Of a DNA stretch of 64,000 nucleotides, positions 1-64,000 are shown piece after piece. The notes below the pieces were generated by a model. It made no database searches and had not been told where the DNA came from. It saw only the letters and a program-made list of their open reading frames with translations. How positions within the stretch are numbered: the stretch's first letter is position 1; every line of letters begins with the position of its first letter. A program made the position numbers and the translations under genes. The stretch is from Acidobacteria subdivision 2 bacterium RH1 MAG20. Its GTDB lineage: Bacteria > Acidobacteriota > Terriglobia > Terriglobales > Acidobacteriaceae. The stretch lies in NCBI GenBank assembly GCA_002197545.1, contig NFUO01000081.1:62001-126000 (forward strand), in the 5' to 3' direction.

Positions 1-684
1 TTCCCCTTCAACCCGCGCTGGTACGCTGGCTCGCTCGTCTTCATCTTCGAACCGGTCATGTTCCTCATCCTGCTCGCTGCCCTCATTGCCCCCTCGCTCT
101 TCGGCCTCATCAATAGCGAAGTAGGCGTGCGTAAGTCAGCCTTTCGCGGACGCGGTTGGGCCATCGCCGCCCTCGTCGGCATCCTCGCTCTCTGGAGCTG
201 CCGCGCAGTCGAGCAGCAGCAGGCCATCCAACTCGCCCTCAACGGGGACTATGACAACGCCCAAATCCTCCATGTCACCGCCGAACCTTACCCGACCAAT
301 CTCTTCCATTGGCAAGCCATCGTCGAGACACCGGACTTCTATCAACTCGCCGACGTCAACACCCTCACCAACACCGTCACAACCACCCAGCAATCCGATA
401 CCTTTTACAAGCCTTCCCCAACGCCCGCTATTCTCGTAGCCAAACAAAGCTGGCTTGGCAAAGTCTATCTCGACTGGTCCAAACTCCCCCTCGTCACCCA
501 GAGCATCCCCGATCCCATTACCGGAGCCACGACCGTCACCTTCCGCGACCTCCGCTTCCTGTATGACACCTCCTTCACCCACGGTCGCGAAAATTCAGAA
601 GACCCACCCCTCTCCGGCGCTGTCACTCTCAACGCCGACCACCGCATCATCCGCATGGAGATGGACGGCCACATCCAACACTAG
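1..684 (+). CDS. Membrane-bound YdjM/DUF457-like protein, C-terminal part
   Basis: The reading frame is open from the first base, so the true start lies upstream and only about 227 C-terminal residues are seen. The segment opens with an N-P-R-W-Y-A-G-S-L-V-F-I motif, a membrane helix, a short basic loop (residues about 45-55) and a second helix, followed by a soluble beta-rich tail of about 150 residues. This pattern resembles the 'metal-dependent hydrolase' YdjM/DUF457 inner-membrane family, in which a His-containing N-terminal half (outside the window) precedes the R-W-Y motif. The function of these proteins is not well defined. Family assignment is from the short motif only. Confidence 0.6.
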   Translation, partial: FPFNPRWYAGSLVFIFEPVMFLILLAALIAPSLFGLINSEVGVRKSAFRGRGWAIAALVGILALWSCRAVEQQQAIQLALNGDYDNAQILHVTAEPYPTNLFHWQAIVETPDFYQLADVNTLTNTVTTTQQSDTFYKPSPTPAILVAKQSWLGKVYLDWSKLPLVTQSIPDPITGATTVTFRDLRFLYDTSFTHGRENSEDPPLSGAVTLNADHRIIRMEMDGHIQH

Positions 685-759
685 AATCGCGACAGCTCCA
701 CCATTCTTCCTATAATGAGAGTCCGCACGTGAATCTTATTTCAAAAACAGAGGTGCAGC

Positions 760-1054
760 ATGTTCGACATGAAGAACCTGAAGCAGTTAAAGCGGTTGGA
801 CGAGAATGCACCAGATGCAATGAAAGCTTTCTGGGCCTTTGATAAGGCTGCCTTCACAGCAGGGTCGCTCGACGCGCGGCAGAACAACTGATGGCCGTTG
901 CCGTCGCACTGACAACACAATGTCCTTACTGCACGTGAAGGCTGCGCGTGAGGCGGGCGCAACCGATCAAATGCTGGCGGAGATCGCTGCCGTTGCCGCA
1001 GCCATGCGCGCAGGCGCGGGCATCACTCACGCAACGCATCTATTCAAGAGTTAG
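760..1054 (+). pseudogene. Carboxymuconolactone decarboxylase/AhpD-like, broken by two frameshifts
   Basis: The ATG at 760 starts M-F-D-M-K-N-L-K and reads normally for 43 codons to a TGA at 889-891. The homologous sequence continues one frame over from CTG at 888 (L-M-A-V-A-V-A-L-T-T-Q-C-P-Y-C), then stops at a second TGA. It resumes in a third frame as V-K-A-A-R-E-A-G-A-T-D-Q and runs to the TAG at 1052-1054. A one-base loss near 885 and a loss of about ten bases between C-P-Y-C and V-K-A-A explain this. The second deletion removes the stretch after the CxxC that normally carries the active-site His. A ribosome-binding AGAGG sits at 749-753. The total length fits the 95-100 residue small CMD family. 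Confidence 0.75.
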
Positions 1055-1131
1055 AGAAGCCCAGCAGGCCTGATTGACCAAAATGACTTACGCGAGCCAC
1101 GCCGCGAAATAAAACTGCATTTTGATTGCTG

Positions 1132-3759
1132 CTAATCTGCCCGGAGGGTCTCCACCGGATTAACTGACGCAGCACGACGTGCCGGGATGTAACTGGCTGA
1201 TAAGGCAGAGACGGCTAGCACCGCGGCGACAGCGGCCAGCGTAGGCGCATCCCAGGGCTGCGTGCCAAACAGCAGCTTGCGCATCAGCGTCGCCGCGGCA
1301 ATCGAGCAAATCAGGCCCGCGACAATGCCGAAAGCAGTTAACCATCCAGCCTCTTTCATGATGAGCGCATAGACAGAGCCGCGTTGGGCGCCAAGCGCCA
1401 TGCGGACACCGATCTCCCGCGTTCTTTGGCTCACCGAGTAAGCCACTACTCCGTACAATCCAATCACACCCAGCAACAACGCCATCGCCGCAAATCCGCC
1501 CACCAGCCACGCCGAAGAACGATGCAGATAGGTCGACTGAGAATGATTGATACTGTCCACCATCGTCTCTTCGTCAGAGACCATAATGTCCCGATCAATC
1601 TGGTGAATGGTTCGTACCAGTGTGGCCAGCAGAACTTGCGGTTCTTGCGACGTGCGCACAACAACGAAAAAAGTATATTGAGGCTCCTGATTGAACGGGA
1701 CATACAGCGCTGGATCGGTAGTCGCATCCAACGGACCCTCCTTGATGTCATCCACCACGCCGACAATCTGGATCACTGGCTCCGACTCGTCATAACGAAT
1801 CTGCTTGCCGATAGGGTCTTCACCGGAAAAATACTTTCGCGCGAAGGTCTGATTGACAATCATCACATGAGGCTTCGACGCATCGTCCTCATCGCTGAAA
1901 TACCGTCCACGCAGCAATCGCGCCTGCACCGTGCCAAAATAATCTGCGCTCACCCGCCTATTGTCTGCTTCGTTGCCCTCGCCATGGCCCGGCCTGCCGA
2001 CGATTTCGAAGGCCGTGTTTCCCCCACCGCCACCTACAGGCAATTGGTGCGAGACTGCTACGGACCGCACTCCAGGCAAACGTGCAACCTCGCTCATCAC
2101 ATGCTGTGCCAACGCAACCACCTGCTCGTCCTTCGGATAGCCTGAACGCGTCAGGGTCAATCGCAACGTGGCCAGGTGGTCAGGTTGTAATCCGATATCT
2201 GTGTGCATCAGACGATAGAAGCTCTTGCCCAGTAGTCCTGCCCCCACCAGTAACACCATCGCCGTGCAAAGCTCCAACACAACAAGGTCTGCGCCCAGCC
2301 GCCGCCACAAAGTCCCTGCAGCTCCGCGACCGCCCTCTGTCAACCCGTTACGAAGGTCGGCCATCGACAGGCGCATCATTGGTGTCAGGGAAAACAGCAG
2401 TCCCGCTAGGCACACAATCACAGCCGCAAACACTCCCACGTGTGCATTCAATCCCAACCCGTGCAGATAAGGCATGTTGACCAGCATGTTCGCTGGAATA
2501 AGCCGCATAAGCAGTTGTATCGCCCCATAAGCCGCGCCCATACCGAGTAGGCTCCCGGCCGCAACCAGTGTTAAACCTTCCACAACAAACTGGCGCACCA
2601 GTCTCCCGCGCGATGCACCCAATGCCCCGCGGATGGCAATCTCGTGCCTGCGGCTTTCTGAACGAACCAGCAGCAGGCTTGATACATTGACACAGGCAAT
2701 CAGCAGCAGCAGCGCAGCCCCGCTTAATAGCACCAGCAGGATCGGACGAAGATTGCCGACAATCGTCTCGCTCAATGCCATTACGGTTGCGCCCCGTCCT
2801 TCATCGGAATCGGGATATTGTTTAGCCAGTCGCTGTGCTATCGAAATCAACTCCGCTGATGCGGTCTGCAGCGAGATTCCATCCTTGAGCCGTGCAATGG
2901 CTGAAAGTCCATGCTCTCCTCGGTCATTCGGATTAGAGGAGGAATGGAGCGTTGTCCAGAACTCAGCCGATCCTGCAGGTGCAAAATAAAACTCCGGCGG
3001 TAACACGCCGATGATGACATTCGGCGCACCGTCCAGAGTAACGGTCTGCCCCAGCACATCCTGTCGTCCTCCATATCGGTTCTGCCATGCACTGTAGCTC
3101 AGCATAACCATACGAGGTGCACTAGCTAAATCTTCACCATCACGAAAATCGCGTCCCAATACCGGAGCCACTCCAAGTGCGCGAAAAAACCCGTCACTCA
3201 CGGTGGCGCCATTCGTTTGCTGCGCTCCCGTAGCCGTATTCAACACAAAGGGATTGCCGTCGTATGCCTCAATTGAGCTGAAAACTGTGTTCAGTTTCTT
3301 CCAGTCGAGATAGTCAAGATACGAGAGATGAAACTGTGGTCCTAGCGGTGTGCTCTCGAATAGTGCGACCAGACGCGATGGGGCTTGATAGGGCAGTGGC
3401 TTAATCAAAGCTGCATCCACAAAAGCGAAGATCGCAACGCTGGCGCCAATGCCCAGGGCCAGCACGAGAATGGCAGTGCAGGCAAACCCAGGGTTCTTCC
3501 GCAACTGGCGGCAAGCATACCGGATGTCCGACCAGACGCTATCAAGCATGAGCACCGCATCCATACCAGTCACGCGCTCTTTTGTGCTAGTTGCATTGCC
3601 GAAGCGCAGCAGCGCATCCCGGCGAGCGTCATCAGGCAACATCCCGGCGGCAAGATTGTCCTCAATCCGCATCTCGATATGCGATTTAAGCTCGGCGTCA
3701 ATCTCGTGCTCCACCTTAGACCGGAAGAAGAGATTCGATATGCGACGAATGATCGACAT
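1132..3759 (-). CDS. ADOP-family (MacB/FtsX-like) orphan ABC permease
   Basis: 875 residues. Residues 1-75 form the soluble acidobacterial N-terminus ([13 protein letters not shown]), followed by an [16 protein letters not shown] motif and the first membrane helix (about 90-115). After that come two MacB-type periplasmic domains and two FtsX-type three-helix bundles (about 335-465 and 765-865), that is, a duplicated permease in one chain. ADOP proteins are known as duplicated orphan permeases without an adjacent ATPase gene, and none is present here. The gene starts 12 bp after the padR stop, so the two are probably one transcript controlled by PadR. The substrate is unknown. Confidence 0.9.
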
Positions 3760-3771
3760 AGGTTTTCCACC

Positions 3772-4098
3772 TCACGCGTAGCGCAGAATAGCGCGAACGC
3801 CTTTCACTAAGTGTTCAAAGTTCCTCTCAGCATCCTGCAGTTGTTTCCTGCCTGCAGAGGTCAGTTTGTAATACTTCGCTTTACGGTTTGTCTCTGTGAG
3901 TGCCCACTCTGAAGCAATCCATCCACTCTGTTCCATGCGGTGCAGGGCTGGATACAGCGAGCCTTCCTCGACACGCAGCAACTCATCGGACGCCCGCTGA
4001 ATGTGCAGGACAATCCCGTAGCCGTGCAAAGAACCCATCTGCGAAAGAGTTTTGAGAACCAGCAGATCCAGAGTTCCCTGTAGATCATTCTTTGCCAT
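3772..4098 (-). CDS. PadR-family transcriptional regulator
   Basis: 108 residues, the normal size for the short acidobacterial PadR type. A winged helix spans residues 7-80, with the G-S-L-H-G-Y-G-I helix and E-E-G-S-L-Y-P-A-L-H-R-M-E recognition segment that define the family, then a short C-terminal dimerisation helix. PadR regulators repress a neighbouring membrane or efflux gene and are released by a ligand. Here the gene precedes the ADOP permease by 12 bp and probably controls it. An inverted repeat about 25 bp upstream of the start (4123-4137) is a likely autoregulatory operator. Confidence 0.92.
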   Translation of the reverse strand: MAKNDLQGTLDLLVLKTLSQMGSLHGYGIVLHIQRASDELLRVEEGSLYPALHRMEQSGWIASEWALTETNRKAKYYKLTSAGRKQLQDAERNFEHLVKGVRAILRYA

Positions 4099-4122
4099 GT
4101 TGGTTAACCCCTAGACAACTTA

Positions 4123-4137
4123 GTACAAGAACTGTAC
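4123..4137. promoter_or_regulatory. Probable PadR operator
   Basis: GTACA-agaac-TGTAC is a perfect 5+5+5 inverted repeat, extended by further A/T symmetry, placed 25-39 bp upstream of the padR start codon. PadR proteins bind such GTAC-type dyads in their own promoters. Binding by this PadR is inferred. Confidence 0.5.
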
Positions 4138-4285
4138 CCATAGATGATTAGGTGTGTCAAGCATTGAAAATAACTTTTTCACTGATTCAAACTGCAGCCC
4201 TGTCCAAAAGCTCCATCAATTGACCAGCCAACCGCAAAGGCCGACAATAGAGCCTGCGCATCAGCTTCCAATACAGAGGTTCACC

Positions 4286-4834
4286 ATGGCCGCCTATCTC
4301 GTTCTTCTCTTTGCCGTCTTCAGCCGCTTCCTGCCGCACCTCTTCAGCACCACCGCCATCGGGTTTACCGCAGTCGGCGGAGGCCTCCTTTACTTCGGCG
4401 CGCGTCGTAGCCGCTGGCAGACCATTATCGCTGTCCTGGCCCTCATGGGTGCGGACTATTACCTCACTGTCTTCGCCTACGGATACGCATGGCACACCAG
4501 TGCCTACCTCGTCACCTGGGTCTGGTACGGGGCCATCTGCCTCCTCGGCCACCAGATGCTCAGCGGCAAGCCCTCCTTCCCCCGCGTAGCCGGAGGGGTC
4601 ATGGCCTCGGCGACATCCTTCTTCATCTTGAGCGACCTCGCCGTCTGGGCAGGCGGCACCATGTATCCGCATACCGCCGCTGGCCTCGGCGCCTGCTACG
4701 TCGCGGCCATCCCCTTCTACGCGAACGACGTCATCTCCACCGCGATCACCGCAGGAGCCCTCTTCGGCCTCCCCGCCCTGGCCCGGAGCATCGCACAGAG
4801 CATGGGTGAAGCTCAGAGCAATCGCATCGCCTGA
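4286..4834 (+). CDS. DUF6580-like integral membrane protein
   Basis: The ATG at 4286 is preferred to in-frame codons upstream (from 4154) because AGAGGT sits five bases before it and the protein then begins directly with a membrane helix (M-A-A-Y-L-V-L-L-F-A-V). The 182-residue product has about five hydrophobic segments and typical family motifs: F-S-R-F-L-P-H near the start, an A-D-Y-Y-L-T segment, and F-Y-A-N-D near the C-terminus. The arrangement resembles DUF6580, a family of unknown function with similarity to S-component-like small transport proteins. It stands alone, between padR and a convergent DedA-type gene. Confidence 0.7.
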   Translation: MAAYLVLLFAVFSRFLPHLFSTTAIGFTAVGGGLLYFGARRSRWQTIIAVLALMGADYYLTVFAYGYAWHTSAYLVTWVWYGAICLLGHQMLSGKPSFPRVAGGVMASATSFFILSDLAVWAGGTMYPHTAAGLGACYVAAIPFYANDVISTAITAGALFGLPALARSIAQSMGEAQSNRIA

Positions 4835-4878
4835 CAAAAACCCTTAGGGAAGCTCTGGATAGATTCCTGTTTTGAAAG

Positions 4879-4898
4879 GGCGGGACTTTAGTCTCGCC
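4879..4898. repeat. Short intergenic hairpin, dispersed-repeat type
   Basis: GGCGGGAC-tttag-TCTCGCC folds as a stem with one G-T pair. It lies 45 bp after the DUF6580-like gene, in a 297-bp gene-free stretch (4835-5131) that also holds a REP-like element. I associate this 'cgggactttagtctcg' form with dispersed acidobacterial repeats. It could also serve as a weak terminator. Confidence 0.4.
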
Positions 4899-4952
4899 GC
4901 AAAGGTAGCCATACCAACGCGGCATGTTCGTCCTCAATCCCATCACAAAAAC

Positions 4953-5013
4953 CACGTCATCTCGACCGAAGGCGGCGCTTTTGCCGCCGCAGTGGAGAGG
5001 CCCTTGTATTTGC
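4953..5013 (+). repeat. REP-like dispersed element, copy 1
   Basis: This copy begins CACGTCATCTCGACCG and ends with AGTGGAGAGGCCCTTGTATTT, enclosing a GGCGGC...GCCGCC hairpin. Three related copies are at 27421-27532 (reverse), 37240-37300 (reverse) and 48923-48992 (forward). The outer boundaries are conserved while the inner hairpin differs in sequence. This copy lies between two genes and encodes nothing. Confidence 0.75.
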
Positions 5014-5131
5014 CTTGCCTTTGATCGGCAAGATTACGATCTGTGGAAATGCTATGGGACTCACCTTAACCATGCAAAACCATGTCGAAGCCAATAGAAA
5101 TTACGTATTCGGCCAAAAATCTCTAAAAACG

Positions 5132-5788
5132 TTATTCCGCCGCTTCATCCTCTGCCGGAAACCGCGTTCCCCGCCGCCGGCTGAACAACTTACGAATCAC
5201 ATACACGACTACCAATCCCACCATAACTCCAACGCCGCCAAGTACATAGCCAAGATGCTCATGCATGGTCCGCTCAACGGTATGCAGAATCGCCGGCCCA
5301 TAAACGATCGTAATGACCGCTCCCAACAGAAACCGCAAAAACTTTCCGGAAAAGATAGCGCCAAAGTACCAAAGCGGCTTCATCTCAAACACACCCGCCG
5401 CGAACTCTATTACTTTCACAGGCATAGGCGGCGGCATCATGGCCGGAATCATGATCGCCAAAAACTCCTGCCGCTCAAAACGGTCCCGCAACTTCTCATA
5501 ACGCTGTCGATTAATCCGTTTCAACAGAAAAAGTTCGCCGCCAGCCCGGCCAAAATAGTAAGGAACCATGCTCCCAATCGCCGATCCGAGCGACGCCATC
5601 AGACAGTAAAGAAGGAACTTGCGATGATTGTTCGCCACATAGCCCATCAGCAAAGCATCAATCGGCACTGGAATCGATGACGTATCGACGATGGCAAGCG
5701 CGCCCAGCCCCCACGCCCCTAAAGGCTTCATCAGAGCCAGCATTGCGGCGTACAGCTTATGAAAAAGTAGGACCGGAGAGATTTTCAC
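5132..5788 (-). CDS. DedA/VTT (SNARE-associated) family membrane protein
   Basis: 218 residues from a GTG start. The core contains the VTT-domain features: D-T-S-S-I-P-V-P-I-D-A-L near residue 35, G-S-A-I-G-S-M-V-P-Y-Y-F-G-R-A-G-G at about 68-84, and P-A-M-M-P-P-P-M-P-V-K at about 115-125, followed by G-K-F-L-R-F and two C-terminal helices. DedA proteins are inner-membrane proteins implicated in lipid carrier recycling and membrane homeostasis. The C-terminus is a short acidic/basic tail. The specific substrate cannot be inferred. It is 23 bp downstream of mog on the same strand, so the two may share a transcript. Confidence 0.85.
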   Translation of the reverse strand: MKISPVLLFHKLYAAMLALMKPLGAWGLGALAIVDTSSIPVPIDALLMGYVANNHRKFLLYCLMASLGSAIGSMVPYYFGRAGGELFLLKRINRQRYEKLRDRFERQEFLAIMIPAMMPPPMPVKVIEFAAGVFEMKPLWYFGAIFSGKFLRFLLGAVITIVYGPAILHTVERTMHEHLGYVLGGVGVMVGLVVVYVIRKLFSRRRGTRFPAEDEAAE

Positions 5789-5811
5789 GAAGAAGCTCTA
5801 TTCTACCTGCC

Positions 5812-6336
5812 TCAACCCCTTGCCGCATTCGCATCCTGTTCAAGATGCGCTGTCTTTCCCGCCAGCAGATCGAGCGCATGCGGCAGCAGCGAAACAATGG
5901 CGGCAAGCGACCTCTCTGCACCTGCTGGGCTTCCCGGCAGATTCACAATCAACGTCGTTCCCGAAACTCCGCAAACCCCGCGACTCAGGGCAGCAAACGG
6001 CGTATGTTGCAGTCCTTCCGCGCGCATGCGCTCCGCCAGCCCATCCACCAGCCGTTCGCAGACCAGTCTGGTGGCGTCCGGAGTGACGTCACGCGCCGCC
6101 AATCCCGTGCCCCCCGTAGTAACAATCAACTGAGCATTTCGCGCATAATGCCGCAGCGCCGTGATGATGGCATCCATATCATCCGGCAGCGTCCGCAGCA
6201 ATATTGAACCAATCCCGGCAGCTTTAAGCAACGCGGCGACGGCCGGTCCAGATAGATCCACCTGCTCTCCTTTGGAGCAGCGGTCGCTCACCGTAAGTAC
6301 CACAGCGCGAGTATCGGCAGAAAATTTTTGATTCAC
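5812..6336 (-). CDS. mog: Molybdopterin adenylyltransferase (MogA/MoaB family)
   Basis: 174 residues from a GTG start. MogA activates molybdopterin with ATP for molybdenum insertion. The family signatures are present: V-S-D-R-C at 16-20, T-T-G-G-T-G at 73-78 followed by the R-D-V-T-P motif, and N-L-P-G-S-P at 132-137, which together form the molybdopterin and nucleotide binding site. No other cofactor-synthesis gene adjoins it. However, a TOBE-domain (molybdate-type) regulator lies at 13472 and an FmdE-like protein at 49595. MoaB and MogA cannot be separated by sequence reading alone. Confidence 0.9.
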   Translation of the reverse strand: MNQKFSADTRAVVLTVSDRCSKGEQVDLSGPAVAALLKAAGIGSILLRTLPDDMDAIITALRHYARNAQLIVTTGGTGLAARDVTPDATRLVCERLVDGLAERMRAEGLQHTPFAALSRGVCGVSGTTLIVNLPGSPAGAERSLAAIVSLLPHALDLLAGKTAHLEQDANAARG

Positions 6337-6488
6337 CCACCCAGTTTACGGCGCGTTCAACATTACTGTTCAACCTGTCGCGCCCAAAGATGAGAAAATA
6401 GTAAGAAGTATGTCGCCGGGTCGCTCCCGGCCAATTCATCGCTCGCGGCGCAACTTTCAACTCCCGCAGCCGTCTCAACACATAATCG

Positions 6489-7502
6489 ATGCCACCTGTA
6501 GAGACACCGCCCAACTCCGCCCAGCCACCCAAGGTACGCACCGGACGCTATGGCGAACTCGAAGAACACGAACTCCTCCACCTCCTTGACTCCTTTGACG
6601 ATGAGCGCTCCCGCGCGCGTTTCCGCGAATCCATTTACATCTCCGTCATCATTTATCTGGCTATCGCCTGGTTCCTTTTCTACGGCCCGCGTGTGCTCTT
6701 CCATCAGCCCCGCATCATCAATCCGATGGACGTTCTCAAGCAGCGTGAAAAAGACATCACCTACCTCAACACACCGAAGGACATCTCGAAGGAGCTTTCG
6801 CACAAGCCGAGTAAGGCGCCCAGGCCGACCCTCGATAAAAAGACGTTGCAACATCTTCAGGCAATGGAAAAGGCCCGTGTGCCTGCTCCTGCCCCACCCC
6901 CCGCAGCAGCTCCGCAGCCCGCCGTGCAACAACCCGCACCCCAGCAGGCCAAACAGACACTGCCGCCAGCGCCGCTCCCTCAACACCCTCAACAGCAGGC
7001 TATTGTGGATGCCCCAAAACCAGCGCCCGCGCGGCCAAACTTTGGTAACCCGAACCAGTCAGCCGGTGACGCCATCCGCCGCGCCGCTCAGGAAGCAGCC
7101 AAAAATCGCGGTGATGGCGGAGATTTCGGCATAGGCATCCCCGTGGCCCACCAGGGCCTCAACACCGGCGTCGACATCCTCTCCGACACCATGGGCGTCA
7201 ACTTCGACCCCTACCTCAAAAAAATCATCTATGAGATCTATCACACCTGGCTTCCACTCATCCCCGAAGAAGCTCGGCCCCCGCTCAACAAGCAGGGCGA
7301 GACCCTGATCCGCTTCACCATCCTGCCCGATGGCCGCATCGGTGCCATGAATCTCGACGGCTCCACGCATGACCAGGCCATCGACCGCGCTGCCTGGGGT
7401 TCCATCACCGGAGTAGGCCAGTTTCCGCCGCTGCCCAAAGAGTTCCACGGCCCCAACCTCGAACTGCGCATCCACTACCTCGTCAACAAGAACCCCGAGT
7501 AA
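6489..7502 (+). CDS. TonB-like energy-transducer protein
   Basis: 337 residues. Residues 1-48 are cytoplasmic and charged, 50-66 form a single membrane helix, and about 125-200 are a Pro/Ala/Gln-rich periplasm-spanning stretch. The C-terminal 100 residues form a TonB C-terminal fold (L-K-K-I-I-Y-E-I-Y-H-T-W...I-R-F-T-I-L-P-D-G-R-I...A-W-G-S-I). TonB couples inner-membrane energy to outer-membrane receptors. The order of domains fits, although no ExbB/ExbD genes are next to it. The long N-terminal cytoplasmic segment is unusual for classical TonB. It is followed at 7 bp by a small membrane ORF and then miaA. Confidence 0.8.
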   Translation: MPPVETPPNSAQPPKVRTGRYGELEEHELLHLLDSFDDERSRARFRESIYISVIIYLAIAWFLFYGPRVLFHQPRIINPMDVLKQREKDITYLNTPKDISKELSHKPSKAPRPTLDKKTLQHLQAMEKARVPAPAPPPAAAPQPAVQQPAPQQAKQTLPPAPLPQHPQQQAIVDAPKPAPARPNFGNPNQSAGDAIRRAAQEAAKNRGDGGDFGIGIPVAHQGLNTGVDILSDTMGVNFDPYLKKIIYEIYHTWLPLIPEEARPPLNKQGETLIRFTILPDGRIGAMNLDGSTHDQAIDRAAWGSITGVGQFPPLPKEFHGPNLELRIHYLVNKNPE

Positions 7503-7509
7503 GTCCGCG

Positions 7510-7656
7510 ATGCCTGCACCCATACCCGAGCAAGCCCGGCAACACGAGCGCCGCCGCCAGATTCGCGGCCTGCTTCTGCTCGCAGCCGTCGTGCTCACTT
7601 TCAGCCTCCTCCGCGCACACAACGTCTTCACCTCCGGTTGGTGGCGACTATGGTGA
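7510..7656 (+). CDS. Small single-pass membrane protein (48 aa), hypothetical
   Basis: An ATG seven bases after the TonB-like stop opens a 48-residue frame: a basic N-terminus (E-R-R-R-Q-I-R), one hydrophobic helix (G-L-L-L-L-A-A-V-V-L-T-F-S-L-L) and a short Trp-rich tail (S-G-W-W-R-L-W). The stop is one base before the miaA ATG, so spacing favours a translated gene in the operon. No clear ribosome-binding site is visible, and I recognise no family. Confidence 0.4.
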   Translation: MPAPIPEQARQHERRRQIRGLLLLAAVVLTFSLLRAHNVFTSGWWRLW

Positions 7657-7657
7657 C

Positions 7658-8599
7658 ATGACTATGGTCACGCATCCACTCATCGTCCTCGTCGGTCCCA
7701 CTGCCAGCGGCAAAACCTCGCTCGCTCTGCGCCTCGCCGAAGAGTTCAACGGCGAAATCGTCAGCTGCGACTCGGTCGCCGTCTATCGCGAGATGGAGAT
7801 AGGCACCGCAAAGCCCTCGCGCGAGGAGCGAGCCCTCATCCAGCACCACATGATCGACATCGCGTGGCCCGACGAAGCCTGCACCGCAGGAGACTACAGC
7901 CGCCAGGCCCGCGAAGCCCTCGCCGGCATCACCGAACGTGGCCATCTCTCCATCGTCGCCGGAGGCACCGGCCTCTACCTCCGCGCCCTCGTCGACGGCC
8001 TCTTCCCATCACCTCCCACGCACCCCGGACACCGCGAACGCCTCCGCCAGCGCGCCAAAACGCACGGATCGGCCTACGTTCACCGCCTCCTCGCTCGCCT
8101 CGACGCAACAGCCGCAGCGGCCATTCACGCCAACGACGTCCCCAAAGTCGTCCGCGCCATCGAAGTCTCGCTCGCCGCAAAGCAACCGCTTACTGAGCAG
8201 TGGCAGAAAGGCCGCGACGCCCTCACCGGCTATCGCATCCTGCGACTCGGCCTCAACCCGCCGCGACCGCTGCTCTACGAGCGCATCAACCAGCGTGCTG
8301 CCGCCATGTTTGACCGAGGCCTCATCGAAGAGACCGAGCGCCTCATCGAGCGCTACGGCCCAGACTGCCGCCCACTTACCTCCCTGGGTTATGCTGAGGC
8401 AGCAGCCGTTCTTCGCGGCGAGTTCACTCGCGAACAAGCCGTGGCCCAGGCCCAGCAAGGCCACCGCAACTACGCCAAACGCCAGGCTACATGGTTCCGC
8501 CGCGAACCCGGCATCCATTGGTTCAAAGGCTTCGGCCATGATGAAGAGATCGCAGGGCAGGCGAGAGAACTGATCGCCCAGCACCTCAAAAACGGATAA
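7658..8599 (+). CDS. miaA: tRNA dimethylallyltransferase
   Basis: 313 residues, normal length. MiaA transfers a dimethylallyl group to N6 of A37 in tRNAs reading UNN codons. The P-loop G-P-T-A-S-G-K-T is at 13-20. The catalytic-Asp segment C-D-S-V-A-V-Y-R-E-M-E-I-G-T-A-K follows at about 37-52, then the I-V-A-G-G-T-G-L-Y-L-R-A-L substrate segment and the C-terminal S-L-G-Y-A-E-A and Q-R/A-K-R-Q-x-T-W-F-R-R motifs. A second in-frame ATG two codons later could also be the start. The stop abuts the stop of the convergent RNA hydrolase gene with no gap. Confidence 0.96.
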   Translation: MTMVTHPLIVLVGPTASGKTSLALRLAEEFNGEIVSCDSVAVYREMEIGTAKPSREERALIQHHMIDIAWPDEACTAGDYSRQAREALAGITERGHLSIVAGGTGLYLRALVDGLFPSPPTHPGHRERLRQRAKTHGSAYVHRLLARLDATAAAAIHANDVPKVVRAIEVSLAAKQPLTEQWQKGRDALTGYRILRLGLNPPRPLLYERINQRAAAMFDRGLIEETERLIERYGPDCRPLTSLGYAEAAAVLRGEFTREQAVAQAQQGHRNYAKRQATWFRREPGIHWFKGFGHDEEIAGQARELIAQHLKNG

Positions 8600-10036
8600 T
8601 CACCCCACCTCGTACCGGTCGCCCCGCTTGGGACAAACAACATTCAGCTTGTACAGCTTCTCGATCTCGGCCTTCAAAGTCTGTTGAGCATCGGGTTCGC
8701 CATGCACCAGAAAGACCTGCTTCAGCGTAGGCACAACCGGTGCCATCCATTCCAGAAGCTCTCGCTGGTCCGCATGTCCACTCAACTCGCCGATCGAGTC
8801 CACCTCGGCGCGCAGACGCATCGGCTCGCCAAAGATCTTCACCTCCGGCTGCCTTTCCACAATGGCGCGGCCCAGTGTGTTCTGCGCTTGGAACCCGGTA
8901 ATCAATATCAGGTTCCTCGGGTCCTCCACGCTGTTCTTCAGGTGATGCAGCACCCTTCCTGCTTCACACATTCCCGATGCCGAAATTACAATAAACGGCA
9001 TACGCAGCCCGTTCAGTGCCTTGCTCTCTTCTACTGACCGCGTATACCGCAGCCGCTTCCAGCCAAACGGATCTTCGTCGAGATCAGCAAACGCCCGTGC
9101 GCCCTCATCCCACTCCTCTTCATGCTTGCGAAACACGTCCGTCACATTCACCGCCAGCGGACTATCCACAAAGATAGGAATATCGGGAATCGCCTTCGCG
9201 TCGATCAGTTCATGCAGCAACATCACCACCTGCTGCGTCCGCCCGACTGCAAATGCCGGCATCACAATATGTCCACCGCGCCCGACGGTACGGTTCACCA
9301 GGTTCGCCAGCTTCTTCTTCACCGGGCCAATCGGCTGATGCAGCCGGTTTCCATACGTGCTCTCCATAATGAGGTATTCCGCTGCGGGCGCAGTATCCGG
9401 GTCGTGGATAATCGGTAGATTTTTCCTTCCCACATCGCCAGAGAACAGCAGCTGCGTCGTCTGGCCCTTCTCGCGTGCTTCCACCAGGACACAAGTCGAA
9501 CCCAGCATGTGTCCGGCATCATAGGTTGTCGTGGTAAAGCCTGCCTCAGCAGTCGAGCCTGCCAGCAACTGCGGCGTATGCAGCTTCACCGGCTGGAGCT
9601 GTTGCACTGCCTGCGCGGCGTCTTCCTGTGTGTAGAGCGGCGTTACTCCGTTAGTCTCTGACGCAATGCCAATCGACCTTCGCCAGTGCGCCCGTTTATT
9701 GACAAACTCCGCGTCCGACTCCTGAATATGCGCGCTGTCCTTCAGCATCTTCTCGCATAGATCCACCGTCGCCGGAGTCGTATAGATTGGCCCGCGATAT
9801 CCCTGCTTCACCAACAGCGGCAGGTCGCCGCTATGGTCGATGTGCGCATGGGAGAGCACAACCGCATTCAACTGTTCAGGAGGCAATGCCAGATGCGAAT
9901 TGATCTCGCGGGCCTGTTGCCTGTGTCCCTGAAACAGCCCGCAATCCAGCAGAATATTCTGGCCCGCGCATTCCAGATGGTGCGAAGAGCCTGTGACTGT
10001 CTGTGCCGCGCCCCAAAAATGCAATCGAATCCCCAT
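8600..10036 (-). CDS. MBL-fold beta-CASP RNA metallo-hydrolase
   Basis: 478 residues. The metallo-beta-lactamase core has H-A-H-I-D-H at 63-68, D-A-G-H-M-L-G-S and S-G-D-V-G-R. The inserted beta-CASP domain has E-S-T-Y-G-N-R, P-A-F-A-V-G-R-T-Q and S-A-S-G-M-C-E-A-G-R-V-L-H-H, and the C-terminal motifs L-S-G-H-A-D-Q and H-G-E-P complete the metal site. These are the marks of CPSF73/RNase J-like nucleases of the bacterial YSH1-type group. An RNA-processing role is inferred from the family. It is convergent with miaA, and its 5' end faces the terminator of the lipoprotein gene. Confidence 0.93.
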   Translation of the reverse strand: MGIRLHFWGAAQTVTGSSHHLECAGQNILLDCGLFQGHRQQAREINSHLALPPEQLNAVVLSHAHIDHSGDLPLLVKQGYRGPIYTTPATVDLCEKMLKDSAHIQESDAEFVNKRAHWRRSIGIASETNGVTPLYTQEDAAQAVQQLQPVKLHTPQLLAGSTAEAGFTTTTYDAGHMLGSTCVLVEAREKGQTTQLLFSGDVGRKNLPIIHDPDTAPAAEYLIMESTYGNRLHQPIGPVKKKLANLVNRTVGRGGHIVMPAFAVGRTQQVVMLLHELIDAKAIPDIPIFVDSPLAVNVTDVFRKHEEEWDEGARAFADLDEDPFGWKRLRYTRSVEESKALNGLRMPFIVISASGMCEAGRVLHHLKNSVEDPRNLILITGFQAQNTLGRAIVERQPEVKIFGEPMRLRAEVDSIGELSGHADQRELLEWMAPVVPTLKQVFLVHGEPDAQQTLKAEIEKLYKLNVVCPKRGDRYEVG

Positions 10037-10100
10037 TCACTCTCCTCTTGAAATTCACAGCCATCCTATCTGAAACAGAGCACCCTCCCATGCACACATC

Positions 10101-10130
10101 AAAGGCCCATTCTGGACAGAATGGGCCTTT
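10101..10130. terminator. Hairpin terminator downstream of the lipoprotein gene
   Basis: AAAGGCCCATTCT-ggac-AGAATGGGCCTTT is a perfect 13-bp stem with a four-base loop, 24 bp after the stop of the minus-strand lipoprotein gene. The flanking T tracts are short (TTT both ways), so termination strength is uncertain. Confidence 0.65.
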
Positions 10131-10153
10131 GCATCTTCAATTGCTGAAGATCA

Positions 10154-11059
10154 TCAGGGCTGCACGACAAGATCATTCGCCAGTCTGAAGCGAACAATCG
10201 ACTCAGCCGGAATTTCGATGTCCCGATTTCCGGTAAGGCCAGCAGCCGCCGTTCCCGCACCGGCACCGGCCAGTCCGCCGATGAGCAATCCTGTGCCGCC
10301 AGTGGCTACGCCGCCAATCAGCATTCCAAGCCCACTGCCGCCGCCAATAAACGCAGCCGACCGCTTGCCCTTGCCCTTCTTGGTTCGCGTCAGGTCGCGC
10401 GTATCCAGACGATATGAAGTGCCATTCAGCGTGAGTGAAGTCAGCCGCAGCTCCAGAATCGATGCTCCCTTGAAATGTCCCCGGCGATGGGCAGCTTCAA
10501 TCATTCCGCCGACAGGTGCCCCTTTCGGAATCACCACGGTATTGTTGTCTCCCAACACTGGCTCGGCCACCTCACCATCAAAGCTGTCACCGGCGCGATT
10601 GGTCTTCACGCTGATGCGCTGGTTGATGCGTACTGTCAGGTTTGTCCCTGCCGGAACAGTTACTTCGGCAGGTTGTGCCGGCTGAACCACCGGAGCGCCA
10701 CCAGGCACAGCCGCTACAGGTTGTGCTGCGCCTCCATTTTGCCCTGCTATCGCAGGTTGCCCCGGCGCCACAGCAGGCTCAGATGACGCAGTAGAAGTGT
10801 TTGCCGGGGCGCCAGTTGCCGGAGTAACCGTAGTTGTTACTGCCCCGGTGGTCTGTCCCGGAGCCGGCGGCTGCACCGTGACCGTCGTTGTATTTCCGTT
10901 CTTATCGACCGAAACTACCTGTTGTGCCTGCCCTGTAGCTGCGGCCTGCTTCTTCGCTGCGTCAATGGCTGCATCTTCTTTAGATTTGCAACCCGCCAGC
11001 AACGCTACTGCCAGCGCCAGTGCCCCAGTACACTTCAAAAACTTTCCAGAGATCGTCAT
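10154..11059 (-). CDS. Lipoprotein with glycine-zipper C-terminus, unknown function
   Basis: 301 residues with a type II signal peptide (L-L-A-G-C, Cys 24). A low-complexity Ala/Pro/Thr/Gln stretch follows (about 30-130), then a beta-rich domain starting V-T-V-P-A-G-T-N-L-T-V-R-I-N-Q that resembles a short surface-exposed beta-sandwich. Residues about 230-270 form a glycine-zipper hairpin (I-G-G-G-S-G-L-G-M-L-I-G-G-V), and the C-terminus is F-R-L-A-N-D-L. The arrangement suggests a membrane-associated outer lipoprotein. No enzymatic motif is visible and the function is unknown. Confidence 0.7.
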   Translation of the reverse strand: MTISGKFLKCTGALALAVALLAGCKSKEDAAIDAAKKQAAATGQAQQVVSVDKNGNTTTVTVQPPAPGQTTGAVTTTVTPATGAPANTSTASSEPAVAPGQPAIAGQNGGAAQPVAAVPGGAPVVQPAQPAEVTVPAGTNLTVRINQRISVKTNRAGDSFDGEVAEPVLGDNNTVVIPKGAPVGGMIEAAHRRGHFKGASILELRLTSLTLNGTSYRLDTRDLTRTKKGKGKRSAAFIGGGSGLGMLIGGVATGGTGLLIGGLAGAGAGTAAAGLTGNRDIEIPAESIVRFRLANDLVVQP

Positions 11060-11184
11060 TTGGCCCTCATCCTTCGTATCAGACTGATTGGTATATCCGT
11101 GCGGCGGTAAAACTCTAACACCATCACACTAATGTAGGATGCTTATTTCCTCCGTATGACTGTATTGCATCTAAAAGGTTTACG

Positions 11185-12417
11185 ATGATGCCTATGACAG
11201 CAAAGGCCGCCAGGCCCCGTCCCCAGCTCGCTCACCTTACCGCTCAGATTGAAGACCTCAAGCAACGCGGAACCCACTTCAAGCTCCGCGTGCTCGATGA
11301 CGAGCAGGCCCCGGTCTGCACCTACGATGGCAAGCGCGTCATCAACCTCGCCTCCAATAACTATCTTGGCCTCTGCAATCATCCCAAACTCCGCGAAGCC
11401 GCCATCGCCGCCACGCAAAAATACGGTGTAGGGTCAGGAGCCGTCCGCACCATCGCCGGAACCATGCGCATCCACATGGAGCTCGAAGAAAAGATCGCTG
11501 CCTTCAAAGGCGTCGAAGCCTGCGTCGTCTTTCAGTCCGGCTTTGCCGCCAACGCGGGCACCGTCTCCGCCATTCTCGGCAAAGAAGACTTCATCCTCTC
11601 CGACGAGCTCAACCACGCCAGCATCATCGATGGAGCTCGCCTCTCCCGCGCCAAGATCAAAGTCTTCCGCCACAAAGACGTCGCCCATGCCGAAGAGCTG
11701 CTCAAAGAGATTCAGCACGAATCCGGTCATAAACTCCTCATCACCGACGGCGTTTTTTCGATGGATGGAGATATCGGACCTGTAGCCAAACTCTGCGACC
11801 TCGCCGAAAAGTATGGAGCCATCATGATGGTCGACGACGCCCACGCCAGCGGAGTGCTCGGCCGCAACGGACGCGGCAGCGTCGACCACTTCCACTGCAC
11901 CCAACGGGTAGATGTACAGGTAGGCACACTCTCCAAGGCCATCGGAGCGCTCGGCGGTTATGTCTGCGGCAGCCGCGATCTTATCGACTACCTCTACCAC
12001 CGCGCCCGCCCATTCCTCTTCTCCACGTCTCACCCTCCCTCGGTCGCGGCAACATGCATTGCGGCGTTCGATCTCCTCGAAGCCGAACCTGAGCGCATCC
12101 AGCGTCTATGGGACAACACCACTTACTTCAAGCAGCAGCTCACCGCCGCCAGTTTTGATACCGGAGGCCGTACTACCCCTGCCAGCGAAACCCCCATCAC
12201 CCCCATCCTCATCGGCGACGGACGCAAGACGATGGACTTCTCCCGGGCACTCTTTGAAGCCGGACTCATGGCTACCGGCATAGCTTTCCCGACTGTCCCT
12301 GAAGGCAAAGCCCGCATCCGCACCATCATGACCAGCGAACACACCCGCGAACAGATCGACCAGGCCCTCGAAATCCTCACCACTGTTGCGAAAAAAATGG
12401 ATGTCCTCACAGCCTGA
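11185..12417 (+). CDS. kbl: Alpha-oxoamine synthase, probably glycine C-acetyltransferase
   Basis: 410 residues, close to the 395-400 of Kbl. This PLP enzyme joins an amino acid to an acyl-CoA; Kbl makes 2-amino-3-ketobutyrate from glycine and acetyl-CoA. It shows N-Y-L-G-L near residue 57, G-S-G-A-V-R-T-I-A-G-T at about 83-93, N-H-A-S-I-I-D-G, M-V-D-D-A-H-A-S-G-V-L-G (PLP Asp/His), and T-L-S-K-A-I-G-A-L-G-G-Y whose Lys is the Schiff-base residue. BioF and serine palmitoyltransferase share these motifs, so the substrate is inferred. No threonine dehydrogenase or biotin gene is adjacent. Confidence 0.8.
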   Translation: MMPMTAKAARPRPQLAHLTAQIEDLKQRGTHFKLRVLDDEQAPVCTYDGKRVINLASNNYLGLCNHPKLREAAIAATQKYGVGSGAVRTIAGTMRIHMELEEKIAAFKGVEACVVFQSGFAANAGTVSAILGKEDFILSDELNHASIIDGARLSRAKIKVFRHKDVAHAEELLKEIQHESGHKLLITDGVFSMDGDIGPVAKLCDLAEKYGAIMMVDDAHASGVLGRNGRGSVDHFHCTQRVDVQVGTLSKAIGALGGYVCGSRDLIDYLYHRARPFLFSTSHPPSVAATCIAAFDLLEAEPERIQRLWDNTTYFKQQLTAASFDTGGRTTPASETPITPILIGDGRKTMDFSRALFEAGLMATGIAFPTVPEGKARIRTIMTSEHTREQIDQALEILTTVAKKMDVLTA

Positions 12418-12432
12418 TATCTGTACGGCTTC

Positions 12433-13341
12433 CTAGAAAGGGAGCCGTGCCGTAAGCACCAGTCCATGATTGTAAGTATGGAAGTGCGTCAGGGCAATCT
12501 GCTCTCCCGCGCCAAAGGTGAGCCCAAGCCGACCCGGTTCTCCCGTGTGATGCGTCAGCGGAATTCTCCCAATCACAATACCTGGAGTCGCGAAGGTCTG
12601 CGTCTTACCGTCATTGCTGCCGCCCTTATAGAAGCTCGAATTGAACTCCAGTTCCGGCCAGAACAGTCGTCCGATTCCGGCCTTCGCAACGTGATATTGG
12701 ATGGCGTTGTTCCAACCAATCATATGCCCCAGGCCCTTCGCGTTCGAGACCGGTAGCGATCCGCCAGCCGTGGAGGTAAAGGATATCTGCCGGAACCCCT
12801 TCCCCACCGCCAACGTAGGCGTAATCACAGCGCAGCAGCTCCCATTCCCGTTCTTGCCCGTAGGCACTGAAGCTCCGAGAAAGGCCGTGACAATACTGTT
12901 TCCGTGCTCTTCATTGCGCGCAAACAGCCGAGCTTTGGCTAGAAACGAAATATCACCAAAACCATCCTTTACGTGCGGTTCTGAGTGATTGAGGAATGGC
13001 GGCAGATTAAAGAGCAACTCGATATGCCGCTGAGGAATCAGCTCCAGCCCCTTGCCGTTGTCATAGTTCCATGTGTCGTATTTTTTCGTACTTGTCTGCC
13101 GCGTAAAATCCGTGCGCAGCTCCTGCTCCAGCCGCGGAGTCACAGTTACAAGCGGCGTAATCCAGTGAGGTTGGGCCGCCTGCGTCGCGCTCACCCGCGC
13201 CTGGTACCGCTGAATCAATGTAGAACCCTGCTGTGCCCGAACGGCCACTGGCATACACAGCAGCAAGGCGGCCAGAAGAACAAGGCCCACCCGAGGCGTT
13301 GTGCGGGAAGCAATCTTGTGCAATATAGATCTGATTTTCAT
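12433..13341 (-). CDS. Secreted outer-membrane beta-barrel protein, unknown substrate
   Basis: 302 residues. A signal peptide ends at about A36 (A-V-R-A|Q-Q). The mature chain consists of alternating short strands rich in aromatic residues, with G-D-I-S-F-L-A-K-A-R-L-F, F-L-G-A-S-V-P-T-G, and a terminal T-A-R-L-P-F that ends in Phe as outer-membrane barrels usually do. It resembles MetA/phenol-degradation-type transporters or transport-like barrels in general pattern only. Its start is 130 bp from the divergent HTH+TOBE regulator at 13472, so that regulator may control it; this is speculative. Confidence 0.6.
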   Translation of the reverse strand: MKIRSILHKIASRTTPRVGLVLLAALLLCMPVAVRAQQGSTLIQRYQARVSATQAAQPHWITPLVTVTPRLEQELRTDFTRQTSTKKYDTWNYDNGKGLELIPQRHIELLFNLPPFLNHSEPHVKDGFGDISFLAKARLFARNEEHGNSIVTAFLGASVPTGKNGNGSCCAVITPTLAVGKGFRQISFTSTAGGSLPVSNAKGLGHMIGWNNAIQYHVAKAGIGRLFWPELEFNSSFYKGGSNDGKTQTFATPGIVIGRIPLTHHTGEPGRLGLTFGAGEQIALTHFHTYNHGLVLTARLPF

Positions 13342-13415
13342 ATAACGATTTTAGACGATTAAATATTACGAATTTATACTGATACAAAAATCCAGGCACC
13401 ATACTGATAAATATG

Positions 13416-13428
13416 CGGCAATTTGCCG
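13416..13428. promoter_or_regulatory. Inverted repeat in a divergent promoter region
   Basis: CGGCAA-t-TTGCCG is a perfect 13-bp inverted repeat located 44 bp before the HTH+TOBE gene and 75 bp before the divergent outer-membrane protein gene. Its position suits an operator for the adjacent regulator, but no binding evidence exists. Confidence 0.4.
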
Positions 13429-13471
13429 ACGTATACTCAGGAGCGTTCATGCCTGCAAGGAGAAGCGTCCG

Positions 13472-13885
13472 ATGCCTGATGTCGATGTTCTTATGAAGCC
13501 CCGCGAAGCAGCCGCTGCTCTCGGTATCAGCTACGCCACCATTAAGCAATGGATATTGGCTGGAACCCTCAAGACCATCCGCACCCCCGGAGGCCACCAC
13601 CGCGTCCCGCAATCATCCCTTACCCCCATGCTCAAGACCGTGCCGTCAAAGGCGAAGGCCGCCTCGCGCGAACGCTTCCGCACTGTCAGCGGACGCAATC
13701 AGCTTGTCGGAAAGATCATTGAGGTCAAGATCAGCGGTCTGCTCGCCAAGGTGGTGCTGGCCATCGGCAACCAGCGCATTACCTCCATCATCACCGCCGA
13801 CGCCGTGCGCGAGATGCAGCTCCGCAAAGGCCAGACGGCCGCGGCCCTCATGAAATCCACCGAGGTCATGATTACCCGTGTCTAA
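13472..13885 (+). CDS. HTH (excisionase/MerR-like) plus TOBE domain regulator
   Basis: 137 residues. Residues 7-50 form a helix-turn-helix of the excisionase/MerR type (M-K-P-R-E-A-A-A-A-L-G-I-S-Y-A-T-I-K-Q-W with G-G-H-H-R-V-P). Residues 68-137 form a TOBE/Mop domain (S-G-R-N-Q-L-V-G-K-I-I-E-V-K...L-L-A-K-V-V-L) of the kind that binds molybdate or tungstate in ModE and ModC. ModE proteins are larger and have a different HTH. The short DNA-binding plus Mop pairing suggests an oxyanion-sensing regulator. An AAGGAG lies at 13457-13462. The TAA overlaps the convergent pyrC stop by four bases. Confidence 0.75.
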   Translation: MPDVDVLMKPREAAAALGISYATIKQWILAGTLKTIRTPGGHHRVPQSSLTPMLKTVPSKAKAASRERFRTVSGRNQLVGKIIEVKISGLLAKVVLAIGNQRITSIITADAVREMQLRKGQTAAALMKSTEVMITRV

Positions 13886-15186
13886 CCGCGAAACACAATA
13901 CGCCCTTCGCTGATCGAAGCCTTCACCCGCCCCAGCATGGCCGCCCCATCAAACGGAGTATTTTTCGACTTAGACCGCGAGTCCTTTGCCGCAAACCGCC
14001 ACTCCGCTCCGGCATCGAACACGACCACATCCGCAAAACTACCAACGCCGAGCGACCCTCGTCCCGCTAGGGAAACAATCCCAGCCGGAGCAGCGCTCAT
14101 CAGTGAAATAATCCGGCCAAGCGAAAGTCCTTGTCCCTGGTGCAGCACCCGTAAAGCCAGACCCAGCGCCGTCTCCAGGCCGGTAATTCCATTTGGAGCA
14201 CGCTCAAACTCCTGCTCCTTCTCATGCGCCGCATGAGGAGCATGATCGGTAGCAATGCAATCCACTGTTCCGTCCGCCAACCCCGCAAGCACTGCCTGCC
14301 GGTCAGCCTCAGCCCGCAGCGGAGGATTCATCTTGGCATTCGTGTCGTAGTCGCCAATTGCCTCGTCCGTCAGCGTGAAGTGGTGCGGAGCCACCTCGCA
14401 GGTTACATGCAATCCTTGCCGCTTCGCCTCGCGAATCGCATCCAGCGCCCGTCCCGTCGATACATGCTGCACATGCAGATGCGGACGCAAGCCCTCGGCG
14501 CTCTCAATCTCGCGCAGCAAGCGGATGTCCCGCTCCACAATCCGCGACTCTGCCTCTACTGTCATTCCGCGCAGCCCCAGCCGAAACGCCACCGGCCCGG
14601 CATTCATGCTGCAACCGCCGGTCAGTCGCGTGTCCTCCGCATGTTGCGAAACCAGAACGCCCAGCCGCGCCGCAGCCACTAACGCCGCCCGCATCACAGC
14701 GTCTTCCAGCACTGGCTTCCCATCATCCGTAAACCCAACTGCGCCAGCTCTATGTAGCGCAGCAAAATCCGTCAGCACAACACCCATGCTGCCCATCGTG
14801 GCGGCTGGCATGGCAAACAGCTTCACGATCGCTCCGCGCTCCGGCGAAAGCATCCACTCCAGCCCGGCAACTGAATCGTTGACCGGAATTGTATTCGGCA
14901 TAGCCACAACGCTGGTAAATCCACCCGCTGCAGCCGCAGCAGTGCCAGTGGCAATCGTCTCTTTATAGGCCTGCCCCGGCTCACGCAGATGAACATGAAC
15001 ATCCACCAACCCCGGAGCCACCACCAGCCCGGACGCATCAATCGTCTCTGCTGCCGCTACACTCTTCAAGCCGCCGGGCAACTCCACTGCGGCAATCTTT
15101 CCATTGCGAAGCAGAAGATCACGAGCTTCATCCAGACCATTCGCCGGATCAACCACGCGTCCATTCAAAATCAATACGTCACTCAT
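13882..15186 (-). CDS. pyrC: Dihydroorotase
   Basis: 434 residues. It cyclises N-carbamoyl-L-aspartate to dihydroorotate in de novo pyrimidine synthesis. D-V-H-V-H-L-R-E-P-G at 62-71 carries the metal His pair (64, 66). The further motifs A-V-G-F-T-D-D-G-K-P, H-V-Q-H-V-S-T, C-E-V-A-P-H-H-F and A-T-D-H-A-P-H are those of the class I, long-type dihydroorotase. It overlaps the end of pyrB by four bases (ATGA), indicating translational coupling in a pyrR-pyrB-pyrC operon. Confidence 0.95.
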   Translation of the reverse strand: MSDVLILNGRVVDPANGLDEARDLLLRNGKIAAVELPGGLKSVAAAETIDASGLVVAPGLVDVHVHLREPGQAYKETIATGTAAAAAGGFTSVVAMPNTIPVNDSVAGLEWMLSPERGAIVKLFAMPAATMGSMGVVLTDFAALHRAGAVGFTDDGKPVLEDAVMRAALVAAARLGVLVSQHAEDTRLTGGCSMNAGPVAFRLGLRGMTVEAESRIVERDIRLLREIESAEGLRPHLHVQHVSTGRALDAIREAKRQGLHVTCEVAPHHFTLTDEAIGDYDTNAKMNPPLRAEADRQAVLAGLADGTVDCIATDHAPHAAHEKEQEFERAPNGITGLETALGLALRVLHQGQGLSLGRIISLMSAAPAGIVSLAGRGSLGVGSFADVVVFDAGAEWRFAAKDSRSKSKNTPFDGAAMLGRVKASISEGRIVFRG

Positions 15187-16193
15187 ACCGTTACACTCTC
15201 AAATCCACCCGTGCTCAGTGCGCGCAGCAGCAGCGCCGAGCGCACTGCCAGTCCGTTGCTCACCTGCAGCTCAATGGCCGAGTTCGGGCCATCGGCTACG
15301 TCGCCAGAGATCTCCAGCCCACGGATCATCGGGCCAGGATGGAGAACCAGCGGCATCGCCAGCGCATCGGGAGCAGCAGCCAACCGTTCACCGTTCAGTT
15401 GATACCGCGCAATGTAGTCCGCAAGATCAAGCTCCAGCCCGGTCAGCCGCTCCTTCTGAATTCGCAGCATCATCACCACTTGGGCTTGCCGCAAAGCCGC
15501 ATCGAAATCACGCACAATTTCGATGCCGGTACCAAGTCCAAGCGCAGTCTCCGGCAGCAGCGGCTCCGGGCCGCACAGCAGCACCCTGGCTCCCAGTTGA
15601 GGCAGCAGCAGGGCATTCGACCGAGCCACGCGGCTATGCAGAATGTCTCCCGTTATCACAACGGTCACGCCATCGAGGCTTTTCGCAGTTGCCGCCGTCG
15701 CATCCCGTCCCGGCAGCCGCATCAACATCGTCCGCGCATCCAGCAGCGCCTGCGACGGATGCTCATGCATCCCATCCCCGGCATTCAGCACCGGCAATCC
15801 AGTCTCACGCGCCAGCACAAACGGAGCGCCCGAAGCCGGGTGCCGCAGGATAATGCACTCCGCCCCCAGCGCCCGCAGCGTCAACCCTGTATCTTTCAGG
15901 CTCTCGCCCTTCTCAATCGAAGAGCTCTTATCGCTCACCAGAGTCGTGGTTGCGCCCAGCGACTTCGCCGCCAGCTCAAACGAGGTTCGCGTTCGCGTAC
16001 TCGACTCATAAAAAAGCAGCGCAATCCGCCGCCCCGCCAACAACCGCGACCGTTCTGCATGGGCCATCCGCTCCAGCCGCGCCGTCACGGCCAATATCCC
16101 GGAGACGTCTTCCATCAACAGGTCTGCCACGCTCAGCAGCGAGCCGGCAGCATAACTAAACTTCTTCTTCGATCCGTCCGGTCCCTGTCTCAT
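15183..16193 (-). CDS. pyrB: Aspartate carbamoyltransferase catalytic chain
   Basis: 336 residues. It condenses carbamoyl phosphate with aspartate. The carbamoyl-phosphate motif F-Y-E-S-S-T-R-T-R-T is at 61-70, H-E-H-P-S-Q-A-L-L-D at about 142-151, and the aspartate-side motif L-H-P-G-P near the C-terminus. The N-terminal 20 residues are a little longer than usual. It lies between pyrR (eight bases upstream) and pyrC (four-base overlap). No pyrI gene is present, as in the unregulated pyrB-pyrC grouping. Confidence 0.95.
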   Translation of the reverse strand: MRQGPDGSKKKFSYAAGSLLSVADLLMEDVSGILAVTARLERMAHAERSRLLAGRRIALLFYESSTRTRTSFELAAKSLGATTTLVSDKSSSIEKGESLKDTGLTLRALGAECIILRHPASGAPFVLARETGLPVLNAGDGMHEHPSQALLDARTMLMRLPGRDATAATAKSLDGVTVVITGDILHSRVARSNALLLPQLGARVLLCGPEPLLPETALGLGTGIEIVRDFDAALRQAQVVMMLRIQKERLTGLELDLADYIARYQLNGERLAAAPDALAMPLVLHPGPMIRGLEISGDVADGPNSAIELQVSNGLAVRSALLLRALSTGGFESVTV

Positions 16194-16201
16194 CGACTCC
16201 G

Positions 16202-16786
16202 TCAGTCCACCAGCTCGACCAGCAGCACCTGTTCCTGCTCGTCGATCTCGTTCAGCTTCACTTCAATAATCTCCTGGTTTGACGTCTGTATCGTGCGCCC
16301 GATGAATGTAGCCTGAATCGGCAACTCGCGGTGTCCGCGATCGATCAGCGCCAGCAGTTGAACGCTCTTCGGCCTCCCGTGGTCGAACAGCGCATCGAGC
16401 GCAGCCCGAATCGTCCGCCCTGTATAGAGCACGTCGTCCACCAGAACAATGTCCCGGCCCGTCACATCGAACCCGATGTCGCCCGGGGCCACTTTGGGTC
16501 GAGGCCCATCCGTCGACAGATCGTCGCGGTAAAAGCTGATGTCGAGCATGCCTGTATCCACAGGACGCTTCTCAATCTTCGCAATCAGCGCGCCCAGCCG
16601 TTCGGCCAGAGGAACGCCCCGCCGCTTGATCCCGACCAGTCCGACATTGTCGCAGCCATCATGCTTTTCGACGATCTCATGGGCCAGCCGCACCAGCGTC
16701 CGCTCAATCTCCGAGGCCGACATCAGGCGGCCCTTCTCGCGTATCTTCGGAATTTGTGGCATCTGTGTCTTCGTAGTCTCACTCAT
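16202..16786 (-). CDS. pyrR: PyrR bifunctional regulator/uracil phosphoribosyltransferase
   Basis: 194 residues, about 10-15 longer at the N-terminus than Bacillus PyrR. The PRPP-binding motif V-L-V-D-D-V-L-Y-T-G-R-T is at 114-125, with D-I-S-F-Y-R-D-D-L at 82-90 and the typical D-R-G-H-R-E-L-P segment. PyrR senses UMP and binds pyr mRNA leaders to stimulate attenuation; some orthologues act only as an enzyme. It is the first gene of the pyrR-pyrB-pyrC operon. I could not see a clear attenuator upstream, since the leader is at most 72 bp. Confidence 0.93.
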   Translation of the reverse strand: MSETTKTQMPQIPKIREKGRLMSASEIERTLVRLAHEIVEKHDGCDNVGLVGIKRRGVPLAERLGALIAKIEKRPVDTGMLDISFYRDDLSTDGPRPKVAPGDIGFDVTGRDIVLVDDVLYTGRTIRAALDALFDHGRPKSVQLLALIDRGHRELPIQATFIGRTIQTSNQEIIEVKLNEIDEQEQVLLVELVD

Positions 16787-16800
16787 AACAATTGCGCTTG

Positions 16801-16829
16801 ATGATACCAGCAGCCCTCAGTCTCTTGAA
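16801..16829 (-). promoter_or_regulatory. Putative promoter for pyrR-pyrB-pyrC
   Basis: Read on the minus strand, TTCAAG (-35) and TATCAT (-10) are separated by 17 bases. The -10 lies about 15 bp before the pyrR start. The fit to the consensus is moderate, and it may compete with read-through from the zinc-ribbon gene 72 bp upstream. Confidence 0.4.
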
Positions 16830-16858
16830 GACTCCACTCCCGGCGCGAAAACCGTCCA

Positions 16859-17545
16859 TCATGCCGAAACCTTGTGCCGCGTCCGCAAAAGGCCGCCCAC
16901 TGCGCCGCCCACCGTCGAAAGCACCACCAGAATCCCCGAGATCATCCCAAACCCTGCCAGCATCATCCCCGCACGAAACTCAGGCGAATAGAGATAACCC
17001 TGGACCGATTTTGCCTCCGGATTCGCCGCCAGCGCATGGTCAATCTGCAGATGAAGCTGCTGTGTCAACTGGGCATCGAACCCTGCCATATTATGCAGCG
17101 CATACCGCGCAATCAGCCCGCCCGCCGCCATCGCTACCGCCAGGCAGCTTACCAACACCACTCCCACTACAACACCGATCCGCGCTCCAATCCCTGCATC
17201 CATCCAGGCCAGCGGACGACGCCGCCGATAGAGCGCCAGCGTAATCAGCGACCCGCTGACTGTCCACAGCCAGCTCAGCGGTGATACCGACTCAAACCGG
17301 GCCGCCACCAGGCTCAGCGCGGCGGCAACACCGGCCACCAGCAAAGCGCACCGAATCGCCGTCTTCCACTCTATCTGCCGGGGCTGCGGCGGTGGCGCCG
17401 TACCCGTTGTATTCGCCTCAGTCAGCTCCGCTGGCTGCTCATAATCCACCAGGTAAATCTGCGGAGCGCCGCAATGCGGGCAGAAGGGAGACAAGCCATC
17501 ACCGTCCGAAAGCTCTCCGCCGCAACGGTGACAAAATTCATGCAT
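16859..17545 (-). CDS. Zinc-ribbon membrane protein, unknown function
   Basis: 228 residues. The N-terminus has a four-Cys zinc ribbon (C-H-R-C...C-P-H-C, residues 5-25), a Pro-rich linker and four predicted membrane helices (about 65-85, 92-108, 123-147, 190-215). Family members with this layout (zinc-ribbon + several helices) are common in Acidobacteriota and have no known role. It is 72 bp upstream of pyrR and follows a lipoprotein gene on the same strand. Confidence 0.7.
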   Translation of the reverse strand: MHEFCHRCGGELSDGDGLSPFCPHCGAPQIYLVDYEQPAELTEANTTGTAPPPQPRQIEWKTAIRCALLVAGVAAALSLVAARFESVSPLSWLWTVSGSLITLALYRRRRPLAWMDAGIGARIGVVVGVVLVSCLAVAMAAGGLIARYALHNMAGFDAQLTQQLHLQIDHALAANPEAKSVQGYLYSPEFRAGMMLAGFGMISGILVVLSTVGGAVGGLLRTRHKVSA

Positions 17546-17609
17546 ATCTTGAAACTACCGCAGCCAGTAGGGCGCGGCAAGCCTCGCCGTTGACCCGATC
17601 CATCAGTCG

Positions 17610-18206
17610 CTAATCTTTGTTGTTGTCATTGCCTATAAAATGTCCCGGCAACTCCAGCGCCACCAGCCCCAGCTTCGTCCCTGTCCCTTCTGGATTGATT
17701 GCCACAATATGCTGGTGCTGCTTCGATCCGGCCTTCAACTCCATCTTGTGCGACATATCGTCATCAATCGTGACATGTTTTTTGTCGTTATCGCATGTCA
17801 ACCCTTCGGTCGTATGTGTCGGCTCGCCCACTGGCCTGTCGTTCGAGCACTTAATCACGTCTCCATACTGTGCCAGCGCCTTGCGATAGAACGCTTCAAC
17901 CTTGTCCGGACTATCCGGTGTCCGGTAGCTGGCCGCCTTCACCCGCAGATGAAAGTTGCCGAAGTTCATGTTCACATCCGCCGATCCATTGTCCTTGTCC
18001 TTCTTCACCATCGTCGCGCCTGGATACGCGGGGAGACCCATGCCCTCTAACACAGTGGCGTCATTCGTCTTCACCTGCATCCCGCCAAACGGTGTCGCGA
18101 TTCTCACGTTGTCGTTGTCGCCGTGTTTATTGGATTCAACCCGGCAGCCGCTCAGCGCTACCATCCCCACAACCGCCGCAACCACTGCAATCCGCTTCGC
18201 GCGCAT
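17610..18206 (-). CDS. Lipoprotein, unknown function
   Basis: 198 residues with a lipobox (V-A-L-S-G-C, Cys 21). The mature part holds a beta-rich domain with V-L-E-G-M-G-L-P-A-Y-P-G-A-T (about 53-66) and a helix F-Y-R-K-A-L-A-Q-Y-G-D-V typical of the periplasmic 'YfbM/DUF4124-like' C-alpha-beta folds I cannot pin to a named family. Two internal Cys (C-S-N-D, C-D-N-D) are possible disulphide partners. It lies 64 bp upstream of the zinc-ribbon gene on the same strand. Confidence 0.65.
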   Translation of the reverse strand: MRAKRIAVVAAVVGMVALSGCRVESNKHGDNDNVRIATPFGGMQVKTNDATVLEGMGLPAYPGATMVKKDKDNGSADVNMNFGNFHLRVKAASYRTPDSPDKVEAFYRKALAQYGDVIKCSNDRPVGEPTHTTEGLTCDNDKKHVTIDDDMSHKMELKAGSKQHQHIVAINPEGTGTKLGLVALELPGHFIGNDNNKD

Positions 18207-18334
18207 ATCTAATCTCCTCTATCCAGAAAACAATACGCCAGCCGTCCCATCCGGGTTCCCCGGCGGGTCATCAAAACCATCATCAGGCACTCGAAACAGC
18301 GCTGATTCTGCTCACAAATTCCCCTCTCCTGTCC

Positions 18335-18366
18335 TATACTGGCTGGAAGCCGGAATGCCGGCATTC
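18335..18366 (+). promoter_or_regulatory. Promoter -10 and palindrome before the MerR-type gene
   Basis: TATACT at 18335-18340 is a perfect -10 hexamer, although the -35 region is weak. The 14-bp palindrome GAATGCCGGCATTC at 18353-18366 begins 13 bases after it, where transcription would start, and it lies 11 bp before the MerR-type ATG. A dyad at this place suits an operator for autoregulation. Confidence 0.45.
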
Positions 18367-18377
18367 GGAGCTTTGGC

Positions 18378-18899
18378 ATGGCGCAGCACCAGCCAATCCG
18401 CAGAACTCCCCCATCCTCCGGGTCTGAAATCCCGGACAAACTCTACTTCCGCATCGGCGAAGTCTCCAAACTCTGCGACCTTCCAGCCTACGTCCTCCGT
18501 TTCTGGGAGAGCGAATTCCCGCAGCTCAAACCGCACAAAGGCGGCACCGGTCAGCGCCTCTACCGCCGCCGCGACGTCGAAATGGTTCTCCGCATCAAGT
18601 CGCTCCTCTACGAAGAGGGTTACACCATCCCCGGCGCCCGCCAGGTCTTCAAATCCGAGTTGCATCACAAGGAGCCCCAGCTCGCCCTCGGCATCGACGA
18701 AGCCACACCCCACGCATCTTCGAAACAGCTTCGCAAACTCCAGAAAGATCTTCGCGACCTTCACGCGTTGCTGTCCAAACCTGCAGCTCGCGCGGCAGTC
18801 CATCCCATCCGCGCTCCGCGCCATTCCAGCAGCCCGCGCTTGGCAACGCCAAAGCTCTTCGATCTCTCCCATCCTTCCGGAGACTCGAAAAAGAGTTAG
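18378..18899 (+). CDS. MerR-family transcriptional regulator
   Basis: 173 residues. A winged helix at about 22-90 contains [25 protein letters not shown] and [17 protein letters not shown], the MerR DNA-binding signature with the wing. The rest is a basic region of about 80 residues without a recognisable effector domain or metal-binding Cys cluster. Such short MerR proteins are often grouped with HspR/MlrA-like or chaperone regulators, but the target here is unknown. It is divergent from the lipoprotein gene. Confidence 0.85.
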
Positions 18900-18908
18900 T
18901 GTTGATTC

Positions 18909-19808
18909 CTAAACCATCGCAAACCGCCGAAACACCGCCGCCGCACCCGTAGCCTCTGTCCCCGCCAGCCGAATAAAGCTGAAGTCCCGCACAATCTCCA
19001 AACCCTCCACCGCGACCGTCCGCACCGTTCCCAGCCGCAGCGCTTTGCCAATTGCGCAGCGCGAAACAAACCCGACCCCAAGCTCCGCCTCCACGCCCGA
19101 GACAATCGCCTCAGTCGAATCCAGCTCCATCATCACCCGCAGTGATCGCAGCGGAATTCCGGCCTTCTTCAACGCCCGCTCCACTACCCGCCGCGACCCC
19201 GACCCGTGCTCTCGCAGCAGTATCGGCGCCTTCGTCAGCTCTGCCGGCGCGATCCTGCCTGCCTTGGCCCATGCATGACCCGGTGCAACGATTAGCACCA
19301 TCTCATCCCGCACCATCCGTTCCGTCTTCAGGTCCCGTCGCATCGCCGGCCCCTCGATAATTCCCAGCGCCACCTTCTTTTCCGCCACGGCCTCTGCAAT
19401 TCGTTCGGTATTTCCGCTCATCACCGATAGGTGGACATGCGGATACTGCCGCAGAAACGCGCCCAGAATCCGGGGGAGCACATACTGCGCCACGGTCGTC
19501 GAAGCTCCCAGATGCAACTCGCCGGTCACATCGTCATTCAGCGCTGCAAGTGCCCGCTGCGCCTCCACCATCGTCTCCGCGGCCGTCGTCGCATACCCCA
19601 GCAGCACGCGCCCAGCCTCGGTCAAGGCGATCTGGCTCCCATGCCCATCGCTACTACCTCGATCGAACAACCGGGCACCGGCCTCCTCCTCCAGCGAGCG
19701 AATTTGCTGGCTCACCGCAGGCTGGCTCAGATGCAGCACCTCCGCCGCCTTGCGAAAGCTCATCTCCTCCGCCACCGCCCGAAACACTCTAAGCCGAAAA
19801 TTCTCCAA
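18909..19808 (-). CDS. LysR-family transcriptional regulator
   Basis: 299 residues. The N-terminal HTH contains F-R-K-A-A-E-V-L-H-L-S-Q-P-A-V-S-Q-Q-I (17-35), then a linker helix and a periplasmic-binding-like effector domain (about 90-290) with L-H-L-G-A-S-T-T-V-A-Q-Y-V-L-P and S-M-E-L-D-S-T-E-A-I-V-x-G-V-E-A-E-L-G-V-G-F. The latter pattern is close to CysL/CbbR-type regulators. The gene is divergent from murJ over an 86-bp gap. A LysR regulator usually controls its divergent neighbour, but murJ would be an unusual target. Confidence 0.9.
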   Translation of the reverse strand: MENFRLRVFRAVAEEMSFRKAAEVLHLSQPAVSQQIRSLEEEAGARLFDRGSSDGHGSQIALTEAGRVLLGYATTAAETMVEAQRALAALNDDVTGELHLGASTTVAQYVLPRILGAFLRQYPHVHLSVMSGNTERIAEAVAEKKVALGIIEGPAMRRDLKTERMVRDEMVLIVAPGHAWAKAGRIAPAELTKAPILLREHGSGSRRVVERALKKAGIPLRSLRVMMELDSTEAIVSGVEAELGVGFVSRCAIGKALRLGTVRTVAVEGLEIVRDFSFIRLAGTEATGAAAVFRRFAMV

Positions 19809-19894
19809 AGCTATCTCCTGCCCTCACCAACCAATAAGAACCAGCCCAGCCAACCCCACCAGCATAAGCCCGCCCGATAGAATCATCTCAAGCC

Positions 19895-21505
19895 TTGAAA
19901 ACTGTGACTGCCACCGACAACCCCATCCCGCCCATTCCTTCGACTCCACCCCGCTTCGGCTGGCTTCGTCCTTCGCATAAACACTCTGCGCTCTCGGCGA
20001 CCGTCCTCCTCGCTGTCTTTGCGCTTGTCTCCCGCGTCGTCGGCCTCGTCCGAGACATGTACATTGCCTTCACCTTCGGTGCAGGCCCCGGTACGGATGC
20101 GTACAACGTAGCGTTCCAACTGCCCGACCTCATCAACTATCTCCTCATCGGCGGCGCGGCCTCCATCAGCTTCGTCACCATCCTCAGCCGCTACCGCGAA
20201 GCCAACCAGCACGAAGAAGGCGACCGCGCCCTCTCTGTCATCCTCACTACCATGCTTCTTGTCCTCGGCGGCGCCATCCTCCTCGCCGAGTTTGCTGTTC
20301 CGCTCTACACCCATCTCTACTTCCCCAACAGCCCCGCCGAAGCTGCGCTCTGCACTTTCATGACGCGCATCCTGCTGCCCGGTCAGCTCTTCTTCTTCGC
20401 CGGTGGAGTCCTCGCAGCGGTTGCTCTCGTCCGCAAACAGTTCACTTATCAGGCGGTCTCGCCACTTATCTATACACTTGGCATTATCGTCGGCGGCGTG
20501 CTTCTCTCCCATTCCATTGGCATCCCGTCACTTGCCTGGGGAGCGCTAGCCGGTGCGTTCGCCGGTCCCTTCCTCGTCAACGCCTACGCCGCACACCGCG
20601 CCGGAGTCCACTATCGTCCCATTCTCGACCTCAAAAACCCCGGTCTGCACTCCTGGGTTCGCATGTCTCTCCCGCTTATGCTCGGGGTCACTGTGGTCTT
20701 CATGGACACCATCATTCTGACCTGGTTCGCCAAGCATGGCACCGGCGACATCTCGCGTCTCATGTACGCCAAACGCCTCTTCACCGCTCCCATGGCGATT
20801 ATTGGTCAGGCTGCCGGGGCTGCCTCGCTGCCATTCTTTGCCTCTCTCTACAGTCGCCATCTCTTCTCGGACTATGCCTCGGCCGTCAACCGTGCCGTTA
20901 CCCGCATCCTCTCCGTTGCCATCATGCTCTCCGCCGCCATGTTCGCCCTTGCTCAGCCGGGCGTAGACCTCGTTTTTCGTCGCGGCTCTTTCAACCGGGC
21001 GGATGCAGGTCTCACCGCACTCTACTTCGCCATCTTCGCCGTCTCATTGGCTCTGTGGGCCTCGCAGGCTATCTATTCCCGCGCTTTCTTCGCCGCCGGC
21101 GAAACCTTCGTCCCCATGCGTGCCGGAACCATCATCACCGTCGTCTCCATCCCTTGCTACTGGTTCCTCCACCAGCGCTTCGGGGTCATCGGACTGGCCT
21201 GGGCCTCTAACCTCGCCATCCTTGTCCACACGGTTACGTTGGCGATCCTTCTGCACCGCCGTCGCATGGTTTCGCTTGCCGGCCTCGACCGTCCCGAACT
21301 CGCCCGAGCTATTTTGGCTGCCATTGTCAGCCTCGCCGGAGTCACCCTCCTGCTCCACGCTCTACCCCACACTCATATCCAGACCTACATTGGCGATCTC
21401 ACCGCGCTCACCGTCGGCGGCATCCTCTGGGCAGTTCTCTGCTATGGGATTCTCCGCCTCACCGGCTCAACCCTTCCCCAACAACTCAGCTCCCGCCGCG
21501 CCTGA
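19895..21505 (+). CDS. murJ: MurJ lipid II flippase
   Basis: 536 residues and about 14 membrane helices. It is a MOP-superfamily transporter that flips undecaprenyl-PP-linked peptidoglycan precursors. The early motif S-R-V-V-G-L-V-R-D-M-Y-I-A-F-T-F-G-A-G is at about 45-63, followed by D-A-Y-N-V-A-F-Q-L-P-D. The first residues form a Pro-rich segment, so translation could begin slightly later, but no in-frame ATG closer to the first helix is obvious. It is monocistronic, ending before the 21541 element. Confidence 0.9.
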   Translation: MKTVTATDNPIPPIPSTPPRFGWLRPSHKHSALSATVLLAVFALVSRVVGLVRDMYIAFTFGAGPGTDAYNVAFQLPDLINYLLIGGAASISFVTILSRYREANQHEEGDRALSVILTTMLLVLGGAILLAEFAVPLYTHLYFPNSPAEAALCTFMTRILLPGQLFFFAGGVLAAVALVRKQFTYQAVSPLIYTLGIIVGGVLLSHSIGIPSLAWGALAGAFAGPFLVNAYAAHRAGVHYRPILDLKNPGLHSWVRMSLPLMLGVTVVFMDTIILTWFAKHGTGDISRLMYAKRLFTAPMAIIGQAAGAASLPFFASLYSRHLFSDYASAVNRAVTRILSVAIMLSAAMFALAQPGVDLVFRRGSFNRADAGLTALYFAIFAVSLALWASQAIYSRAFFAAGETFVPMRAGTIITVVSIPCYWFLHQRFGVIGLAWASNLAILVHTVTLAILLHRRRMVSLAGLDRPELARAILAAIVSLAGVTLLLHALPHTHIQTYIGDLTALTVGGILWAVLCYGILRLTGSTLPQQLSSRRA

Positions 21506-21614
21506 TGCCTGTCAAGCGTCCATACCGGTCAACTAACACAAAATAAATGGATTAGAGATTGCCGATTAGTTCCAGTCCATCCGTTACACTAGAATTAGTG
21601 GAAAAATAAAACGA

Positions 21615-21638
21615 AGGCCCAGCGACAATGCCGGGCCT
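21615..21638 (-). terminator. Terminator-like hairpin within element A
   Basis: On the minus strand AGGCCC-ggcattgtcgct-GGGCCT is followed by CGTTTTATTTTT, a good intrinsic-terminator shape in the direction of iscX transcription. On the plus strand the tail is only CTCTTTTA, which gives weak support for murJ termination. Confidence 0.55.
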
Positions 21639-21725
21639 AACTCTTTTAGAAAGAAGACTTTGAATCCTAAAGTATCTGGAATGAAGACTTTACCCAAGAT
21701 CAAAATTTGTAAGTCATTGAATCGA

Positions 21726-21746
21726 GATACTTTATCAAAAAGTATC
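21726..21746. repeat. Hairpin with ATCAA loop, copy 1
   Basis: GATACTTT-atcaa-AAAGTATC is a perfect eight-base-pair stem. The same ATCAA loop with a different arm (GACGCTTT/AAAGCGTC) occurs at 26461-26483. It sits in the GC-rich end of element A. Confidence 0.6.
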
Positions 21747-21800
21747 CGGGGGGGTACTCTACAGAAAGCAAGTTCCAATGTCGGATAACAACCGGCTTAT

Positions 21801-22019
21801 TTACTTGGCGTCCTCATATTCCTCATGCCAGGCTTTTTGTATAGCCTCGAGAATTCCCTCATTCGATTTGGCTGGATCTCCGGTAAACCCCGGCAGCTCG
21901 GTCACATACCTGTGCAAGTCGGTAAACCGGACCGTATAAGGGTCGATCTCCGGAAACTTCTCCTGCAATTGAATCCCAATCTCTTCCGAATCTGTCCAGT
22001 CAATCTCACGCGGCATCAT
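21801..22019 (-). CDS. iscX: Fe-S cluster assembly protein IscX
   Basis: 72 residues (71 if the second ATG is used; AGGAG lies 4 or 7 bases before them). The family pattern is clear: D-W-T-D-S-E-E-I-G at 7-15, D-P-Y-T-V-R-F-T-D-L-H-R-Y-V near 26-39, and N-E-G-I-L-E-A-I-Q-K-A-W near the end. IscX is a small acidic partner of IscS that modulates iron supply for Fe-S assembly. It is usually in the isc operon, but here it stands alone, divergent from rpsU. Confidence 0.9.
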   Translation of the reverse strand: MMPREIDWTDSEEIGIQLQEKFPEIDPYTVRFTDLHRYVTELPGFTGDPAKSNEGILEAIQKAWHEEYEDAK

Positions 22020-22155
22020 GTCTCTCCTGTTCCCTCATTCTAAAGGGGGCAGATAGTCTAATAAAATCAACAATCTGACAAAATGCTTTCCAAAGTAGCG
22101 TATTCTGGTATATATATGAATTCCCAATTAGGGACTGTTTGGAGGTGTATTTTTC

Positions 22156-22353
22156 TTGGCAGAGGTTCGAGTACAAGAAGGCGAACCCCTTGAAAATGCT
22201 CTGCGCCGCTTCAAGCGCAAGGTACAGACCGAAGACATTATCAAGGAAGTCAAGCGTCACTCCTTTTATCTGAAACCAGGTGAAAAGAAGCGCGTCAAAG
22301 AAGCGCTCGCGCGCAAGCGCAACCGCAAGAAGGTACGCAAGGAGCAGGACTAA
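22156..22353 (+). CDS. rpsU: 30S ribosomal protein S21
   Basis: 65 residues, the usual length. The start is a TTG (22156) with GGAGG at 22141-22145, ten bases upstream; no ATG precedes the M-A-E-V-R homologous region. The central L-R-R-F-K-R-K-V and basic tail (K-K-R-V-K-E-A-L-A-R-K-R) are typical. Its promoter region (22020-22155), shared with iscX, is AT-rich and includes TATATA stretches. Confidence 0.93.
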   Translation: MAEVRVQEGEPLENALRRFKRKVQTEDIIKEVKRHSFYLKPGEKKRVKEALARKRNRKKVRKEQD

Positions 22354-22373
22354 TCGCTCCTTAACATAAGTTG

Positions 22374-22405
22374 GGCCGTCCCACGTTACCAAGCTCGGGA
22401 CGGCC
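22374..22405 (+). terminator. Terminator-like hairpin after rpsU
   Basis: GGCCGTCCC-acgttaccaagctc-GGGACGGCC is a perfect nine-base-pair stem 20 bp after the rpsU stop. No T tract follows, so it may act with Rho or as an mRNA-stabilising end. Confidence 0.5.
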
Positions 22406-22629
22406 ACTTGAAACCGCCAGTAGATGGACTCCCGCCATTCGACCTGGCACCCGGCAAAGAGAGCCTGCGCATCGGCTCACCGTGACCGGCAAATTTGATA
22501 GCTCCGCGAAGACAGCTTCGGGCCCCTTTACAAGAAAAAGATTACGAACAAGGTTGAGCGCCCGGCGGCCTCACAATCTCCAATGCCTACGGGTATTCTT
22601 CCTTTTTCCGCAAGACGGGAGAAGCGGCT

Positions 22630-23001
22630 ATGGAATTTGTGGATAGGCTTTTAACCTGCGCAGATTGTGGCGGTGAATTCATCTTCACCGCCGGCGAACA
22701 ACTTTTCTTCTTTGACAAACAATTCAAGAACGACCCCAAACGATGCAAACCTTGCAAGTTCAGACGGGCAGGCGCATCGGCACTGCGTCCAGGCGCAAGT
22801 CCCGCTGCGGCAGGACTCTCACGAACAGAGACCCGCACCAAGTGCTCGGAATGCGGTATAGAGACGACTGTTCCTTTCAAACCAACGCAGGGGCGACCCG
22901 TGCTTTGCCGCCAATGTTTCCAGCACAAGCAGGCTCCGTCCGCAGTTGCTGCCGAGCTGGTCGCGGTCCCTTCTGAAGGGACGTCAGTCAGCCCGATCTG
23001 A
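22630..23001 (+). CDS. Double zinc-finger protein (zf-trcl + CxxC-x17-CxxC)
   Basis: 123 residues. Residues 9-42 form a zinc ribbon (C-A-D-C...R-C-K-P-C) of the probable zf-trcl type. Residues about 75-99 carry C-S-E-C, exactly 17 residues, then C-R-Q-C, the CxxC-x17-CxxC pattern (TIGR04272). Both are found in short bacterial zinc proteins of unknown function, sometimes near ribosomal genes. The upstream 276 bp (22354-22629) hold the rpsU hairpin and a smaller CGAAGACAGCTTCG hairpin but no gene. A GGGAGAAG precedes the ATG. Confidence 0.8.
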   Translation: MEFVDRLLTCADCGGEFIFTAGEQLFFFDKQFKNDPKRCKPCKFRRAGASALRPGASPAAAGLSRTETRTKCSECGIETTVPFKPTQGRPVLCRQCFQHKQAPSAVAAELVAVPSEGTSVSPI

Positions 23002-23049
23002 CCGACACGGCATTCGATCCTCACATTACGATGTAATGAGAGGATACCT

Positions 23050-23922
23050 ATGCACATTGCTGATCTCGACCTGGTGCGGGCGCGAACCCAGGTTGGCGAC
23101 TTTGAGCTGACGGTTTGTACGGATGGAACCTACAAGCTGGATGGTGGCGCCATGTTTGGCGTGGTGCCGAAGACGCTCTGGCAGAAGCGGGCCGCTGCCG
23201 ATGAACAGAACCGTATTCTGCTTGGACTGAATACGGTTGTGGTGCACACAGGTCAGCATACGGTGTTGATTGAGACCGGAATCGGCAACAAGCAGCCAGC
23301 CAAGCTGCGCGAGATTCACGAGAACCAGGAACTTTTGCCATCGTCGCTTGCCGCTGCTGGAATTTCGGTGGAAGAGGTGGACTTTGTCATCAATACGCAT
23401 CTCCACTTCGACCATTGCGGATGGAACACGACACTGCAGCCAGATGGCTCGGTGACTCCGACCTTCCCGAATGCGCGATACTTTGCCCATCGCGGCGAGG
23501 TGGAGCATGGGCGTCTGCAACTGGAGCGTGACGGAGTCAGCTACCTGTCGCCAAACTACGAACCGCTCATCGAGTCAGGGCAGATGACGTTAGTAGATGG
23601 CCACGACATGGTGGTCTGTCCGGGAATTCGCGTTGAACTTTTTCCTGGGCACACGGCTCAGATGATGGGCGTTCACATCGAGTCGAAGTCGCAACATGCC
23701 TGCTACATCTCAGACCTGATTCCTACCAGCGCTCATCTGGACACGACCTGGGCGATGGGATATGACCTTGATCCGCTGGAGACGATTGTTCAGCGAAAAC
23801 GGTTCTATCAGCAGGCGATTCCTGAGAGGTGGCTGGTTCTGTTTACCCACGACCATCGAACTCCGATGGCGCGGATTGGGTTGAATGAGAAGCAGAAGCC
23901 GGTTGTGATTGCTACGGAATAA
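23050..23922 (+). CDS. MBL-fold metallo-hydrolase, lactonase-like
   Basis: 290 residues. H-L-H-F-D-H at 117-122 with C-G-W, D-L-I-P-T-S-A-H and F-T-H-D-H-x-x-P supply the two-metal site of the AHL-lactonase/hydroxyacylglutathione-hydrolase branch. P-G-H-T-A-Q-M-M-G-V-H-I is the conserved second His region. Lactonase activity is inferred from the resemblance to AttM/AiiA-type enzymes. It starts 49 bp after the zinc-finger gene with GAGAGG before the ATG, and it is convergent with the AraC gene. Confidence 0.82.
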   Translation: MHIADLDLVRARTQVGDFELTVCTDGTYKLDGGAMFGVVPKTLWQKRAAADEQNRILLGLNTVVVHTGQHTVLIETGIGNKQPAKLREIHENQELLPSSLAAAGISVEEVDFVINTHLHFDHCGWNTTLQPDGSVTPTFPNARYFAHRGEVEHGRLQLERDGVSYLSPNYEPLIESGQMTLVDGHDMVVCPGIRVELFPGHTAQMMGVHIESKSQHACYISDLIPTSAHLDTTWAMGYDLDPLETIVQRKRFYQQAIPERWLVLFTHDHRTPMARIGLNEKQKPVVIATE

Positions 23923-23972
23923 TTTGGAACGCCGAAGAGCCTGGTACCAGACGCGTACTTGAAGTTGCAGCG

Positions 23973-24890
23973 TCAGAGTTCTTTCTTCGCTCGGAAACGT
24001 CCCGGCGTAATGCCGGTAAAACGGCGAAAGAGGGTTGTGAACTGACTCTGGCTGGTGAATCCGCATTGATACGCGACATCGGCGAGCGGCACGTCCGCAT
24101 CGGACAGTAACTGCTGTGCGCGGGCCACCCGGCGATGAGAGACATATTGGTGCGGTGTAAAACCGGTGGATTGCCGAAAGAGATCGGCGAAGTAATGGGG
24201 GCTCATCTCCACTACTTCTGCGAGCGCGTGAATGGAGAGATCGCGGTCGAGAGACTGTTCAATGTGCTCGCGAATACGCCGTTCCCGGGCAGGCCCGAGG
24301 ACTCCACGGAGATCGGATGAAACCTCTGGACTAGCGTTATAGGTGCGCAACAGATGCGTTGCCAGCACGGTCACTAGGGAATCGGAGAAGACTTTGCTCA
24401 GCTCTCGTGTTTCGCATTCGCGAAAGAGAGCACGCCCTAACTCTTCGACCAACGGGTCCCGCACGAGATATGCCGCGCGAAGTTCGGAGTTTGCCTGCTG
24501 CAGGACCTGGGCTGCAATCCTAGAAACGAAGTCTTTGCTGAGATAAATATGGATCAGACTTGCCCGCCGTTGCCAGAGCGTGCGGTGCGGTTCGCCGGGC
24601 GGGATAATGGAGACAGCATTTCCGCTCAACTCGCGTCGGGCCGCGACGCTCGATCCCGTTCTCCATTCAGCGTGCACGCGAGCTGGCTCCAGTCCGATCG
24701 TAATCTGCGCACAATCATGGGTATGTTCGCTCCAGGCGCTGCGCGGCTGTTCCGCCGCGTAAATACTGTAACCGTCGCCCTCAAACCAAAAGTGATCAGG
24801 GGGAAGCGGATCTTCCGCCCCGACAAGAATGATGCGCGTGTCTTCTCCGTTCGCTGCGCCCGCGGAGATTTCTTTCCCTTGCTGCTTCAT
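23973..24890 (-). CDS. AraC-family transcriptional regulator
   Basis: 305 residues. The N-terminal half is a cupin-like sensor domain; the C-terminal ~100 residues carry two HTH motifs, with L-A-E-V-V-E-M-S-P-H-Y-F-A-D-L-F-R-Q-S-T-G and V-A-Y-Q-C-G-F-T-S-Q-S-Q-F-T-T-L-F-R-R-F-T-G. It is divergent from the bicupin gene over 135 bp, so it probably controls that gene. The ligand is unknown. Confidence 0.9.
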   Translation of the reverse strand: MKQQGKEISAGAANGEDTRIILVGAEDPLPPDHFWFEGDGYSIYAAEQPRSAWSEHTHDCAQITIGLEPARVHAEWRTGSSVAARRELSGNAVSIIPPGEPHRTLWQRRASLIHIYLSKDFVSRIAAQVLQQANSELRAAYLVRDPLVEELGRALFRECETRELSKVFSDSLVTVLATHLLRTYNASPEVSSDLRGVLGPARERRIREHIEQSLDRDLSIHALAEVVEMSPHYFADLFRQSTGFTPHQYVSHRRVARAQQLLSDADVPLADVAYQCGFTSQSQFTTLFRRFTGITPGRFRAKKEL

Positions 24891-25025
24891 TCCTGGACCT
24901 CAAGGATTGATTCTAAAGATTCCATAATTCTCAGGGCGAATCGCAAAGACGTGTGATCCGAGTTCCCGAATACTCGAAGTATGAGCTGAAGCGAAGTCTT
25001 CAACTCAGCCTAGAGGAGAGTCATC

Positions 25026-25970
25026 ATGAGCACGCAGACAGTAGCACCCCAGATTCCCGCCGTCCAGCTTACCCAGGACGCGCAGATCTTTGAGTACAGC
25101 AAGGCTGCCAATCCGATTGAGTCCGGTTCTACCCCACGCATCCCAATCAAGGGATTTTCAGCCGATCTTTACGCTGCCGGTCCAAGCCGCATCATTCCGC
25201 TTGACCTCAGTGCAGAGCTGCGGACACCCTATCCCGCAACCGGCCCAAGCCTGCTGGCCAGCTTTGTCCGTATTAAGGCTGGAGAGGATCTCGCCACCAC
25301 CTCCAACGCGAGTAGCGAGTTCTACTTCGTCATCCGTGGCCGTGGCCGCTCGGAGATCCGAGGAGGTTCAATCGAGTGGAAGGCCGGCGATTTCGTAGCC
25401 CTGCCGGGAATCGACGCCATCCACTCTGCAGACGAAGATACAGCCTTCTACCTGGTGAACGACTCGCCGTTGTTCGCGTACCTGGGGGCCCGCAATGCCG
25501 AGGCCCGCTTTCAGCCGACCATCTATACTCGCGAGGCTGTGATGGCGGAACTGGAAAGGGCCAAAAATGATCCGGAAGCTCCAGGCCGCAGCCGTGTGAG
25601 CGTCCTGCTGGCCAATAAAAACTTCGAGCAGACGATGACGATCACCCATACCCTGTGGACGATGTTTGGAGTCGTCTCTCCCGGCACACGTCAGCTTCCT
25701 CATCGCCACCAATCGGTTGCCCTGGACTTTGTGGTCGATGCTCAGCCCGGCGTCTATACCTTGCTTGGTCCTGAGCTCAATGAAGATGGCAGCATCAAAG
25801 ATGCGATCCGGGTCGACTGGGTCAAGGGCTCGGCCTTCGTGACGCCTCCAGGCTTCTGGCACGAGCATGTCAACGCATCGGGTGCAGAGGCTTACGTTAT
25901 GCCCATCCAGGACGCGGGGCTGCATACTTACCTGCGAACACTTGATATCCAGTTTTATAAAGAAGATTAA
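25026..25970 (+). CDS. Bicupin protein (gentisate-dioxygenase-like)
   Basis: 314 residues with two beta-barrel cupin domains. Cupin one contains A-S-S-E-F-Y-F-V-I-R-G-R-G and W-K-A-G-D-F-V-A-L-P-G; cupin two contains L-P-H-R-H-Q-S-V-A-L-D-F-V and F-V-T-P-P-G-F-W-H-E-H. The second barrel retains a H-x-H...H metal-site pattern, while the first lacks the His pair (S-S-E-F in place of E-H/H-x-H). The layout resembles gentisate 1,2-dioxygenase-like bicupins. The substrate is unknown. Its AraC neighbour suggests induction by an aromatic or related compound. Confidence 0.7.
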   Translation: MSTQTVAPQIPAVQLTQDAQIFEYSKAANPIESGSTPRIPIKGFSADLYAAGPSRIIPLDLSAELRTPYPATGPSLLASFVRIKAGEDLATTSNASSEFYFVIRGRGRSEIRGGSIEWKAGDFVALPGIDAIHSADEDTAFYLVNDSPLFAYLGARNAEARFQPTIYTREAVMAELERAKNDPEAPGRSRVSVLLANKNFEQTMTITHTLWTMFGVVSPGTRQLPHRHQSVALDFVVDAQPGVYTLLGPELNEDGSIKDAIRVDWVKGSAFVTPPGFWHEHVNASGAEAYVMPIQDAGLHTYLRTLDIQFYKED

Positions 25971-26014
25971 TTCTTTGCATTGCCGATACCTCCAACCATA
26001 GAAGCGTTATAACG

Positions 26015-26045
26015 AAAAAATACCCCTCGATGAGGGGTATTTTTT
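26015..26045. terminator. Bidirectional terminator between bicupin and rpmA
   Basis: AAAAAATACCCCTC-gatg-AGGGGTATTTTT is a perfect stem flanked by A and T runs on both sides. It lies 45 bp after the bicupin stop and 82 bp after the end of rpmA on the other strand, so it can serve both. Confidence 0.85.
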
Positions 26046-26126
26046 GAAACCTAGATGAGAACCATAGCAATAGATCAGCTATGGGAAATCGCTGAAGCCA
26101 GACCGCTTTCTATAGAGGCCAAAGAG

Positions 26127-26393
26127 CTACGCGTTGACTGCGATGGGATCGACGGAGACGAAGCGGCCAATCTGGCCACGGTCCTGGAAGCGGACTACGC
26201 CGTCAACCTTGGCGAAGAGGGTGTCGTCCTTGCCGCGGCCTACGTTTGCGCCGGGCTTGAGCGGGGTCCCACGCTGACGGACGAGGATGGAGCCGCCGGT
26301 GACGGTTTCGCCGCCGAAGCGCTTGACGCCGAGCCGCTGTGCATTTGAGTCGCGGCCGTTTTTGGAAGAACCTAAGCCTTTTTTATGTGCCAT
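26127..26393 (-). CDS. rpmA: 50S ribosomal protein L27
   Basis: 88 residues. It begins [16 protein letters not shown], the L27 signature, with [10 protein letters not shown] near residue 35-44. L27 sits at the peptidyl-transferase centre. It follows rplU by about 100 bp in the normal order. Confidence 0.97.
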
Positions 26394-26454
26394 TGCATTG
26401 CCTCTTTCGCGCGGCCCTCAGGCGTTCGCGGGATAAAAATAAAAACCAAAACTT

Positions 26455-26491
26455 TTGCTGAGACGCTTTATCAAAAAGCGTCTTGCTGAGA
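26455..26491. repeat. Direct repeats around a hairpin between rplU and rpmA
   Basis: TTGCTGAGA occurs at 26455-26463 and again at 26483-26491. Between them the hairpin AGACGCTTT-atcaa-AAAGCGTCT (26461-26483) has the same ATCAA loop as the copy at 21726 but changed arms. It could act as a partial terminator or mRNA stabiliser between the two ribosomal genes. Confidence 0.6.
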
Positions 26492-26495
26492 AGCT

Positions 26496-26816
26496 TTATT
26501 TATAGCTCTTGCCGTTGACCTGAATCTCGTTGATCTTGACTTCGACGAAGTTCTGGCGGTGGCCCTGCATCTTCTTGTACTGCTTCTTGCGCTTGAGTTT
26601 GAAGACGAGGATCTTGTCGCCGCGGCCCTCGCCCAAGACGGAGGCGAGAACCTTCGCTCCGGTCAGCTCGGACTCGAACTTGCCCGCTTCGCCGCTTACG
26701 GCGAGGACGTCGGAGAACTCAACTGCGCCATTTTCGTGGGCGGTGGTCTCGATCTTCAATTTGTCGCCTGGGGCAACCCGGTACTGCTTGCCGCCTGTGC
26801 GGATGACTGCGTACAT
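26496..26816 (-). CDS. rplU: 50S ribosomal protein L21
   Basis: 106 residues when the ATG at 26816 is used (M-Y-A-V-I-R-T-G-G-K-Q-Y-R-V, the family's usual start). An in-frame upstream extension is not part of the family. The C-terminal K-R-K-K-Q-Y-K-K-M-Q-G-H-R-Q is typical. A promoter lies at 27012-27040. rpmA follows. Confidence 0.97.
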   Translation of the reverse strand: MYAVIRTGGKQYRVAPGDKLKIETTAHENGAVEFSDVLAVSGEAGKFESELTGAKVLASVLGEGRGDKILVFKLKRKKQYKKMQGHRQNFVEVKINEIQVNGKSYK

Positions 26817-27011
26817 AGCTAAAACCTCAAGCGTGCGTTGTTGGAACGCTGCCGCTTCTTCACATAGATTGTGCTGCATGGGGCGAATACAGGAGCACTG
26901 CATCAAACCAACTGGCTGAACCATCGCAGTATTTCGCGGTATTTGCGGCTCAAGCCTGTCGTCCCTGCAACCCTGATTCGAGACACACGGGTTACAGCGC
27001 CAAACTTAAGA

Positions 27012-27040
27012 AGTGTATCGTGTTCTTTGGGGAGGGTCAA
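27012..27040 (-). promoter_or_regulatory. Promoter for rplU-rpmA
   Basis: On the minus strand TTGACC (-35), 17 bases and TACACT (-10) give a near-consensus sigma-70 promoter. It predicts a leader of about 190 nt before the rplU ATG, in which I see no clear attenuator. Confidence 0.65.
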
Positions 27041-27063
27041 CGTATGGATATTCGGTTGGCAGT

Positions 27064-27300
27064 TTGCTCCTTTCAGGGAGTACACCCCTGGGGGTATCCT
27101 GCGCGTAAACTCCTTTGATTCAATAGTTTATGGTTAAGATATAACTTCCAAAACATTCATTCTAAATGAGTTACTGCTAAAATCGTCTTTCTAAAAGGGT
27201 TAGACCCAGCGTCGCCGCTGGGCGTCGGTTTATTCCTCTACTAACTTTAGTATAGCGAATGGAGTAGAACTAATCGGCAACTTCTATTTAGTTTGTTATG
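27064..27300. other. Element B of an inverted pair of ~225-bp intergenic sequences
   Basis: Homologous to element A (21541-21766) in reverse orientation. The block 27239-27280 matches A's first block in about four of five positions. The central hairpin CCCAGCG-tcgc-CGCTGGG (27205-27222) keeps A's position but not its sequence. The G/C-rich end (ACCCCTGGGGGT, near 27084) corresponds to A's GGGGGGG tract. It lies within the gene-free stretch 26817-27578, upstream of the rplU promoter, so it is not part of the rplU leader. Function unknown. Confidence 0.65.
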
Positions 27301-27420
27301 TGTGAGTTAGGTAGTTTTTTGGCTTGACAGACGTGTGATCGCGATAAGAACCTGTCTAAAAAACTATGGAATTCAGGTGCAAGGGGTTCATCAAACGGCG
27401 TAAAAAGCAACGATGAAATT

Positions 27421-27532
27421 GAAATAAGGGGTCGCTCCACTACGGCGGCAAAAGCGCCACCTTGCACCCCAAATGAGCAAGTGCGCTCGCTGGGGCCCCG
27501 CGCCTTCGGTCGAGATGACGTGGCTTTTTGTG
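27421..27532 (-). repeat. REP-like dispersed element, copy 2, with insertion
   Basis: This reverse-orientation copy carries the conserved ends (AAATAAGGGGTC...CCTTCGGTCGAGATGACGTGG), but about 42 bases are inserted beside the hairpin (CTTGCACCCCAAATGAGCAAG...). It lies immediately before the glgX remnant. The inserted bases match the end of the DinB gene at 44836-44855 in two ten-base segments. Confidence 0.65.
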
Positions 27533-27578
27533 GTGGAGTTGAGCAGAACAGGCAACAGCAAAAGAACTTTCACGGTAG

Positions 27579-28146
27579 GAACCGTGGGATGTGGGCGACG
27601 GTGGTTACCAGGTTGGCAACTTCCCGGTGCTGTGGGCGGAGTGGAACGGCAGATACCGCGATACGGTTCGACTTTACGGCGAAGCTGATTGCGCTACGCC
27701 GCGACCATCCCAATCTTCACTGTCGCAGATTCTTTCAGGACCGTCAGATTCGCATCTCCGGCGAGACCAGGACAATTCATGACATCTGCTGGCTGAATAC
27801 GGATGGTCAGGAGTTGGACGATGCCCACTGGAATATGGAATGGAACCGCGCTATCGGAGTGATGCTCAATGGCCAGACGCTTCGGATATCGGACGACGAT
27901 GGGCACCCCATCCGCGATAACAGCTTTCTCCTCTTCATCAATGCCTCTGCCGATGGGGTCGAATTTACGTTGCCGCCATCGCCTGACGGGACTGATTGGT
28001 GCCACATCATCGACACGCAGAATGTAGACGATCCCTTCGCTGAAGTAACTGTAGGCGACAAGATCATCATTGGCGGACGCTCTTTGGTGTTGTTTAAAGA
28101 CCGACATCCGAAAGACAGGGAACAGAGAAAAGAGATCAGGTCTTAA
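27579..28146 (+). pseudogene. Remnant of glycogen debranching enzyme (GlgX/TreX)
   Basis: The fragment begins [15 protein letters not shown] in one frame, where E-P-W-D holds the acid/base region of isoamylase-type enzymes. That frame reads as far as [10 protein letters not shown] (to about 27668). From there the homology continues in a different frame as [15 protein letters not shown], typical of a region about 130-140 residues further on in the full enzyme. It ends at a TAA at 28146. Thus most of the N-terminal domain and an internal segment are gone. A longer in-frame ORF covers the C-terminal half, but it lacks a catalytic core and is unlikely to be functional. Confidence 0.8.
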
Positions 28147-28207
28147 CCGGCAGGTCAGGCAGGTTCAAAATAAGTGTGTGTGGCGCTTCAACGCGCGGTG
28201 GGCGTCT

Positions 28208-29254
28208 TTAGTTGCGTTTCTTTGCACGTGCGGTGGATTCGCGAACGATCAGCTCCGGCTCGACCTGAATCAGGTCTGGGGTTGTTTCGCCTGCCAGCTT
28301 CTGCAGCAACATTTGAGCAGCGGTGCTGCCCATCTGCTGCAGCGGCTGCCGGATGGTCGTCAGGCTGGGGACCTGATACTGGGCGGACTGGATGTCGTCG
28401 AAGCCGAGGACCGATACGTCCTCCGGTACGCGAAGGCCAGCTTCGTGCAGGGCGCGTATCGTGCCCATGGCAGAGACATCGTTGAAGCAAAGGACTGCGG
28501 TAAAGGGACGCCGGTTCTGTATGAGCTGGCGAATGCCAGGGTAACTGATCTCGGGGGAGTGCGAGTCCTTTTCGAGACGAATGGTCAGATTGTCGCTTAC
28601 TGCGAGACCCAGTTCGCGGGCTGCGCTCAGGTTTGCGGACCAGCGGGTGTCGGAGTCCGAACTGAAGGACTGACCGTGCATGAACGCTATCTTGCGGTGG
28701 CCGAGCTGGTAGAGATGGCGAAGGGCGAGCTCGGCGGCGAGTTTGTGATTGAGGATGACGTTGGTTACGCCGGGGACGTTGGTGTGTCCCGCAACCAATA
28801 CGGTAGGCAGCGCAAGCGGAGCATTCTCGCCCAGATGGGTGTCGATCGCCAGAATGCCATCTACACCGCGCGAACGCAGCAGGTCAGGGTAGGCGGCGAC
28901 CAGCTCCTTTTTGTGCCGGTGATGGACGGTGAAGTAGAAGAAGCCTTCTCGCATGAGGAGATCGCCGACGCCGCTCATGACCTGGGAGTGGTAGCCCTCG
29001 CCGAGCTCGGGCAACATGACGCCGATAGTTTGCATGGGTTTGCCCTGGAGAGTGCGGGCGATCATGCTGGGCTGGTAGTTGAACTTTGCGGCTGCCGCCT
29101 TGACACGCTCCCGCGTCGATTCTGGAATGGAGCGGCCAGGGGTGTCATTGAGGACGAAGGATATAGTCGATGGGCTTAGACCAAGGTGCTCGGCCAGCAT
29201 CTTGAGGTTGGGCCGACGTGGGTGCTGCGGAGAAGGGGCAGATGACTTTGTCAT
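28208..29254 (-). CDS. LacI-family transcriptional regulator
   Basis: 348 residues. The HTH at 17-40 (L-K-M-L-A-E-H-L-G-L-S-P-S-T-I-S-F-V-L-N) and hinge (P-G-R-S-I-P-E-S-T-R-E-R-V) match the family, followed by a periplasmic-sugar-binding-like domain. It is divergent from the GH3 gene; the 239-bp spacer (29255-29493) contains an operator-like palindrome at 29396. It probably represses the downstream glucanase genes until a beta-glucan oligosaccharide binds. Confidence 0.93.
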   Translation of the reverse strand: MTKSSAPSPQHPRRPNLKMLAEHLGLSPSTISFVLNDTPGRSIPESTRERVKAAAAKFNYQPSMIARTLQGKPMQTIGVMLPELGEGYHSQVMSGVGDLLMREGFFYFTVHHRHKKELVAAYPDLLRSRGVDGILAIDTHLGENAPLALPTVLVAGHTNVPGVTNVILNHKLAAELALRHLYQLGHRKIAFMHGQSFSSDSDTRWSANLSAARELGLAVSDNLTIRLEKDSHSPEISYPGIRQLIQNRRPFTAVLCFNDVSAMGTIRALHEAGLRVPEDVSVLGFDDIQSAQYQVPSLTTIRQPLQQMGSTAAQMLLQKLAGETTPDLIQVEPELIVRESTARAKKRN

Positions 29255-29318
29255 GCTAGGGTCAGGTTCCTTGCTCCCGCTGAGAGAGTGTGATTATTAA
29301 GATAGCAATAAGTGAGCC

Positions 29319-29334
29319 TCGCAAATAATTGCGA
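29319..29334. promoter_or_regulatory. Inverted repeat upstream of the LacI regulator
   Basis: TCGCAA-ataa-TTGCGA is a perfect 6+4+6 inverted repeat 65 bp before the regulator start. It may be a second operator for autoregulation; its sequence differs from the dyad at 29396. Confidence 0.3.
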
Positions 29335-29384
29335 GTTGACGGAAGTCGTTCGAGAGCAAGAAAGACATTATTTAGGCATCCGCA

Positions 29385-29414
29385 TTGGACAATGAACAAA
29401 CGTTTGTCTAAACT
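29385..29414 (+). promoter_or_regulatory. Promoter with LacI-type operator for the glucanase genes
   Basis: TTGGAC (29385) and TAAACT (29409) form a -35/-10 pair with 18 bases between. In that spacer lies the perfect 12-bp palindrome ACAAACGTTTGT (29396-29407) with a central CG, which is the usual LacI-family operator form. Binding would block transcription of the GH3 gene. The distance to the GH3 ATG is about 80 bp. Confidence 0.6.
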
Positions 29415-29493
29415 TGTGCCACCTCATTTTGATGCATTTCAAGAGAGTTCGCCTGCTACATCTTTGTGTTAACTATCGATTCAGGAGCTGTTC

Positions 29494-31815
29494 ATGCCCT
29501 TTCGTACCACTTTGCGCGCTTTGATCTGCCAGCTTGCCGTTGGCGGGTTTTCGCTTGCCCTTATGAACGGGCCATCACTTTCGGCGCAGTCGCCGACCGC
29601 GGCGAAAGATAGTCGCGCCGGTACTGTGAGCGATGCCGAGACGGCACGTTTCGTGAACGACCTGCTGGGCAAGATGACGCTCGAAGAGAAGATTGGGCAG
29701 ATGAGCCAGATCGCGCTCAACGAGCCGAAGGATATTTCGCCGGATGAGCGCATTCTCAATGGGCAGGTTGGCTCGTTTCTCTTCGTCACTGATCCGTATG
29801 AGATTAATCGTCTGCAACATGTCGCTGTCGATAAGAGCAGGCTGCATATTCCGCTTATCTTTGGCTTCGATGTGATTCACGGCTTTCGCACCATCTATCC
29901 TGTGCCGCTGGCGATGGCTGCGTCGTGGGACCCGGCCATGGTCGAACATGTACAGACGATGGCTGCGAGGGAGGCCAGCGCTGTTGGAATTAATTGGACG
30001 TTTGCTCCCATGCTTGACATCGCGCGCGATCCGCGATGGGGCCGCATTATGGAAGGTGCTGGCGAGGACCCGTTTCTAGGAGCTCGCATGGCGGAGGCGC
30101 AGGTGCATGGGTTTCAGGGAGAGGCCCTTGGCAGTCCGCACCATATTCTTGCCTGCGTGAAGCATTTTGCCGGCTATGGCGCGGCGGAGGGTGGACGCGA
30201 TTATGACTCCTCCAATATCTCTGATGAGCAGCTCTGGAATGTCTATCTGCCCCCGTTTGAGGCTGCAATTCGCGCGGGTGCAGGCTCTTTGATGCCGGCG
30301 TACATGGACCTCAATGGGGTTCCGGCTTCGGGAAATAAATTTCTGCTGCAGGATGTACTGCGCGATAAGTGGAAGTTTCAGGGCTTCGTTGTGAGCGACT
30401 GGAATGCCGTGCATAGTTTGACCACACATGGCTTTGCTTCGGGGCCGGAGGATGCGGCTGCTCGCGCAGTGAATGCAGGCGTGGATATGGAGATGACGAG
30501 CCATGACTATCGTGATCATTTGGCTGCCGCGATTAAAGATGGTTTGGTGAAAGAGTCGATCGTTGATGAGGCTGTGCGGCGGATTCTTACGGTGAAGTAT
30601 CGTATTGGACTCTTCAGTCATCCCTATGTCGTGCCGTCGCAGGCTGCTGCTGAACTCGTCTCGCCTGCGCAGCGGCAGGCTGCGAAGCTGGCCGCGGAAC
30701 GAAGCGCTGTGCTGCTGCGGAATGAAGGTAGGCTGCTTCCGCTTAGCAAGTCGTTTAAATCGATTGCGGTGATTGGCCCTCTTGCCAATTCAAAGCCAGA
30801 CACGATGGGCTCGTGGAGTCTGGCAGGTCATCCTGATGATACGGTCACTGTGCTTGAAGGCATTCGTAAACGCTTCAGCTCCGACGCCACCATATTGTCG
30901 ACGAAGGGCGTAGAGATTACGCGGGGCGGCCCATCGATCTTCGACAGCCAGTTTTCCAGTCCGCAGCCGACGCTGAAGACGGATGCAGAGCGGAAGGCGG
31001 AGTTCGATCATGCCATCGATCTCGTCAAAAAGTCTGATGTGGCTGTATTAGTTCTGGGCGAGGCGCAGACGATGAGTGGTGAGCGTGCATCGCGTTCCAC
31101 GCTTACTTTGCCTGGGCAGCAGGAGGAGCTTTTGGAGGCTGCGGTGGCTACGGGTAAGCCGGTTGTGCTGGTGCTGCTCAATGGGCGGCCTCTCAACATC
31201 ACATGGGCCTCGCAGCATGTGCCTGCCATTCTTGACGCGTGGTACCCCGGTACGGAAGGTGGCGATGCAGTTGCAGATTTGTTGTTCGGCGATGCCAATC
31301 CGGGAGGCAAGCTGCCGATGACGTGGCCGCGCAGTGTGGGGCAAGTGCCGCTCTATTACGCGCATAATCTGACACAGATTCCTGATGTGCCTAATACGCG
31401 CTACTGGGATGGTTCCAGCGCGCCGCTCTATCCTTTTGGCTATGGGCTTAGCTATACCAGTTTCCAGGTGGATGGATTGAAGGAGAGCGCGTCCTCGGTG
31501 AAATCCGGTTCTGCTTTAACGGTGTCGGTCGATGTTCAGAACACGGGACCGGTGGCGGGGGATGAGGTTGTGCAGCTCTACACGCATCAGCGCTCTGGAA
31601 GCGCGTCGCGTCCGGTGCGGGAGCTGAAAGGCTTTCAACGAATCACCTTGAAGCCGGGCGAGAAGAAGACGGTGACGCTCTCACTGGATACGCATGAACT
31701 TGGCTTCTGGAGCCCGCAGACTCATCATTGGTCGATTGAACCCGGGGCTTTCGATCTATGGGTCGGTACGGATTCTACGGCTACGGATCGCGCAACGTTT
31801 ACGGTCTTGCCGTAG
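29494..31815 (+). CDS. bglX: Glycoside hydrolase family 3, beta-glucosidase-type, secreted
   Basis: 773 residues with a signal peptide (cut near S-L-S-A|Q, residue 30). The N-terminal TIM barrel contains the catalytic nucleophile in G-F-V-V-S-D-W-N-A (Asp 302) and the K-H-F-A-G-Y-G-A substrate motif. The second domain has V-L-V-L-G-E-A-Q-T-M-S-G-E-R-A, and the C-terminal ~80 residues are an Fn3-like domain (P-V-A-G-D-E-V-V-Q-L-Y). This is the standard beta-glucosidase (BglX) layout. Neighbouring GH30 and GH55-like genes suggest it removes glucose from beta-glucan oligosaccharides in the periplasm. Confidence 0.93.
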   Translation: MPFRTTLRALICQLAVGGFSLALMNGPSLSAQSPTAAKDSRAGTVSDAETARFVNDLLGKMTLEEKIGQMSQIALNEPKDISPDERILNGQVGSFLFVTDPYEINRLQHVAVDKSRLHIPLIFGFDVIHGFRTIYPVPLAMAASWDPAMVEHVQTMAAREASAVGINWTFAPMLDIARDPRWGRIMEGAGEDPFLGARMAEAQVHGFQGEALGSPHHILACVKHFAGYGAAEGGRDYDSSNISDEQLWNVYLPPFEAAIRAGAGSLMPAYMDLNGVPASGNKFLLQDVLRDKWKFQGFVVSDWNAVHSLTTHGFASGPEDAAARAVNAGVDMEMTSHDYRDHLAAAIKDGLVKESIVDEAVRRILTVKYRIGLFSHPYVVPSQAAAELVSPAQRQAAKLAAERSAVLLRNEGRLLPLSKSFKSIAVIGPLANSKPDTMGSWSLAGHPDDTVTVLEGIRKRFSSDATILSTKGVEITRGGPSIFDSQFSSPQPTLKTDAERKAEFDHAIDLVKKSDVAVLVLGEAQTMSGERASRSTLTLPGQQEELLEAAVATGKPVVLVLLNGRPLNITWASQHVPAILDAWYPGTEGGDAVADLLFGDANPGGKLPMTWPRSVGQVPLYYAHNLTQIPDVPNTRYWDGSSAPLYPFGYGLSYTSFQVDGLKESASSVKSGSALTVSVDVQNTGPVAGDEVVQLYTHQRSGSASRPVRELKGFQRITLKPGEKKTVTLSLDTHELGFWSPQTHHWSIEPGAFDLWVGTDSTATDRATFTVLP

Positions 31816-31892
31816 GCTTTGGTTTGAACCTGTGCCAATGCCATTGTGATGCTTATACCGACCTAAGATCTAAGTCCGATTCTGGAGAGAGT

Positions 31893-33296
31893 ATGAATTC
31901 TAAAGTTTCTAGCTGCCTGCTTCTTATAGCTTCGACTCTTGTTCCACTTACTACCCACGCACAAAAGAAAGCCTCATTCTGGCTGACAAACCCTGATATG
32001 TCGGCATTGTTTCAGCCACAGGCAACTTCGTTACCCTTCTCTAAGTCGGTTGGAACAAATCCAACCATCGATATAGACGATAAGCAGGTGTTTCAGTCAA
32101 TCGACGGTTTTGGGTTTGCACTGACTGGCGGCAGCGCGCAACTGATGATGCGCATGTCTCCAGAAAAACGTTCGGCGCTACTTCATGAGTTGTTCACCAC
32201 CGATGACAATAATATTGGCGTCAGTTATCTGCGCGTGAGCATCGGCTCGTCGGACATGAACGATCATGTTTTTTCTTATGACGACATGCCGGAAGGCCAA
32301 ACCGATCCTACCTTGGCGAAGTTCAGCCTCGGCCCCGACCGCGCTGATGTTGTTCCGGTTCTGAAAGAGATATTGGCCATCAATCCGAAGATCAAGATAC
32401 TTGGATCTCCGTGGTCGGCTCCAGCGTGGATGAAGACAAATGACAATGTAAAAGGTGGCAAGCTGAAGCCCGAGTACTACAGTGTCTATGCCTCTTATTT
32501 TATTAAGTACATTCAGGGAATGAAGGCCGAAGGCATTCCGATTGGCGCGATCACTACCCAGAATGAACCGCTGAATCCTAAGAACACTCCCAGCATGGTG
32601 ATGGAGGCTCCGGAACAAGATTTGTTTATCAAGAATGATCTGGGGCCTGCTTTTCAAAAGGCTGGCATTACCACCAAGATTATTTTGTACGACCATAATT
32701 GCGATCGTCCTGACTATCCGCTTTCTATCTTGAAAGATCCTGAAGCATATAAGTATGTAGCTGGCTCTGGTTTTCACCTGTACGGCGGCGCGATAGACGC
32801 GATGTCCACGGTGCACAATGCATTTCCTGATAAGAATTTGTATTTCACCGAGCAAATGGTTGTTAACCGTCCGGGCAGCAACGACATGAGGGTGGGGAGC
32901 CCGGAAGCGCGCATTGTGATTGGGGCAACGCGTAATTGGAGCCGGAATGTTCTGCTTTGGAACCTTGCCGCCGATCCGCATTTTGAACCACATACCAATA
33001 ACGGCGGCTGCTCGATGTGCCAGGGAGCTATCACCATCGATGGCGATGCTGTTACTCGCAACCTTGCGTATTACACGATTGCCCACGCGTCGAAGTTTAT
33101 CCGGCCAGGATCTATTCGCATCGCTTCCAATGATCTGGACCAGCTTTCAAATGTTGCATTCAGTGCCCCGCATGGTAAAAGGGTTCTGATTGTAGCGAAC
33201 ACCAGCACTAACTCGCAGACATTTAATGTTCGTTACCACAAGAAGACATTTACCGCGTCTTTGAACGCCGGAGCAGTCGGAACTTATATCTGGTAG
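31893..33296 (+). CDS. Glycoside hydrolase family 30, endo-beta-1,6-glucanase/glucosylceramidase-type
   Basis: The ATG at 31893, with GGAGAGA before it, gives a 467-residue protein with a signal peptide (cut near T-H-A|Q). The upstream in-frame extension is rejected. The barrel contains the acid/base in T-T-Q-N-E-P (Glu 225) and the nucleophile in L-Y-F-T-E-Q-M (Glu 320), followed by a C-terminal beta-sandwich typical of GH30. Subfamily 3 members cut beta-1,6-glucan; others cut glucosylceramide. The neighbours favour glucan. It starts 77 bp after the GH3 gene, so it is probably in the same operon. Confidence 0.9.
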   Translation: MNSKVSSCLLLIASTLVPLTTHAQKKASFWLTNPDMSALFQPQATSLPFSKSVGTNPTIDIDDKQVFQSIDGFGFALTGGSAQLMMRMSPEKRSALLHELFTTDDNNIGVSYLRVSIGSSDMNDHVFSYDDMPEGQTDPTLAKFSLGPDRADVVPVLKEILAINPKIKILGSPWSAPAWMKTNDNVKGGKLKPEYYSVYASYFIKYIQGMKAEGIPIGAITTQNEPLNPKNTPSMVMEAPEQDLFIKNDLGPAFQKAGITTKIILYDHNCDRPDYPLSILKDPEAYKYVAGSGFHLYGGAIDAMSTVHNAFPDKNLYFTEQMVVNRPGSNDMRVGSPEARIVIGATRNWSRNVLLWNLAADPHFEPHTNNGGCSMCQGAITIDGDAVTRNLAYYTIAHASKFIRPGSIRIASNDLDQLSNVAFSAPHGKRVLIVANTSTNSQTFNVRYHKKTFTASLNAGAVGTYIW

Positions 33297-33312
33297 CACG
33301 AAAAGGACGGAA

Positions 33313-36300
33313 ATGAGACTAAAGCAGCTTCGTTGGTTGATCGCGAGCGTCGTTTTTGGATTAGTTACAGTTCCCGTGTGGGGAGCTTCCTACTACACGC
33401 TTCGTCCCGACGATCCTGCGGCGGTCTATCTGACGCGAGGCAGTCACGGAGTGCATGGCGATGGCATCGCGGACGACAGCAATGCCATCCAGCAGGCCAT
33501 CGACAAAGTTCAGGAGACGACGAGGCAGGGCATTGTCTTCGTTCCCGAAGGCCGCTATCGCATCAGCAAAACTATCTTTGTGTGGCCTGGTATTCGGATT
33601 ATTGGTTACGGCGCAAATCGTCCAGTGTTTGTACTGGGGAAAGATACTCCGGGATTTCAGGAGGGGATGGGCTACATGGTTATGTTTACCGGTGGCCGAC
33701 CGGACCCGTCGCGTCGCGTGTCGCGTCGAGGTAGGCAGGTGATGGGGATTGTTCCGCCGAACGATCGCATCCCAGATGCGAGTCCCGGGACATTTTATTC
33801 CGCGATGAGCAATATCGATTTTGAAATTCAGGATGGTAATCCCGCTGCTGTCGGCATTCGCTTCCACGCGGCGCAGCATTGCTTTCTAACGCACATGGAT
33901 TTTCACATCGGTTCTGGCCTTGCGGGATTGCACGATGTCGGTAACGAAGCGGAGGGCCTGCATTTTTATGGAGGCCAGTACGGCATTATGACCAGAAAGC
34001 CTTCGCCGGGTTGGCAGTTCACTCTTCTGGATTCTACTTTTGAAGGACAGAGCAAAGCTGCGATCAAGGAGCATGAGGCTGGACTTACTTTAGTACGCGA
34101 TCATTTTAAGAATGTGCCTACAGCTATCTCGATCGATCCCGGTTATGCGGATGAGTTGTGGGTGAAGGATGCCCGCTTCGAAGATATTAGCGGCCCTGCC
34201 GTTGTGATCAGCAATGAGCATAATGGGCGAACCGAGGTTAATTTTGAGGATATTATCTGCCGCCATGTTCCTACTTTCGTAAGTTTCAGGGAGAGCGGAA
34301 AGAAACTGGATGGCGTGGGTGAGATGTATCAGGTCAAGGCTTTTACTCATGGACTTATTTTTGCCAAGGTCGGCGCTACTCCTGAGATAAAGACGACGTA
34401 TGAGACGAGCGTGCTCAAGACGCTTCCGGCTCCGGTTCCGACGGATATTCCGGCTGTACCTGCGCAGGATAGTTGGGTGAATGTGCATACGCTGGGAGTA
34501 AAAGGGGACGGCGCGACCGATGATACGGTTGCTATCAAAAATGCGATTGTGAAACACCGGACACTCTACTTTCCATCTGGACACTATATTGCTACCGACA
34601 CGATTATATTAAGGCCAGACACAGTGTTGATTGGGCTGAGTCCTACTACGACGCAGATTGATTTGCCGGATTCCACGCCGGGCTTCCAAGGACCGGGATC
34701 GCCAAAGGCTCTGCTGGAGGCGCCGCACGGTGGAACGAATATTGTGACCGGAATAGGGCTGTATACGAATGGGATAAACAGCAGGGCGGTCGGCGCGAAG
34801 TGGATGGCTAGTAAAGATTCCCTGATGGATGATGTCCGCTTTCTCGGAGGTCATGGGACATTTGGTCTCACGGGTTCGATCTATAACAACACGAACACCG
34901 CTGATTCGAATATCAAGCGCAAATGGGATAGCGAGTATCCGAGTCTGTGGGTCACAGATGGGGGCGGTGGGACGTTTGCAGATATCTGGACTCCGGTGAC
35001 GTTTGCGCAGGCGGGCATGTATATCTCGAATACGTCGACTTCGGGCCGTGTCTATGAGCTATCGAGCGAACATCATGTCCGCAATGAAATAAAGCTGGAC
35101 CACGCCTCTAACTGGCAGATTTATGCGCTGCAGACGGAAGAGGAGCATGGCGAAGGCCCATTTGCTCTGCCGCTTGCTATCGATAACTCGAACAACATTA
35201 CGATCGCTAACTACCATAGTTACCGTGTCGTTGGTAGTTATCAACCATTTCCATATGCAATTCGTGTGTCTAATTCGCACAATATACGGATGCGCAATAT
35301 CCATGTGTACAGCGACAGCAAGGTTTCGTTTGGCAACTCTGTTTTGATTGAACGGCCAGTCAACGTTGAAGTTCGAGATCGTGAGTTTGCTTCACTGACG
35401 ATTAACGATGGGGCGGCGGCAGTTAGTCCTGCCGGTCATGCGACTGTTCTAGCTGCTGGGGTGAAGGTAAAGAGACTGAGTACGGGATTCTTCAGTATTT
35501 CAGGCGCGGCGGTAAATAGTGATGGGCAGCTCTATTTTGTAGATGCGCATTGGCAGCGTATCTATAAGTGGTCTCCTGAGGTCAACAATTCCCTGATCGT
35601 CAGTGACAGCCCGCTATCGCCGGTGAATCTGGTATTCGATCAAGCAGGGAACCTGATGGTTACTTCATACGACGGCGATGGCACGGTTTATTCGTTCAAT
35701 CCGAACTTGCCGGAGGAGAACATCACGCTACTCAAGCCGCAACCTACTTTGCCCAGGCCGAATATGACTGCGGTTATCCCGGTGGATTATTGGCGCAGCG
35801 AAAATGATTTCACGCAAGCGATTCCAGTCCAGAAGCCATATCAGTATGTTTCGCCGGATGGGACGACTTTTATTCCTGCGGGCGAAGACTTTGTCAGCGG
35901 AGCGCTTTATTACGGGACCAAGATGGCCGATGTTATACGGGCGTTCGGGCTGGCGCGGGCTGTTCCGGGGCATCCGTTTTATATGAGCGATGAGTCGCAG
36001 GAGAAGACCTATGCTGCCAACGTGACCGCAGACGGGACGCTTGGCGACCTGAAACTCTTTGCGGAGCGAGGCGGTGAGAGTGTTGCGCAGGATGCGGAGG
36101 GAAATGTCTTTATCGCCACGGGCCAGATATTTGTCTACAACCCTGCCGGGAAGTTGATCGATACGATCGACGTTCCGGAGCGGCCGATCGATATTCTCTT
36201 CGGCGGGAAGGATGGGCGGACCTTGTTCATTCTCACGCACACTTCGCTTTATTCGGTGCAGACGCGTGTCAAAGGACTAGGCCTTATCGCGCACCGGTAA
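33313..36300 (+). CDS. GH55-like double beta-helix protein with C-terminal beta-propeller
   Basis: 995 residues, secreted (signal cut near V-W-G-A|S). Two pectate-lyase-3 type beta-helix modules are seen: one from about 27 (V-H-G-D-G-I-A-D-D-S-N-A-I-Q-Q-A-I) and a second from about 395 (G-V-K-G-D-G-A-T-D-D-T-V-A-I). Tandem modules of this type form GH55 exo-beta-1,3-glucanases. The C-terminal ~260 residues (V-N-S-D-G-Q-L-Y-F-V-D-A...N-L-V-F-D-Q-A-G-N-L) look like an SMP-30/NHL-type beta-propeller, an addition not found in classical GH55 enzymes. It lies 16 bp after the GH30 gene. The catalytic Glu cannot be assigned by eye. Confidence 0.75.
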   Translation: MRLKQLRWLIASVVFGLVTVPVWGASYYTLRPDDPAAVYLTRGSHGVHGDGIADDSNAIQQAIDKVQETTRQGIVFVPEGRYRISKTIFVWPGIRIIGYGANRPVFVLGKDTPGFQEGMGYMVMFTGGRPDPSRRVSRRGRQVMGIVPPNDRIPDASPGTFYSAMSNIDFEIQDGNPAAVGIRFHAAQHCFLTHMDFHIGSGLAGLHDVGNEAEGLHFYGGQYGIMTRKPSPGWQFTLLDSTFEGQSKAAIKEHEAGLTLVRDHFKNVPTAISIDPGYADELWVKDARFEDISGPAVVISNEHNGRTEVNFEDIICRHVPTFVSFRESGKKLDGVGEMYQVKAFTHGLIFAKVGATPEIKTTYETSVLKTLPAPVPTDIPAVPAQDSWVNVHTLGVKGDGATDDTVAIKNAIVKHRTLYFPSGHYIATDTIILRPDTVLIGLSPTTTQIDLPDSTPGFQGPGSPKALLEAPHGGTNIVTGIGLYTNGINSRAVGAKWMASKDSLMDDVRFLGGHGTFGLTGSIYNNTNTADSNIKRKWDSEYPSLWVTDGGGGTFADIWTPVTFAQAGMYISNTSTSGRVYELSSEHHVRNEIKLDHASNWQIYALQTEEEHGEGPFALPLAIDNSNNITIANYHSYRVVGSYQPFPYAIRVSNSHNIRMRNIHVYSDSKVSFGNSVLIERPVNVEVRDREFASLTINDGAAAVSPAGHATVLAAGVKVKRLSTGFFSISGAAVNSDGQLYFVDAHWQRIYKWSPEVNNSLIVSDSPLSPVNLVFDQAGNLMVTSYDGDGTVYSFNPNLPEENITLLKPQPTLPRPNMTAVIPVDYWRSENDFTQAIPVQKPYQYVSPDGTTFIPAGEDFVSGALYYGTKMADVIRAFGLARAVPGHPFYMSDESQEKTYAANVTADGTLGDLKLFAERGGESVAQDAEGNVFIATGQIFVYNPAGKLIDTIDVPERPIDILFGGKDGRTLFILTHTSLYSVQTRVKGLGLIAHR

Positions 36301-36359
36301 TGAGCAGTGATCCTTGCTGAAGTTGCGGAGTGTACTTGTAGTGCTTATAGTAAGACTGC

Positions 36360-37190
36360 GTGCCTGACCCTACTCCTTTGCCGCAACAATCTGCTCCTCG
36401 GATAGCGTTATCGCGGAGATTTTTTCGACGACTTAAAAATGGAATCTTGCAGCCCGATGCTGCTTACCGTCTCTATCTCAAGCTGAAGTTTGGGACGGGG
36501 TGGCCTACGATGAGGCGGGAGCTGCCGCTTCCCAATGGGGTGCTGAAGAGCCGGGCTGAGTGGCAGGAGGCGCTCACAAGGGCGAGGGCGGATCGTTTGC
36601 CGCTGCACCGTGGGGATGAGAAGAACTGGGACCATCTTGCTGCTGTGTTTGCCATTTTGGGTTCTACTTCAACCTCAGCGCGGGTGCTCGACGCGGGGGC
36701 AGAGTTTTACAGCAATGTGCTGCCGACGCTATTTGCTTATGGGTATCGCAATCTCTATGGGATCAATCTTTCGTTTACGGAAGAGGCGCGACGTGGCCCG
36801 ATTCGCTATCTGCCGGGTGATATTACTCGCTTGTCTTTTCCGGATGGCTACTTCGATGCCGTTAGCTGCATGAGCGTGATTGAGCATGGGGTTCCGCTGG
36901 AAGATTACTTCCGGGAGATGCATCGCGTGCTGAAGCCGGGAGGACTGCTGATTACTTCTACCGACTACTATCCCACGGCGATCGACACGCAAGGAAAGAT
37001 GGCGCATGAAGCTGCGATCAAGATTTTTACGAAGATGGAGATTCAGGAGATTCTGCGGCGGGCGATGCAGATTGGGTTCGAGAGCACGGGCGAGGTGGAT
37101 CTGGAGTGCAGCGAGCGGCCTGTTCGATGGGAACAGTTTGGACTGGAATATAGCTTTGTGATCTTTACGCTGCGGAAGAGAACGGCTTAA
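36360..37190 (+). CDS. Class I SAM-dependent methyltransferase
   Basis: 276 residues. The Rossmann core contains V-L-D-A-G-A-E-F-Y-S (motif I), G-D-I-T-R-L-S-F-P-D-G-Y-F-D-A-V-S-C-M-S-V-I-E-H and M-H-R-V-L-K-P-G-G-L-L-I-T. This is methyltransferase-11-like, with motif I altered from the usual G-x-G-x-G to G-A-E-F-Y. The GTG start at 36360 has no clear ribosome site, so the N-terminus is uncertain. It follows the GH55-like gene by 60 bp. A sugar or glycan target is possible given the adjacent glycosyltransferase. Confidence 0.75.
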   Translation: MPDPTPLPQQSAPRIALSRRFFRRLKNGILQPDAAYRLYLKLKFGTGWPTMRRELPLPNGVLKSRAEWQEALTRARADRLPLHRGDEKNWDHLAAVFAILGSTSTSARVLDAGAEFYSNVLPTLFAYGYRNLYGINLSFTEEARRGPIRYLPGDITRLSFPDGYFDAVSCMSVIEHGVPLEDYFREMHRVLKPGGLLITSTDYYPTAIDTQGKMAHEAAIKIFTKMEIQEILRRAMQIGFESTGEVDLECSERPVRWEQFGLEYSFVIFTLRKRTA

Positions 37191-37239
37191 CACCGAGCTG
37201 CACGGATTTCACCGATTAAAAACAGACAACAGCAAAGGC

Positions 37240-37300
37240 GAAATACAAGGGGTCTCTCCACTGCGGCGGCAAAAGCGCCGCCTTCGGTCGAGATGGCGCG
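37240..37300 (-). repeat. REP-like dispersed element, copy 3
   Basis: This reverse-orientation copy begins AAATACAAGGGGTCTCTCCACT and ends GGTCGAGATGGCGCG, enclosing GGCGGC-aaaagc-GCCGCC. It lies between the methyltransferase and glycosyltransferase genes. Confidence 0.75.
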
Positions 37301-37357
37301 GTTTTAGGATTGGGTCGAGATGATGGGTCTGATGGTGGTTCCCGGATTTGTAATGGC

Positions 37358-38323
37358 TTAGCTGGCGTTCTGGCGGTTGGCCCGGTGAGCTTTGGTGATG
37401 CTGCCTTTGATCTGGTTCCAGGTGACGACCCAGGGGACTAGCAGCGAGAAGATCAGGCGTGCGGCAAGGATGCGGAAGGTGGACTTTTGCAGGTTGCGCC
37501 AGTCGAGGCGGAAGGCGAAGTAGTTTTCGAGCGCGAGGATGCAGAGGAGCGGGATGGGGTTCCAGCGCAGGGCAATGATTGCCAGCACTTCGACGATGCA
37601 GCGGGCGGAGTTGCGGAACAGACGCGCGGGGCGGATGCCGAGAGCGCCGTCGGCGATGGCGTAGCTGGCGAGCTGGTGAAGGGCTGATCGTAGGGTGTGA
37701 CGAGGGCGGTAGAAGGCTTTGGCTCGCTCGACGAAGGCCGGAGTGACAAGCTTCCGTACCTTGACGTCGAAGAGCGTGTCTTCGCCCAGAAAGACGGTCT
37801 CGGGGAAGCCGCCTACGCGCTGCCAGAGCTCTTTGCGGAAGGCCATGGAGCGGGCGGTGCAGGATTTTGTGGGCTCGTTGGGATTGAGCTTGACGCCGAA
37901 GAAGGGGGCGGAGGCGATGTCCCAGACGGTAGGGGAGGCGGGGTCGAGGCAGGAGCCGCCGACGGAGTATTCGGCGGTACCGGCGAGGATGGGGGCGGTG
38001 AGATTGGCGAGCCAGTCCGGGCGGTAGGTGCAGCCGGCGTCGGCGCAGGCGACGATGTCGGATGTCGCAGCGGTGATGCCTACGTTGCGTCCGCGAGCGA
38101 TGGGGCCGGAGGAGTGTTTGAGGTTGCAGCTCTCGTCGCGGATGGGGATGAGGGTGGGATATTGCGATTTGGCGTTGAGCAGCCACTCCCAGGTGCCGTC
38201 GGCGGAGCCGCCATCGACGACGATGACCTCGGCAGGCATGAGGGTCTGGTCGGTGAGGCTCGCTACGAGGCTGGAGATGTCGTCCGCTTCGTTGAGGACG
38301 GTTGCTGCTACGCTGACTGCCAT
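37358..38323 (-). CDS. Family 2 glycosyltransferase
   Basis: 321 residues. The N-terminal GT-A fold shows V-A-A-T-V-L-N-E-A-D-D-I, D-G-G-S-A-D-G-T-W-E-W and A-C-A-D-A-G-C (the DxD-like region), with G-E-D-T-L-F-D at the distal site. The C-terminal ~80 residues hold membrane-associating helices. Such enzymes transfer sugars to lipid or surface polysaccharide. A large overlapping frame on the same strand is a shadow. Its start is 78 bp from the divergent dut gene. Confidence 0.87.
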   Translation of the reverse strand: MAVSVAATVLNEADDISSLVASLTDQTLMPAEVIVVDGGSADGTWEWLLNAKSQYPTLIPIRDESCNLKHSSGPIARGRNVGITAATSDIVACADAGCTYRPDWLANLTAPILAGTAEYSVGGSCLDPASPTVWDIASAPFFGVKLNPNEPTKSCTARSMAFRKELWQRVGGFPETVFLGEDTLFDVKVRKLVTPAFVERAKAFYRPRHTLRSALHQLASYAIADGALGIRPARLFRNSARCIVEVLAIIALRWNPIPLLCILALENYFAFRLDWRNLQKSTFRILAARLIFSLLVPWVVTWNQIKGSITKAHRANRQNAS

Positions 38324-38400
38324 ATTCCACTATTAACGCACAGCGGCAGCGGCCTTTTCGGTGACAATGGAGTGGCCCGCAAAATTTTGATTGAGAGAGC

Positions 38401-38889
38401 ATGTTGATGATTTCTGTTGCCGCGATGGAGTTGGAAGGTTTGCAGGGTGGCATTGGTTCGCCACGGATTAAAGTTTTGAAGCTGCATCCGGCGGCGCAGC
38501 TGCCACGGTACGCGCATACCGGAGTTTATGGTGACCTGGCTGCCGATGTTTATGCAATGGAGAGCGTGGCGATTGCCGCCGGGGCTACGGTGGCTGTGCC
38601 GACAGGGATTGCGATGGAGTTTCCATCGACGCATGGGGCGCTGGTGGAAGATCGGTCGGGGCTGGCAGTGCGTGGTGTGACGACGCTGGCCGGGGTGATC
38701 GATCCGGGGTATCGCGGCGAGTTGAAGGTGGTGGTGACGAATTTGAGCGCCGGGATCGTCGAGGTGAAGGCCGGGGAGCGGATTGCCCAGCTTCGCATTG
38801 TGCAGCGGATTGAGGCGCAGTTTGAGGAGGTTGCGGAGTTGGCGGAGGCTGCGCGAGGGGCAGCGGGGTTTGGGAGCACGGGGGCCTGA
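38401..38889 (+). CDS. dut: Deoxyuridine 5'-triphosphate nucleotidohydrolase
   Basis: 162 residues. The five trimeric-dUTPase motifs are visible: Y-G-D-L-A-A-D-V-Y-A, E-D-R-S-G-L-A, G-V-I-D-P-G-Y-R-G-E-L-K-V, G-E-R-I-A-Q-L-R-I and the Gly-rich C-terminal G-F-G-S-T-G. It hydrolyses dUTP to dUMP. The first residues (M-L-M-I-S-V-A-A-M) allow a few alternative starts. Its tail region is Ala/Glu-rich between motifs 4 and 5. Confidence 0.93.
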   Translation: MLMISVAAMELEGLQGGIGSPRIKVLKLHPAAQLPRYAHTGVYGDLAADVYAMESVAIAAGATVAVPTGIAMEFPSTHGALVEDRSGLAVRGVTTLAGVIDPGYRGELKVVVTNLSAGIVEVKAGERIAQLRIVQRIEAQFEEVAELAEAARGAAGFGSTGA

Positions 38890-38973
38890 AAGGCAGGGAA
38901 CAGGGCTCAGGGAACAGGGAACAGAACGTACCTGGCGTTTGTATACTCGTCTTTCTCCTGAAAGGAGGATGCT

Positions 38974-39885
38974 ATGACTGAGATAACGAAGGGTGGCAAC
39001 GCGGCGTGGCCGTCGCTGGTGTGGGAAGAGTGGGCAGCGACAGCCGATACGCTGCATATGTGGACGCAGATTGTGGGCAAGACGCGGCTGGCGCTGACTC
39101 CGCTGCAGAACCACTGGTGGAACGTCCCACTGTATGTGACGGCGCGTGGGCTGGGCACCTCGGCGATGCCCTATGGCGACGATGTGCTGGATATCGAGTT
39201 CGACTTTGTGGCACATGAGCTGCACTTCCGGCTGGGGTCGGGGAATACCCTTGCGATGAAACTGCGGGCGCAGACGGTGGCGGATTTTTATAAGGAGTAT
39301 CTCGGCTGCCTGGCTTCGCTGGGGGTTCCGGTGAAGATCGATCCGATGCCTTGCGAGCTGGCGAACCCAATCCGGTTCGACCTGGATACGGAGCATAAAT
39401 CGTACGACGCGGAGTATGCGCATCGGTTCTGGCAGGTACTGGTGGAGACGGAGAAGGTTTTTCGGCGGTTTGGAACGGGGTTTCTGGGGAAGGTAAGCCC
39501 GGTGCACTTCTTCTGGGGCAGCTTCGATATGGCGGTGACAAGGTTCTCCGGGCGACTGGCGCCTCCGCGGGCAGGGGCGGATTCGATTCAGCGGGAGGCC
39601 TACTCGCATGAGGTGATCAGCGCGGGATTCTGGCCGGGGAACGGAGGCTATGGGGTGGCGGCGTTTTATTGCTATGCGGCTCCGGTGCCGGAGGGACTGG
39701 CGGAGGCGAAGGTTCGCCCGGCGGCTGCGGGATGGGATAAGGCTTTGGGAGAGTTCATCTTCAAGTATGAGGATGTGCGGGCGCAGGCTTCGCCAGAGGA
39801 TGCGTTGATGGAGTTTTTAGAGAGCAGCTATGCGGCAGCAGCGGATGCGGCGAAGTGGGACAGGGCTGCGCTGGAACGGCAGTAA
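38974..39885 (+). CDS. DUF5996 family protein
   Basis: 303 residues. It begins W-P-S-L-V-W-E-E-W-A-A-T-A-D-T-L-H-M-W-T-Q-I-V and has N-H-W-W-N-V-P-L-Y-V, F-G-T-G-F-L-G-K-x-x-P-V-H-F-F-W-G-S-F-D and a Trp/Phe-rich C-terminus. This is the DUF5996 pattern; function is unknown. Strong ribosome site AAAGGAGG before ATG. Just upstream are short CAGGGAACAGGG repeats. Confidence 0.85.
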   Translation: MTEITKGGNAAWPSLVWEEWAATADTLHMWTQIVGKTRLALTPLQNHWWNVPLYVTARGLGTSAMPYGDDVLDIEFDFVAHELHFRLGSGNTLAMKLRAQTVADFYKEYLGCLASLGVPVKIDPMPCELANPIRFDLDTEHKSYDAEYAHRFWQVLVETEKVFRRFGTGFLGKVSPVHFFWGSFDMAVTRFSGRLAPPRAGADSIQREAYSHEVISAGFWPGNGGYGVAAFYCYAAPVPEGLAEAKVRPAAAGWDKALGEFIFKYEDVRAQASPEDALMEFLESSYAAAADAAKWDRAALERQ

Positions 39886-39962
39886 CTACGGGGCTTAGCG
39901 CGGTGTGAGGGCTCGGGGATAACGATGGCTTGCCGTACGTGCGACAATCTTAATAGCGAGCC

Positions 39963-42292
39963 ATGCCCAATACGCAAGTTCAGCACCCAGTTCAGACCCC
40001 CTCCCCAGCTACCATTACCCCGGCGCTGCTTAAGCAGCACAGTATTACGCCGGATGAGTACACGCGCATCGAAGCCGCGCTTGGACGCACGCCCAGCCTG
40101 ACCGAGCTGGGGATCTTCTCCGTGATGTGGTCGGAGCACTGCTCCTATAAGTCGTCGCGGGTGCATTTGAAGCGGCTGCCGACCAAGAGCGACCTAGTTG
40201 TACAGGGGCCGGGGGAGAACGCCGGAATCATCGATGTGGGCGATGGCTGGGCTTGCGCTTTTAAGATCGAATCGCACAATCACCCCTCATACATCGAGCC
40301 TTATCAGGGTGCAGCTACGGGTGTTGGTGGAATTCTCAGGGATATTTTTACGATGAATGCGCGGCCGCTGGCGGTGATGGATTCGCTGCGGTTTGGGCCT
40401 CTGGATGAGGCTGAGCCGGATGAGGCACTGCGGCGGAAGAATCATCAGGTGGCGACGGGAATTGTGCATGGTGTGGCTGGGTATGGGAACTGTTTTGGGG
40501 TTCCGAACCTTGGCGGCGAGACCCGGTTTGAGACCTGCTACTCGGGCAATCCGTTGCTGAATGCATTTGCGCTGGGGCTGGTGAAGCGCGACGAGATCTT
40601 TTACGCCAAAGCGACCGGCGTGGGCAATCCAGTGATCTACGTGGGTGCGAAGACGGGGCGCGATGGGATTCATGGCGCGACGATGGCTTCGGAGGAGTTT
40701 ACCGAAGGCTCGGAACAGAAGCGGCCCAACGTGCAGATGGGCGATCCGTTTATGGAGAAGCTGCTGCTGGAGGCCTGCCTCGAAGCGATGGCCACCGGAG
40801 CGGTGCTGGGGATTCAGGATATGGGCGCGGCGGGGCTGACGTGCTCGACCTGCGAGATGGGCGCTCGTGGCGATTTGGGATTGACCGTCGAGCTTGATCT
40901 GGTTCCGCAGCGCGAGACGGGGATGTCGAGCTACGAGATCATGCTTTCGGAGTCGCAGGAACGAATGCTGCTGGTGGCCGATAAGCCTCGGGCGCAGGAG
41001 GTCCTCGACGTCTTCACGAAGTGGGGGCTGGATGCTTCGATCGTCGGCACGGTAACGGCTGAGCCGAATATGCGGATTACGCAGCATGGGGAGCTGGTCG
41101 CCGATATTCCGAACAAGAGTTTAACCGATGATGCTCCGGTGTATCACCGTCCTGTCGGGACGTGGAAGGCTCCGGTGCCGCTTGATCCTCCGGCTGCGGT
41201 TCTGGAAGAGCTGAAAAAGCCTCGTGACTACACGGCCGACTTGAAGAAGCTGCTGGCGAGCGCGAATATCTGCGATAAGCGCTGGGTGTATGAGCAGTAC
41301 GACTCGATGGTGCAGACCAATACCGTGCAGGGGCCGGGTGGCGAGGCTGGCGTGATGCGCATCAAGGGAACGCAGCGCGGGTTGGCGATGGCTCTGGCGG
41401 GGAATGGTCGTTGGACTTATCTCGATCCTAAGCTGGGAGCGATGCACGCAGTCGCTGAGGCTGCAAGGAAGGTCGCTTGTACGGGAGCTAAGCCTGTGGC
41501 GGCTACGAACTGCCTGAACTTTGGGAATCCGGAGAAGCCTGAGATTATGGCGCAGCTTTCAAGCGCGATCGATGGGATCGCCGAGGCTTGTATTGCGCTG
41601 GGAACTCCGGTCACGGGCGGCAACGTTTCTTTGTATAACGAGACCAAGGGTGAGGGGATTTATCCGACTCCGGTGCTGGGGATTGTCGGGATTATTGAGG
41701 ATGTGACGAAGAGTGTCCCGAGCGGATTTCAGAAGGGCGGCGAGAGGATCATCGTTCTCTCAGCCAATGCATTCAGGGATGCTGGTGAGCGTCTGCTCGA
41801 ACAGTTTGGTTCATCGGATTATGCGAAGACGATTCTGCGTTCTTTCTGGGGCAGGCCGCCTCGGCTTGAGATCGCAGAAGAGGCAGAGTTGCACAAGTGC
41901 CTCGCTGCGCTGGCGGATGAGCGTTTGATTACTTCGGCAAGTGATGTTTCCGATGGCGGGATTGCGGTGACTCTGGCTAAGGCGTGTTTCGCTAAAGGAG
42001 TTGGAGCGGCGGTCAGTCTTGACCATATTGATGGGGATTCCATCGTTACGAAACTCTTCAACGAAGAAGCCAGCGTCGTTGTCGCGACATGCACGGATGC
42101 GGCTTTTGCACGTGTCACGGAGGTTTGCGGGCAATTCGGATCAGTCACTGCCCGCGATATCGGCACAACCGGCGGTAAGATGCTGGATATCTTTACATTG
42201 AATGGCTCTGCTGTTTCAGATTCCGTCTCCGCATTGAGGGCCGAATGGGCTGGCGCGCTGGACGCGCAGCTTGCGGAGGAGGTGGTGACGGC

Positions 42293-42296
<4 letters not shown>
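39963..42296 (+). CDS. purL: Phosphoribosylformylglycinamidine synthase subunit II
   Basis: 777 residues, of the separate-subunit type (B. subtilis-like size). It catalyses ATP-dependent FGAM formation, receiving ammonia from PurQ. The signature [12 protein letters not shown] lies near the N-terminus (about 58-69), followed by [13 protein letters not shown] and [11 protein letters not shown]. The tail ends with an ATGA overlap into purF. PurQ and PurS are not in the window. Confidence 0.96.
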
Positions 42297-43852
<1,556 letters not shown>

Positions 43853-43869
43853 ACCTTTTCCGAAAGTTG

Positions 43870-44754
43870 CTAGCGGTTTTCCTGTTCGGTGGGCTGCGGG
43901 CCAGTGAAGGGTGAGCAGCATATGGGGCCTGAGGGTTTGAACTCCATGAATTCGACCCGGGTGAGGTCGGGATCGAAGAGATTAAGCTGGACCTTGCCAT
44001 CGCGTCCGGTGTGGGTGTTGGCAGCGGTGCATTCGTGCGTAGTGCAGCCGTTGCGTGCAAGGGCCTGGATGGCGTCGGTCATGTGAGCCACGCCGAGAGA
44101 GATGTGGTTCATGCTGCCGAGTTGGTGGGGATTGGGACTGGAGCTACTGTTGAGCATGTATTCGATCCAGTCCGTGCCATCGGGGACCTGGCTGCTGACG
44201 TAGTCGATTTCTCCGTCCTTGCGTCCTCCGGACCAGTAGGGACGGAAGCCGAGAAGTTCGCGGTAGAAGTGGTCTTCGGCGGCACGGTCTTTGACCATGA
44301 AGCCGGTATGGATGATACGGCGCGCGGTGGCGCGGGGAGCGACAGCTTTTGATGATGCCGGGTGTTGCTGGACGAAGATGACGAGGTGGCCTTCGGGGTC
44401 GTGGACAGCGAAGCTCCCATTGTGCAGAGGTTGGTCGATGGCGACGGCGTGGGCTTTTAGGTAGCGTTGAAGCGCGGCGGCGTTGCGGGTCGTAAAGGCG
44501 ATGGCGGCGACACGGGATTGCGGCGCGGGAGCGGGGAGCGGGGCGACTTCAATCCATTGCGAGTCGTTGACCGCGTAGTGGTCGATGCCGTCTTTTTTGG
44601 TTTGATCGAAGCCTAGTTTGCCGTTGTAGAAGACTGTGGAAGCTGCCGGGTCAGCAGCGTACACGCGGACGAAGGCGATGCCGGTGATGGCGGGCCGCTG
44701 CTGCGCGTAGGCGAGGGGGACGAGGAGAAAGAGCAGCGCGGCGGCTTTTTTCAT
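43870..44754 (-). CDS. Secreted double VOC-domain protein
   Basis: 294 residues with a signal peptide (A-Y-A|Q-Q, near residue 17). Two vicinal-oxygen-chelate (glyoxalase-like) repeats follow: the first begins I-T-G-I-A-F-V-R-V-Y and the second H-T-G-F-M-V-K-D-R-A. A Pro-rich C-terminal tail ends C-C-S-P-F-T-G. VOC proteins act as dioxygenases, isomerases or resistance proteins. The exported form here is unusual, and the function is unknown. It is convergent with purF. Confidence 0.75.
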   Translation of the reverse strand: MKKAAALLFLLVPLAYAQQRPAITGIAFVRVYAADPAASTVFYNGKLGFDQTKKDGIDHYAVNDSQWIEVAPLPAPAPQSRVAAIAFTTRNAAALQRYLKAHAVAIDQPLHNGSFAVHDPEGHLVIFVQQHPASSKAVAPRATARRIIHTGFMVKDRAAEDHFYRELLGFRPYWSGGRKDGEIDYVSSQVPDGTDWIEYMLNSSSSPNPHQLGSMNHISLGVAHMTDAIQALARNGCTTHECTAANTHTGRDGKVQLNLFDPDLTRVEFMEFKPSGPICCSPFTGPQPTEQENR

Positions 44755-44826
44755 AGAACCGCCACTTTATTGGGCGCTCGGTGGAATGTCAATTTGAAGG
44801 CGCTCTCGGCACCAAGAGAATGGGGT

Positions 44827-45318
44827 TCAGGCGCGCCTTGCACCCATGAGCAAGTAGTCCATTTGCCAGTCCGGCTTTATTCCATGCTGCCGCGCCAGAG
44901 TTGCCAGTTGTGCATAGTGGCGGATGCCGTGCATCAGGGCGTGGACGAAGATCGTCTTTCGGGAGGCCAGCAGTTGACCCATGCTTCGAGTGACAAACTC
45001 TATCTCCTGCGACCAGTCATAGGTTGGGTCGGCCAACATTCCACGAAGGAGGACCATCCCCCGAGTGTGCGTTGCGAACAGCACTGCCGCAGTGTCGTAT
45101 GCGATCGCCTCATACGAGGTTTCGGGCAATCCAGCCAGCCGCTCTGCATAACGCAGCTCGACCGCGACGATATGCTGCATAAGCTCGCCTACGCACTTTA
45201 CTCCGGCAACATCGCAGGGGACAGCCAGCAAGTCCTCATGCATTTCGAGCAGCTTCTGCCATCGCTCGGCCGTTTTATCGTTCCATGCCATCAACTCTTC
45301 GCCTGTCAGTGCAATCAT
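44827..45318 (-). CDS. DinB-family protein
   Basis: 163 residues, a four-helix DinB fold. Metal-ligand His are in M-Q-H-I-V-A-V-E (His 49) and H-A-L-M-H-G-I-R-H-Y-A-Q-L (near residue 130-138). DinB proteins are thiol- or metal-dependent enzymes of varied roles (e.g. mycothiol or bacillithiol transferases). The C-terminal coding bases match the insertion in the repeat at 27421 in two segments. It lies 12 bp downstream of purD on the same strand. Confidence 0.8.
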   Translation of the reverse strand: MIALTGEELMAWNDKTAERWQKLLEMHEDLLAVPCDVAGVKCVGELMQHIVAVELRYAERLAGLPETSYEAIAYDTAAVLFATHTRGMVLLRGMLADPTYDWSQEIEFVTRSMGQLLASRKTIFVHALMHGIRHYAQLATLARQHGIKPDWQMDYLLMGARRA

Positions 45319-45329
45319 GTTCGTTACCT

Positions 45330-46601
45330 CTATTCCAGATTCAACGCTCGGTGGCCGATGTCGCGTCGGAACTGCATGCCTTCAAAAGAGATTTTTGCCA
45401 GTTGAGCATAGGCGAGATCGAGAGCGGTGCGCAGATCGGGAGCCATGGCGGTGATGGCCAGAACGCGGCCGCCGGCGGTGATGATCTGGCCGTCCTCGAT
45501 TGCGGTGCCGGAGTGGAAGACGACTACGTTATCGGTGGGCTGATCTGGAAGCCCTTGTATGGGCTTGCCTGAAGCATATTTGCCGGGGTAGCCGCCGCTG
45601 GCGGCGATGACGCAAACGCTGGCTCCGCGGTGCATCTTGATGTCGAGACTGTTGGCTGTGCCATCGATGGAGGCGTTCAAGAGGTCGAGAATGTCGGTCT
45701 CCATGCGCAGGAGAATGGCCTGGGTCTCGGGGTCGCCAAAGCGGGTGTTGAACTCAAGCACCATGGGGCCGCGGGGTGTCATCATGATGCCGCAGAAGAG
45801 GATGCCTTTGAAGGGGGTTCCCTCGGAGGTCATTCCATCAACAACCTTTTGCGCGACATTTTTGGTGAGCCACTCACGCATAGCGGTGGTGGTGAGGCCG
45901 TCGGTGGAATAGGCCCCCATGCCGCCGGTGTTGGGGCCGGTGTCGCCTTCGCCGACGCGCTTGTGGTCCTGCGCGGAGGCGATGGGCGCGGCGTGTTTGC
46001 CATCGCAGAGAGCAAAGAAGGAGAGTTCTTCACCGGTGAGAAATTCTTCGAGAACGATCTCGGCTTCCTGTGTGCCGAGGAGAACGCCGCTGAACATCTG
46101 CGCGGCCGCGGACTCAGCCTGGAGGCGAGTCTCGCAGATGACGACGCCTTTGCCCGCGGCGAGACCGTCGGCCTTAACAACTACGGGCAACGCAAAGCGG
46201 TTGAGTTGCTCGCGCACCTCGTCGAGATTGGTGCAGGCGGCGTAGGCGGCGGTGGGGATGCCGTGGCGCTGCATGAATTCTTTGGCGAAGGCCTTGCTCG
46301 ATTCGAGCTTTGCGGCGGCCTGCGTGGGGCCGAAGACGCGGAAGTTGCGGCGGGTGAGCTCGTCCACGATGCCGAGGGAGAGGGGGACTTCGGGGCCGAT
46401 GACAGTCAGCGCGGGGCGCTCGACTTCAACCACCTGTGCCATCGCAGCGAGACTGGTGACGTCGACGGGGATGCAGCGGGCGATCTGGGCGATGCCGCCG
46501 TTGCCGGGCGCGGAGACTACTTCGCTAACTTGTGGGGATTTGAGGAGCGACCAGACGAGGGCGTGCTCGCGGCCGCCGCCGCCGATAACCAGAACTTTCA
46601 T
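45330..46601 (-). CDS. purD: Phosphoribosylamine-glycine ligase
   Basis: 423 residues, normal for PurD. It starts M-K-V-L-V-I-G-G-G-G-R-E-H-A-L and contains the ATP-grasp segments G-L-A-A-G-K-G-V-V and T-R-F-G-D-P-E-T-Q. It makes GAR from PRA and glycine. It lies apart from purL-purF, on the opposite strand, with DinB downstream. Confidence 0.96.
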   Translation of the reverse strand: MKVLVIGGGGREHALVWSLLKSPQVSEVVSAPGNGGIAQIARCIPVDVTSLAAMAQVVEVERPALTVIGPEVPLSLGIVDELTRRNFRVFGPTQAAAKLESSKAFAKEFMQRHGIPTAAYAACTNLDEVREQLNRFALPVVVKADGLAAGKGVVICETRLQAESAAAQMFSGVLLGTQEAEIVLEEFLTGEELSFFALCDGKHAAPIASAQDHKRVGEGDTGPNTGGMGAYSTDGLTTTAMREWLTKNVAQKVVDGMTSEGTPFKGILFCGIMMTPRGPMVLEFNTRFGDPETQAILLRMETDILDLLNASIDGTANSLDIKMHRGASVCVIAASGGYPGKYASGKPIQGLPDQPTDNVVVFHSGTAIEDGQIITAGGRVLAITAMAPDLRTALDLAYAQLAKISFEGMQFRRDIGHRALNLE

Positions 46602-46673
46602 CTTCAGTTGTATCTCCGTTCTCTGTTTCGAGCCTAGGCAACACGGTTCTCTGAGTCAAACCATTGCCGCAGA

Positions 46674-47366
46674 TTATTTAGCGCAAGGCAGGAGCCGGAT
46701 GTCACCGGCAGCCTCGCGCGAGAGGTCGAAGGCCTTTGCGGAGCGGCCAATGCTTACGGAATAGCCCTCGACGGAGGTTTGCTTTCTGACTCGCAATCTA
46801 GCTCCGGGCCTGATGCCGCTGGCCTTAAGCTGCCGCAGGGTGCGGGCATCGCGGTCGGAGACGCTATCAATCACGAAGCTCCCTTCCTGCTGTACCTCGG
46901 TCAGCAGGATGGAGTTCGGCTCCGCCATCTCGCCCTCCATCGTCGGGATGGAATGCCCATGAGGGTCGATGCGGGGATGGCCCAGCTTTGCGGCGATACG
47001 TTCTTCGAAGCGCTCGGAGATAAAGTGCTCAAGCCGTTCGGCCTCCTCATGCACCTCTTCGATGGGATAGTCGAGCACCTCGTAGAGGAAGGTTTCGATG
47101 AGCCGATGATGGCGCAGCACTTCGAGCGCTCGCCGCTTGCCCGCCGGGGACAGCAGCACGCCGCGATGCCGTTCGTACTCGACCAGTGGAGTTGAGGCGG
47201 CCGCCAGTTTTTGCAGCATGTTCGTGATCGAAGCGGGGGCGACACCGAGATGATCGGCAAGCGATGTGCTACTCACGCGACGATGGTCAGGACCGCCCAG
47301 AGACAGGATGGCCTTCAGGTAGTTGTCGACGGATTCGCTGTTGCCGTTCGTTCGGCGGCCTGGCAT
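46674..47366 (-). CDS. mntR: MntR/DtxR-family metal-dependent regulator
   Basis: 230 residues from the ATG at 47366, which has GGAG eight bases upstream; an in-frame ATG at 47396 overlaps the operator region. An N-terminal winged HTH (L-A-D-H-L-G-V-A-P-A-S-I-T-N-M-L-Q-K-L) precedes the dimerisation and metal domain (H-H-R-L-I-E-T-F-L; E-E-A-E-R-L-E-H-F-I), and the C-terminal part is a FeoA/SH3-like domain. Metal choice, Mn or Fe, is inferred from the divergent mntH. Confidence 0.88.
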   Translation of the reverse strand: MPGRRTNGNSESVDNYLKAILSLGGPDHRRVSSTSLADHLGVAPASITNMLQKLAAASTPLVEYERHRGVLLSPAGKRRALEVLRHHRLIETFLYEVLDYPIEEVHEEAERLEHFISERFEERIAAKLGHPRIDPHGHSIPTMEGEMAEPNSILLTEVQQEGSFVIDSVSDRDARTLRQLKASGIRPGARLRVRKQTSVEGYSVSIGRSAKAFDLSREAAGDIRLLPCAK

Positions 47367-47404
47367 GACATGGTCTCCAAAATTAGTTTGACGCATTTCT
47401 TTGA

Positions 47405-47437
47405 TTTAGGTATACCTAAATATTAGGGAAGCCTAAA
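47405..47437. promoter_or_regulatory. Paired MntR-type operators between mntR and mntH
   Basis: TTTAGGTATACCTAAA (47405-47420) is a perfect 16-bp palindrome, and ATTAGG-GAAG-CCTAAAT (47422-47437) is a second imperfect copy two bases on. Both have the TTTAGG...CCTAAA arms of manganese-type DtxR operators and lie between the divergent genes. Confidence 0.7.
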
Positions 47438-47472
47438 TCGGGGATACTTCCCAGACTTTCTTTTGGAGTGGC

Positions 47473-48870
47473 ATGGAGGATTTTCGATCATCGTCGTATG
47501 CCGATACAGAGGCAGAACCAATCGCTGACTCAGTGGTTGCTCTGACCGCGGCAGCCAGCACCGTCGAGGCTCCGCGCAGATTCAAGTTCCGGCGCAACGA
47601 GATATGGACCTATTTCGGGCCGGCTTTTGTGGCTTCGGTCGCCTATATCGATCCGGGGAACTTTGCGGCCAATATCCAAGGTGGCAGCCAGTTTGGCTAT
47701 CGCCTGCTTTGGGTGCTGCTGTGGTCGAATGCGATGGCCATCCTTATTCAGTACCTTTCGGCAAAATTAGGCATCGTTACCGGGCTTACGCTGCCGCAGA
47801 ACTGCCGGAAGCATTTTTCGCGGCCCATGACGATTTTTCTCTGGGTGGCGGCGGAGGTGTCAGCGGTTGCGACGGACCTGGCTGAGTTTCTAGGCGCCGC
47901 CCTGGGATTTTATCTGTTGGTCGGGCCAGCGATGCTGGCGCATGGATGGACGCGTACCGAGACAATGTTCGTTGCAGCGCTAGTGTCGGCCGTTGCCGTG
48001 TTTTTAATCCTGGCGCTGGATCTGGCCGGGTATCAGTGGCTGGAGCGGGGCATCATGGCCTTCGTCGGTGTGATTGGGCTTTGCTATGGCTTTGAGGTCT
48101 TTCTGGTGCATCCGGATTGGCGGGCGGTTGCTTTCTCCACCTTGGTTCCAACGCTTGACGCCAGTAATGCTAGAGCCTTCCACGACAGCATCTACACGGC
48201 CGTCGCTATGCTTGGCGCGACGGTGATGCCGCATGTGATCTATCTGCATTCGGCGCTGGTCCAGCCGAGGGCGCAGGAGCTGAAGAAGAAGCCTGCGCTG
48301 GCGGGTTTTTCGCGGCGGAGGAAGTATCTGCGGTTTGAGCTGATCGATGTGTTTGTGGCAATGAATGGGGCATGGCTGATTAACTCGGCCATGATCGTTA
48401 TGGCCGCCGTCGCGTTCGTGCATATGGGTTCGCCTGTCGCCGATGTGGAACAGGCGTATCGGACGCTTGGTCCCTTGCTTGGCCCTGCTGCTGCGACCGT
48501 CTTTGCCGTCGCGCTTCTCTGTTCGGGGCTTTCATCGTCTACCGTCGGCGTTATGGCTGGGCAGGTGATTATCGAGGGTTTTCTCGATATCAAATTTTCC
48601 ATCTTCCTGCGCCGCTTGATTACGATCATTCCGGCGCTGATCGTCATTGCAGTAGGGCTCGATCCACTGAAGATTTTGCTTCTTTCGCAGGTAATTCTGA
48701 GTTTCACGCTCCCGTTTGCTCTGGTTCCGCTGCTGATTCTGACGAACCGGCGGTCCGTGATGGATACGTTTGCCAGCGCAGGCCGTACGCGGATTGCAGG
48801 ATGGGTGACCGTTGGCATCATTCTTACGCTGAACGTGGTGCTGCTGGGGCAGATCGCCTTCGGGAGCTAG
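47473..48870 (+). CDS. mntH: NRAMP-family divalent metal transporter
   Basis: 465 residues. After an N-terminal soluble stretch the first helix contains the metal-site D-P-G-N (Y-I-D-P-G-N-F-A-A-N-I-Q), and later M-P-H-V-I-Y-L-H-S-A carries the helix-6 MPH site. There are about 11 membrane helices. Mn2+ import is likely from the MntR-type operators just upstream. The N-terminal 40 residues are an Ala/Glu-rich addition. Confidence 0.94.
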   Translation: MEDFRSSSYADTEAEPIADSVVALTAAASTVEAPRRFKFRRNEIWTYFGPAFVASVAYIDPGNFAANIQGGSQFGYRLLWVLLWSNAMAILIQYLSAKLGIVTGLTLPQNCRKHFSRPMTIFLWVAAEVSAVATDLAEFLGAALGFYLLVGPAMLAHGWTRTETMFVAALVSAVAVFLILALDLAGYQWLERGIMAFVGVIGLCYGFEVFLVHPDWRAVAFSTLVPTLDASNARAFHDSIYTAVAMLGATVMPHVIYLHSALVQPRAQELKKKPALAGFSRRRKYLRFELIDVFVAMNGAWLINSAMIVMAAVAFVHMGSPVADVEQAYRTLGPLLGPAAATVFAVALLCSGLSSSTVGVMAGQVIIEGFLDIKFSIFLRRLITIIPALIVIAVGLDPLKILLLSQVILSFTLPFALVPLLILTNRRSVMDTFASAGRTRIAGWVTVGIILTLNVVLLGQIAFGS

Positions 48871-48922
48871 TCATTTTCTGAGAACCTGTCGAAAAGTTAC
48901 TCCTCAACCCCACCCCAAACTC

Positions 48923-48992
48923 CACGTCATCTCGACCGGAGCAGCGCATAGTTTCATCGTGCGCTGCGAAGTGGAGAGACCCCTGTATTTGC
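48923..48992 (+). repeat. REP-like dispersed element, copy 4
   Basis: The ends CACGTCATCTCGACCG and GTGGAGAGACCCCTGTATTT are conserved. The inner hairpin is GCAGCGCA...TGCGCTGC, unlike the GGCGGC hairpin of copies 1 and 3. It lies between mntH and the convergent CBS gene. Confidence 0.75.
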
Positions 48993-49059
48993 AGTTCGTT
49001 TGACCGAAAAGACCTATCCCATCGGTGAAAATGCTCTAATCACCGTCAGCAACCGCACC

Positions 49060-49500
49060 CTACCGCGAAATATAAGCCTCAAGATGCCGGATCGTCTCTT
49101 CCTGCTCCGAGATCACGCAGTTCACCAGGTCGCCAATTGAAACCATTCCCACCACCGCGCCATGGTCCTGCACAGGAAGATGCCGGATGCGATGGTCCGT
49201 AACCATGCGCATACAGTCGCCCACCGTATGTTGCGAAGAAACTGAGATCACTGGAGAGCTCATGATCTCGGCCACAGCCGTCTCCTTCGAGGACCTCCCC
49301 TGCAGAATAACCTTCCGCGCATAATCCCGCTCCGAGATGATGCCGACCAGATCTCCATGCTCCATGACGAGCAGTGCGCCTACTCGCTTCTCCGCCATCA
49401 TCTCGATGGCCTCGTAGACGGAGGCATCCGGCCTCGTGGACCAGACCTCCCCTGTCTTCCGCTTCAGTACAGCGCCAACGGTCGTGGTCAATTCGCTCAT
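49060..49500 (-). CDS. CBS-domain pair protein
   Basis: 146 residues consisting of two CBS domains. They contain [12 protein letters not shown]...[11 protein letters not shown] and [12 protein letters not shown]...[10 protein letters not shown]. Free-standing CBS pairs bind adenine nucleotides and regulate partner enzymes, but no partner is fused here. It is divergent from the FmdE-like gene. Confidence 0.9.
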
Positions 49501-49594
49501 AGGAAGTCTCGGGCCTCGGATAATACCGCCGTCATGCTGCAGTATGCAAGGGTTGTTCTTTGCTGATCTTCGTCCCGCCGCCTATCATCACCCC

Positions 49595-50191
49595 ATGCAA
49601 ACGTTTGAAGCCCTCCTTCGCGAAGCCGAAATAGCCCACGGCCATCTCTGCGCCGGACAGATTCTTGGAGTCCGCATGGCGATGCTGGGTTGCCAGCGCC
49701 TCGGCATCGACGACCCAAAAGGGGCCGACCGCAAGCGCCTCGTCACCTTCGTCGAGATCGACCGCTGCGCCACCGATGCTATTGGGGTCGTCACCGGCTG
49801 CCGTCTCGGCAAGCGCGCCCTCAAGTTCCGCGACTGGGGCAAGATGGCCGCTACCTTCCTCGATCTTTCCACCGATAAGGCCATCCGCATCGCTGCCCTT
49901 GAATCCTCCAAACAGCGTGCCCGCGACCTCTATCCGCAGATCGAAAACAAGAACCGGCAGCAGATGCTTGCCTACCGCGAACTCTCCGACGCAGACCTCT
50001 TTTCCGAGCAATGGGTCCACGTCCCCATGCACGCCCGCGAACTCCCCGGCTACAAATCTTCCCGCATCGCCTGCACTCAATGCGGCGAAGGGATCAACTA
50101 TGACCGGCAGGTCGAAATAAACGGCGAGATTTTGTGCCAGGGCTGCGCCCATCCCGAAACCCGTTATTACCAGATCCTCGACCACCAATAA
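49595..50191 (+). CDS. FmdE-like protein with C-terminal zinc ribbon
   Basis: 198 residues from the ATG at 49595; upstream in-frame sequence is rejected because it overlaps the CBS gene's promoter. The family motif H-G-H-L-C-A-G-Q-I-L-G at about 15-25 and the C-A-T-D-A-I-G-V-V-T-G-C-R segment are of the FmdE/FwdE type. A C-terminal zinc ribbon (C-T-Q-C...C-Q-G-C) resembles TraR/DksA fingers. In methanogens FmdE is a subunit of molybdenum/tungsten formylmethanofuran dehydrogenase; bacterial homologues are uncharacterised, and no formylmethanofuran enzymes are present here. Confidence 0.8.
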   Translation: MQTFEALLREAEIAHGHLCAGQILGVRMAMLGCQRLGIDDPKGADRKRLVTFVEIDRCATDAIGVVTGCRLGKRALKFRDWGKMAATFLDLSTDKAIRIAALESSKQRARDLYPQIENKNRQQMLAYRELSDADLFSEQWVHVPMHARELPGYKSSRIACTQCGEGINYDRQVEINGEILCQGCAHPETRYYQILDHQ

Positions 50192-50231
50192 TCCAACGCC
50201 ACTCCTCCGGAAGTGCAATTGAAAGAATGAG

Positions 50232-50504
50232 TTATGAGCTTCTATTGCGCATCTGCATCTCTTCTGGTGATACTTTCAATATGTCACGCGCTACAGATGT
50301 GAATCTGGCGAATTTTGGTGTGGCTAATGCTACTTCATGCCGCAGACTGTATGCCTCCACATAAGATGGATTGCCCATGCCAATTGTTATTTTATTTGGG
50401 ACATTACATCCCAAACTCCACCGACTTACCTCCTCAAAAGCATTCTCAATCAATTGGGGAAGTAGTGACTTAGGCTTCCCGTTAATCATGGAAGCTAAGA
50501 TCAT
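50232..50504 (-). CDS. Hypothetical protein in AT-rich island
   Basis: A 90-residue frame without recognisable domain, starting at ATG 50504 (or 50489). The composition is like a real protein (helical, charged, M-I-N-G-K-P-K...L-I-E-N-A-F-E-E-V-S-R-W), and it is the longest frame in the low-GC stretch upstream of the frameshifted gene. No ribosome site is clear. Its start overlaps the plus-strand ATG at 50503, so the two could be divergent partners or one could be spurious. Confidence 0.35.
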   Translation of the reverse strand: MILASMINGKPKSLLPQLIENAFEEVSRWSLGCNVPNKITIGMGNPSYVEAYSLRHEVALATPKFARFTSVARDILKVSPEEMQMRNRSS

Positions 50505-51151
50505 GAACTCATCTTTTGAGGTAAGCTGCGACCTTCCTTATTTTGAGGAATCCATGATTTCTACGCTTTATGCTCGTGGGGTGAATCTCGTGCGAGCGTA
50601 TGGCGATGCCGTCTCTTTCGCTATGGGGGGTGGGATTCACAATCACCGTGGATAGCCTAAAAAGGCCTGATGGTTCTGTGGCTGACATACAAAGGGTGAA
50701 CAAAATCTTAGGTTCTCTATGCACGGCATATAAGTTTCCGCCGCGAAATGCCATTGAACAGTTTGAATTTGAAAAGGTCTTACGGCTAATACTGGCCGAG
50801 CCTAATCTAATGGGAAGTCTGACAGACTTGGCCGATACTTTGGCCTTTCATCACCAAACGCCAACCAATTGCGGTCGGGTACTGGATAGCTTGAGACGTG
50901 CTGTCGCCCCGGACCTAAAAGATCCTCAAGGATGGGCCGTTCTTCAACAACTTTTGAGGATCAGCAGGTCATTTATGGAATTCGTTAGTATTCAATCTAC
51001 GAAGCCGCGACACGGTGACCGTATTACTCATGTCCCGGAAGAAACTGTTACGGAAATATCGAAGAGAACTTGGCAGATCGTGGATCGATTTATAGAGTTT
51101 CGAAAACGAGGAAGTCAGCCTTTGCCTAAATCGGAGTTTCCGCAACTTTGA
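50503..51151 (+). pseudogene. Unknown gene interrupted by a poly-G frameshift
   Basis: Reading from ATG 50503 gives M-N-S-S-F-E-V-S-C-D-L...A-Y-G-D-A-V-S-F-A-M-G-G-G, ending at TAG soon after. At the six-G run 50625-50630 removal of one G continues directly into F-T-I-T-V-D-S-L-K-R-P-D-G-S and another 165 residues to TGA 51151. The two halves thus read as one 215-residue protein with a +1 shift at a homopolymer, either a pseudogene, phase-variable gene or sequencing error. No family is recognised. The GC content is clearly lower than neighbours, suggesting transfer. Confidence 0.5.
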
Positions 51152-51480
51152 TGAGGCCAATAAAACCATTTTCTTCTTGCTATTGTCCTCGTGGCGGTTC
51201 TCCAACTAGCGCAAAGGCTGTGGGTCAGGAAGATGCCAATTTCCGTATAAGTTATTGATTTTATTGAGTATATGTCGCATGATTCTACAGGGTCCCAGCA
51301 AAAACGCTTGTCAAGCCCTCAAGTCATCTCTCTCTCTCAAAGACCAGTCACCAGTGCCATCCGCGGAGCACGTTTCATCGGATATCTATCCGCTTATCGC
51401 CCGCCTGCGGTAGACTAGCATTGACGCGCATTTCCATCTTTCGTCCCATCCCCAAGCGCCTAGACAGGACATACATCGCA
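51152..51480. other. Intergenic, AT-rich, no gene seen
   Basis: About 330 bp between the frameshifted gene and typA. It has several AT-rich stretches but no convincing promoter pair, repeat or RNA gene. Confidence 0.5.
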
Positions 51481-53313
51481 GTGAGTAACTCAACCGCCGT
51501 TGCCGTTAAGCCCATCTTCAACATCGCCATCATCGCCCACGTCGACCATGGTAAGACCACCCTCGTCGACGCCATGCTCCGCCAGTCCGGCACCTTCCGC
51601 TCCAACGAAGCCGTCACCGACCGCGTCATGGACTCGAACGACCTCGAAAGAGAGCGCGGCATCACGATTCTTGCCAAAAACACCGCTCTCTACTATCACG
51701 ACAACAAGATCAACATCGTCGATACCCCAGGCCACGCCGACTTCGGCGGAGAGGTCGAGCGCGCCCTCAAGATGGTCGACGGCGTCGTCCTTCTCGTCGA
51801 CGCCTCCGAAGGCCCCCTGCCGCAGACCCGCTACGTGCTCTCGAAGGCCCTCGAAGCCGGGCTTACCCCCATGGTCGTCATCAACAAGATCGACCGTCCT
51901 GACGCCCGCGCCCAGGAAGTTTTGAACGAGGTCTATGACCTCTTTATCGACCTCGATGCTGACGAGAGCGTCCTCGACTTTCCCGTCCTCTACACCAACG
52001 GCAAGCTCGGCACCGCCACCACGGACCCTAACGTCCCCGGCACCGACCTCCAGCCGCTCTTCGAGCAGATCATCACCACCATCCCGGTTGCCAAGGGCGA
52101 TCCCGAAGGCACCGTTCAGATCCTCGTCACCAACCTCGATTACTCCGACTATCTTGGTCGTCTCGCCATCGGACGCGTCTTCAACGGCACTATGCGCACC
52201 GGGCAGGAGTACAACGTCGCCAAGCTCGACGGCACCTTCACCAAGCATAAGATCACCAAACTCTTCAGCTTCTCCGGCCTCAAGCGCACCGATATCGAAG
52301 AGACCCAGGTAGGCGACATCGTCGCCATTGCCGGAATCCCCGGTATCACCATCGGCGAGAGCTTCTGCGACGTCGAAAATCCGCAGCCCCTGCCTCAGAT
52401 TGTCATTGACGATCCCACCATCGCCATCCAGTTCAACGTCAACAATTCGCCCTTTGCAGGACGCGAAGGCAAGTTCGTCACCTCGCGCAACCTCCGCGAC
52501 CGCCTCGACAAGGAACTTCTCACCAACGTCTCGCTGAAGATGCAGGATACCGGCTCCCCCGACTCCTTCAAGGTGCTCGGACGTGGCGAACTGCAACTCG
52601 GTATCCTCATCGAGATGATGCGCCGCGAGGGCTTCGAGATGATGGTCAGCCGTCCTGAGATCGTCACCAAGCGCATCAACGATGAAGTCATGGAACCGGT
52701 CGAACACCTTTCCATCGATGTGCCGGAGAACTTCGTCGGTACCGTCATCGAGCGCCTCGGACCCAGAAAAGGCGAGATGACCAAGATGGTTAACCACGGA
52801 TCGGGACGAGTAAGAATGGAGTTCCGCATCCCCTCGCGCGGTCTCATCGGCCTCCGGTCTGAAATGCTCACCGAGACCCGCGGCACCATCATCATGAACT
52901 CCATCCTCGATGGGTACGTCGCCTATCAGGGAGAGATTCCGCAGCGTCTCTCCGGTGCCCTCATCTCCGACCGTCAGGGAACCACCACTGCCTACGCGCT
53001 TGAGGGCCTGCAGGACCGCGGCATTCTCTTTGTCAGTGATGGTGTTGAGGTCTACGAGGGCATGGTCGTCGGCGAACACAGCCGCGACAACGACCTCGAC
53101 GTCAACTGCGTCCGCGAGAAGAAGCTCTCCAATATGCGCGCATCGGGCTCCGACGATGCTGTGCGCCTCGTTCCCTACAAACAGCAAACCCTCGAGCAAT
53201 GCATCGAGTTCATCGCCGACGACGAACTTGTCGAGGTGACACCGAAATCCCTTCGCCTGCGCAAGAAGGTCCTTCAGGCCAACCGCCGCCCGCGCAAGGG
53301 GTCCAGCGAGTAA
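51481..53313 (+). CDS. typA: TypA/BipA translational GTPase
   Basis: 610 residues from the GTG at 51481; a TTG 20 codons earlier is also in frame but adds a sequence outside the family. The G motifs are A-H-V-D-H-G-K-T-T (G1), R-G-I-T-I (G2), D-T-P-G-H (G3) and N-K-I-D-R (G4). Domains II-V follow, ending with a basic tail ([14 protein letters not shown]). It acts on the ribosome in stress and cold adaptation. A hairpin lies after the stop. Confidence 0.95.
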
Positions 53314-53366
53314 TTCAGCGCACTAAGCGGATTCAGAGAAGATGAGCGAATCACAGCTCCTTCGAC

Positions 53367-53399
53367 GGAGGCTCTCGCGATGCAATTGCGAGAGCCTCC
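53367..53399 (+). terminator. Hairpin after typA
   Basis: GGAGGCTCTCGC-gatgcaatt-GCGAGAGCCTCC is a perfect 12-bp stem 53 bp downstream of the stop. No strong T tract follows. It may terminate or protect typA mRNA. Confidence 0.55.
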
Positions 53400-53463
53400 A
53401 CTCCAGATGACAACTTCTGTTTTGTAGAAATTCTTAATTGAGTCTTGACATAATTGGGACTTT

Positions 53464-53501
53464 TATATAACTTTTTAGTTATGGAACTAAATGGTTATAT
53501 A
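53464..53501. promoter_or_regulatory. Nested inverted repeats across the ArsR start
   Basis: ATAACT-tttt-AGTTAT (53467-53482) spans the start of the ArsR gene, and a wider pair TATATAAC...GTTATATA (53464-53471 and 53494-53501) encloses it. ArsR-type regulators bind such AT-rich dyads at their own promoters. Confidence 0.45.
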
Positions 53502-53858
53502 GATCAAGCTTCCGACCATCTGAACGCTACCTTTGCGGCGCTTGCAGATCCGACACGGCGCGCGATTCTTGCTCGGCTCGCATTGAGTGAAGCATCGGTG
53601 ACGGAGCTCGCCGAGCCATTTGCCATGAGTCAGCCCGCAATCTCCAAACACCTTAAAGTGCTGGAGCGTGCCGGGCTGATTTCGCGTGGACGCGACGCGC
53701 AGCGAAGGCCATGCCGGCTTGAGTCCACGCCGCTCGCGGAAGCCACCGGATGGCTGGAAGATTACCGACAGTTCTGGGAGGGAAGCTTCCAGCGACTCGA
53801 CGTCCTGCTCGACGATTTAAAGGCGGAAAAGAAGCAACATGGACACACCAAACGATAG
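53481..53858 (+). CDS. ArsR-family transcriptional regulator
   Basis: 125 residues from ATG 53481 (an ATG-like codon nine earlier is weaker). The winged HTH carries L-A-D-P-T-R-R-A-I-L-A-R-L-A, A-M-S-Q-P-A-I-S-K-H-L-K-V-L-E-R-A-G-L-I, the classic ArsR signature. It lacks the metal-binding Cys pair of ArsR/SmtB. It is followed 12 bp later by an SRPBCC protein, a common pair in which the regulator responds to an unknown ligand. Confidence 0.9.
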   Translation: MELNGYIDQASDHLNATFAALADPTRRAILARLALSEASVTELAEPFAMSQPAISKHLKVLERAGLISRGRDAQRRPCRLESTPLAEATGWLEDYRQFWEGSFQRLDVLLDDLKAEKKQHGHTKR

Positions 53859-53870
53859 AGGAGATCACTG

Positions 53871-54347
53871 ATGAAGAACACAGGAACATTGAAAGTCACT
53901 ACACCCACGGAGCGAGAGATCGTGCTGACACGCGTCTTTGATGCTCCGCGCAACCTGGTCTTCGACGCCTACACGAAGCCTGAACTGCTCAAGCGTTGGT
54001 TTGGGCCCCGAGGCTGGTCACTGGCGGTTTGCGAGGTCGATCTGAAAGTAGGAGGCGCATGGCGCTTCGTGGTGCGTGGTCCCAACGGCGCGGACATGGG
54101 GATGGGTGGTGTATATCGGGAGATCGTACCGTCCGAGCGGCTCGTTTCCACTGAATCGTTCGACGACTATCCGGGCGAGTCGCTCAACACGCTGATCCTC
54201 TCCGAAAAGGAGGGCAAGACATTACTAACCTGCACGATTCTCTATCAATCGAAGGAGATTCGTGATGCGGTGGTCAATTCCGGCATGGAGCACGGCGCCG
54301 CTGAGAGCTTCGATAAGCTCGCCGAGTACCTGACGTCGATCGCATGA
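53871..54347 (+). CDS. SRPBCC (AHSA1-like) family protein
   Basis: 158 residues. The hydrophobic-ligand-binding fold has R-V-F-D-A-P-R-N-L-V-F-D-A-Y-T, L-K-R-W-F-G-P-R-G-W and G-A-W-R-F-V. The C-terminal M-E-H-G-A-A-E-S-F-D-K-L is typical of AHSA1-type proteins. Operon with ArsR is inferred. Function unknown; possibly stress or ligand sequestration. Confidence 0.88.
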   Translation: MKNTGTLKVTTPTEREIVLTRVFDAPRNLVFDAYTKPELLKRWFGPRGWSLAVCEVDLKVGGAWRFVVRGPNGADMGMGGVYREIVPSERLVSTESFDDYPGESLNTLILSEKEGKTLLTCTILYQSKEIRDAVVNSGMEHGAAESFDKLAEYLTSIA

Positions 54348-54385
54348 CACTCTGTAATATTCCTCGACGAGGGTATCGATGCAAC

Positions 54386-54427
54386 ATAATCATGAGGGGC
54401 TGCCTTCGGGCAGCCCCTCATGATTAT
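54386..54427. terminator. Strong bidirectional terminator between SRPBCC and sod
   Basis: ATAATCATGAGGGGCTGCC pairs with its perfect complement after a ttcg loop (19 bp stem). It lies between the ends of the plus-strand SRPBCC gene and the minus-strand sod gene. Confidence 0.85.
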
Positions 54428-54447
54428 TCACAACACCCGAAAAGCAA

Positions 54448-55059
<612 letters not shown>

Positions 55060-55225
55060 GGTTGTTCTCCTGTCACTTTTGTTTTGGCCAGGTTCTATCA
55101 CACACTGGCGGGTTCATTCTGGTTGGATGCTTCTCAGACATCTCGCGATGCCATCGGCAAATCCGCTCGACCCTCGAATCATAACGCACCGCGGCATTCA
55201 TCTTCTCTTCATGGCCACTTATGTA

Positions 55226-55262
55226 GCTTTTGGAGCCTAATCGCTGCTTTTGGAGTCTAATC
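55226..55262 (+). repeat. 20-bp tandem duplication before the GH15 gene
   Basis: GCTTTTGGAGCCTAATC (55226-55242) recurs with one change as GCTTTTGGAGTCTAATC (55246-55262). The second copy supplies the GGAG before the ATG at 55268. Confidence 0.6.
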
Positions 55263-55267
55263 AGTCA

Positions 55268-57730
55268 ATGAGCGATCTCGCCGCCGCATACCATTGGCTC
55301 GACGATCAGGGAGCCGCGTTTGGCGGGCCCGGTCTCGCGCCCCGTTGGACCTCCAGCCAGAAAGATGCCGTCTCCACTGCCTATGCCGCATCCAGCCGCA
55401 TCTGGTTTACCGTCTCACACGGCATCCTCAATGAGATCTATTACCCCACCATCGACCGCCCGCAGACCCGCGACATGGAGCTGCTCTTCACCGATGGCGA
55501 AACCTTCTGCCACGAAGAGAAGCGCGACTTCGACTACGAACTGCAATACATCCATCCCAACGCTCCGGCCATTCGAATGGTTGCCACCGACCCCAATGGA
55601 CGCTACACCGTCACCAAGGAGTTCATCAGCGAGCCCCACCGTCCCGCCGTCATGATGTACGTCAAGATCACCGGCGACGAGCAGATCCTCTCGCGCCTCA
55701 AGTGTTATGTTCTGCTCGCCCCGCACCTCAACGGCGGCGGCGCCGGTAACTCCGCGCGCTCCATCGAGGTTGCGGGCCAGCGCTGCCTCCTTGCCTGGAA
55801 GGGCAATATCTCGCTCGCCATGGGCGTCAGTTGCGGATTCACCCGCTCCTCCTGCGGTTACGTGGGGGCCAGCGACGGTTTTCAGGACCTCGCCAGCGAT
55901 ATGAAAATGGACTGGCACTTCGGCCAGGCCCTCGACGGCAACATCGCCATCATGGGAGAGATCGACGTCTCCTGTAGCCGTGAGTTCACCGTCGCCGTTG
56001 CTTTAGGAGACGGTCACCACGCTGCCCTCGCCTGCATGATGCAGACCTTTGCCACGCCATACAAATTTCACCGCGAACGCTTCATCGAGCAATGGTTGCG
56101 CGTCGATTCGCCCAAACTCATCGCCGCCTCCTCTACCGATGGCGGCCGGCTCGCCAACATCAGCCACAACGTCGTCCTCACCCACGAAGACAAGACCTAC
56201 TCCGGCGCCTTCATCGCCTCTGCCTCCATTCCCTGGGGAGCTTCAAAGGGTGATTCCGACCTCGGCGGTTATCACCTTGTCTGGACGCGCGACATGATCC
56301 AGTCCGCGACTGCGCTGCTCGCATGTGACGGCACCGAGACAGCCCTTCGCGCCCTCGTCTACCTCGCCTGCACCCAGCGAACCGACGGCAGCTTCGCCCA
56401 GAACTTCTGGATCGACGGCACTCCCTACTGGTCCGGCATCCAACTCGATGAGGTCGCCTTTCCCATCATCCTTGCCTGGCGTCTGTGGAAGGTCGATGGC
56501 CTCGGCAACTTCGACATCTTCCCCCTCGTTGAACGAGCCGCCGCCTTTCTGGTCTGTTATGCCCCCGTCACCCAGCAGGAGCGCTGGGAGGAGACCGCTG
56601 GCTACTCCCCCTCCACCCTCGCCGCCGTCATCTCCGGCCTCATCTGTGCCGCGAACATCGCCCGTTTCCACGAATCCGACGAACTGGCCACCTTTCTCGA
56701 GAGCTACGCCGACTGGATCGAAGCCCACCTCGACCAGTGGACCACTACCACCGAAGGCGTCCTCCATCCCGACATCAAATACCACTACATGCGGATACGC
56801 CCGCCCGCTCCGGGCGAACCTTTCTACAACGACCAGATCGCGCCCGGTCATATTCACATCGCCAACCGAAGTGCGGATGAAAAACAGGACTTCGAGGCCC
56901 GCGAAATCGTCGATGCGGGCTTCCTGGAGCTCGTCCGCTATGGCATCCGCCGCGCCGCCGACCCGCTCATCGTCGATTCACTCAAAGTCATCGACGCGGT
57001 TCTCAAGATCGAGACGCCCTACGGCCCTTGCTGGCGCCGCTACAACCACGACGGCTATGGCCAGAAGAAAGATGGCGGCCCCTACGACGGTTGGGGTCAG
57101 GGGCGCGCATGGCCTCTGCTTACGGGTGAGCGTGCCCACTATGAACTCGCCGCGGGCAAGTCCGTAACTCCATTGATTTCAGCATTTGAGAAGTTCAGCT
57201 CCATAGGAGGCATGCTCCCCGAACAAATCTGGGACCGCGCCGACCTTCCCTCCGCAGGCATGTACTTCGGAAAATCCGCCGGTTCTGCGCAACCTCTCGT
57301 GTGGGCACATTCGGAGTACATCAAGCTCCTCCGCTCCGCCACCGACGGCCATGTCTTCGATCGTATCTCCGTCGTCGAAGAGCGCTACGCCGTGGCTCCA
57401 GGGAAACGGACCTTTCGATCTGAGACCGAAATCTTCCAGATCAGCCGCCCCATCTCATTCATACCCGCAGGCTTCACCTTCCGCATCGTGGACCGCGGCC
57501 GGTTCCGTGTTGTCTACACCTTCGATAACTGGATGACGGTCAACAATCTTGACTCGCACAGCCTGGGCCGCCTCGGCTACTCCGCTGACGTTCCCATCCC
57601 TCGCGATCAGGCCGGCTCCATTATCTTTACCCTGTGCTGGCCCGGCTACGAGCCGAACCAGCAGGACCGCTGGCTCGGCAAAAATTTTGTAGTTTCCATT
57701 ATTCCGCCATCCTTAGCCGCCAGTTCCTGA
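55268..57730 (+). CDS. GH15 glucan 1,4-alpha-glucosidase (glucoamylase)
   Basis: 820 residues from ATG 55268 (TTG 55250 is an alternative). An N-terminal beta-sandwich (to about 270) precedes the (alpha/alpha)6 barrel. W-T-R-D-M-I-Q-S-A-T-A-L-L (about 345-357) is the substrate-site segment, and G-G-M-L-P-E-Q-I-W-D carries the catalytic-base Glu. It releases glucose from starch- or glycogen-type alpha-glucans. No signal peptide, so cytoplasmic storage-polysaccharide or oligosaccharide use is likely. Tkt follows after 112 bp. Confidence 0.92.
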   Translation: MSDLAAAYHWLDDQGAAFGGPGLAPRWTSSQKDAVSTAYAASSRIWFTVSHGILNEIYYPTIDRPQTRDMELLFTDGETFCHEEKRDFDYELQYIHPNAPAIRMVATDPNGRYTVTKEFISEPHRPAVMMYVKITGDEQILSRLKCYVLLAPHLNGGGAGNSARSIEVAGQRCLLAWKGNISLAMGVSCGFTRSSCGYVGASDGFQDLASDMKMDWHFGQALDGNIAIMGEIDVSCSREFTVAVALGDGHHAALACMMQTFATPYKFHRERFIEQWLRVDSPKLIAASSTDGGRLANISHNVVLTHEDKTYSGAFIASASIPWGASKGDSDLGGYHLVWTRDMIQSATALLACDGTETALRALVYLACTQRTDGSFAQNFWIDGTPYWSGIQLDEVAFPIILAWRLWKVDGLGNFDIFPLVERAAAFLVCYAPVTQQERWEETAGYSPSTLAAVISGLICAANIARFHESDELATFLESYADWIEAHLDQWTTTTEGVLHPDIKYHYMRIRPPAPGEPFYNDQIAPGHIHIANRSADEKQDFEAREIVDAGFLELVRYGIRRAADPLIVDSLKVIDAVLKIETPYGPCWRRYNHDGYGQKKDGGPYDGWGQGRAWPLLTGERAHYELAAGKSVTPLISAFEKFSSIGGMLPEQIWDRADLPSAGMYFGKSAGSAQPLVWAHSEYIKLLRSATDGHVFDRISVVEERYAVAPGKRTFRSETEIFQISRPISFIPAGFTFRIVDRGRFRVVYTFDNWMTVNNLDSHSLGRLGYSADVPIPRDQAGSIIFTLCWPGYEPNQQDRWLGKNFVVSIIPPSLAASS

Positions 57731-57753
57731 GGATGCGCCAGGGCCCACCCCGC

Positions 57754-57781
57754 TTGTACACTGTCAGGGAACGACTAAAAA
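57754..57781 (+). promoter_or_regulatory. Putative tkt promoter
   Basis: TTGTAC and TAAAAA are 16 bases apart, 24 bp after the GH15 stop. The match is moderate. Confidence 0.35.
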
Positions 57782-57842
57782 TGACCAAATAGCAGATTCA
57801 TGCCAGTACCGCGTCTCTTCATATAAGAAAAAAGGAAAAGAA

Positions 57843-59849
57843 ATGAGCGATCAGCAGCAGACAGATAAGCAAAACGCCTTAGACCAGCTCTCCATCAATG
57901 CCCTCCGCTTCCTTGCCGTCGACGCCGTTGAAAAAGCCAAGTCCGGCCACCCCGGCGCGCCCCTCGGCTGTGCCCCTATCGCCTATCTGCTGTACCACAA
58001 GCTCATGAAGTACGATCCTGCGGACCCCAAGTGGATCGACCGCGACCGTTTCGTTCTCTCGAACGGCCACGCCTCGGCGCTGCTCTACGGCTCACTCCAT
58101 CTCTCCGGCTACGACCTTCCCATGGAGCAGCTCGAACAGTTCCGCCAGTGGGGCTCCCACACCCCCGGACATCCCGAGTACGGCGAAGCCCCAGGCGTCG
58201 AAGTCACTACCGGCCCACTCGGCCAGGGCTTCGGCATGGCGGTCGGCATGGCCGTCGCTGAGAAGCACCTCGCCGCTGTCTACAACCGCGACGAACGCAA
58301 GGTCATCGACCACTACACCTACGTCCTCTGCGGCGACGGCGACCTGATGGAAGGCATCTCTCACGAGACTGCATCGCTGGCCGGAACGCTGAACCTCGGC
58401 AAGCTCATCGTCCTCTACGACGACAACCTCATCTCGCTCGACGGCCCCACCGAACTCAGCTTCACTGAAGACGTCACACTGCGTTTCGAGGCCTATCACT
58501 GGCACGTTCAGATGGTCCACGACGGCAACGACCTCGTGGCCCTCGAAGCCGCCATCCTCGCCGCCAAGGCCGAGACCACCCGCCCCTCGCTGATTCGCGT
58601 CCGCACCGTCATCGGCTATGGCAGCCCCAAGGCCGGCACCAGCAAGGTCCACGGCGAAGCTCTCGGAGCCGACAACGTCAAGGCCACCAAGAAGAACCTC
58701 GGCTGGCCCGAAGACAAGACCTTCTACGTTCCTGAAGAGGCCCGCGCCAATTGGGACACCGCCAAGCCTCGCGGCAAGAAGGCCCATGAGGCTTGGGACG
58801 CCGATTTCGCGGAGTACAAGAAGGCTTATCCTGAACCTGCAGGTGAGTTCGAGCGCGTCATCAAGGCCGAGCTGGCGAAGGATTGGCAGAAGAAAATTCC
58901 CGTCTTCCCAACCGACAAGCCCGTAGCCACCCGCAACGCCGGTCAGGTCGTCATGCAGGCCATCGAAAATGTCGTTCCCGAGCTCTTCGGCGGCGCTGCC
59001 GACCTCACCTCTTCCACGAAGACGATCTTCAAGGACTCGCCCAGCTTCCACGTCGATCCCAAGGGCCGCAACGTCTTCTTCGGCGTCCGCGAGTTCGGCA
59101 TGTGCGCCATGGTCAACGGTATGGCCGCTCATGGCGGTCTGATTCCCTTCGGTTCCACCTTCTTCGTCTTCTCGGACTACGCTCGCCCAGCCCTTCGTCT
59201 GGCCGCGCTGATGTCCGTCCACTCCCTCTTCGTCTTCACGCACGATTCAGTCGGTCTCGGCGAAGACGGCCCTACTCACCAGCCAGTCGAGCATCTGATG
59301 GCCCTCCGCGCCATCCCGCAGCTCACCGATTTCCGTCCGGCTGACGCCAACGAGACTGCTGCCTGCTGGCAGCTTGCTCTCGAGCGCAAGAGCGCCAGCT
59401 TCATGGCCCTCTCCCGCCAGGACCTTCCCGTCCTCGACGCCGAGAAGTACAAGGTGCACGAGGGCGCAAAGAAGGGCGCTTACGCCCTCGACAACAGCGG
59501 CAAGGACATCATTCTCATTGCCACTGGCTCCGAGGTTTCTCTTATCCTCAAGGCCGCCGAAGAGTTGAAGGCTGCGGGTATCAATGCGTCGGTCGTCTCG
59601 ATGCCCAGCTTCAGGATCTACGACGAGCAGCCAGACTCCTATAAGGCCAGCCTGCTGCCGGAGAACACTCCCAAACTCGCCGTTGAAGCCGGAGCCACCA
59701 TGGGTTGGTACAAGTACGTCGGCCACAACGGAGGCGTCATCGGGCTGGATCGCTTCGGCGCATCCGCCCCGGGAGCTATCGCGCTGGACAGACTCGGCTT
59801 TAACGTCGCCAACGTCGTCGAGCACGCAAAGAAGTTAGTCAAAAAGTAA
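57843..59849 (+). CDS. tkt: Transketolase
   Basis: 668 residues. The TPP-binding G-D-G-D-L-M-E-G-I-S-H-E at about 160-171 and N-L-I-S-L-D-G-P-T are seen; the second domain has H-D-S-V-G-L-G-E-D-G-P-T-H-Q-P-V-E-H and the D-I-I-L-I-A-T-G-S-E-V C-terminal domain. It moves two-carbon units between sugar phosphates. AAAGGAAAAG before ATG. First of the pentose phosphate group extending to zwf. Confidence 0.96.
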   Translation: MSDQQQTDKQNALDQLSINALRFLAVDAVEKAKSGHPGAPLGCAPIAYLLYHKLMKYDPADPKWIDRDRFVLSNGHASALLYGSLHLSGYDLPMEQLEQFRQWGSHTPGHPEYGEAPGVEVTTGPLGQGFGMAVGMAVAEKHLAAVYNRDERKVIDHYTYVLCGDGDLMEGISHETASLAGTLNLGKLIVLYDDNLISLDGPTELSFTEDVTLRFEAYHWHVQMVHDGNDLVALEAAILAAKAETTRPSLIRVRTVIGYGSPKAGTSKVHGEALGADNVKATKKNLGWPEDKTFYVPEEARANWDTAKPRGKKAHEAWDADFAEYKKAYPEPAGEFERVIKAELAKDWQKKIPVFPTDKPVATRNAGQVVMQAIENVVPELFGGAADLTSSTKTIFKDSPSFHVDPKGRNVFFGVREFGMCAMVNGMAAHGGLIPFGSTFFVFSDYARPALRLAALMSVHSLFVFTHDSVGLGEDGPTHQPVEHLMALRAIPQLTDFRPADANETAACWQLALERKSASFMALSRQDLPVLDAEKYKVHEGAKKGAYALDNSGKDIILIATGSEVSLILKAAEELKAAGINASVVSMPSFRIYDEQPDSYKASLLPENTPKLAVEAGATMGWYKYVGHNGGVIGLDRFGASAPGAIALDRLGFNVANVVEHAKKLVKK

Positions 59850-59860
59850 GCAGGGAATCG

Positions 59861-59888
59861 GAGGCGGGGCCATCAGGCTCCGCCTTCA
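59861..59888 (+). terminator. Terminator-like hairpin after tkt
   Basis: GGCGGGGC-catcag-GCTCCGCC with one G-T pair, 13 bp after the stop and followed by TTCACT. Moderate strength, so read-through to rpiB is possible. Confidence 0.5.
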
Positions 59889-59924
59889 CTACATCAGCAA
59901 GTCTGAGTATCTTCGGAGAAAGTT

Positions 59925-60059
59925 ATGGTCAACAGCGAACGCGAAATGGTGCGTCAAAATGAAGAGTCGCCTAAAGAAGAGCGGTTCACCTCTTTGCAGC
60001 CGACCTATGAAGACAGCGTCCCTCCTGAAGATGACTGGGAGTTGGAGCAGCATTATTAA
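59925..60059 (+). CDS. Small acidic protein (44 aa), hypothetical
   Basis: ATG 59925 with GGAGA eight bases upstream opens 44 codons ending TAA. The product is acidic (E-E-S-P-K-E-E-R...P-P-E-D-D-W-E-L-E-Q-H-Y) and has no membrane segment or known motif. Its start context and place between tkt and rpiB support translation. Function unknown. Confidence 0.55.
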   Translation: MVNSEREMVRQNEESPKEERFTSLQPTYEDSVPPEDDWELEQHY

Positions 60060-60133
60060 TGTTTCACTTTTGTCTTGCCTGCTCTCTCATCGGCCTTGAT
60101 TCAAATCACTACGGAAACCAGAGGTAGTTCAAA

Positions 60134-60616
60134 ATGAAAATCGCTATCGCCTCAGACCACGCCGGCTTTCCCCTGAAAGAAGAAGTCCGCGACTATGTCC
60201 GCAAGCTGGGCCACGATGTCGAGGATCTCGGCGCCTACAACACCGAGCCCTCCGACTATCCCGATTTCGCTGTCCTTGTAGGCAAAGCCCTCATCGCGGG
60301 AACGGTAGAGCGCGGCATCCTCATCTGCGGCTCCGGCGTAGGCGTCTGCGTCGCCGCCAACAAGATGCCCGGCGTCCGTGCCGGTATGTGCCACGACACC
60401 TACTCCGCCCACCAGGGCGTTGAACACGACCAGATGAACGTCCTCGTCCTCGGCGCGCGCATCATCGGCCCGGCACTCGCTTACGAGTGCGTCGATGCTT
60501 ACCTCAAGGCCAACTTCATCGCCTCCGAGCCTCGTTTCGTCCGTCGCCTCAACAAGGTTAAAGCCATCGAAAAACAGTACATGCCGGAAGCAGCGGGAAC
60601 CACCCTCGCTTCATAA
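60134..60616 (+). CDS. rpiB: Ribose-5-phosphate isomerase B
   Basis: 160 residues. S-D-H-A-G-F-P-L-K (7-15) and C-G-S-G-V-G-V-C-V-A-A-N-K (about 64-76, catalytic Cys) are RpiB signatures, with H-D-T-Y-S-A-H-Q-G-V-E-H-D-Q-M-N-V. It interconverts ribose-5-P and ribulose-5-P. Sits in the pentose phosphate group. Confidence 0.96.
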   Translation: MKIAIASDHAGFPLKEEVRDYVRKLGHDVEDLGAYNTEPSDYPDFAVLVGKALIAGTVERGILICGSGVGVCVAANKMPGVRAGMCHDTYSAHQGVEHDQMNVLVLGARIIGPALAYECVDAYLKANFIASEPRFVRRLNKVKAIEKQYMPEAAGTTLAS

Positions 60617-60700
60617 AACTAAGCCAGATTTTCACATTGCACAGGCATTCCCCTGTGCGTCGCGTCGAGCCGAAAGCCGCGCACAAGCATCTCAAGGTAC

Positions 60701-61555
60701 ATGGCAAACATCACTACATCCCGCACATGGTTTATCACCGGAGCCTCGACTGGCTTCGGTCGCATTCTCGCCGAAGAGGTCCTTAAGGGTGGCGGCAAAG
60801 TCGTCGCTACTGCTCGCGAGTTCGATAAGGTCGCAGATCTCGAACAGAAATATCCCGGCAAAGCCAAAGCCTTCGCTCTCGATGTCACTGACGCCGCTCA
60901 GATCCTCTCCGTTGTAGCTCAAACGCTGACTGTCTTCGGACCAGTCGATGTCCTCGTCAACAACGCAGGCTATGGCCTTGCAGGGGGCATCGAAGAGGCC
61001 ACCGAAGAAGAGTTCATGCCCGTCTTCGAGACCAATGTCTTCGGACTTATGCGCGTGACTCGCGCTTTCCTGCCGCACTTCCGCAAACAGCGCAGCGGCA
61101 ACATCGTCAATCTCTCCTCTATCGGAGGCCTCATCGGCTCGCCCGGCTGGGGCTATTACAACGCCAGCAAGTTTGCCGTCGAAGGCTTCTCTGAGGCGCT
61201 CGCCGCCGAACTCGCCCCTCTCGGCATCCACGTCACCATCGTCGAGCCCGGCCCTTTCCGCACCGACTTCCTCGGGCGCTCCGGCGTCGAAGCCAAAGAG
61301 CGCATCGCCGACTACGATGCCACCGCCGGAAAGACCCGCCAGTATTTTCACGACCAGGCGGGCAAGCAGCCAGGCGATCCTCTCCGCGCCGTTCACGCCA
61401 TCATCCAGGCGATCGAGTCTCCACAGCCGCCTCTGCATCTCGTCCTCGGGGCCCTGGCTCTCCAGCGCATGAGAGGCAAGCTCGAACAGTGGAAGACCGA
61501 GCTGGACACCTGGCAATCCACCACTGTCGGCGCGGACTTCCCGGAGGGCGAGTGA
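60701..61555 (+). CDS. Short-chain dehydrogenase/reductase
   Basis: 284 residues. The cofactor motif T-G-A-S-T-G-F-G is at 12-19, N-N-A-G at about 86-89, the catalytic Ser in S-S-I-G-G and the Y-x-x-x-K as Y-Y-N-A-S-K. Substrate unknown. The GTGA overlap with the next gene shows coupling with a HAD phosphatase. Confidence 0.92.
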   Translation: MANITTSRTWFITGASTGFGRILAEEVLKGGGKVVATAREFDKVADLEQKYPGKAKAFALDVTDAAQILSVVAQTLTVFGPVDVLVNNAGYGLAGGIEEATEEEFMPVFETNVFGLMRVTRAFLPHFRKQRSGNIVNLSSIGGLIGSPGWGYYNASKFAVEGFSEALAAELAPLGIHVTIVEPGPFRTDFLGRSGVEAKERIADYDATAGKTRQYFHDQAGKQPGDPLRAVHAIIQAIESPQPPLHLVLGALALQRMRGKLEQWKTELDTWQSTTVGADFPEGE

Positions 61556-62178
61556 GTTCCACTCCCATCAAGACCGTCTTCTGGGATATCGGCGGAGTTC
61601 TGCTCACCAACGGCTGGGACAGCAAACAGCGAGGTCGCGTCCTCGCCGCCCTTAGCGTCAATCTCATCGCCTACGAAGCTATCCACGACGAAGTAAACTA
61701 CTACTGGGAGCGCGGCCTTATGACCGCCCAGGATTTCTTCGAGCAGACGGTCATCGAAACCAACCCCAATCTCAACCTTACCTTCGAGAAGCTCTGGCCT
61801 CTGGTCTGTAACGAAAGTCAGGTCCTCCATCAGGAGTGTTTCGATATGCTCGCTGCGCTCAAAGGCCGAGGTCAATACCGTCTCGCTACCCTCAACAATG
61901 AGTCCAAAGAGCTCAACGCACACCGTCTCGACACTTTTCAGCTTCGCCAATTCTTCAACTACTTCATCTGTTCCGGCTACGTCCACGAGATGAAGCCGCT
62001 GCCGGACATCTATCGCGCAGCAACCGACATCTCCGGTTTCTCGCCCGAAGCCGCGCTGCTCATCGACGATAAGCAGGAAAACTGCGATGCCGCCGTGGCC
62101 CTCGATATGCAGGCCATTCATTTTGAATCACCCACGCAACTTCGCGCCTCACTCACTCAACTCGGCATCGCCGTTTAG
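61552..62178 (+). CDS. HAD-family hydrolase
   Basis: 208 residues from the GTG at 61552, which overlaps the SDR stop (GTGA). F-W-D-I-G-G-V-L-L near the start has the nucleophile Asp but G-G in place of D-G/x-D, as in epoxide-hydrolase-like HAD members. L-N-N-E is the motif II region, and L-I-D-D-K-Q-E-N supplies the acidic motif IV. A sugar phosphate phosphatase role is possible given its neighbours, but unproven. Confidence 0.87.
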   Translation: MSSTPIKTVFWDIGGVLLTNGWDSKQRGRVLAALSVNLIAYEAIHDEVNYYWERGLMTAQDFFEQTVIETNPNLNLTFEKLWPLVCNESQVLHQECFDMLAALKGRGQYRLATLNNESKELNAHRLDTFQLRQFFNYFICSGYVHEMKPLPDIYRAATDISGFSPEAALLIDDKQENCDAAVALDMQAIHFESPTQLRASLTQLGIAV

Positions 62179-62196
62179 CACGAAAGGAAACGCATC

Positions 62197-63102
62197 ATGG
62201 AATTAGGAATCATCGGACTCGGCAAAATGGGCTTCAACATGGCGGAGCGTCTCCGCCTCGCCGGTCACAAGGTCGTCGGCTTCGACTTCAATAAGGAAGC
62301 CACCGCCAAACTCACCACTACTGGCGCGCTCGGCGTCAACTCGCTCGAAGACCTCGTCAAGAATCTCTCCGCGCCCCGCGCCATCTGGATCATGGTTCCC
62401 TCAGGCGATCCCGTCGACCAGACCATCGCCCAGCTCGAGCCCCTTATGCAGAAGGGCGACACCATCATCGACGGCGGCAACTCCAACTACAAGAACACCC
62501 AGCGCCGCCACGACGAAGTCACCGCCAAGGGCTTTGAATTTGTTGATTGCGGGACCTCCGGCGGCGTCTGGGGACTCAAAGAGGGCTACAGCCTCATGAT
62601 CGGCGGCGATAAGGCTCCCGTCGAGCGCCTTACCCCCATCTTCCAGGCCCTCGCGCCCTCGCCCACCGAAGGCTGGGGACACGTCGGTCCCTCCGGTTCC
62701 GGCCACTTCGTCAAGATGGTCCACAACGGTATCGAGTACGGCCTCATGCAGGCTTTTGCCGAAGGCTTCTCCATCATGAAGGCCAAGGAACCCCTCAACC
62801 TCGATCTCACCCAGATCGCACATATCTGGCAGAAGGGTTCGGTCGTCCGTTCCTGGCTGCTCGATCTCACCGCCGCCGCTCTCGATAAGAACCCGACCCT
62901 CGACGGCCTCGAAGCCTGGGTCCCCGACTCCGGCGAAGGCCGCTGGACTGTGACCGAAGCCATCGACCTCAACATCTCCGCGCCGGTCATCACCGAGTCC
63001 CTCATCCGTCGTCTCCGTTCCCGCGAAGAGAACAACTTCACCGACCGGATGATCTCCATCATGCGCGGCGCCTTTGGTGGCCACGACGTCAAAAAGACAT
63101 AG
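62197..63102 (+). CDS. gnd: 6-phosphogluconate dehydrogenase, short type
   Basis: 301 residues, the short (YqeC/GndA-like) type rather than the 470-residue form. G-L-G-K-M-G-F-N-M is the cofactor fold and D-G-G-N-S-N-Y-K the substrate motif; the C-terminal half has the G-H-F-V-K-M-V-H-N-G-I-E-Y segment. It decarboxylates 6-phosphogluconate to ribulose-5-P. Preference for NAD or NADP is unclear. Followed by zwf. Confidence 0.94.
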   Translation: MELGIIGLGKMGFNMAERLRLAGHKVVGFDFNKEATAKLTTTGALGVNSLEDLVKNLSAPRAIWIMVPSGDPVDQTIAQLEPLMQKGDTIIDGGNSNYKNTQRRHDEVTAKGFEFVDCGTSGGVWGLKEGYSLMIGGDKAPVERLTPIFQALAPSPTEGWGHVGPSGSGHFVKMVHNGIEYGLMQAFAEGFSIMKAKEPLNLDLTQIAHIWQKGSVVRSWLLDLTAAALDKNPTLDGLEAWVPDSGEGRWTVTEAIDLNISAPVITESLIRRLRSREENNFTDRMISIMRGAFGGHDVKKT

Positions 63103-63192
63103 GCCGTCAAAAAACATAGGCCGCCAAAAAGAGCTAAGACTTCAAAGATTCAAGCCATCAACAAGCCTTAACAAGCACGAGAGGTAATTGAT

Positions 63193-64000
63193 ATGCCGAC
63201 CACCGAACCCCACATCACTCCCGCTGTCACTCCGGTCACCCCGCAGCCCGAGCGGACGCCTGATCCCTGTGTCGTCGTCATCTTCGGCGCCTCCGGCGAC
63301 CTCACCAAGCGCAAGCTCCTCCCGGCGCTCTATCACCTTGAACAGGCCAATCTTCTGCCCAAGGACTTCGCCGTCGTCGGCGTCGCCCGGCGTCCGCTTC
63401 AGGACTCCTTCGCGGCCGACATGAAGGAGGGCGTCATCGCCGGCGGAGGCGTCGAAGAGTCCGATCCTAAACTCGCACCCTTCATCGGCAAGATCCAGTA
63501 TCACGCCATGAACTTCGACGATCCGTCCGGTTACGACGCCCTTAACAAGCTCCTCGGCGAGATCGACAAAAAGTTCGGCACCTGCGGCAACCGTCTCTTC
63601 TATCTCGCCACTGCACCCGAGTATTTTTCCGACATCATCAACTACCTCGGTCAGCATGGCATGTCGAAGCCCTGCGAAAGCCCTTCATCGGATGGCAAAA
63701 AGAACTGGGTCCGCACCATCATCGAGAAGCCCTTCGGCCACGATCTCGACTCTGCCAGGGCACTCAACGATGAAGTCAACAAGGTCTTCGACGAAGATCA
63801 GATCTTCCGCATCGACCACTACCTCGGTAAAGAGACTGTTCAGAACATCCTCGTCTTCCGCTTCGCCAACGGCATCTTCGAGAACGTCTGGAACCGCAAC
63901 TATATTGACCACGTTGAGATCACCGCCGCCGAATCCATCGGCATCGAAGGCCGCGGACCCTTCTACGAGACCGCCGGGGCTCTTCGCGACGTCGTTCAGA
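63193..64000 (+). CDS. zwf: Glucose-6-phosphate dehydrogenase, partial
   Basis: The ATG at 63193 has a GAGAGG about ten bases upstream; the gene runs off the window after 269 codons. F-G-A-S-G-D-L-T-K-R-K near residue 30-40 is the cofactor motif and R-I-D-H-Y-L-G-K-E the active-site His/Lys signature. It produces 6-phosphogluconolactone. A lactonase gene may follow outside the window. The Pro/Thr-rich N-terminal extension of about 25 residues is unusual. Confidence 0.96.
   Translation, partial: MPTTEPHITPAVTPVTPQPERTPDPCVVVIFGASGDLTKRKLLPALYHLEQANLLPKDFAVVGVARRPLQDSFAADMKEGVIAGGGVEESDPKLAPFIGKIQYHAMNFDDPSGYDALNKLLGEIDKKFGTCGNRLFYLATAPEYFSDIINYLGQHGMSKPCESPSSDGKKNWVRTIIEKPFGHDLDSARALNDEVNKVFDEDQIFRIDHYLGKETVQNILVFRFANGIFENVWNRNYIDHVEITAAESIGIEGRGPFYETAGALRDVVQ

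What the first reader, a model, noticed from the sequence alone, without database searches (positions are those of the whole stretch)
21541..21766. Inverted pair of homologous ~225-bp intergenic elements (A here, B at 27064-27300)
Two gene-free stretches 5.5 kb apart align over their whole length when one is reversed. A 42-base block (21559-21600 against 27239-27280) matches at about four of five positions by hand count. A central hairpin keeps its place while the paired bases differ (AGGCCC/GGGCCT against CCCAGCG/CGCTGGG), and both copies end in a G/C-rich tract. Conserved shape with changed sequence suggests structured RNA or a stable mobile-like repeat. I cannot assign it to a known RNA family.
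Basis: partly seen in the sequence, partly recalled or inferred. Interest (0 to 1): 0.72.

Follow-up and report, generated by a model that had tools for sequence, protein, structure and literature searches.

The report
Repeated terminator element behind bacterial genes
The two matching stretches are copies of a DNA element of about 250 bases that recurs dozens of times in many genomes of a group of soil bacteria, usually right behind a gene's stop signal, where it probably ends that gene's transcript.

Summary
In detail: A (21510-21760, +) and B (27078-27329, -) are homologous over about 250 bp and belong to a large dispersed family. With a broad model, 91 of 397 genomes sampled from the order had a match; one chromosome has 88. 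All 16 hit genomes of a 297-genome phylum sample were already known from the order sample.

Anatomy is fixed: TGTCAAG end, TGGC-N5-AGTT-N13-TANANT (-10-like), GC hairpin with compensatory changes, three ~27-bp units (third inverted), G/C tract. The element has polarity: in 92 of 130 copies the gene on the tract side points into it, its stop codon a median 14 bp away. In that gene's direction the hairpin has a terminator-type T tail in 98 of 114 copies, a median 142 nt after the stop. At A that gene is iscX; B lies upstream of rplU instead.

Best explanation: a dispersed, stop-codon-anchored 3'-end (terminator) cassette. Genomes share positions more than chance, yet same-position copies of the more distant pair are no more alike than random ones, so copies are homogenised or turn over. 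What the units and promoter-like block do, and what spreads it, are unknown. No Rfam match; RAYT-driven REP not supported, though not excluded. Transcription was not observed.

The parts
21510..21760 (+). Copy A of the element (TGTCAAG end at left, G/C tract at right)
   Evidence: Profile hit 21505-21760, 158.8 bits; model R1 core 21557-21693, 107.3 bits; alignment with B
21510..21516 (+). Conserved end box TGTCAAG of A
   Evidence: Near-invariant in the consensus of 104 copies; sequence
21559..21571 (+). Conserved block TTGCCGATTAGTT of A (family form TGGC-N5-AGTT)
   Evidence: AGTT invariant in 19 of 19 seed copies; consensus
21585..21590 (+). -10-like box TACACT of A (family form TANANT)
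   Evidence: T, A, A and T positions invariant in 19 of 19 seed copies; the sigma-70 scan reports no promoter here
21615..21638 (-). Terminator-like hairpin of A, in the direction of iscX, with tail TCGTTTTATT
   Evidence: Scan (2 terminator-like sites in the region, 0.5 expected); family covariation
21636..21661 (+). Unit 1 of A
   Evidence: Direct repeat D1; consensus
21666..21691 (+). Unit 2 of A
   Evidence: Direct repeat D1; consensus
21709..21735 (-). Unit 3 of A, inverted relative to unit 2
   Evidence: Read from the sequence; reverse-strand self-hits of the profile at model 157-242 in several other copies
21742..21757 (.). G/C tract of A (GTATCCGGGGGGGTAC)
   Evidence: Sequence; consensus
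21804..22019 (-). iscX, the gene that points into A
   Evidence: TIGR03412, 98.6 bits against cut-off 40.4
27078..27329 (-). Copy B of the element
   Evidence: Profile hit 27337-27076, 162.6 bits; model R1 core 27148-27282, 110.2 bits
27268..27280 (-). Conserved block TTGCCGATTAGTT of B
   Evidence: Sequence; alignment with A
27249..27254 (-). -10-like box TATACT of B
   Evidence: Sequence; seed alignment
27205..27222 (+). Hairpin of B (CCCAGCG/CGCTGGG)
   Evidence: Sequence. The scan's terminator-like site here is weak and at chance level: 1 found, 0.7 expected
27179..27204 (-). Unit 1 of B
   Evidence: Register of inverted pair I2
27148..27176 (-). Unit 2 of B
   Evidence: Alignment with A
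27105..27133 (+). Unit 3 of B, inverted relative to unit 2
   Evidence: Read from the sequence
27080..27099 (.). G/C tract of B (GTACACCCCTGGGGGTATCC)
   Evidence: Sequence

Best explanation
A and B are two copies of a dispersed, polar intergenic repeat of about 250 bp, found in Acidobacteriota of the Granulicella/Edaphobacter group, that acts as a ready-made 3'-end module. Shown: many copies per genome; fixed anatomy; [quoted passage not shown] in that gene's direction comes a stretch of about 120-140 nt with three 27-bp units, then a covarying GC hairpin with a T tail. Inferred: the hairpin terminates that gene's transcription and insulates it from what lies beyond. Inferred: the TANANT block beyond the hairpin starts short counter-directed transcripts or binds a factor, and the units bind a protein. 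Inferred: copies spread, or are homogenised, within each genome over long times by an unknown mechanism. B, like 36 of 130 copies analysed, has a gene on the tract side that points away, so the module is not strictly a 3' UTR.
For: Family: 49, 73 and 66 matches in G002, G003, G004 with model R1; 91 of 397 genomes of the order with R2. Polarity: right gene points in for 92 of 130 copies, median 14 bp, 46 of 92 within -5 to +16 bp; in 48 convergent cases the right gap is the shorter in 39, medians 26 and 199.5 bp, p 5e-6. T tail: 98 of 114 copies in the gene's direction against 40 of 114 the other way. Compensatory pairing. Stop to stem median 142 nt, quartiles 126-175, n 76. At the murJ-iscX junction KBS 89 lacks the element and has a plain terminator-like site in the same direction.
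Against: No transcript data. In 36 of 130 copies, B among them, the tract-side gene points away. The hairpin of B is a weak terminator by the scan, and RYN_7 has neither element nor terminator-like site at murJ-iscX. A terminator alone does not need 250 conserved bases. G.U against A.C counts do not tell the RNA strand once composition is controlled. Gene calls are my own codon-usage ORF calls, not annotation.
Confidence: 0.68

Rival explanations
1. A family of small RNA genes: RNA polymerase starts near the TANANT box in the element's own orientation and makes a hairpin RNA of about 50 nt, or a longer one through the units.
For: TANANT and the AGTT block are the most constrained positions besides the end box; hairpin covariation; 40 of 114 copies also have a T tail in this direction.
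Against: The sigma-70 scan finds no promoter in A or inside B; hairpin loop columns carry little information; no Rfam match at gathering score; the better T tail lies on the other strand.
Confidence: 0.12
2. A non-autonomous mobile element (REP-, REPIN- or MITE-like), moved in trans by a Y1 or other transposase, without a host function; its place behind stop codons reflects where insertion is tolerated or targeted.
For: Dispersed copies with genome-specific sequences; the murJ-iscX site is without element in two relatives; 3 of 11 Y1 transposase loci have a copy within about 1 kb, where I estimate about 0.3 by chance; E. coli REPs also lie close to stop codons (PMC12306157, passages).
Against: G137 has 88 copies and no Y1 match; no terminal inverted repeats seen; no near-identical copies (highest identity 0.91, mostly about 0.7); G103 and G109 have 48 and 49 copies in what looks by eye like the same order and scores; position sharing between genera.
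Confidence: 0.35
3. A chromosome-organising site: the inverted units bind a protein that structures the chromosome or borders transcription units, and the terminator is secondary.
For: Spacing more even than random: CV 0.73 in G137 (p 0.001) and 0.75 in G139 (p 0.008), against about 0.98; units 2 and 3 are inverted copies of each other without a convincing RNA fold.
Against: A third genome, G103, is not significant (CV 0.79, p 0.058). Orientation along G137 (34+/20- on one arm, 8+/24- on the other, counted) is no more than following gene direction would be expected to give. No binding protein was sought or found.
Confidence: 0.15

Closest known systems
REP / BIME / REPIN elements (E. coli, Pseudomonas)
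   Same: High-copy extragenic repeats; a large share of E. coli REPs lie within 20 nt of a stop codon and can act on translation there (PMC12306157, passages); REPINs pair two inverted units (PMC3116915, passages), as units 2 and 3 do.
   Different: About 250 bp with end box, -10-like box, T-tailed hairpin and three units rather than a 20-40 nt palindrome; no Y1 transposase found in the genome richest in copies.
Rho-independent terminators
   Same: GC stem followed by a T tail, 98 of 114 copies in the gene's direction.
   Different: An ordinary terminator is a short local hairpin; here it is one part of a homologous 250-bp repeat, a median 142 nt behind the stop, where most stop-terminator distances are said to be under 50 bp (PMC4824070, passage).
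STAR elements of staphylococci
   Same: Interspersed intergenic repeats in different loci in each species (PMC3532100, abstract).
   Different: STAR elements are direct repeats that expand and contract at a locus; this family has one fixed architecture and polarity.
BOX, Correia and similar modular repeats
   Same: Modular dispersed intergenic repeats, some with promoter or terminator activity (recalled, not from a call; PMC3049150 on BOX and RUP seen only in a listing).
   Different: No terminal inverted repeats seen here; tight anchoring to stop codons.

Membership tests
REP / REPIN | Many extragenic copies per genome | tested here: met
   49-88 matches per genome in G002, G003, G004, G137, G139; 2 of 130 copies overlap a called ORF
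REP / REPIN | Short palindrome of about 14-40 nt as the repeated unit | tested here: not met
   The conserved unit is about 250 bp; the hairpin is one part of it
REP / REPIN | Association with a RAYT (Y1) transposase | tested here: inconclusive
   Absent in G137 with 88 copies; 3 of 11 Y1 loci elsewhere have a copy within about 1 kb; beside the Y1 genes of L234 and L238 there is, by eye, a different REP-like hairpin
MITE | Terminal inverted repeats | tested here: not met
   Ends TGTCAAGCCCC and GGGGTACCCC are not inverted copies of each other (by eye)
MITE | Target site duplication at a clean empty site | not tested
   The murJ-iscX sites without element are too diverged to show the junction; no congeneric filled/empty pair was examined
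Intrinsic terminator | GC-rich stem directly followed by a T-rich tail | tested here: met
   98 of 114 copies with a stem, out of 130 examined; A by scan; B weak, at chance level
Intrinsic terminator | RNA 3' ends at the hairpin | not testable with these tools
   No RNA data
Known structured RNA family (Rfam 15) | Score above a family's gathering threshold | tested here: not met
   None in the window; best weak matches far below threshold
New structured RNA | Covariation-supported structure beyond the terminator hairpin | tested here: inconclusive
   The single strongest pair, 86-94 in CTATACTGGATATAG, lies outside the hairpin (z 6.4), but 12 of 22063 pairs exceed +4 and 10 lie below -4, so single pairs are near noise; units 2-3 mean fold z about -0.8

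The most novel reading that the evidence does not exclude
A genome-wide system of dispersed, stop-codon-anchored insulator cassettes: each copy combines a terminator, a counter-directed promoter and inverted binding sites for a protein not yet known. The copies are spaced more evenly than chance along the chromosome and evolve in concert within each genome, so that they border transcription units or chromosome domains.
Probability: 0.18. Interest if true: 0.85.

Novelty: new variant of a known kind. Interest (0 to 1): 0.55.

Why it matters
Dispersed intergenic repeats are known mainly from a few well-studied bacteria. This one is large, polar, tied to stop codons and present in about a quarter of sampled genomes of a soil bacterial order, with shared positions but sequences that drift together within each genome. 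If it ends transcripts, it is a portable 3'-end part that I found in no annotation or RNA library searched here. If its units bind a protein, it is a lead to an unknown chromosome or transcription factor. It also offers a test case for how repeats spread without an obvious transposase.

Tried and rejected
Led nowhere: a single-protein search for relatives with MurJ (the alignment of MurJ homologues then worked); a plasmid search with A, no match at E 0.01; a protein alignment of 83 right neighbours that I then did not use.

Considered and rejected: units as an RNA stem (mean fold z about -0.8). The G.U/A.C imbalance in the hairpin (40 against 117) as proof of the RNA strand: equal to what permutation gives (87 and 204 observed, 88 and 209 expected). 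The strand difference in folding energy: the left part, with no structure, shows an even stronger difference, so it is composition. Raw mutual information was dominated by differences between genomes and replaced. TTGACA at the far end as an outward -35: no -10 at the right distance in copies looked at by eye. Sigma-54 reading of TGGC-N5-AGTT: the -12 GC is not conserved (by eye; consensus recalled).

Rows dropped and limits: of 170 distinct profile hits, some of them partial or reverse-strand self-hits, 130 (score over 60, near full length) were used for context and 104 (score over 100) were aligned, 100 of them in G002-G004. Model R2 was built from 76 rows that include some copies fetched twice. 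20 of 83 tightly placed right neighbours were named. In one search, 18 neighbour pairs between genomes passed: 14 right-right in the same direction (13 pointing in, 1 away), 3 left-left (one with opposite directions) and 1 left-right; the pair L094/L155 (53% identity, 243 of 296 and 484 residues) is doubtful. Per-genome candidates were capped (8 to 150), so copy numbers are floors, and family, order and phylum searches used stricter filters. For G137, 87 of 88 rows were listed and used for spacing.

Full report
What was checked. A and the reverse complement of B align with score 176 against a maximum of 58 in 500 shuffles; the 42-base block matches at 34 of 42. The window has no Rfam match at gathering score. 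No whole genome is held for the window.

Finding the family. Homologues of the window's MurJ carry names from Acidobacteriaceae and Acidobacteriota where a source names them. An alignment of them brought loci from an uncultured Granulicella MAG, an Edaphobacter MAG (RYN_7), Acidobacteriaceae KBS 89 and Granulicella sp. L60, genomes G001-G004. A plain DNA search with A matched 4 of 4 genomes at E up to 1, the match in G001 at 0.14 only. A covariance model from 19 copies gave 1, 49, 73 and 66 matches in G001-G004 at E up to 0.01 and matches in 5 of 60 genomes of the family sample. A broader model gave matches at E up to 0.001 in 23 of 41 relatives (10 of these 23 with 29 or more copies, several with one), 91 of 397 genomes of the order and 16 of 297 of the phylum; all 16 are among the 91. 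G137 has 88 copies and G139 63.

Anatomy. In the orientation of A the consensus of 104 aligned copies shows TGTCAAGCCCC; an A/C-rich stretch; TGGC-N5-AGTT; 13 bases; TANANT; an A-rich stretch; a GC hairpin; units TAACTCGTTTAGAAAGAATATTTTGG and GTAACCCATTTGTTATGAATATTTTGC; a third unit; a G tract ending in GGTACCCC. The third unit resembles the second in reverse: 11 copies gave reverse-strand profile hits over that region (model 157-242). More distant genomes such as G035 and G044 keep the order with other letters. Shorter variants with fewer parts occur.

The hairpin. With permutation inside genomes, hairpin pairs 115-133, 119-129 and 121-127 are among the five strongest of 22063 column pairs, and 967 cells form Watson-Crick pairs against 917 (sd 7.2) when partners are permuted, 0 of 500 permutations reaching it. 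Folding z is about -4 on either strand. Direction comes from the tail: 98 of 114 copies have at least 5 T in 8 bases after the stem in the direction of the tract-side gene, 40 of 114 in the other. At A the site is AGGCCCGGC..GCTGGGCCT TCGTTTTATT, in the direction of iscX. At B the scan finds only a weak stem, at chance level. A count of G.U against A.C mispairs seemed to name a strand but equals what composition gives; it is not used.

Polarity. Of 130 near-full copies the tract-side gene points into the element in 92, away in 36, and was not called in 2; 2 of 130 overlap a called ORF. The stop codon lies a median 14 bp from the tract end, 46 of 92 within -5 to +16 bp. In the 48 convergent cases the tract-side gap is the shorter in 39 (medians 26 and 199.5 bp). 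From stop to stem is a median 142 nt (n 76). TAG is the stop in 35 of 69 adjacent genes against 71 of 223 others in the same loci (p 0.006). The 20 adjacent genes scanned include TypA, MreB, MurG, adenosine deaminase, KdpC and IscX and no transposase; 3 of 20 had no match.

Evolution. Mean identity within genomes is 0.72, 0.68 and 0.67 (G003, G004, G002), between G003 and G004 0.59, between G002 and G003 0.65. Genomes share positions: 13 same-direction right-neighbour pairs among G002-G004 (6 G003-G004, 5 G002-G003, 2 G002-G004), where random placement over an assumed 2000 gene ends would give about 1.5. Copies at shared positions are no more alike than random ones for G003-G004 (percentiles 0.36, 0.47, 0.93, 0.03, 0.40, 0.72); for the closer pair G002-G003 there may be some memory (0.98, 0.78, 0.42, 0.14, 0.97); G002-G004 gave 0.69 and 0.81. 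So copies are homogenised within genomes, or positions are refilled. The pair G103/G109 has 48 and 49 copies which by eye pair up in order and score, so movement is not recent there. In KBS 89 and RYN_7 murJ and iscX are adjacent without the element; KBS 89 has a terminator-like site there in the direction of iscX, RYN_7 none.

Placement. Spacing is more even than random in G137 and G139 (p 0.001, 0.008) and not significantly so in G103 (p 0.058). In G137 the orientation differs between the two arms set by GC skew (34+/20- and 8+/24-, counted), as expected if copies follow gene direction.

Mover. Y1 transposase matches were found in 5 of 6 genomes and not in G137. Of 11 Y1 loci 3 have a copy within about 1 kb, more than the roughly 0.3 I would expect. 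In two of the three (L234, L238) a different REP-like hairpin stands by the Y1 gene, seen by eye. I hold RAYT movement unsupported, not excluded.

Literature. Searches of the open PMC library (listings only) showed no paper on such a family. PMC12306157 lists Granulicella aggregans in a table of predicted REPs (passage), which may include some of these hairpins, although T-tailed hairpins were set aside there as terminators (passage). Subscription journals and preprints are not covered.

Verdict. The terminator reading is well supported from sequence for the family and for A, less so for B. The roles of the units, the promoter-like block and the G tract, and the way the family spreads, are open.

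Noticed in passing
window 4955-4971, 27504-27520, 37282-37298, 48925-48941: A second, unrelated dispersed repeat (CGTCATCTCGACCGAAG and flanks): 6 matches with up to 3 mismatches where 0.38 are expected; longer pairs 4926-4971/48896-48941 and 4939-5003/37250-37314. One copy lies 0.2 kb beyond B.
   Followed up: partly
window 27012-27040 (-): A sigma-70-like site TTGACC-17-TACACT between the G/C tract of B and rplU could be the rplU promoter; one such site is near the chance expectation of 0.9.
   Followed up: no
L234 and L238, around 1200-2000: Y1 transposase genes in G103 and G035 stand beside hairpins of the type GGCACGGCTTCAGCCGTGCC, which look like true REPs of these bacteria (by eye).
   Followed up: no
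L064, L068, L074, L080, L083, L085, L146-L151: In G035 many copies are preceded by another repeat (..ATCATGGCTGGCACCAAGCCGAAGGC..) that ends right at TGTCAAG.
   Followed up: no
L006, L015, L019, L021, L032: Shorter relatives of the element with fewer units, a G-rich tract and a different hairpin part, e.g. GAAGTCCA-N4-TAAAGT..ACTTTG then GGGGAGGGG.
   Followed up: no
L009, L035 and others: Adjacent genes use TAG more often than others (35 of 69 against 71 of 223), and several read TAG directly into GGGTACCCC.
   Followed up: partly
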